Below, one piece after another: positions 1 through 28,492 of a stretch of DNA of 28,492 nt. Both the position numbers and the translations under genes were made by a program. The stretch lies in the IMG/VR virus record IMGVR_UViG_3300035703_000350, positions 1-28,492 of that record; one strand, written 5' to 3'. The notes beneath the pieces are model-generated. The model saw only the letters and a program-made list of their open reading frames with translations, was not told the origin of the DNA and ran no database searches. Each line of letters begins with the position of its first letter. Within the stretch, counting starts at the first letter, position 1. The stretch is from a virus.

Positions 1-3000
1 GATTCAGATCCTGCAAATGAAACAGCAAGATATGAAATCATTGAGAGATTTGCTATTATAACCAACATCATCGAACAAGGTGATAGTTCTGTTGCTCCTG
101 AAATTGTATATAATAATCTTTCTCTTCCTGCAGAAACTGTAAATTCTAAAGATAATATTCTTGCAAACAGAGATTTTATTATCGAAGAAACTACAAAGTA
201 CATTGCAGAACAATTTACCAATCTTTCGTATAATCAAGCAAAGTTCGAGCAGAACATTAGATTAATATTAGCAGCAGTGGCATATGATGTTTCTTTAGGA
301 ACAAATTATAATGCAGTGAGTACAGGACTATCGTATGTTAACGGAAATGCTGAATTTGTGCAACCTAATCAAAAAACACAAACTCTTTCAGCTATAGCAT
401 ATGCCAAAGGTCAAGTTGCAGCTTTGAGTTCTGTGAGTTCAAACGGTACAGCCTTGTCAAGAAGCAACGCAGCATTTGATGAAATTATTGATTTAGTAAA
501 CGCTGGTGATAGTTCAAGTGCTGCTGATATTCAATACCCTTCACCTACTAATGTTACTTTAACTAGACTAGGTGCAAAAAATCATCTAAGAGCAAATAGA
601 GAATTTATACGTACAGAAATTGTTGCTTGGATTGATGATAATTATCCAGATTTAGCATACAACGCAATAAACTACGAAAGAGATGTAGGATACATAGTTG
701 ATGCGTTGAGTTATGATATATTGTACAAAGGCAACAGTGCAACAATAAACATAACAAATTCATATTTTGATGACGGAGTAATCCAAGTCGAATCAGACGA
801 ATCAGAAGCTATTGTTGCTGCATATGAAAGATTGCAATTTATTATTGGACAAATTGTTTTAGGAAATGCTATTGTAAAATCTCCAATGAATGCATTGTCA
901 CAAGACTTTTCCAGCGGAAATGCATCGGGTACAGAAGTTGATCTGCTTTCTGATCTAATGCAAACTATCATTGATGCTATAGATAACGAAACATTGGAAA
1001 ATCTGCCAACTATTACCTACCCTGATAGTTCGTGGGCGGTAACTTCTCTGCAGACAGCTGAAAGACAAATATATGCCAATAGAGACACAGTAGCAACTCA
1101 AGTTACAGCGTATATATTAACAAATTTCCCAGATTCTACATATTCTATAGAAGGATTTAAACAAAGTATCGGTTCTATCATTGATGCAGTTGCCAGAGAT
1201 GTTAGACTAGAAACCAATCATAATAGTATAACTGCTGGTTTGCTGTATGCAAATGTTATACCAGCAGATCAGTATGCTGCTACAGTTGCAGCATTAAGAG
1301 AAGCAAAGCGATTGTCATCTAACACTGTTGGTGCAAATACAGCAGTGCAAACAGAAGTAAATGACAGATTTGATATCATTTTAGATATTATAGAAGAAGA
1401 TCAACTGCCCAGCGAAGGCACAGTATTTCCGTCACCACCAGTTGCTTCGTTTGAAGAAATTGATGCTGCAAGACAGTTACAGGATAACAGACCGTTTTTA
1501 GTTGAAGAATTTATTTCTTATACAGATAACAATCATGGCGGATTTGTTTATAATGAAACTGACTGGAGAAACAAAGCAGGATACATTGTTGATGCTATAA
1601 CTCACGATCTGCTATACGGTGGAAATTTAGCAATATTGATTGCAACAAGAGCTTACTTCAACGGCGGCGTACCTGCTATTACAGGAGAAGAAACTGAATT
1701 TCTTGATGCGTTAAGCAGACTACAAGCTGTAATACCAGATATAATTCAAGGTAACGTTGTAATTCCATACAGCAGTGCAGAACCACAGATTTTAATTCCA
1801 AACTTTGGAACTTCGACAGAAAGCACCACTGCACTTGATTTGTTAGACATATTGATTACTGCACTGTCAGATTCAACTGGACTTGAAACAACACCACAAA
1901 ACGAAAGTCCAAACTTTACATGGCAAACTAATTCAGTTAGCGATGCAGTTGATTTGTTAGTAAATGCTAATCCTACAATTCAGCAGGGTGTGATTGATTA
2001 TATAACCAACACAATCTTAGACTTTACATACAACATTGAAAAATGCGAAAGAGATGTTGTATATATTATTGAAGCATCACTGTATGATATAATGTATAGT
2101 GGAAATAAACAATCTAGACGTGCGGCACAGGCATATTATAATAATGCAGTAATATCAGGTCAAGAAGTATTTACAGAATTGACCTATAAACATCTTGCAA
2201 AAATAATGCAAACGATTGCAAAAAATACTCTTGTTGAAACCAGTGAAGGCGTTACCTTAACTCAAACTATAGGCTCCGGTGCTGGTACAACCAGTGCCGA
2301 TACTCTATATATTTTAGTTGAAAAAATAGCACAGGTGATCAAAGGCGCTGCTTTACCAACAGAGATCGATCACGACTACAGCCTAGGTGACGTTAATCTA
2401 AACAATAAGCGTGTAACAATTCTCAGCGATTTAGCAAACATAGTTGATGACGCTATATTTACTTTGAATGCAGAATACGGCGGTGTAGCAGACATTACAC
2501 TCTTCCCAGGTCTTACCGCAGTTGTAGCAAATACATATGCTGAATTGATCAACGTTAGTTCTGTAAGTACTTCAGGACATACATTTGAATATGTGGGCGC
2601 TGGAATTACCTACAATGCGTTACCGTTCTTTGGAGGTACTCCAAATCCTGATAACGAATTTATAGAAACCAATGGCGGAAAAGTATTCTCGACTAGTACA
2701 GACCAAATAGGTAATTTTAGAGTTGGCAATTTCTTTACTGTTAATGCGTTAACTGGTGCGATAGATCTACAAGCAAACCAAATTAATCTTGGTGGTATTT
2801 CAGCTATAGGACCATTTAGAAGAAACAGCATTCCAGTAGGAGTTGAATTAAGAGAAGTTAATGATAATAGTGATTTAACTTCGAGTCTTGGTGTAGCAGA
2901 CAGCAATACAGTACCTACTCAAACAGCAGTTGTTAACTATGTAGAAAACAGATATCTTAACAAATTAAACGGTGGCACAGTCACTGGCCCTGTTCTAATA

Positions 3001-3303
3001 GATGATGATACACTATCAGTTAACATTACAACTGGTGCGTTGGTTGTTAATGGCGGTGTCGGTATTGCTGATGATGTTAACATCGGTGGAACGCTTGATG
3101 TAACAGGTGCAGTTACTTTCACTGAAGAATTGACAGTGCCAAGCGGTGGTACTGGAAATACAACTTTTACGCTTTACGGTATTCTGTATGGTAACAATGG
3201 CAACGCTATCCAAGTTACAGCAGCAGGTACTCCTGGACAAGTATTAAAAGTTGGAATTGACGGCATTCCGTTCTTTGGCAACCCAGACGGCGGCCCGTAT
3301 TAA
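1..3303 (+). CDS. Tail-fibre-like virion structural protein, 5'-truncated by window edge
   Basis: The reading frame is open from base 1 (frame 1, no stop), so the ATG at 277 is internal and the true start lies outside the window; at least 1100 residues are visible. Seen: five copies of a helical repeat with the pattern NR-x-F-I ... YN ... RD-x-x-Y-I-x-DA ... D-x-x-Y-x-GN, beginning near 160, 585, 1069, 1474 and 1957. Next comes a module with 'YNALPFFGG' and 'TDQIGNFRVGNFF' (about 2569-2760). The end is a glycine-rich beta region with 'GALVVNGGVGI' and 'PSGGTGNTTF' motifs. These modules are typical of long tail-fibre or baseplate-attached proteins of marine T4-like phages. The same helical and NALP modules recur in the next gene. 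Role in receptor contact is inferred. A terminator hairpin follows the stop. Confidence 0.8.
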   Translation, partial: DSDPANETARYEIIERFAIITNIIEQGDSSVAPEIVYNNLSLPAETVNSKDNILANRDFIIEETTKYIAEQFTNLSYNQAKFEQNIRLILAAVAYDVSLGTNYNAVSTGLSYVNGNAEFVQPNQKTQTLSAIAYAKGQVAALSSVSSNGTALSRSNAAFDEIIDLVNAGDSSSAADIQYPSPTNVTLTRLGAKNHLRANREFIRTEIVAWIDDNYPDLAYNAINYERDVGYIVDALSYDILYKGNSATINITNSYFDDGVIQVESDESEAIVAAYERLQFIIGQIVLGNAIVKSPMNALSQDFSSGNASGTEVDLLSDLMQTIIDAIDNETLENLPTITYPDSSWAVTSLQTAERQIYANRDTVATQVTAYILTNFPDSTYSIEGFKQSIGSIIDAVARDVRLETNHNSITAGLLYANVIPADQYAATVAALREAKRLSSNTVGANTAVQTEVNDRFDIILDIIEEDQLPSEGTVFPSPPVASFEEIDAARQLQDNRPFLVEEFISYTDNNHGGFVYNETDWRNKAGYIVDAITHDLLYGGNLAILIATRAYFNGGVPAITGEETEFLDALSRLQAVIPDIIQGNVVIPYSSAEPQILIPNFGTSTESTTALDLLDILITALSDSTGLETTPQNESPNFTWQTNSVSDAVDLLVNANPTIQQGVIDYITNTILDFTYNIEKCERDVVYIIEASLYDIMYSGNKQSRRAAQAYYNNAVISGQEVFTELTYKHLAKIMQTIAKNTLVETSEGVTLTQTIGSGAGTTSADTLYILVEKIAQVIKGAALPTEIDHDYSLGDVNLNNKRVTILSDLANIVDDAIFTLNAEYGGVADITLFPGLTAVVANTYAELINVSSVSTSGHTFEYVGAGITYNALPFFGGTPNPDNEFIETNGGKVFSTSTDQIGNFRVGNFFTVNALTGAIDLQANQINLGGISAIGPFRRNSIPVGVELREVNDNSDLTSSLGVADSNTVPTQTAVVNYVENRYLNKLNGGTVTGPVLIDDDTLSVNITTGALVVNGGVGIADDVNIGGTLDVTGAVTFTEELTVPSGGTGNTTFTLYGILYGNNGNAIQVTAAGTPGQVLKVGIDGIPFFGNPDGGPY
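160..2160 (+). repeat. Five degenerate helical protein repeats forming a two-unit super-repeat
   Basis: Units begin near 160, 585, 1069, 1474 and 1957. Odd and even copies alternate. Copies 1 and 3 share a 'TGLxYxN' ending (S-T-G-L-S-Y, T-A-G-L-L-Y). Copies 2, 4 and 5 share 'GN ... xAYFxGGV'-type endings. The longer period is therefore about 890 bases (585 to 1474, 1069 to 1957). Divergence is high at DNA level, so the repeat is visible only in protein. Confidence 0.7.
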
Positions 3304-3321
3304 ACTAAACTTTAACTCCTA

Positions 3322-3329
3322 GATAAATA
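3322..3329 (+). promoter_or_regulatory. Putative late promoter GATAAATA for the giant fibre gene
   Basis: GATAAATA matches 7 of 8 bases of the T4 late -10 element TATAAATA, and the same 8-mer precedes three other genes here. It overlaps the left arm of the terminator hairpin, so a transcript starting about 6 bases downstream would lack the complete stem. The ATG lies 76 bases further on. Confidence 0.6.
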
Positions 3330-3360
3330 ATTACAGTGATTGCTATCACTGTAATTATTT
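3325..3360 (+). terminator. Intrinsic-terminator-like hairpin after fibre 1
   Basis: Perfect 16-bp inverted repeat, 3325-3340 pairing with 3345-3360, with a TGCT loop. The core is TTACAGTGAT/ATCACTGTAA, and the right arm ends TTATTT, giving a partly U-rich tail. It lies 21 bases after the stop of the first fibre gene. Confidence 0.7.
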
Positions 3361-3381
3361 GGGCGACTTCGGTCCTGACCC
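3361..3381 (+). promoter_or_regulatory. Possible 5'-UTR stem-loop with UUCG tetraloop
   Basis: GAC-TTCG-GTC (3365-3374) forms a C(UUCG)G tetraloop on a short stem. An outer GGG (3361-3363) and CCC (3379-3381) can pair across an uneven internal loop. It sits between the terminator and the AGGAG ribosome-binding site (3392-3396) of the giant fibre. A role in mRNA stability is only inferred. Confidence 0.35.
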
Positions 3382-3405
3382 GTACCTATATAGGAGTTTA
3401 TCTTA

Positions 3406-6400
3406 ATGTCTTCTACTGTTATTAGACACAAACGTTCGTCTGTTTCCGGCAAAATCCCACAATCATCTCAATTAGAATCTGGTGAATTAGCAATCAACAC
3501 AGCGGATGGTAAAATCTTTTTATTAAAAGATGACAATACGGTTGTTGACCTAACACAAGGAATTTTTCAAAACAATACCAGTGTTACAGTCGCAGATGAA
3601 AATGATAGCTCTCAAGGTATTGTTTCTATAGTAGTTGACGGTTCTGAAAAAGTTAACATTACAGACGCTTCTATAAATTTAAAAGACAGTGTTGTTATTG
3701 AAAACGAAAACTCACTAACTTTTAGAGAAAATGTGGGCGGCGGCTTAGAAGGTGTTAGTATCAAAGCACCTAACAACTTGGTTTCTGGATATTCGTTAAC
3801 TTTACCTACTGGTCCAGGTGTAGCAGGATCCTTGCTTGCAGTCAACGATAGCGGAGAATTGTATTTTAGCAGTGCTGATATTTACGGCGGAAAAAGTTTA
3901 TTTGTTAGTTCGGAAAACGGCGATGACACAAATGACGGTATAAATCTTCCAGTTAGATCCTTGAAACGTGCCTGTCAACTTGCATCTGCAATGGTTTACA
4001 ATCCAGACGGCACTATCAATGGAACAAGAGTAACCATCAAGGTTGCTGCTGGAGACTACAGCGAAAGCAATCCAGTTATTATTCCGGATAACGTTATTGT
4101 TGTAGGCGAAGGCCTAAGAGGTTGTATTATAAGACCATCCAACGCAAATCAAGATATGCTGCGTGTTAGAAACGGTTCTTATTTTGCAGAATTTACTTTT
4201 AGAGATGCAGTGGATGCAAATTTTGTTCCATTGTTTACATTTGATTATGCAGTAGCCTATGACGATCCTGCAGATGCTACTGTTAGTAGAGACGGATACA
4301 CATACCTACCAACTACAAAACCTACAATTGTAACATCGCCGTATGTGCAAAATTGTTCGTTGATATCGTTCTTGGGCGGCAACGGCGTAAAGATAGATGG
4401 TAGTAAAGTCAATTCACCAAACATTCCAAATTTACAAATTGAAGTTGAAAACCCTGTTGTAGGTCCAGCACCAGAACAGGGCAAGTCGATGGTGTCCAAC
4501 GCTTTCACTATGCTTTCTTTTGGTGGTACAGGTTGGCGTTTAATCAATGATGCATACGCTCAAATAGTTTCGTGTTTCCAAATTTTCTTGCTTAATGGTG
4601 TTTATACACAAAGCGGTGGATACTGCTCTATTACCAACTCTGCTACAAACTTTGGATTGTACGCTCTAAGATCGTCGGGCTATTCTCCTAGAACTTTTAA
4701 ATTTGACCGAGGGTTTGTATCTTCTACAGGTGTTAGCAGTGGATCACAAACAATAACAGTAGTTGGGGTCAACAGATCTGCTCCTGTTGAAGAATTTGTT
4801 GTACGCTTTAGAGAACCAGAATATAAAATAGCCTACGATTTAATTGAATCAGAAAAAAATACTATAGCAGACGATACAATCAGCTGGATCAATACACAAA
4901 TTGCAACAGCAACTCCTGGATCATTGTGGTACAATTTTACATACACTGAATCTGTGTATCGTGCAGCATTTTTAATCATTCTAGATGCTGTTGCACAGGA
5001 CACATGGAGCACTGGTAATAGTATAACTCGTCAAGTAACACTGTCTTATTTTTCAAATAGACTTGGAGATAGTTCCAGTTTAACAATCAGTGAACAAGAA
5101 GATCAATTTACTTCTGCAATAGAACAATTAAGTGCCATTACTGCTGTATCAATAGCGTCCTTGGACAGCACTGTAAGATCGTTTGTCGATGAAAAATTTG
5201 ACTTAATAAAAAATGGTATATCTGAACCCAACACTATTCCAGAACCATTTGATGTATCTTCAGAAGGTGACATAACCGACAATTATAAAACTTCTGGAAC
5301 AGAAGTCAGCTTTAATGCAGCAACTGATGTAAACAGCACAACAAATATTATTACTATCAACGGTCACGGATTTGTAAATGGACAATCAATTCTTTACAAA
5401 AACAATGGTAATTCATCGATATTAGGATTAGATCCTGAACAAATCTATTACGTAAAATTTATCAATGCCAATGAATTCAGTTTAGCATTTGATGATAGTT
5501 TACTTTATGACGTTAATATAAGATCAACCGGTACAGGCATTCACAAGTTTGTTTCAAACACAGTAGAATTTTTTATAAACGAAATAATTTCAAGCCATAA
5601 CACTTATCAGACACTTATATTGCAATCTGGATCTGAGTCTTATAACTTTGTACCAGGTAGAGCAATCACAGGTACAACTGGAGTAAACAACAATAGCGCA
5701 ATAGTTTACAGCTGGAAACCTGCTGATAGAGAACTGGTTGTTTCAATTGAATTAGTAACTGTAGGACAATCAACCCAACGTGTACAATTTGATGCAACCA
5801 GTGACATCAGCAGCGATCATAGTGTTGTTCCTAATACCAACATTGGTGTTAACGAAGTAACAGCAAAAACTGGATTAAGCACTGCAACATTTACTGTAGG
5901 TTCAACAGTGCAGGGCGGATTGTTAACCAACTTGGTCAATCTGTTGGAAAAACAAGTATGGTTCCATAGACCAAGTACTGTTAACAGTTCTTCACACACT
6001 TGGGAATTTGCAGGTTCTGGTACAGACTATAACGCACTTCCACAAAACGGTGGAAATACCAGAGAAGCATACGAACAATATCAAGAATTAGCAGGTAGAG
6101 TTTACACTTCTGGTACTAACGAATTGGGCGACTTTAAAGTAGGTAACTTTATTACAGCTTATAACCGTACAGGCAACATTACATTTAGAAATAAAGTTAC
6201 TGTAGACGAACTTGATGTATTGCGTCTTGCATTTTCTAATGTAGTGATTGAAGAAATATCCACTGATGTAAATCTTGGAGATGACGAGCTTGGAGGCCCA
6301 AGCAATTCACGTCTATCAACTCAATTAGCCATGAGAAGTTTCTTATCAAACAGACTTGGAGGCTTTATTGACAAATCTGTTTCAACCGCAGCCGTACCTG

Positions 6401-9400
6401 GCGCAATTGTTCAATTAAACACAAACGGACAATTAAATGCTGAATTGATTCCTGCAACAAGACAATTTACCAGTATTACAACCAATGGATATTTGTCTAA
6501 GTTACTGCAAGTAGACGAAATTCCAGCAGTAGACTTAAAAGCAGGGGACATTGCCACTGAAGAATATGAACAGATAGAACTTACGCTAAGTGGAAATATT
6601 ACTGCTGCTGATGGCGCTACAATTACTCAACCATCAACTGGCGCTATTGGTTATGCAAAAGGTGATTATGCCAACAGTCCAACAATTATTGTTGCTAGTA
6701 TCAGCGGAGAATTCAAGGCTGGCGATGACAGTACTGGTACTGATTTTGATACCGCAGGAACTCTATTTGTTAATGCAGTAAGCAGCGGAGTATATCCTTC
6801 AAGCCTTGGAACCAGCGCAGCAATCATTGAAAACTTTTTCTTAAAATCTTCAAACACAAGTCAATATTTGGTACTTTCTAATGATGATAGTTATACCTTT
6901 ACAAGTGCAACTATCAGCAACGTTTCAAGATCTACAAACGTAGCTACAATAACTACATCAGGCAATCACAACTTACAAGCCGAAACACATGTTCAGATTA
7001 TTTGTACTTCAGATTCCACATTTACTGTAAATGCCGAAGTTATTTCTACGCCAACGCCAACTACATTCACAGTAGCCAATACTGGTGCAGACACCGGAAG
7101 TACTGCGGCAACTGGTACTGTAAGAACCATTGTTTCTAGTGCTGATGGAAATGCACAAGGTGCAGTAACTGAAACAAGATTTGGTGTTTTAACAAATGTT
7201 GACAATGCCAACATAACCGGAGGATCGGGTTATACACCAGCAGCTGGTTCGGCAACATACGAATTTGTTCCGTTAACAACAATAACTGGAATAGGAACAG
7301 GAGCGTATGCTGATATCACTGTTACTGCTGGTCAAGTTACTGACGTAGATCTACGACGTGGCGGAACTGGATATGCTATAGGTGATATAGTTTCTGCAAA
7401 TGCTGCCAGCATCGGCGGCACAGGATCAAATTTTCAAATAGAAGTTATTGCTATTGAAAAACGTGCATATGTTAATATACTTGGCGGCGAACTTTTTGTA
7501 GCATCTGCTTCATCTGTTGATTTTGTTGAAGATAACACTGCTCCTGCTGATAAGAAAACAATTACACTAACCACAACTGTAAGCAATAACTTTCTTGCAG
7601 GTGATTCTGGATCAGGCGGTAATGTCAATTACACTACACATAGAATAACAATATCAAGTCATGGCTTAACCAACGGCGATCCTGTAAAATACGATACACT
7701 TAGTAACGTGGCTATAGGCGGTTTGGTAAACGGATCTGTCTACTATGCAAAATCAATAGATTCAAGCACTATAGAATTATACGAAGATTACTCTTTATTA
7801 AATAAGATCGAATTTACCAGTACTCCAGCAAACAATAACCATAACATTACTCGCTTTACTGTGAACGTAATAGATAACAGTATAGTGATTCCTGCACACG
7901 GATGGACAACTGGCAGTGCTGTGAGATTTGAAGGAAACGATCTGTTTGACATTTCGGGAATACAAGTTGAAAGCGGCAGCAGATTCTTTATTGGTAGTGT
8001 AACAACAAACAGCTTTACATTGCATGAATTGAGATCTGAAGCACTGGTAAGTATAAACGGACTAGTAACAGGTGCAAAAAACATAGATGGAGTTGGCACA
8101 GGATCTGCAACAATTTATCCACAAAACGCAAGAGTCAACTCTGTGGTTAATACAAGTTCAAGAATAAAAGCCAATTGGAACAGTCTAACAGCTTCTAACA
8201 TAGACGCAAGTAACATTGTATCTGGTACAATTTCTCCTTCAAGATTGGCCAGCGGCGGCATTGCAAACACTGATACATTTTTGAGAGGCGACAGCAGTTA
8301 TCAAACTGTTGTACAATCGATTAAAAAAGCAAACACTACAGATAACCCAATAACTCTTACAGGATCAAATGTTGCTGGAGAATTCTACGGCGATCCTGTA
8401 AACATAGGTATTGCTAACGTTGATTTAGACATAGGTCAATCTTATTCAACATTGGGTGTTGCAAGATTCTTACAAAGTCAATTTGATGTAGATGCTGGTG
8501 CAACTGGTCAAGTGTTTATCAAAAGTGGTGTAATCGATGCCGGAACACTTGACAGTCTAGACAGTGCTTATTTCCTAAATCCTGCTAACTTAACATCTGC
8601 TGTTCCTGTAAACAGAGGCGGAACAAACTTAACAACCTATACTACTGGAGACATGATCTATGCTCAGTCAAGTGGTACACTTAGCCCATTAACTATTGGT
8701 AGAGCAAATTCATTCCTTCGTTCAACTGGTACTGCACCTGAATGGAGCACTGCACTTGAATTAGCAGAAGGATTGGATGTTGGATCTGCAAGACTTTCGT
8801 CAAACAGCGTCGGTACAGGTACAGTTTATAATGACAACGTTACCACTGTAGAAATAGGAAGCAATGCAGAAACTGTTAAAATAGGCAAGAGCACTGCTAC
8901 AAGAACACTTACCTCTTTTGTTTTAGGGTATGACGCTTCTATATCAACCACTGTTGCTGTAAATCTTGCTAGCTTTACAGCAAGCACAGATGCAGTAACT
9001 GCGTTAGGATCAAACGAAGTACCAATGGGATCAACAGCAGGCATCCTTTACGGTATGTTGGTAACTGGAAGTGCTTCAATACCAGCCAACACTATTGTAA
9101 CAGGTGTTACTGCTGAATACATTTATTTAAGTGCAGAAACTGTTGGAACCATCAACAGTTCAACAACATTGACATTTACATACACACCGTTGACATTGGG
9201 TATTAGAGCTGGTGATACTGTAAACATAAGCGGTAGTGGGATAACCAATCTCGATGGTCAATGGCCAGTGTTAGGTGCAACATCAAATGCCAACAGCTTT
9301 ACTATTTCAGTTGCATCAACTGTAACAGCTAACCCAGCTAACCCAGTTGCAGGATCTATAACCAAAGATAACACTATATTGTTTAGAAATAGAAATGTAA

Positions 9401-12400
9401 TTTTTGGCAGTGCTGAAGCCAGTGCATCACCGGTGGCCGCAACAATCAAAGGCGAAAGTGGTATTGGTACAAACGTAGCCGGCGGCAACTTTATAATTCA
9501 AGGTGGTCTAAGCACAGGAAATGCAACCGGCGGATCTGTTCTTATTAAAACAGGACAAGTAGGATCTTCAGGAATAGTAGAACAAACATCCACCACTAGA
9601 TTGACCATTGACACCAGCGGTATCTCAACATTTACAGGCGAAGTTAGAACTGCTGATACTATTAGAAGTACAGAAACTACAGCGAATGTGTTCAACACTA
9701 TTTCAACTACTGTAAACGCATTTGGTGCAGCAACAGCACTTTCAATAGGTGCTGGAACAGGAATTACTACTGTTAACAACAACTTAATTGTCACTGGAGA
9801 TCTAACTGTTAACGGAACTACAACCACAGTTAATTCAACTACAATATCAGTTGATGATAAAAATATTGAATTGGGCTCTGTAGCAACGCCTAGTGATTTT
9901 ACAGCAGACGGTGGCGGTATTACTCTCAAAGGTACCACAGATAAAACTATCATCTGGGATGATCTAAATGATAATTGGACCAGCAGTGAACATTGGAACC
10001 TAGCAACAGGCAAAGTCTTTAAAATTAATAATACCTCTGTGCTTAGTTCAACAACACTAGGATCCAGTGTTGTTACATCTAGTTTGACCAGTGTTGGAAC
10101 TATAGGAACTGGTACTTGGCAAGGTACTGTTATAGCCGGTACATACGGCGGAACTGGTGTAAACAATGGCACTAAAACAATAACACTAGGAGGAAATTTT
10201 GTTACCGGTGGTGCATTTACTCTACAATTAACAGCAACAGATAATACCAACGTAACATTGCCTACATCTGGTACCCTAGCAGTAATAGGCAATCCACTAA
10301 GTCAGTTTGCTACAACTACCAGTTCGCAACTAGCAGGTGTAATCAGCGACGAAACAGGCAGTGGCAAACTTGTTTTTGGTACCAGTCCAACTTTTACTAC
10401 TAGCTTGCTAACTGATAGCACAGCATTGTCAGTATTCAACACCACTGCAACAACAGTAAATGCATTTGGTGCAGCCACAGTAATAACAATGGGCGCTGCG
10501 TCATCAATGGTAACATTTGGCGATGACATAACTGTAACTGGATTAACAAAAGCAACACAAGGCGTACAGTTTGGAGCAACTGATTCTTTATTGTACGAGA
10601 GTGCAAGCAATGTAGCAACCATAAGAATAGGCGCAGATGGCCCGTTTATCAGCTTTGCAGACAGTGGGTCAAATGTTGCAACACTAAGCAATGCATCAGG
10701 CGCACTGACTATTGCAACTGGTGCAGGCAATGGAGCAATTACTTTAACACCTAACGGAACAGGTAATGTTATTATTTCTAGCGGTAACCTTGGAATTGGT
10801 ACAAGTAGTTCACCTGCAACAAAACTAGACGTTGTTGGATCTATTACTGCTAGAGCTGCCGCAACACAAGACGGTGTAATACTTGCTGGTAGAGCCGGTG
10901 GCTCCAGCACTTATGCAGTAACGATTACACCTGCTACATTGAGTGCTAACAGAACTGTTACATTACCAGACGGAAATGTGACTTTACAAGCCGGTACTAT
11001 GGCTACTACCGGCGGTACACTTGCACAATTTGCAGCTACTACATCTTCAGAACTAGCTGGTGTTATATCTGACGAAACTGGATCGGGTGCTCTTGTATTT
11101 GCCACAAGTCCATCCCTTACTACTCCTAGTCTTGGTGTTGCATCTGCAACAAGCATTAACAAAGTTGCAATTACAGCACCAGCTACTGGTTCTACTTTAA
11201 CAATCGCAAATGGAAAAACACTAACAGCGAGCAATACTCTTACATTTACTGGCACTGATAGTTCAAGTGTTGCGTTTGGCGGTGGTGGTACAGTTGCTTA
11301 TACTGCTAACAAACTTTCAGTATTTGCAGCTACTACATCTTCTGAATTAGCTGGCGTAATCAGCGACGAAACTGGCAGTGGTGCATTGGTATTTGCCACA
11401 AGTCCAACATTAGTTACTCCTAGTCTTGGTGTTGCATCTGCAACAAGTATTAACAAATTAACATTAACAGCACCGGCAACTGGTTCTACTTTAACAATTG
11501 CAGATGGAAAAACACTAACCGCAAGCAATACTCTTACATTTACTGGCACTGACACTTCTTCTGTTGCGTTCGGTACAGGTGGTACTGTTGCTTATACTGC
11601 TAACAAACTTTCAGTGTTTGCAGCTACTACATCTGCTGAATTAGCAGGTGTTATATCTGACGAAACTGGTTCAGGTGCTCTTGTATTTGCTACAAGTCCG
11701 ACGTTCACTAATGGTATCAATGCTGCCAGCACAACAATGGCACTGTTTGATACAACTGCTACTACAGTAAACTTTGCTGGTGCTGCAACTACTGGAAACT
11801 TTGGTTATGACGGTACCGATACATCTACTACAAACTTATCAACTGGTGCAGTTGCATCTGGCAGTACAAAAACAATCAACATTGGTACTGGCGGCGCAGC
11901 TGGTTCTACTACTACAATTAATATAGGAGACGCAGATGGCGGGTCGACAACCATAAATTCTACTAGTCTCATTGTTCCTGGAAACCTAAGTGTTGGTGCA
12001 AATATACTTGCCACCACTGGCCCAATTCTAACACTTGGAACATTAGTTGGTGGTGGTACTGGATATATGAATGGTACTCATACCAATCAAACACTAACCG
12101 GTGGTACTGGGTCATATATGCTAGGCACTGTGGTAGTTGCGTCGGGCGTTGTGACTGGTGTTACATTAACCTGGGGCGGACATCGTTATACTGCTGCTGA
12201 TGTACTCACTGTTGGATCACTGTCAACAACATTGGCAACTACTGTTGCCAGCGGAACAGGCACTACAGCAACATTGACGTTTGCAGCACAAGCAGCAGCA
12301 CCGTTCCAAGTGGGCGCACAAATTATAGTTGCAGGGGTAACTCCAGTTGGATACAACGGCACATTCACTGTTACAGCGTGTACAACCACCACTGTATCCT

Positions 12401-13404
12401 ATGCAAATGCCACAACTGGTGCGCAAACTGTTGCTGGTACTGTTAAAATGGGAACAGCGTTGACAAGTTCAACCATTCCAGTTGCTACTATTCAAGGAAG
12501 TGATATATACGTATCGACGGCAATCTCAGATTCTATTGGTGCAAGAATACGTCTAGAAGCAAACGATACTTCGACAGCAGCAAGCCAAGAATATGGTGCA
12601 ATAGTATTTGCTAGCAGAGATGCTAGTGCGCAAGGATCAGGAGACGTTGGGTTAATACGTGGTGTAGCTGTTGGAACATCTGGTGGTAGTGAAATACAGT
12701 TCTGGACAGCGGCCAATGGCACTGCACCTAATATATCGGCAGTGGTTACATCTGGTGGTAACTTTAGAATGTACGACGCAACTGGTGCATTCTACACCGA
12801 ACTTAGCAACGCACCAACAGCAAACAGAGTTGTTACAATACCTGACTCAACGTTTACTGTAGCCGGTACTAACATTGCCCAGACAATTTCAGCACAACAA
12901 ACATTCTCAGCAGGCGGTATTGTATTAAACGATAACATTATATTACAACTTGGTACCGGTGGTGAATTTGACTTGTACCACAATGCTACCAACAACATTA
13001 TCGATATGTCACTTGGTAATTTGATAGTACAAGATACTGGTGCTACTAGATTTACTTTTGCTAGAACAACCGGCGACTTTACAGCGACCGGCGAAGTTAC
13101 TGCTTATTCAGATATTACACTAAAAGATAATATTGAAGTAATCGTAGATCCGTTAACCAAGATACTAAGTATTCGCGGTGTGACATTTACTCGTAACGAT
13201 CTAGCAGACAAAGAAACTAGACACATGGGTGTTATTGCTCAAGAAGTTGAGAAATATTTCCCAGAAGTTGTTGTTACATTAGATGACGGTATTAAAACTG
13301 TTAACTACGGTGCTATGGCAGGCGCGTTTATCGAAGCGTTCAAAGAACAACAAAAACAAATTGATGAACTACGTGAAATGGTTCAAAAATTAATAAACAA
13401 ATAA
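3406..13404 (+). CDS. Giant modular tail fibre with C-terminal S74 self-cleaving chaperone
   Basis: 3332 residues with an AGGAG site 9 bases before the ATG. Modules in order: an N-terminal fibre-type segment with 'ELAINTADGKIF' (residues 1-56); a region from residue 163 resembling right-handed beta-helix fibre domains; one copy of the helical repeat of the upstream gene (about residues 475-620); several 'HG-x-x-x-G' beta modules; the 'YNALPQNGG' module shared with the upstream gene (about residue 860); long Thr/Ala/Gly-rich repeats including four 'ELAGVISDETGSG'-type motifs. The C-terminus begins 'SDITLKDNIE', matching the peptidase S74 (endosialidase chaperone) family. Its Ser/Lys dyad would be Ser3235 and Lys3240, with cleavage before Ser3235 (known for the family, inferred here). 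A final coiled-coil-like segment ends the protein. Likely a trimeric receptor-binding fibre; the receptor is unknown. Confidence 0.88.
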   Translation: MSSTVIRHKRSSVSGKIPQSSQLESGELAINTADGKIFLLKDDNTVVDLTQGIFQNNTSVTVADENDSSQGIVSIVVDGSEKVNITDASINLKDSVVIENENSLTFRENVGGGLEGVSIKAPNNLVSGYSLTLPTGPGVAGSLLAVNDSGELYFSSADIYGGKSLFVSSENGDDTNDGINLPVRSLKRACQLASAMVYNPDGTINGTRVTIKVAAGDYSESNPVIIPDNVIVVGEGLRGCIIRPSNANQDMLRVRNGSYFAEFTFRDAVDANFVPLFTFDYAVAYDDPADATVSRDGYTYLPTTKPTIVTSPYVQNCSLISFLGGNGVKIDGSKVNSPNIPNLQIEVENPVVGPAPEQGKSMVSNAFTMLSFGGTGWRLINDAYAQIVSCFQIFLLNGVYTQSGGYCSITNSATNFGLYALRSSGYSPRTFKFDRGFVSSTGVSSGSQTITVVGVNRSAPVEEFVVRFREPEYKIAYDLIESEKNTIADDTISWINTQIATATPGSLWYNFTYTESVYRAAFLIILDAVAQDTWSTGNSITRQVTLSYFSNRLGDSSSLTISEQEDQFTSAIEQLSAITAVSIASLDSTVRSFVDEKFDLIKNGISEPNTIPEPFDVSSEGDITDNYKTSGTEVSFNAATDVNSTTNIITINGHGFVNGQSILYKNNGNSSILGLDPEQIYYVKFINANEFSLAFDDSLLYDVNIRSTGTGIHKFVSNTVEFFINEIISSHNTYQTLILQSGSESYNFVPGRAITGTTGVNNNSAIVYSWKPADRELVVSIELVTVGQSTQRVQFDATSDISSDHSVVPNTNIGVNEVTAKTGLSTATFTVGSTVQGGLLTNLVNLLEKQVWFHRPSTVNSSSHTWEFAGSGTDYNALPQNGGNTREAYEQYQELAGRVYTSGTNELGDFKVGNFITAYNRTGNITFRNKVTVDELDVLRLAFSNVVIEEISTDVNLGDDELGGPSNSRLSTQLAMRSFLSNRLGGFIDKSVSTAAVPGAIVQLNTNGQLNAELIPATRQFTSITTNGYLSKLLQVDEIPAVDLKAGDIATEEYEQIELTLSGNITAADGATITQPSTGAIGYAKGDYANSPTIIVASISGEFKAGDDSTGTDFDTAGTLFVNAVSSGVYPSSLGTSAAIIENFFLKSSNTSQYLVLSNDDSYTFTSATISNVSRSTNVATITTSGNHNLQAETHVQIICTSDSTFTVNAEVISTPTPTTFTVANTGADTGSTAATGTVRTIVSSADGNAQGAVTETRFGVLTNVDNANITGGSGYTPAAGSATYEFVPLTTITGIGTGAYADITVTAGQVTDVDLRRGGTGYAIGDIVSANAASIGGTGSNFQIEVIAIEKRAYVNILGGELFVASASSVDFVEDNTAPADKKTITLTTTVSNNFLAGDSGSGGNVNYTTHRITISSHGLTNGDPVKYDTLSNVAIGGLVNGSVYYAKSIDSSTIELYEDYSLLNKIEFTSTPANNNHNITRFTVNVIDNSIVIPAHGWTTGSAVRFEGNDLFDISGIQVESGSRFFIGSVTTNSFTLHELRSEALVSINGLVTGAKNIDGVGTGSATIYPQNARVNSVVNTSSRIKANWNSLTASNIDASNIVSGTISPSRLASGGIANTDTFLRGDSSYQTVVQSIKKANTTDNPITLTGSNVAGEFYGDPVNIGIANVDLDIGQSYSTLGVARFLQSQFDVDAGATGQVFIKSGVIDAGTLDSLDSAYFLNPANLTSAVPVNRGGTNLTTYTTGDMIYAQSSGTLSPLTIGRANSFLRSTGTAPEWSTALELAEGLDVGSARLSSNSVGTGTVYNDNVTTVEIGSNAETVKIGKSTATRTLTSFVLGYDASISTTVAVNLASFTASTDAVTALGSNEVPMGSTAGILYGMLVTGSASIPANTIVTGVTAEYIYLSAETVGTINSSTTLTFTYTPLTLGIRAGDTVNISGSGITNLDGQWPVLGATSNANSFTISVASTVTANPANPVAGSITKDNTILFRNRNVIFGSAEASASPVAATIKGESGIGTNVAGGNFIIQGGLSTGNATGGSVLIKTGQVGSSGIVEQTSTTRLTIDTSGISTFTGEVRTADTIRSTETTANVFNTISTTVNAFGAATALSIGAGTGITTVNNNLIVTGDLTVNGTTTTVNSTTISVDDKNIELGSVATPSDFTADGGGITLKGTTDKTIIWDDLNDNWTSSEHWNLATGKVFKINNTSVLSSTTLGSSVVTSSLTSVGTIGTGTWQGTVIAGTYGGTGVNNGTKTITLGGNFVTGGAFTLQLTATDNTNVTLPTSGTLAVIGNPLSQFATTTSSQLAGVISDETGSGKLVFGTSPTFTTSLLTDSTALSVFNTTATTVNAFGAATVITMGAASSMVTFGDDITVTGLTKATQGVQFGATDSLLYESASNVATIRIGADGPFISFADSGSNVATLSNASGALTIATGAGNGAITLTPNGTGNVIISSGNLGIGTSSSPATKLDVVGSITARAAATQDGVILAGRAGGSSTYAVTITPATLSANRTVTLPDGNVTLQAGTMATTGGTLAQFAATTSSELAGVISDETGSGALVFATSPSLTTPSLGVASATSINKVAITAPATGSTLTIANGKTLTASNTLTFTGTDSSSVAFGGGGTVAYTANKLSVFAATTSSELAGVISDETGSGALVFATSPTLVTPSLGVASATSINKLTLTAPATGSTLTIADGKTLTASNTLTFTGTDTSSVAFGTGGTVAYTANKLSVFAATTSAELAGVISDETGSGALVFATSPTFTNGINAASTTMALFDTTATTVNFAGAATTGNFGYDGTDTSTTNLSTGAVASGSTKTINIGTGGAAGSTTTINIGDADGGSTTINSTSLIVPGNLSVGANILATTGPILTLGTLVGGGTGYMNGTHTNQTLTGGTGSYMLGTVVVASGVVTGVTLTWGGHRYTAADVLTVGSLSTTLATTVASGTGTTATLTFAAQAAAPFQVGAQIIVAGVTPVGYNGTFTVTACTTTTVSYANATTGAQTVAGTVKMGTALTSSTIPVATIQGSDIYVSTAISDSIGARIRLEANDTSTAASQEYGAIVFASRDASAQGSGDVGLIRGVAVGTSGGSEIQFWTAANGTAPNISAVVTSGGNFRMYDATGAFYTELSNAPTANRVVTIPDSTFTVAGTNIAQTISAQQTFSAGGIVLNDNIILQLGTGGEFDLYHNATNNIIDMSLGNLIVQDTGATRFTFARTTGDFTATGEVTAYSDITLKDNIEVIVDPLTKILSIRGVTFTRNDLADKETRHMGVIAQEVEKYFPEVVVTLDDGIKTVNYGAMAGAFIEAFKEQQKQIDELREMVQKLINK
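11031..11703 (+). repeat. In-frame 294-bp tandem repeats in the giant fibre
   Basis: The block starting TGCAGCTACTACATCT begins at 11031, 11325 and 11619, exactly 294 bases (98 codons) apart, giving two full units and a partial third. Each encodes 'AATTS-x-ELAGVISDETGSG' followed by 'LVFATSP'. A diverged fourth copy of this motif lies upstream near 10303. DNA identity between units is visibly high, so they look recently duplicated or homogenised. Confidence 0.85.
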
Positions 13405-13427
13405 GATAGCCAAATTTATTGGCTATC
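13405..13427 (+). terminator. Hairpin after the giant fibre stop
   Basis: Perfect 9-bp stem GATAGCCAA/TTGGCTATC with an ATTTA loop, starting directly after the TAA. No U-run follows on the plus strand, so it may be a weak or factor-assisted terminator or an mRNA 3'-end stabiliser. Confidence 0.5.
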
Positions 13428-13431
13428 AAAC

Positions 13432-13460
13432 TTGACAATCATAAAATATTATGTTAGAAT
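13432..13460 (+). promoter_or_regulatory. Sigma70-like promoter TTGACA-N17-TAGAAT
   Basis: Perfect -35 TTGACA (13432-13437), 17-base spacer, and -10 TAGAAT (13455-13460). The predicted start near 13467 leaves a short leader carrying TAGGA (13473-13477) before the ATG at 13485. It fits transcription by host-type polymerase. An alternative late-type ATTAAATA lies at 13465-13472. Confidence 0.65.
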
Positions 13461-13484
13461 GATGATTAAATATAGGAACTGTAA

Positions 13485-13646
13485 ATGGCGTTACCCCCAA
13501 CTGGTAGTACAATAAGATTATATGCTGATATCTCAGTTTATTTCGGCGGTCCGTCGGTTACAGTTTCTTTAGGAATTTTAGGAACTTATATAGGCATTGC
13601 AACTGGTAATAACATAACAATGAGTTCTTCATTTGGCGGAAGATAA
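13485..13646 (+). CDS. Small MALP-type structural-module protein, 53 residues
   Basis: Short open frame ATG to TAA beginning 'MALPPTGSTIRLY', with 'FGG' near residue 20 and ending 'MSSSFGGR'. Marine phages often carry short proteins or fibre modules starting MALP-x-SG with a 'xFGG ... VSL ... MSDFYG' pattern. This one follows that pattern and is a stand-alone version. TAGGA lies 7 bases before the ATG. It opens the accessory cassette behind the sigma70-like promoter, and the next gene starts 12 bases after its stop. The function is unknown; an add-on virion or fibre-associated peptide is a guess from family resemblance. Confidence 0.65.
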   Translation: MALPPTGSTIRLYADISVYFGGPSVTVSLGILGTYIGIATGNNITMSSSFGGR

Positions 13647-13658
13647 AAAGGATATATT

Positions 13659-14060
13659 ATGATTACACAATACGAAATCGAACATGTTTTATTGGCTAAA
13701 GATTATAGCAAAGCAAGAAAATTATTAAAACTTGAGGCTATAACAAATATTAATGATGCAGTTAAAGAAAAAATGAAAGCCATTATTTTAAATGGAGAAT
13801 CATTTGAAACAGTTATGAGCAGAATGGAATCTGATGATAGAATCCACTGGATTACATCGTTAGGTAAAAAAGCCGCAGCAGATCTGTTGACACTGGGTAA
13901 AGTGCAACCCGAAACCATGCTGGAGATGTCGTCATTACCAGAAGCTGATTTTAAAGAAGTTGTTAGAATTGCAACGTCAACAGCAAGAAAACTCAATGAA
14001 ATAACCATAGAAGCAGAAAGAGATTTGTCAGTTAATACAATACATAATTCTGTTGTATAA
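13659..14060 (+). CDS. Hypothetical protein, 133 residues
   Basis: I do not recognise a family. An AAAAAGGA site lies upstream and the stop overlaps the next start (TAATG at 14058-14062), so it is translationally coupled to the glycosyltransferase. The sequence is mostly charged and predicted helical: 'YSKARKLLKLEAI', 'VKEKMKAIILNGESF', then a repeat-like C-terminal half ending 'ARKLNEITIEAERD'. No signal peptide or membrane segment is visible. Its position between a small structural-type protein and a glycosyltransferase suggests a supporting role in the same cassette, but nothing in the protein itself shows this. Confidence 0.7.
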   Translation: MITQYEIEHVLLAKDYSKARKLLKLEAITNINDAVKEKMKAIILNGESFETVMSRMESDDRIHWITSLGKKAAADLLTLGKVQPETMLEMSSLPEADFKEVVRIATSTARKLNEITIEAERDLSVNTIHNSVV

Positions 14061-14674
14061 TGAAAATAGCTATATGCATTCCTGCTAGAGACACTGTACA
14101 TACAACATTTACGCAATGCTTGGTTAATTTAACAAAAAAATTAACCAAAGATAATGTAAACTTCCAAGTTGTTTTTAATTTGGGCAGTGTTATATCACAG
14201 CAGAGAAATGAATTAGTTGACAGTGCGTTGTCAATCGGTGCTAGTCATATTCTTTGGCTTGACAGTGATATGCATTTTCCTGACAACGTATTTTACGAAT
14301 TAAATAAACACAACAAAGATATTGTAGCAGCCGCATACAGTACAAGAGTAAAGCCTCAAAAATCTGTCGCATTTATTGATAAAAACGATCTTTCTAAACG
14401 ATTGCCAGTGTTTGATTCTGGCATAGAAAAAGTTTTTGCTGTAGGAATGGGCTGTGTTTTAACAAAGATACAGGTGTTTGATGAAATTCCAAAACCATGG
14501 TTTTTTCATGTATGGAATCAAGATACACAGAATATTTCTGGCGAAGATATTTACTTTTGTAAACAAGCAAATGACACAGGCTTTGAAGTATTTGTCGATT
14601 GCTCGTTAAGCAAACACGTTGCACACTATGGAATGAAAGCTTACTTACTTGATGAAACAGATGAACGCAGTTGA
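14060..14674 (+). CDS. GT-A-fold glycosyltransferase-like protein
   Basis: 204 residues. The N-terminus 'MKIAICIPARDTV' is the first beta strand and nucleotide-binding loop typical of family-2-like glycosyltransferases. 'QQRNELVDSALSIGASHI' leads to 'LWLDSDMHFP', where D68-S69-D70 fits the DxD metal/nucleotide-sugar motif. 'DIVAAAYSTRVKP' follows, as in phage and bacterial relatives. It would transfer a sugar from a nucleotide-sugar donor; donor and acceptor are unknown. The start overlaps the upstream stop by one base, and its 3' end overlaps the next gene. Being next to the fibre genes makes virion proteins a possible acceptor, alongside DNA or host glycans. Confidence is good for the fold class, low for substrate. 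Confidence 0.8.
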   Translation: MKIAICIPARDTVHTTFTQCLVNLTKKLTKDNVNFQVVFNLGSVISQQRNELVDSALSIGASHILWLDSDMHFPDNVFYELNKHNKDIVAAAYSTRVKPQKSVAFIDKNDLSKRLPVFDSGIEKVFAVGMGCVLTKIQVFDEIPKPWFFHVWNQDTQNISGEDIYFCKQANDTGFEVFVDCSLSKHVAHYGMKAYLLDETDERS

Positions 14675-16271
14675 AAAGTTTAATAGATTTTCAAAAAAAA
14701 TTTACAACGGTCAAGATGTTTTAAAAAATCAAATATTAACAAAGCACCCTGTTTTATTTGTAGACGATACATCAGACTATTCAATACTAAAAAAATATCA
14801 AGAATATGATTTTGTTTGGCTAGTTGACAAAAAAATAAATTTGTTACACACCTTCCCCCTGTGGTTTACGCCTAAAGAAACCAATGCAATTCACTTATTT
14901 CCATATGTAAATAAATCCAAGTGGCATGTTAAAAGTTGGAACATGACTAAATTGGTACCAACCAAAGGTGAAGCAACTGTTACTATAAAACACAACAACA
15001 TCTGCGGTATACACGATACCTACTGTGGCAAAGAAATGTACGATATGTTTTTTATAGGAAACATAAAGTCTGAGAATTATAAAAAATTAATAGAGAAATT
15101 TCCTCAAACACAATTGGCAAAATCTCATGCTGAAGCAGCACAATTGTCTGCAACTGATTTGTTTTGGTTAATTCCTGATGATGTAATTATAACAAATAGA
15201 TTTCAATTTAACTACGAGCCAGACGATTGGAGTTTAGAAATCATACACGTTTTTAAAAACGGGATAAATGGTCAATTTGACGGAGTTGCACTTTTTCCAA
15301 AAAATTCTAACCCAACTGCTAAAGAATTAAATTATAGATTTTATGCATCAAAAAAAGAAGTGAATGTAGTTGCATCTAATCCTATTCCATTTGAAAAATA
15401 TAACTTTAAAAATTACAATGAATATCTTTACGCATTAAAAAATTCAAATACTGATAGCTTTTGGTTTATCCCCGACGATGTAGAAATAGCAGAAGATTTT
15501 TCTTTTACTGAATACTATGACAGATCTATTAATCATACTTTTTTAAATGGAAACCACACAGACGGTATTGTGTTGTTTAGTAAAAATTCTCCTGTAACAG
15601 AAAAAGAATTTTTGTCTAGAAATTATTTACAAAAAAAAGAATGGCCGATTGTTGCAAGTTTTCCTAAAAAATATGAACGATTTAAAATCGACGACTATCA
15701 AGATTACTTGGATGCAAAACAAAAAACCAAAACCAACATGTTTTACGGAATTCCTAGTAATGTTAAAGTAAACGATTCTTTTAAATTTGACATTTATTTT
15801 TCTTACAACAACAACTTTGACAATAATATTACACATGTTTTTCTAAATGGTTCGCAATACAACGGAATTGCACTGTTTAGTAAAAATAATAATTTAACAG
15901 AAAATGAAATAAATTATAAATTTTATATAGAAAAAAAAGAATGGCCTGTTGTTGCAAGTGTTCCAGATAATGTAAATTACGACATTTTAATAAATGATGC
16001 ATTTTCTGCGTGGGCTGCTGGTTTTATTGAAACTACCAAGTTAGCAGGCGACTTACATTCAAATGGAAAATTAAATGTTGAAGTTAAAAATCAAATCAAT
16101 ATAAATTGCAGCGAAATAAAAAATATTCCGTTTGCTGAATTTTATATAGTTGGATCAAAACAAGGAAAAAACTTTGGGTTAGAAAACCTAGGAGAACCCG
16201 AAAATCTTTTAAAAATAAACGATCAGCTGTGGCTTAAAGATCAGTTTAGCCAATTAAATCAATTAGTTTAA
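14652..16271 (+). CDS. Multi-unit glycosyltransferase-like repeat protein
   Basis: About 539 residues from ATG 14652. A TTG at 14649 and an ATG at 14661 are alternatives, and none has a clear ribosome site because the start lies inside the previous gene. Four units are visible, centred on 'FVWLVDKK', 'FWLIPDDV', 'FWFIPDDV' and 'FYGIPSNV'. The last three continue with 'H-V/T-F-x-NG', 'G-V/I-A/V-LF-x-KN' and 'KKE-W-x-VVAS'. This resembles the marine T4-like phage family with 'FYVVDGDA ... HVW', a glycosyltransferase-like group in which the D-x-D site is here replaced by PDD or PSN. The C-terminus has 'INDAFSAWAAGFIETTKLA', also typical of that family. Enzyme activity is uncertain. It overlaps the convergent Nudix gene by 26 bases. 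Confidence 0.75.
   Translation: MKQMNAVEKFNRFSKKIYNGQDVLKNQILTKHPVLFVDDTSDYSILKKYQEYDFVWLVDKKINLLHTFPLWFTPKETNAIHLFPYVNKSKWHVKSWNMTKLVPTKGEATVTIKHNNICGIHDTYCGKEMYDMFFIGNIKSENYKKLIEKFPQTQLAKSHAEAAQLSATDLFWLIPDDVIITNRFQFNYEPDDWSLEIIHVFKNGINGQFDGVALFPKNSNPTAKELNYRFYASKKEVNVVASNPIPFEKYNFKNYNEYLYALKNSNTDSFWFIPDDVEIAEDFSFTEYYDRSINHTFLNGNHTDGIVLFSKNSPVTEKEFLSRNYLQKKEWPIVASFPKKYERFKIDDYQDYLDAKQKTKTNMFYGIPSNVKVNDSFKFDIYFSYNNNFDNNITHVFLNGSQYNGIALFSKNNNLTENEINYKFYIEKKEWPVVASVPDNVNYDILINDAFSAWAAGFIETTKLAGDLHSNGKLNVEVKNQININCSEIKNIPFAEFYIVGSKQGKNFGLENLGEPENLLKINDQLWLKDQFSQLNQLV
14811..15960 (+). repeat. Four degenerate ~95-116-residue repeats in the glycosyltransferase-like protein
   Basis: The aromatic 'F-W/Y-x-I/V' strand starts near 14814, 15162, 15459 and 15741, spaced 348, 297 and 282 bases apart. 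The last three units keep the order PDD/PSN, HxFxNG, LFxKN, KKEWxVVAS. Unit 1 is the most diverged. Confidence 0.75.
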
Positions 16272-16680
16272 AAACTGTTTCCAGCTTTTGTTGATTTGTT
16301 TTACTTCTTAGTGTATTGGCCAATCCAGTGTGCAACGGTTTTGGCCATTTTCCAAAACTAACCCAACAATAACCGTCGTGCTCGTTGTTTAACACAGGTA
16401 TAAATTCTTCCTGTACAACACACAAGTATGTGTGAAATAAAAATTGTTCGTCGTTACTGATAAAGGTTTCTAACGGTATAGTTTTTTTAATTTCAGGAAG
16501 TACACCTATTTCTTCTTGGATTTCTCTACGCAAACCTTCCCAAGGTGTTTCGTATCCTTCGTTGGTACCACCAACTAAACCCCATACATTGTTCTGTTTA
16601 GATTGTGTTCTATGTAATAATAGAAATCTATTTGTATTTAGAGTATAAAACAAAGCACCGGAGCATACAATCTTCTTCAT
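16246..16680 (-). CDS. Nudix hydrolase (MutT-like)
   Basis: 144 residues from ATG at 16680. The frame stays open further upstream into gp15, but the MKKIVCSGALFY start fits the family and avoids overlap. A complete Nudix box G-x5-E-x7-REIQEEIGV spans residues 38-60: G38, E44, R52, E53, E56, E57 and G59 are all present. The family cleaves nucleoside diphosphates linked to another group, such as damaged NTPs, dinucleoside polyphosphates or nucleotide sugars; the substrate cannot be read here. It is third in the minus-strand operon, 8 bases after the gp15 stop, without a clear Shine-Dalgarno. Nudix enzymes occur in T4 (NudE) and other phages, but coupling to the tail terminator gene is unusual. 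Its stop region overlaps the convergent gene. Confidence 0.88.
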   Translation of the reverse strand: MKKIVCSGALFYTLNTNRFLLLHRTQSKQNNVWGLVGGTNEGYETPWEGLRREIQEEIGVLPEIKKTIPLETFISNDEQFLFHTYLCVVQEEFIPVLNNEHDGYCWVSFGKWPKPLHTGLANTLRSKTNQQKLETVFKLIDLIG

Positions 16681-16688
16681 AATATTAA

Positions 16689-18212
16689 TTATGTTTCTGG
16701 AAACAGCATCCATCCGCCTTGTGAAAATTCGCCTTCGTAACTTTTTGTCCAATATTCGCCAGTCCACTTGTACTGTGAGCCAGTTGCTAAGTTGGTAATG
16801 TATATAGGATTTGGAGAATTTGCTGCATTAAAAATAACTGACCATTCAGCACCGTCATATTCAACTATATCGTTTTCTCCTGCAACAAGATCTCCAAAAG
16901 GTGAATCTGTTGCTTTCCAGCCATCGGCGCCATCATCATTAATTACATTACCAATTTTTCCTAACAGCATAACACGCAAGCCTGAAACAAGTCTAGTTGT
17001 AGGGTTCCATCTTAATGGATCAATGATATAATCGATACTTGTATAACTGTTTGGATTTCTTGCTGGGCCTGGCAACACAGTATTACTAGGCAGTGTATCA
17101 CTGTCCCAATCAACAAATAATTCGCTGGGTTTAAGAGGATTCACTGTAACGTAACCAACTATATAACTTCCGTCATCTTTTAATATTCGTATTTGACTTA
17201 TACCGGGCTTGTAGCATCCTGGATATGCATCAAACAGAGAATTCCAATTCATACTACCTATAGTACCTTTGTCTATCACGTAGGCTTTGTTGCCGATTAC
17301 ATATAATCCTAAAGACAACCAAGTACTGTTAGTCAATGATGAACCAGGCTGTCTAGGTCTAATTTTTCTAGTGACTCTAATATCCATTTCTCCAGTACCG
17401 TCATTTGGAAACTGTCCATCATCAACAATTCTTTCTGCAACCCCGTTGATGTCTGTTGTTTCTCTTTCTTCTATAATTTCAAAATTATTTCCGTCTAACA
17501 AATTGGTAGGAGTGCTTATACCTAGGTCTATGTTTCCTTGACTTTCAGTAAAGACACTGGTGATAATATTTGTAATAACACCTAGTCGCTTTACTTTTGC
17601 TGGAGGAGAAATATATATAGGTGTTGAAAACGCAAGTGTTGCTATGTCTATTTCACTTTCTAAACCTACTGGTATAGATCGGTTGCTGAATTCTATTCTA
17701 TCTAAATTAACCACAGTTAAACTGGTCCAGTCAACAAAATTGTCAGTTGTTTGTATTTCTAAACTAGGATGAAATAATGTTAAAATTTGTTCAACAATTT
17801 GTAATTTTTGATCAGTGTTGCTGCTCCAAATATCTACGTTTACTGACAAATTATAAGGACTTGGCATAAGTCGTTCTACTGTATAGTTGCGTCCTTGTGT
17901 GTTTAGATATTCTTGACCTGACGCATCTACTGCTCTTTCTCTAATGTGAACTTTACTCACAAATGAAGAATCACTGGTGCGTGTTCTATCCATTTCAAGA
18001 CCTGTTATATAAACTGACATTCTTGGCACGCTGGGCAATTTATTTTCTGAGTTGTCTTTGATAATAGAAGCAACTTGACGAGTTAAGTCTCCGTACAGTA
18101 CAGGAATTTGTTTAATATCACCGTCGGCATCCTTATACGAAAAATTACTCATCAAACGTATTATCTGTGTTAGATATCTTCTAATTTGACCGTCATAAAA
18201 ATGTAAACTCAT
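16689..18212 (-). CDS. 15: gp15-like tail terminator / sheath stabiliser, with long C-terminal extension
   Basis: 507 residues. The N-terminal half matches T4 gp15 features: 'FYDGQIRRYLTQI' at the start, 'PVLYGDLTRQVA', 'PSPYNLSVNVDIW', then 'QIVEQILTLFHPSLEIQTT' and 'YISPP'. gp15 caps the top of the tail tube and sheath and joins the tail to the neck. T4 gp15 is about 270 residues, so about 250 residues are added here. The extension contains aromatic mini-modules 'VEYDGAEW' (16842-16869) and 'YKWTGEYW' (near 16749-16772), like ones in gp14 and gp18. The start overlaps the gp14 stop (TAATG), so the two are coupled. Confidence 0.85.
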   Translation of the reverse strand: MSLHFYDGQIRRYLTQIIRLMSNFSYKDADGDIKQIPVLYGDLTRQVASIIKDNSENKLPSVPRMSVYITGLEMDRTRTSDSSFVSKVHIRERAVDASGQEYLNTQGRNYTVERLMPSPYNLSVNVDIWSSNTDQKLQIVEQILTLFHPSLEIQTTDNFVDWTSLTVVNLDRIEFSNRSIPVGLESEIDIATLAFSTPIYISPPAKVKRLGVITNIITSVFTESQGNIDLGISTPTNLLDGNNFEIIEERETTDINGVAERIVDDGQFPNDGTGEMDIRVTRKIRPRQPGSSLTNSTWLSLGLYVIGNKAYVIDKGTIGSMNWNSLFDAYPGCYKPGISQIRILKDDGSYIVGYVTVNPLKPSELFVDWDSDTLPSNTVLPGPARNPNSYTSIDYIIDPLRWNPTTRLVSGLRVMLLGKIGNVINDDGADGWKATDSPFGDLVAGENDIVEYDGAEWSVIFNAANSPNPIYITNLATGSQYKWTGEYWTKSYEGEFSQGGWMLFPET

Positions 18213-19369
18213 TAGTTATCTGCCCTTGGTCTTAATGCTTTGCTAAGGCTCTGTCTTTCAACAACTTCATCATCACAAATAGTACTTGAATTTGTATTGT
18301 TGATAAATGTGCCTTTTTGTGTTTGTCTTGTGTTTGTATTCGATAAAGTATGTCTAACATTATCTTCAACCTTGACCCAGCGTGATCCGTCAAATCTAAA
18401 AAGTCTATTTGGCATAAAATCTGTGCGTAAAAAGTAATCTCCCTTGACAGCGCCTGTTGGAAATGTAATGCCGCTTCCAAAGGTCTCTCCGTTGGGCGCT
18501 AAACCGTCACCTAACAGGTAACCAGTATAACCTGAGCGTGCAGGTGTTTGATTTATTCTGTCGGCTATTTCATTTTGCGTTGATGCATCTAGAGATGTTA
18601 AGTCTGCGGTAACTAGCTCGGTTCTTCCATTTTGATCCACTTGTAATGTATAGAAGTGACTGGTATCGTATCCGCTTAATCCAGCATCTGCTTCTGCTTG
18701 TGCGATCACAGCATTGTTGATTTGCATGTCTTTTTCGTATGTGCTTAATACATCGCCCAATGTTGTATTAGAACCTTCTTCTATAGGCAATTCAAGTATG
18801 TCTTTGTATTCTTGAGAAGCAGTGATTTGTTTTAATTTTAGTCTATACAAATGTGGATACCAAGTTACACTAAATCCTTCAGCTGCGCGAGTGACCTCTT
18901 CTATTACAAAATATCTTTTTAAAGCAACTGCGTAATCGTTTGCTGCATATTCATCTCTTAAATGTGGCAATTCAATAACGTCCCCGGACATTAGTTTTCG
19001 TCCAATGGTTTTTACACTTGAATTAATATGCACAGTTACAAATAAAATGTCGTTGGATAAAAATAAACCAAATTGAGAAAGATTAAAGTCATAATCTTGT
19101 AATTGATAAATTCCTCTAATTTGATAAACATCTTTATCGTATTTTCTATCTCTATTTTCCAGTAACAACAGGTCTTGTATATTTGTTTCTTTTATTACAT
19201 CGTATTGTGGCTGATCAGCAGTTGCATTTTCAGCAGTTGGATTTTTTGGTCCAAGATACTTGTGAACAAACAAGTCTGTACCGCCTACAGAAAATTGTTC
19301 ATTGATAATTTTATCAAAAAATTCGTAGTCGTTACTTTTTTCGGGTCTATAAAGGCTTAAGCGTGGCAT
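18212..19369 (-). CDS. 14: gp14-like neck protein
   Basis: 385 residues (T4 gp14 about 256). Diagnostic stretches seen: 'DLFVHKYLGP', 'TNIQDLLLLENRDRKYD', 'FNLSQFGLFLSNDILFVTVH', 'LMSGDVIELPHLRDEYA' and 'SVTWYPHLYRLKLK', as in neck gp14 of marine T4-like phages; the end 'RQSLSKALRPRADN' also fits. gp14 forms the neck with gp13, closing the head after packaging. The mid C-terminal part contains 'LFRFDGSRWVKV' (18377-18403), the aromatic module shared with gp15 and gp18. There is no Shine-Dalgarno before the ATG, and a late-type AATAAATA ends 4 bases upstream, suggesting a leaderless mRNA. It is transcribed away from gp13, whereas T4 has 13-14-15 in one direction. Confidence 0.83.
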   Translation of the reverse strand: MPRLSLYRPEKSNDYEFFDKIINEQFSVGGTDLFVHKYLGPKNPTAENATADQPQYDVIKETNIQDLLLLENRDRKYDKDVYQIRGIYQLQDYDFNLSQFGLFLSNDILFVTVHINSSVKTIGRKLMSGDVIELPHLRDEYAANDYAVALKRYFVIEEVTRAAEGFSVTWYPHLYRLKLKQITASQEYKDILELPIEEGSNTTLGDVLSTYEKDMQINNAVIAQAEADAGLSGYDTSHFYTLQVDQNGRTELVTADLTSLDASTQNEIADRINQTPARSGYTGYLLGDGLAPNGETFGSGITFPTGAVKGDYFLRTDFMPNRLFRFDGSRWVKVEDNVRHTLSNTNTRQTQKGTFINNTNSSTICDDEVVERQSLSKALRPRADN

Positions 19370-19373
19370 ATTA

Positions 19374-19381
19374 TATTTATT
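19374..19381 (-). promoter_or_regulatory. Putative minus-strand late promoter AATAAATA for gp14-gp15-Nudix
   Basis: Read on the minus strand, AATAAATA runs 19381 to 19374, 4 bases before the gp14 ATG. A TATAAT on the same strand (19384-19379) with TTGAGC 16 bases upstream is an alternative sigma70-like reading. Both predict a start at, or within about three bases of, the initiation codon. Confidence 0.5.
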
Positions 19382-19388
19382 ATAAATA
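19381..19388 (+). promoter_or_regulatory. Consensus T4-type late promoter TATAAATA for gp13
   Basis: Exact TATAAATA in the 36-base gap between divergent gp14 and gp13. The predicted start near 19394 coincides with GGAG (19394-19397), giving a leader of about 12 bases before the gp13 ATG at 19406. Confidence 0.65.
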
Positions 19389-19405
19389 CATATGGAGAAT
19401 GCTCA

Positions 19406-20167
19406 ATGGACAACAATTTAGTAACCTACAAACAAGACGTTTATGATTATATACATGCTATGCTGGGCGGCGGCATGGTAGATGTTGAATTAGACCCTAT
19501 TCATTACGAAATTGCGCTAAACAGAGCGTTGAGCAAGTTTAGACAAAAAAGCGGTAACAGTGTTGAAGAAAGCTATGTAACTTTAAAATTGATAAACGAT
19601 ACAAACGAATACATATTGCCGCAGGAAATAATTGAAGTAAGACAATGCTTTAGAAGAAGTGTGGGTAGTAGAAGCGGTGGCGGCGACGGCAGCAGTTTAT
19701 TTGAACCGTTTAACCTTGCATACACAAACACCTATTTGCTAGCCGGTTCCGGAATGGGCGGACTATTAACATACGAATTGTTTGCTCAACAACAAGAATT
19801 GGTAGGCAGAATGTTTGGTAGTTTTATTGAATTTGTTTGGAACCCGTCTACTAAAAAACTCACTCTGCTACAGCGTCCTAGAGCAGGCGAAGAAATTTTG
19901 TTGTTTTGTTACAATTATAGACCTGATAGCGAATTGCTAATAGATTATCTAGCCAAGCAATGGATTAAAGATTACGCACTTGCTACATGTAAATACATGT
20001 TAGGAGAAGCAAGAGAAAAATTTGCAACAATTGCAGGACCTCAAGGTGGTACAAGTTTAAACGGTACTGCACTTAAGGCAGAAGCCAGTGCAGAAATTGA
20101 AAAACTTGATAACGAAGCAGCTCTTGCAGTTGCCGGCGGATATGGATACAGCTTTTTAATTGGATAA
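19406..20167 (+). CDS. 13: gp13-like neck protein
   Basis: 253 residues (T4 gp13 309). The N-terminus 'MLGGGMVDVELDPIHYE' lines up with the T4 gp13 'LG..I-NVEL-P' region. The C-terminus 'QWIKDYALATCKYMLGEA', 'GPQGGTSLNGTALKAEA' and 'GYGYSFLIG' parallels the T4 end 'RWVKDYATALAKE ... PGGVTIDG ... FGILVG'. A run of Gly/Ser near residues 90-98 (R-S-G-G-G-D-G-S-S) is probably a loop. gp13 joins the portal and gp14 to close the filled head. GGAG lies 8 bases before the ATG. The next gene starts 3 bases after its stop. Confidence 0.85.
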   Translation: MDNNLVTYKQDVYDYIHAMLGGGMVDVELDPIHYEIALNRALSKFRQKSGNSVEESYVTLKLINDTNEYILPQEIIEVRQCFRRSVGSRSGGGDGSSLFEPFNLAYTNTYLLAGSGMGGLLTYELFAQQQELVGRMFGSFIEFVWNPSTKKLTLLQRPRAGEEILLFCYNYRPDSELLIDYLAKQWIKDYALATCKYMLGEAREKFATIAGPQGGTSLNGTALKAEASAEIEKLDNEAALAVAGGYGYSFLIG

Positions 20168-20170
20168 CCA

Positions 20171-20680
20171 ATGTCAAAAAAATATGATGTTAAAATAGAT
20201 AGAAACTGTAAACAAAATATAAATTACAACGGAAAGCTATTTAGAGAACATTTTATTGATTTTTTAATTAAAAAAAATTCGTGGACTGTTGGTGTTGAAG
20301 TAGGGACAAGAGTCGGAAGAACACTATTCCATCTGTTGGATAACAATCCTCAGTTAAAAATGTACAGCGTTGACAAAGACATTAGTCAATATTATAATAC
20401 TAAAATTAAAGAAAAATATAAAGATAGATTGATTGTTCTCGAAGGTATGAGCTGGGAACAATCGTTGAATATACATGAAAAAATAGACTTTGTGTTTATC
20501 GATGCTAGTCATACATACAAAAATGTAGTGAAAGATATAAAAGCATATAGCCCGTTATTAAAAACTACAGCAGGATTATTAGGGCATGATATAAACATGT
20601 ATCCTGTACAAGATGCAGTAGTTGATTGCGGATTCAAATATTTAGTAGGACCTGATAACGTTTGGTTGACAAGTTTTTAA
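20171..20680 (+). CDS. Class I SAM-dependent methyltransferase (Methyltransf_24-like)
   Basis: 169 residues. Motif I 'VEVGTRVGR' (42-50) is the SAM-binding loop, an acidic residue follows strand 2 in 'YSVDKD' (66-70), 'FVFIDASHTYKNVVKDI' (108-123) is the typical post-motif region, and 'GLLGHDI' follows at 135-141. This pattern matches small methyltransferases found near glycosyltransferases and sugar-modifying loci; the substrate is unknown. It follows gp13 by 3 bases with no strong ribosome site and is Lys/Asn-rich and AT-rich compared with gp13, hinting at later insertion into the neck region. The -35 of the kinase promoter lies in its last codons. Confidence 0.8.
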   Translation: MSKKYDVKIDRNCKQNINYNGKLFREHFIDFLIKKNSWTVGVEVGTRVGRTLFHLLDNNPQLKMYSVDKDISQYYNTKIKEKYKDRLIVLEGMSWEQSLNIHEKIDFVFIDASHTYKNVVKDIKAYSPLLKTTAGLLGHDINMYPVQDAVVDCGFKYLVGPDNVWLTSF

Positions 20681-20694
20681 TTTTCTGTTATAAA
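20666..20694 (+). promoter_or_regulatory. Near-consensus sigma70 promoter TTGACA-N17-TATAAA
   Basis: TTGACA at 20666-20671 inside the 3' end of the methyltransferase gene, exactly 17 bases, then TATAAA at 20689-20694. The predicted start is near 20701, just before the kinase ATG at 20713. TATAAATT here is also one base off the late motif, so the site could serve both early and late phases. Confidence 0.65.
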
Positions 20695-20712
20695 TTAAAA
20701 AAGGTTAATGTA

Positions 20713-21219
20713 ATGAGTTTACTTCCAAAGTTATTAATTATCGGACACGGTCGTCACGGAAAAGATACAGTTTGCGAAATTCTAAAAGACACATACGGAT
20801 TTAGCTTTGAGTCTAGCAGTCAATTTTGTTCTAAACTTTTCATTTACGATCAACTAAAGGAAAAATATGGATATGCTAGTGAAGAAGAGTGCTATGCTGA
20901 CAGGCATAATCACCGAGCAGAATGGTATGATGCTATCTGCGCTTATAATGTACCTGATGCAGCACGTCTAGGCAGAGAGATTTTTGCTGCACACGATATC
21001 TACTGCGGTCTTAGAAATAAACGTGAATTCTTTGCTATGAAAAACACCAAAGTATTTGATTTTGCTATTTGGGTAGATCGTAGCGATCATTTGCCATTAG
21101 AATCAAAAGACAGCATGAGCCTAGAACATTGGATGGCAGATTTTACTATTGACAACAATGGATCGTTAAATGACCTTGTATTTAATACTAAACAGCTTAT
21201 AAACAATATATTAAACTAG
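20713..21219 (+). CDS. Deoxynucleotide monophosphate kinase-like P-loop protein
   Basis: 168 residues from ATG 20713, preferred over an upstream in-frame ATG at 20662 because it has AAAAAAGG 8 bases upstream and puts the P-loop near the N-terminus. 'LLIIGHGRHGKDTV' carries a Walker A-type loop (G11 to T19, GHGRHGKDT). This 'GxGRxGKD' variant is common in phage dNMP kinase-like proteins related in role to T4 gp1. It would phosphorylate dNMPs for DNA synthesis; substrate is inferred. 'RLGREIFAAHDIYCGLRNKREF' and 'FAIWVDRSDHLP' fit the family, with 'WVDR' as the likely nucleoside-contact region. It is a metabolic gene among virion genes and has its own promoter. Confidence 0.78.
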   Translation: MSLLPKLLIIGHGRHGKDTVCEILKDTYGFSFESSSQFCSKLFIYDQLKEKYGYASEEECYADRHNHRAEWYDAICAYNVPDAARLGREIFAAHDIYCGLRNKREFFAMKNTKVFDFAIWVDRSDHLPLESKDSMSLEHWMADFTIDNNGSLNDLVFNTKQLINNILN

Positions 21220-21226
21220 CACTTTT

Positions 21227-21248
21227 AACTGCTAAAATACAGTTTTTT
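21227..21248 (+). terminator. Weak terminator-like hairpin after the kinase gene
   Basis: AACTG (21227-21231) pairs with CAGTT (21240-21244) over an 8-base loop, followed by further T residues to 21248. The stem is only 5 bp, and a competing TAGCA/TGCTA stem exists, so support is modest. Confidence 0.35.
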
Positions 21249-21259
21249 CCGGTGGTTTT

Positions 21260-21267
21260 GCTAAATA
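21260..21267 (+). promoter_or_regulatory. Putative late promoter GCTAAATA for gp18
   Basis: GCTAAATA shares the TAAATA core with the other late motifs. A start near 21273 gives a leader of about 30 bases carrying AAGGAG (21288-21293) before the ATG at 21304. Confidence 0.55.
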
Positions 21268-21303
21268 ATAATAGCAACGAAATCCACAAGGAGAAAACAT
21301 ACA

Positions 21304-24300
21304 ATGGCATTAGTATCACCGGGCGTACAGGTTAACGTAATCGACGAGAGTTTCTACACTCCGGCCGAACCTGGTACTGTACCCCTTATTTTTGTAGCAA
21401 CAAAAGAGAATAAAACAAATCCGGGAAATACTGGCATTGCGCCCGGTACACTGAAATCAAATGCAGGAAAAGTTTATTTGATTTCAAGTCAACGAGAACT
21501 TTCGGAAACATTTGGCGATCCACTATTTTATACTGACGCAAATAACAATCCTATTCACGGTGGTGAACAAAATGAATACGGCTTACAAGCTGCTTATTCT
21601 TATTTAGGTGTTGCAAATAGAGCATACATTGTTAGAGCAGATGTTGACTTAAATTCGATAACTGCAAGTAGTACACCTGTTACTGGTGACCCAACTAATA
21701 ATTCATACTGGTTTGATACAGATGCTTCTTTTTACGGCGTATTTGAGTGGAACGGTGCTGCAATTACTACAACCAACGGACAGAGCTTTTTAAACAAAGT
21801 ACCATTGGTAATAACTGATACTACAAAAGTAGTCGATTATGCAGGTGGAAACTATACACCAAAAGGCAGCGTTGGTGTAATTGGTGATTATGCTATGGTT
21901 GCAGTTACTGATGTTAATACTCTTTGGTATAAAAATAGATTAGGAACTTGGGTTAAAGTTGGTACTCCAGAATGGAAAGCCAGCCATGCTATTGTTACTG
22001 GTGCAAATGCTAACCCAACATTGATTGTGGGCAGAACTATTACCTTTAGCTTGACCAGCGACAGTACTGGAAATCAATACAACGTAACTACATCAGGTGC
22101 TACAATAGCATCGTTGGCATCTGCTATTAACGCCAACACTGCGTTGGTAACAGCAGGTATTACAGCCAGTGTTGTAAACAGCCGTCTTGCAATATTTTAT
22201 TCAGGCGCTTCTGGAGACACAGTTGAACTATACGGCGACGATGCTACATTTACACTGTTAGGAATATCACAGGGTGATTACTATGCACCAAAGCTTGAAA
22301 TTGCTCCACATACTAGTGTTCCAGAATTTAAAACAACTGATACAAATCCACGTCCAACTGGTTCGTTGTGGGCAAAAACCACTACACCTAACTTGGGTGC
22401 AAATTGGAGCATCAAACGTTACAGCTCAGACACTGCATCTTGGACCACAATACCTGCTTCGATATATGCAACTAATACCGCAGCAATCTACGGTTTAGAC
22501 AGCACAGGCGGTGGTGCAAATCTAGTTGAGGGACAACTATACATTCAAAGCAACGTTGCTGAAGATGGCGACAAGCTTGCAACATTTAAATTGTTTAGAA
22601 GAAATTCTTCAGGCGAAACTTCGATAACCAGTGCAAAAGTAACTGCATCGTCATTCCCTGCAGGAACACACTCATTTAGTTTAACAGAAACACTTGCAGG
22701 CGAATCAGCTACTACAACAATGACTGTTTCATTTGTTGCAACAGGCGCTACAAGCGACGCAGACGTGCTTGCTAACGCAATCAATGCAAAAGGCTACACA
22801 CATGTTAGTGCAAGTGTTAACGCACAAAATAGAGTTGTAATTTCTCATACAACCGGTGGTGATATACGTTTTGTTGACACCAGTGGAATATTGGACAATG
22901 TGTTTACACCATATGTATCCACTGATCCAACAAGCACTACCAACTTCTATTATGCTCCAGGAACAGATCAAAACACTAGTCCTAAAGAGTTTATAGCTAC
23001 ACTTTGGAAAGTATTAACATATACTGCACAAACTAGCGAACCAACAACAACTCCAGCACAGGACGCATTGTGGTACAGCAGTGTTATTGACGAAGTTGAT
23101 ATACTATATCACAACGGAACAACATGGGTCGGTTATAAAGACAATGCAACTGCATTCCCTAATACAGATCCAAATGGGCCTATTGTTTCGGCAACTGAAC
23201 CAACTGAACAATCAGATGGCAGCGCTCTTGTAACCAACGATTTGTGGATTTCTACAGCAGATATAGAAAACTATCCTACTGTTTATCGTTACAATGCAAC
23301 AACCAGCAAATGGACATTGGTTGACAAAACTGATCAAACCACTGAAAATGGTATACTGTTTGCTGATGCTCGTTGGAGCACTGCTGGTACTAGCGAAAAT
23401 GCTGCTGATATTGTTGATCTACTTGAAAGCAATTATCTTGATGCAGATGCACCAGATCCTGCACTATATCCAAAAGGCATGTTGCTATGGAATCTACGTC
23501 GCAGTGGATTTAACGTAAAGCGTTTTGAAAGAAACTATGTGGACATCGAAGGCACCAACACTAGATACAACGATGAATCAATGACCAACTACTACCCACA
23601 TCGTTGGGTTACTGAGTCAGCAAACAACATCGATGGATCAGGATCGTTTGGACGTAACGCTCAACGCAAAGTTGTTGTTCAATCATTGCAAGCAAGTGTA
23701 AACAGCAACGAAGATATACGTGATGACGAATCAAGAATCTTTAATTTGATTGCATCACCAGGATATCCTGAGCTTATCGGCGAAATGATCAATCTAAACT
23801 ACGACAGAGGGTTAACAGCGTTTGTAGTAGGCGATAGCCCAATGAGACTGCAACCAAACACTACATCTATAAACAACTGGGCTAGTAACGTAGCATTGGC
23901 TGTTGAAGATAACGATCTAGGACTTGTAAGCAGAGATGAATACCTTGGAGTTTACTACCCAGCTGGATTCACCAGCGACAACGCAGGTAATAACATCGTT
24001 GTACCACCAAGTCATATGGCGTTGCGTGTAATTGCACTTAACGACCAAGTTGCATATCCATGGTTTGCACCAGCTGGTACACGTCGTGGAGGAGTAACCA
24101 ACGCATCAGCAGTTGGATACATCAGCAACGAAGGTGAGTTTGTAAGTATTAGTCTTAACGAAGGTCAAAGAGACACATTGTACCAAGCAAACGTTAACCC
24201 AATAACATTCTTAAATGGTGCTGGCTTGGTTGTATTTGGACAAAAGACTCGTGCAAGAAATGCTAGTGCGCTTGACAGAATCAACGTTGCAAGATTGGTA

Positions 24301-24591
24301 ATTTACCTACGCAGTCAACTTAAGAAACTTGCAAAACCATACATCTTTGAACCTAATGATAAAATCACTCGTGATGAAATCAAACAGCAAGTTGAAAGCT
24401 TAATGGTTGAACTTATTGGATTAAGAGCTATATACGACTATCTTGTTGTATGTGACGAAACAAACAACACCCCAGCAAGAATCGATAGAAATGAACTTTA
24501 TGTTGACATTGCTATAGAACCAGTTAAGGCAATTGAATTTATATACATTCCGTTGCGCTTGAAGAACACAGGAGAAATTGCAGGTCTATAA
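21304..24591 (+). CDS. 18: Contractile tail sheath protein gp18, enlarged
   Basis: 1095 residues against 659 in T4. The start 'MALVSPGVQVNVIDESFYT' and the end 'IEFIYIPLRLKNTGEIAG' are hallmarks of T4-like sheath proteins. The conserved sheath core resumes near residue 713 ('YPKGMLLWNLRRSGFNVK') and includes 'FNLIASPGYPELIGEMI' and 'YPWFAPAGTRRG'. Sheath subunits surround the tube and contract to drive it into the host. Residues about 130-700 form an insertion likely exposed on the outside. It contains aromatic mini-modules, among them 'FEWNGAA' near 146, 'LWYKNRLGTWVKV' near 206, 'ILYHNGTTWVGY' near 600 and 'YRYNATTSKWTLVD' near 661. Strong AAGGAG site; a palindromic terminator follows at once. 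Confidence 0.93.
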   Translation: MALVSPGVQVNVIDESFYTPAEPGTVPLIFVATKENKTNPGNTGIAPGTLKSNAGKVYLISSQRELSETFGDPLFYTDANNNPIHGGEQNEYGLQAAYSYLGVANRAYIVRADVDLNSITASSTPVTGDPTNNSYWFDTDASFYGVFEWNGAAITTTNGQSFLNKVPLVITDTTKVVDYAGGNYTPKGSVGVIGDYAMVAVTDVNTLWYKNRLGTWVKVGTPEWKASHAIVTGANANPTLIVGRTITFSLTSDSTGNQYNVTTSGATIASLASAINANTALVTAGITASVVNSRLAIFYSGASGDTVELYGDDATFTLLGISQGDYYAPKLEIAPHTSVPEFKTTDTNPRPTGSLWAKTTTPNLGANWSIKRYSSDTASWTTIPASIYATNTAAIYGLDSTGGGANLVEGQLYIQSNVAEDGDKLATFKLFRRNSSGETSITSAKVTASSFPAGTHSFSLTETLAGESATTTMTVSFVATGATSDADVLANAINAKGYTHVSASVNAQNRVVISHTTGGDIRFVDTSGILDNVFTPYVSTDPTSTTNFYYAPGTDQNTSPKEFIATLWKVLTYTAQTSEPTTTPAQDALWYSSVIDEVDILYHNGTTWVGYKDNATAFPNTDPNGPIVSATEPTEQSDGSALVTNDLWISTADIENYPTVYRYNATTSKWTLVDKTDQTTENGILFADARWSTAGTSENAADIVDLLESNYLDADAPDPALYPKGMLLWNLRRSGFNVKRFERNYVDIEGTNTRYNDESMTNYYPHRWVTESANNIDGSGSFGRNAQRKVVVQSLQASVNSNEDIRDDESRIFNLIASPGYPELIGEMINLNYDRGLTAFVVGDSPMRLQPNTTSINNWASNVALAVEDNDLGLVSRDEYLGVYYPAGFTSDNAGNNIVVPPSHMALRVIALNDQVAYPWFAPAGTRRGGVTNASAVGYISNEGEFVSISLNEGQRDTLYQANVNPITFLNGAGLVVFGQKTRARNASALDRINVARLVIYLRSQLKKLAKPYIFEPNDKITRDEIKQQVESLMVELIGLRAIYDYLVVCDETNNTPARIDRNELYVDIAIEPVKAIEFIYIPLRLKNTGEIAGL

Positions 24592-24623
24592 AATTATAGG
24601 GGTTTTTAAAAACCCCTATAATT
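24592..24623 (+). terminator. Perfect 32-bp palindrome, bidirectional terminator-like
   Basis: Left arm 24592-24607 and right arm 24608-24623 are exact reverse complements, with core TATAGGGG/CCCCTATA around T5A5. It begins directly after the gp18 stop and ends directly before the gp19 late promoter. Confidence 0.75.
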
Positions 24624-24631
24624 GATAAATA
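24624..24631 (+). promoter_or_regulatory. Putative late promoter GATAAATA for gp19
   Basis: GATAAATA abuts the palindrome. A predicted start near 24637 gives a leader of about 19 bases with AAGGAG (24640-24645) before the ATG at 24656. Confidence 0.6.
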
Positions 24632-24655
24632 CTTGTAATAAGGAGTTAATTATAT

Positions 24656-25300
24656 ATGGCAATCTCATCATTAACAAAACTAACAGTACCATTAGCAACC
24701 AACGATAGTGCATCGGCACAGGGCTTGCTAATGCCTAAATTACAATACCGTTTTCGTGTAACATTAGAAAACTTTGGTGTAAGTACTCCAACTACTGAAC
24801 TTACAAAACAAGTTATAGACGTAACACGTCCTAACTTAACATTTGCAAACATGGAAGTTCACGTTTACAACTCGAAAATAAACTTAGCAGGTAAGCACAG
24901 TTGGGAAGCAATAACTCTCAATTTGAGAGAAGATGTAAACAATAACGTTCAAAAGCTAGTTGGCGAACAGCTACAAAAGCAATTTGACTTTATGGAACAA
25001 GCAAGTGCTGCTTCTGGATCAGATTACAAGTTCTTAACACGTATTGAAATACTTGACGGCGGCAACGGTACGTTTACTCCGACTGTATTAGAAACTTGGG
25101 AATGCTACGGTTGTTATCTTGCAAGCGCAAACTATAACTCACTAGACTATGCAACCAGTGAACCAGTTACTGTTACTCTTAGTATTCTATATGATAATGC
25201 AGTTCAATTCAACGGTGCAACAGGCGCAGGCCCAGATCGAGGACTTGGTGCAAACGTTGGACGTTCAATAAGTACAAACGCAACAGGCGCAGGCATTTAA
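24656..25300 (+). CDS. 19: Tail tube protein gp19
   Basis: 214 residues (T4 gp19 163). The gene directly follows the sheath gene, as in T4. Features: 'LMPKLQYRFRVTLENFGV', 'QVIDVTRPNLTF', 'VHVYNSKINLAGKHSWEAI' and 'LNLREDVNNNVQKLVGEQLQKQ', then 'YKFLTRIEILDGG' and 'ETWECYGCYLASANYNSLD'. This is the gp19/gp54-type tail-tube fold, with a strand pair, the 'E.W...G' C-terminal hairpin and 'PVTVTLSILYDNAVQF' at the end. Rings of it form the tube inside the sheath. Strong AAGGAG site, separate late promoter before it and a classic terminator after it point to high, independently set expression. Confidence 0.88.
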   Translation: MAISSLTKLTVPLATNDSASAQGLLMPKLQYRFRVTLENFGVSTPTTELTKQVIDVTRPNLTFANMEVHVYNSKINLAGKHSWEAITLNLREDVNNNVQKLVGEQLQKQFDFMEQASAASGSDYKFLTRIEILDGGNGTFTPTVLETWECYGCYLASANYNSLDYATSEPVTVTLSILYDNAVQFNGATGAGPDRGLGANVGRSISTNATGAGI

Positions 25301-25323
25301 GTTTTAATATGAGATTGCTAAAC

Positions 25324-25354
25324 AAAAGGGAGATTAATTTCTCCCTTTTTTCTT
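25324..25354 (+). terminator. Intrinsic terminator after gp19
   Basis: AAAAGGGAGA (25324-25333) pairs perfectly with TCTCCCTTTT (25340-25349) over a TTAATT loop, and the T-rich tail runs on to 25355. It is the clearest intrinsic terminator in the window. Confidence 0.8.
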
Positions 25355-25376
25355 TATAATAGTGTTTTTTAAATTA

Positions 25377-25384
25377 GATAAATA
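25377..25384 (+). promoter_or_regulatory. Putative late promoter GATAAATA abutting the tube-like gene
   Basis: The motif ends 5 bases before the ATG at 25390. A T4-type start 6 bases downstream would fall on the A of the ATG. No Shine-Dalgarno is present between the gp19 terminator and the ATG. Confidence 0.55.
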
Positions 25385-25389
25385 TTTAT

Positions 25390-26391
25390 ATGGGATTTAA
25401 TGGATATTATGATAACTTTAGTTCGTACGGTAGCTTAAAAGGAAACTTAGGCGATTATAGTCATGCGGCCAAGCTGTATCGAGCAAACAATATGTTGTTG
25501 GCTCCTAAAGTTAAGTTTTTATTTCATATTGTAATCAATATAAACCCGTCAATTAAAACACTAGGGTTGGACAGAAACGAAATAAATCTTTTAGCTAAAA
25601 GTGTAGACCTGCCTAAATACAAAACACAAACTGAAACATTAAACCAATACAATAGGAAAAAAGTTTTACACACAACTGTACAATATTTTCCATTGAATAT
25701 AGAATTTCACGACGATAACAAAGGTGCAACAACTAAATTATGGAATTCATATTTTAATTATTATTACCAAGACAGTAGATACAGTACAGTTTCAGGGTCG
25801 TCGCCTAGCATATCAGAAAGTGCATATTCTCGCACAGTTAGTGGTTTAAATACAGCGTATGGATCACCGGATCTACAAAAATTTAGATACGGACTTGACA
25901 CCCAAGGAAAAGTTTATAACTTTTTTACAAGTATACAAATATTCCAACTGCACCCTAAAAACATTGTTCCTACTTTCACTTCGTTTACACTAATAAATCC
26001 GTTGATTGATTCGTTTGAACACGACAATATGGACTATAGCCAAAGCGAATTTGTATCAAATAGATTGTCTGTTTCTTTTGAATCGGTACAATATGCCCAA
26101 GGCCCAGTTTTATTAGGTGTATCACCAACAGGGTTTGGCGAACCTGCACGTTATGACTTGGGCAAAAGTTTATTGGACAATCCTTTTGCCAATATTAACG
26201 TTAACAGTGGAATTAGCAATGTTAAAAAAACAAATTCTGCTGTAACATTATCAACAATAGAAAATCTTTCAAAACCAGCAACTGTAGCTACACCACAAAC
26301 AGTTGTTACCACCAATCAGTTAGGAAATATAGAATTTCCAACACAAGGTTCTGTTAGTAACACAACAGTAGCATCTCAAAGAAATTTTTAA
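25390..26391 (+). CDS. Second tail-tube-fold-like structural protein
   Basis: 333 residues. The start 'MGFNGYYDNFSSYGSLKGN' and 'LGDYSHAAKLYRANNMLLAP' fit a conserved marine T4-like family, which supports this ATG despite the missing Shine-Dalgarno. 'INLLAKSVDLPKYKTQTETL' with 'NQYNRKK', then 'FPLNIEFHDD' and 'LWNSYFNYYYQD', is the pattern of tail-tube-fold proteins (gp19, gp48 and gp54 group). 'FFTSIQIFQLHPKN' and 'YTLINP'-like 'FTLINPLIDSFEHDNMD' follow. It may be a baseplate tube initiator or cap like gp54 or gp48, but I cannot choose between these and a lineage-specific tube component. It heads a cluster with the 122-residue protein and gp4. Confidence 0.75.
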   Translation: MGFNGYYDNFSSYGSLKGNLGDYSHAAKLYRANNMLLAPKVKFLFHIVININPSIKTLGLDRNEINLLAKSVDLPKYKTQTETLNQYNRKKVLHTTVQYFPLNIEFHDDNKGATTKLWNSYFNYYYQDSRYSTVSGSSPSISESAYSRTVSGLNTAYGSPDLQKFRYGLDTQGKVYNFFTSIQIFQLHPKNIVPTFTSFTLINPLIDSFEHDNMDYSQSEFVSNRLSVSFESVQYAQGPVLLGVSPTGFGEPARYDLGKSLLDNPFANINVNSGISNVKKTNSAVTLSTIENLSKPATVATPQTVVTTNQLGNIEFPTQGSVSNTTVASQRNF

Positions 26392-26399
26392 GGTAGCCA

Positions 26400-26768
26400 A
26401 TGTCTTCAACTACAAATATCAATACTAATACAGACAGTAATAAAAACACAAGATTGTTTTTTGATAGATTTTTTCAAAAAGAAATTTCCTACCCTAGCAA
26501 TCAAGTTGATGCAGTGGTTGGGTTTTTTAAAAACAGAGGGTTTGAAGAATCTGCTGCAATAAGTATCAGCACTGTTTTATTACAAGAAGCAAAAATAGAT
26601 AATGTTAATGTTCTTGAATTATTAGATACTCTCAAAGGATATGACAAAGTAAAATTAAGCAATTTGGTTACTGCAATTTTAAACTCCAACAGATCTAAAA
26701 TAAGTAAATTAGGATATAGATCCCAAACAAATGTAACTAGAGTTGAAGCAAGAAATATTGTTTACTAA
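26400..26768 (+). CDS. Conserved small structural-cluster protein, 122 residues
   Basis: AAGGTA lies just before the ATG and the stop overlaps the gp4 start (TAATG at 26766-26770). A disordered Asn/Thr-rich first 17 residues is followed by a helical domain: 'RLFFDRFFQKEISYPSNQVD', then 'VVGFFKNRGFEESAAISIST' and 'NVLELLDTLKGYDKVKLSNL'. I recall similar small proteins beside gp4 in marine T4-like phages, of unknown function and with no clear T4 counterpart. Coupling to gp4 and the tube-like gene suggests a role in head or tail assembly. The N-terminal tail could be a flexible linker. Function is not assigned. Confidence 0.75.
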   Translation: MSSTTNINTNTDSNKNTRLFFDRFFQKEISYPSNQVDAVVGFFKNRGFEESAAISISTVLLQEAKIDNVNVLELLDTLKGYDKVKLSNLVTAILNSNRSKISKLGYRSQTNVTRVEARNIVY

Positions 26769-27205
26769 TGGCAAAATGGGCGCAAGGAAAATTTACTGTA
26801 AAAAATACAGATAAGTATGCAGGACTAGGATCCCCTAGATATAGAAGCAGCTGGGAATTCGCATTTATGAAATTTTGTGATGAAAACCCAAGTGTTGTTA
26901 AGTGGGCATCAGAATCTATAAAAATTCCGTATAGAAATCCTTTCACTGGAAAATACACAGTGTATGTTCCAGATTTTTTTATAGTGTATGTTGATAAAAC
27001 AAATCAAAAACATGCTGAAGTTATAGAAGTTAAACCATTGAGTCAAACTAGTTTAGCTGAAGCAAAACGCAATAAACTACATAGGGCACATGCAGTTTTA
27101 AATGAAGCAAAATGGGGAGCAGCAAGGGCATGGTGTTCTCAAAACGGTGTAACGTTTAGAGTTGTAAGTGAAAATGATATTTTTCACAACGGCAGATCGA
27201 GATAA
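26768..27205 (+). CDS. 4: Head completion protein gp4, PD-(D/E)xK nuclease-like
   Basis: 145 residues (T4 gp4, also called gp50, is about 150). The start 'MAKWAQGKFTVKNTDKY' and 'YRSSWEFAFMKFCDENP' are typical of the family. A PD-(D/E)xK nuclease core is readable: E30 in the first helix, P68-D69 in 'VPDFFIVY', and E87-V88-K89 in 'EVIEVKP'. 'AKWGAARAWCSQNGVTFRVV' closes the fold. In T4 this protein acts after packaging, when it is needed to finish heads before tail joining. All candidate catalytic residues are present here, so nuclease activity is plausible. It is coupled to the upstream gene by a one-base overlap. Confidence 0.88.
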   Translation: MAKWAQGKFTVKNTDKYAGLGSPRYRSSWEFAFMKFCDENPSVVKWASESIKIPYRNPFTGKYTVYVPDFFIVYVDKTNQKHAEVIEVKPLSQTSLAEAKRNKLHRAHAVLNEAKWGAARAWCSQNGVTFRVVSENDIFHNGRSR

Positions 27206-27218
27206 AAAGGAAAGTCCT

Positions 27219-27719
27219 ATGAATAAAAAGTTAGAAGATTTATTTAATTTGCCAGAAGCAAAAGAAATACTAAAACAAGAAAAAACTAAAGAAAAAAAAG
27301 AACAAACTGTTGAAATAGCAGAACAAAAAAAAGCATTTAGAGATATTGCAGAATTTGATAAAATTGCTGCTGCCTTGCCAGCAGTTGATGGCCTAGGACA
27401 AATGGCTGATCGCGAACTAAACGAAATTGCCGAAAAAGCCATGAGTGCGTACGAAGATTTAATGGACCTTGGTATGAGTGTAGAAGCAAGATTTTCTGGA
27501 CGTGTGTTTGAAGTAGCAGGAAATATGTTGAAAACCAGTTTAGATGCAAAAGTAGCTAAACTGGATAAAAAGTTAAAAATGATCGAACTTCAGCTTAAAA
27601 AAGAAAAACAAGACAAAGATGCGTCTCCTGATTCAGGCTTTACTGAAGGCGAAGGCTACGTAGTAACAGATAGAAACAGCTTATTGCAGCGTCTTAAAGG
27701 CATAGAACGAGATAAATAA
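27219..27719 (+). CDS. 16: Small terminase subunit gp16-like
   Basis: 166 residues from ATG 27219 (T4 gp16 164). The frame opens earlier, but this ATG has AAAAGGAAAG 6 bases upstream and avoids overlapping gp4. The protein is highly charged and helical: an acidic N-terminal arm, then 'EFDKIAAALPAVDGLGQMAD', a central long helical hairpin (about residues 75-130, 'AYEDLMDLGMSVEARFSGRV' onward) suited to ring formation, and 'YVVTDRNSLLQRLKG' at the C-terminus, which I recall from marine T4-like gp16. The small terminase recognises DNA and regulates the large subunit gp17, which is not in the window. In T4 gp16 sits before gp17 near gp15; here it follows gp4. The call rests on pattern, size and place. 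Confidence 0.68.
   Translation: MNKKLEDLFNLPEAKEILKQEKTKEKKEQTVEIAEQKKAFRDIAEFDKIAAALPAVDGLGQMADRELNEIAEKAMSAYEDLMDLGMSVEARFSGRVFEVAGNMLKTSLDAKVAKLDKKLKMIELQLKKEKQDKDASPDSGFTEGEGYVVTDRNSLLQRLKGIERDK
27711..27718 (+). promoter_or_regulatory. Putative late promoter GATAAATA inside the gp16 stop region
   Basis: GATAAATA coincides with the last codons and stop of gp16 (GAT-AAA-TAA). A start near 27724 would give a short leader with AGGA (27728-27731) before the ATG at 27741. Confidence 0.5.
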
Positions 27720-27740
27720 GTTATAACAGGATTACCAACA

Positions 27741-28289
27741 ATGAAAAAACTTAACCAGTACATCATCGAATCTAAAAAAACTTATCCTTTTAAGATAGGT
27801 ATAGCTGGAGACATTCCAGCTGATACCAAAGAAAAGCTAAGTATGCATTTAGAAAAATTCGGTGTTTCTAATTTAAGTACAGGAAAAAGAACTCCTATAC
27901 AAGAACGTCCACTAGACTTTCCAAATTTAGAAAATTTAGAAGTAACATATTTTGAAGTAGAATTAATATATCCTACTACAGACAGTGTATTAAAAGAATA
28001 CATAGGAAATGTATGTAATTTTCCTAGAAGTCATATAGTTGTTAGAAATGCAAACGGTCCGCTTGAAGAAATTCAAAACAAAGTAGAAGATAGCACATAC
28101 GAAACTTTGTTAAACAAAGAAGACTTAGGCGGCGAAAGTGCGCAAGAATTTGTTGGAAATTCTCGTGTAATGGATTTATTAAAAGAATTAGAAGTAGCAC
28201 GCAAGGAACGTGATAAAAATTCCAGTGGTTTCAAGATTGAAACATTTAAAGAGGAACCACAAAATAAAAAAAGTGTGGTAGGAAAATAA
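27741..28289 (+). CDS. Conserved hypothetical protein of the head gene cluster, 182 residues
   Basis: AGGA lies 9 bases before the ATG. The N-terminus 'MKKLNQYIIESKKTYPFKI' is followed by a compact alpha/beta stretch with 'EKLSMHLEKFGVSNLS', 'RTPIQERPLDFPN', 'VTYFEVELIYPTTDSVL' and 'FPRSHIVVRN'. The strand-helix-strand-strand-helix-strand order (about residues 16-105) suggests a small ferredoxin-like fold; this is inferred by eye. The C-terminal third is charged and helical ('MDLLKELEVARKERDKN'), possibly coiled coil. I recall similar proteins near head genes of marine T4-like phages without a known role. The next gene begins 4 bases after its stop. Confidence 0.72.
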   Translation: MKKLNQYIIESKKTYPFKIGIAGDIPADTKEKLSMHLEKFGVSNLSTGKRTPIQERPLDFPNLENLEVTYFEVELIYPTTDSVLKEYIGNVCNFPRSHIVVRNANGPLEEIQNKVEDSTYETLLNKEDLGGESAQEFVGNSRVMDLLKELEVARKERDKNSSGFKIETFKEEPQNKKSVVGK

Positions 28290-28293
28290 AAAA

Positions 28294-28492
28294 ATGAGCA
28301 TGTTAGATATTTTGAAAAAACTTGATAATATTGAAAACAAAAAGTCATTAACAGAATCGACTTTAACAGAATGCCCTCCGGAAATGGGAATGGCGTCGCA
28401 GTCATCAGGTCCGGCTTCGTTAAACATTAGTGCAGGAAGTGCTTCAGATATGGCACAGATAATAAAAACACTTATGTCGTTGAATCAGAGCT
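28294..28492 (+). CDS. Partial hypothetical protein, cut by window end
   Basis: Open frame from ATG 28294 to the window edge, 66 codons visible. AGGA (about 28280) overlaps the end of the previous gene, so the two are probably co-transcribed. The visible part begins 'MSMLDILKKLDNIENKKSL' (a short amphipathic helix), then a low-complexity Pro/Met/Ser stretch and 'SLNISAGSASDMAQIIKTLM'. I do not recognise a family with confidence; similar short helix-plus-flexible starts occur in uncharacterised virion proteins of marine T4-like phages. No function is assigned. Confidence 0.6.
   Translation, partial: MSMLDILKKLDNIENKKSLTESTLTECPPEMGMASQSSGPASLNISAGSASDMAQIIKTLMSLNQS

Follow-up and report, generated by a model that had tools for sequence, protein, structure and literature searches.

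The late genes of phage T4 are the textbook case of expression led by a Shine-Dalgarno (SD) site, with which the conserved leaderless sub-class of late promoters predicted here contrasts, and the cI transcript of phage lambda is a classical leaderless phage mRNA. According to the accessible text of PMC1524935, with which that of PMC2988020 is consistent, the T4 late motif occupies positions -13 to -6 relative to the transcript start, and the late motif of Aeh1, CTAAATA, begins at -12 (PMC1524935). The jumbo phages CBB and GAP32 carry an ATAAATA late motif before structural genes and a gp55-like sigma, as described in the accessible part of PMC5259590. In bacteria, a -10 element lying about 10-12 bp before the start codon has been the basis for calling TA-led genes leaderless (accessible text of PMC3160421), and a passing statement in the accessible part of PMC5312081 holds that phage transcripts are often leaderless. 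Within the accessible open literature I found no description of T4-type phages making leaderless late transcripts; the transcriptome of cyanophage Syn9 (PMC5029184) may bear on the matter.

The window, that is, the whole 28,492-nucleotide stretch analysed here, is a 28-kb piece of a contig from a large T4-like aquatic phage known from DNA surveys alone. Its genes encode tail fibre, neck (gp13-, gp14- and gp15-like), sheath, tube, second tube-like and gp4-like proteins, the gp names resting on family match, gene order and the labels of the sequence-only reading that preceded this work. An Rfam search returned 0 matches. Between the stop codon of the tube gene gp19 (25300) and the second tube-like gene lie a terminator-like hairpin of 10 pairs with a loop of 6 and a T-rich tail after it (25324..25349, plus strand), the late-promoter motif GATAAATA (25377..25384, plus strand), a five-base spacer, TTTAT (25385..25389), and the ATG (25390..25392). 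The sequence-only reading had placed the end of a late-type promoter five bases before this ATG, with no SD site between the gp19 terminator and the start; the spacing proves right to the base, no SD match of at least 4 bases is found at this gene or at the gp14-like gene discussed below, and the motif, its fixed spacing and its conservation all speak for a late-type promoter. The frame upstream of 25390 contains a TAG at about -15 and lacks any further ATG, GTG or TTG. A scan of the region for sigma-70-type promoters listed no site ending at the motif. A minus-strand TATAAATA at 25390-25383 overlaps the promoter and was set aside as incidental because, among the tube-like upstream regions compared, the spacer that creates it occurs only in the window and in one relative (L012).

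The downstream gene (25390..26391, plus strand) encodes a protein of 333 aa matching phrog_4542 (E 1.3e-18). A structure model of low overall confidence (mean pLDDT 53.8, with core blocks at about 70-80) retrieved 5iv5_BG (E 4e-7) and 6rao_F (E 9.8e-7) in Foldseek, and VIA-align superposed it on 6rao_F with Z 10.2, an rmsd of 5.2 and 143 aligned residues. The chains matched by this low-confidence model are tube and tube-initiator proteins, including those of the T4 baseplate-tail-tube complex; a profile search of PDB sequences gave 0 matches. Family and fold together thus support a tail-tube-like identity for the product, and a tube-initiator role is a guess.

Under the spacing rule in the accessible part of PMC1524935, a motif at -13 to -6 followed by a five-base gap puts +1 on the A of the ATG, which would make 25390-25392 both the 5' end of the mRNA and the start of translation. 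In the leadered promoters of two relatives, a 330-kb contig (G001) and a 157-kb contig (G002), position five after the motif is occupied by A in 30/48 and by C in none, which is consistent with initiation at base 5 or 6 after the motif. The earlier proposal of a start on the ATG itself is supported by sequence to within about one base. Both relatives, the two that were searched, encode a gp55-like sigma, which is absent from the window, itself a 28-kb fragment. This locus resembles T4-type (gp55) late promoters in having a TATAAATA-like octamer, variable in its first base, about 10 bp before the expected start and ahead of virion genes, and in the gp55-like sigma of its relatives. I infer that the T4-type late promoter at 25377-25392 very probably yields a leaderless mRNA, transcript start, gp55 dependence and mode of initiation all being predictions from sequence. 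In such a scheme the hairpin would end the transcript of the upstream tube gene, late polymerase carrying the gp55 sigma would start afresh at the A of the ATG or no more than about one base from it, and the second tube-like mRNA would carry a 5'-terminal AUG that presumably loads ribosomes in place of SD pairing. The gp14-like gene would be expressed in the same way.

The window holds 7 copies of DATAAATA where 8.8 are expected, so the motif is not enriched, but all 7 are intergenic, and their neighbouring genes include virion families; it is position, not count, that carries the signal. I counted how often TAAATA, with A or C before it, and each of the 14 other permutations of the hexamer stand 3-7 bases ahead of a modelled ORF's ATG. 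In the window TAAATA occurs there twice, against 2 occurrences in total over the 14 permutations (0-1 each). In the 330-kb relative the count is 16, with 0-6 for each of the others, even though no permutation is rarer than TAAATA in that genome as a whole (133 sites versus 236-468); in the 157-kb relative it is 11 against 1-3. The close placement of motif and ATG is not due to chance.

A search with the tube-like protein found 55 relatives, of which one (L058) was dropped because it has no start in register, leaving 54 which with the window make 55 sequences. The sequence-only reading had suggested aligning the upstream region in relatives, and in these sequences the core TAAATA is kept in 55/55 at 4-5 bases from the ATG: exactly 5 bases in 54/55 and 4 bases in 1/55. 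An SD match of at least 4 bases occurs in 0/55 of these upstream regions, so its absence in the window extends to the whole set, and a terminator-like hairpin precedes the gene in 51/55 under a strict rule. The set spans 32 distinct 40-nt upstream sequences and protein identities down to about 35%, and the CTAAATA form of the motif is common in it. In ten near sequences only 3/40 upstream bases vary, whereas the variable sites in codons 2-34 number 5/4/19 at codon positions 1/2/3; as far as these ten sequences tell, the upstream region is under more constraint than silent sites.

That third-position bias means that translation covers codons 2-34, and it bears directly on a downstream start, which the sequence-only reading had named as an outcome that would overturn it. 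The next in-frame ATG is codon 35, which is Met throughout the near clade, but over 20 relatives Phe3 is invariant and Met1 nearly so, while Met35 is neither; with the coding signature running through codons 2-34, a start at codon 35 is almost certainly wrong. It is also unlikely, given that the motif is held at a fixed spacing and that a terminator intervenes in 51/55 sequences, that translation of the gene relies chiefly on read-through or processed transcripts beginning upstream of gp19, with the motif as a minor promoter. This arrangement does have a counterpart among named isolates, for in 5/6 of them (Atu_ph07, Phosso, 121Q, BF and CBB) 10-12 bases separate the tube-like gene from the tube gene ahead of it, an SD-like site is present, and the start has no motif of its own beside it; in the window's group, however, the read-through RNA would be without an SD site too. 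In Pseudomonas phage Cassandra (L063:2700-2779) the tube-like gene also stands behind a terminator-like hairpin, and the sequence before its ATG, ATTGGATTTATAT, is without the motif.

Might TAAATA before the ATG be an AU-rich signal for translation instead of a promoter? The close sites do stand right at start codons that lack SD sites, but the same motif lies 14-40 bases upstream of genes led by SD sites (70/81 in four related contigs, 20/22 in T4), it comes after terminators, and gp55 is known to use this motif (accessible text of PMC1524935), all of which makes a purely translational role very unlikely.

The gp14-like gene (18212..19369, minus strand), which encodes a virion protein of 385 aa (phrog_11591), is the second predicted leaderless gene of the window. 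Its motif, AATAAATA (19374..19381, minus strand, read 19381-19374), is followed by four bases and then the ATG at 19369, exactly the geometry that had been claimed for it. Among the best 80 of 463 gp14 relatives found, the core lies 4-8 bases ahead of the ATG in 80/80, with gaps of 4 bases in 13, 5 in 21, 6 in 5 and 8 in 41, these 80 being about 25 distinct upstream strings, so that the counts are of sequences and not of independent events. The 8-base gap (41/80 of the best 80 of 463) perhaps leaves a leader of 2-3 bases. The core falls within 8 bases of the gp14 start in 0/10 named isolates; in 6/10 it lies 19-31 bases upstream, with an SD-like site judged by eye. CBB shares the late motif of this group and differs in its gp14 orthologue, which has an SD leader, as well as in its tube-like orthologue, which sits in an operon with an SD site. 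The 157-kb relative carries, near record position 54387 (L088), about 50 inserted codons that upset the start of gp14. This insertion has its own motif and ATG, after which the gp14 frame is without an obvious ATG; that it is the remnant of a homing endonuclease is a guess.

The window also contains promoters of the leadered kind, all on the plus strand. At gp19, GATAAATA (24624..24631) is followed by 24 bases with AAGGAG and then the ATG at 24656; at the sheath gene, GCTAAATA (21260..21267) by 36 bases with AAGGAG and the ATG at 21304; and a further GATAAATA (27711..27718) by 22 bases with AGGA and an ATG at 27741. The gp13-like gene, which is divergent from the gp14-like gene, has TATAAATA (19381..19388), then 17 bases with GGAG, and its ATG at 19406. 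Between gp14 and gp13, at 19374-19388, lie two overlapping late motifs placed back to back, with the leaderless arrangement leftward and the SD-leadered one rightward. Ahead of the 3332-aa fibre gene, at 3322-3405, come GATAAATA, an inverted repeat resembling a hairpin, and 76 bases that include AGGAG.

For a wider survey I measured the gap from each intergenic motif to the ATG of the next ORF in four relative contigs of 157-330 kb, two found through the tube-like gene (G001, G002) and two through gp14 (G006, G007), with ORFs modelled by length, and in the isolates T4, PA5oct and Sharanji. Gaps of 3-8 and of 14-40 bases number 15 and 31 in G001, 11 and 8 in G002, 10 and 19 in G006, and 6 and 23 in G007, against 0 and 22 in T4, 2 and 37 in PA5oct, and 1 and 30 in Sharanji. 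Gaps of 9-13 bases occur at 3 sites in the four contigs together and at 5 in the isolates (T4 2, PA5oct 0, Sharanji 3), and gaps of 0-2 bases at 0 and 4 sites, respectively. In the four contigs an SD-like match of at least 4 bases accompanies 4/42 close sites versus 70/81 distant ones; in T4, where 20/22 distant sites have one, 0/24 motif-to-ATG gaps of up to 40 bases are under 9, unlike the sub-class seen here at 3-8 bases and without SD. The contrast of contigs and isolates for close versus distant sites gives a Fisher p of 5e-9, a value to be read with caution, since related genomes do not supply independent sites and the four contigs were picked through the same two genes at issue. Sequence comparison thus supports well the view that the late promoters of these aquatic T4-like phages form two sub-classes, leaderless and SD-leadered, the former being a variant of the T4-type late promoter. 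This class resembles bacterial TA-led genes in the inference drawn and in the lack of SD sites but uses a phage late-sigma motif on virion genes where those use a sigma-70 Pribnow box (accessible text of PMC3160421). It likewise shares a 5'-terminal AUG, here predicted, and the absence of SD with the leaderless mRNAs of lambda (same source), and differs in comprising several late genes of a gp55-type system, conserved across genomes and predicted from sequence.

The idea that two virion genes with one arrangement point to a class is borne out by its conservation in relatives. Reciprocal best matches among the four contigs (six comparisons) gave 70 orthologue pairs with both promoters classed: 22 leaderless in both, 33 leadered in both and 15 mixed, so that class agrees in 55/70. 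All four contigs have the leaderless arrangement at the second tube-like gene and at the gene for a 659-aa virion protein (phrog_13484), and three of the four have it at gp14; gp13 falls in the leadered class in G001 and in the leaderless class in G002. Class is thus not fixed, and from the mixed orthologues and the leadered named isolates it follows that leader state is an evolving trait which stays leaderless in the window's wider group. The RNA may be leaderless and yet the near-contact mean nothing for regulation, reflecting genome compaction with a leader of 0-3 bases tolerated by the host; this competes with a regulatory meaning, not with leaderless mRNA itself, and I consider it somewhat more likely than not. 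Switches of class between orthologues (the 15/70 mixed pairs) agree with it, while the keeping of class over deep divergence and the near-emptiness of gaps 9-13 (3 sites in four contigs) do not.

As for regulation, the sequence-only reading had supposed that the leaderless class may respond to ribosome state, and for this I found no support. Phage-encoded translation factors were rejected as a general explanation, since bS21 is encoded in 1/11 relative records and IF3 in 0/2 relatives searched, and so was reduced 5' structure as a mark of the class, leaderless genes being as structured at their 5' ends as leadered ones. The sheath and tube genes belong to the leadered class and the second tube-like gene and gp14 to the leaderless one, as a rule based on low copy number would have it, but the leadered class also takes in a baseplate wedge protein and gp13, so this rule is unproven. 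Start-codon choice fails as a mark, ATG dominating both classes. It is unlikely that one late sigma serves two translation programmes, an SD-led and a leaderless set separated by ribosome initiation in late infection (e.g. 70S initiation or altered ribosomes), which would keep low-copy neck and tube-initiator proteins in proportion to the abundant sheath and tube. If the leaderless class is real, phages can set late translation at the level of the single promoter, the class would hint at hosts in which leaderless mRNA is translated efficiently, and start-site calling in these genomes would gain a guide.

The bS21 gene found is that of the 330-kb relative (L188:1456-1686), where the adjoining ORF was read as GMP-reductase-like. 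The bS21 phages in the accessible text of PMC9723584 reach 331 kb, and their bS21 gene lies on the reverse strand, in a region that also contains TerL; the ORFs flanking bS21 in the relative look different, and that text makes no mention of leaderless transcripts or promoters. As a clue to the host, bS21 was pursued in one scan of genome contigs, which confirmed no relative. In the same 330-kb genome (e.g. L084:6354-9413 and L081:10524-10799), 7/17 leaderless genes start like M-x-[LIFM]-x-[EN]-[LI] (MLIREL, MLLREL, MKINEI), against 0/32 leadered and 11/389 other genes there and 0/12 leaderless genes in the 157-kb relative, for a pattern chosen after seeing the sequences. I presume that this N-terminal pattern may be a head-targeting propeptide (cf. 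T4).
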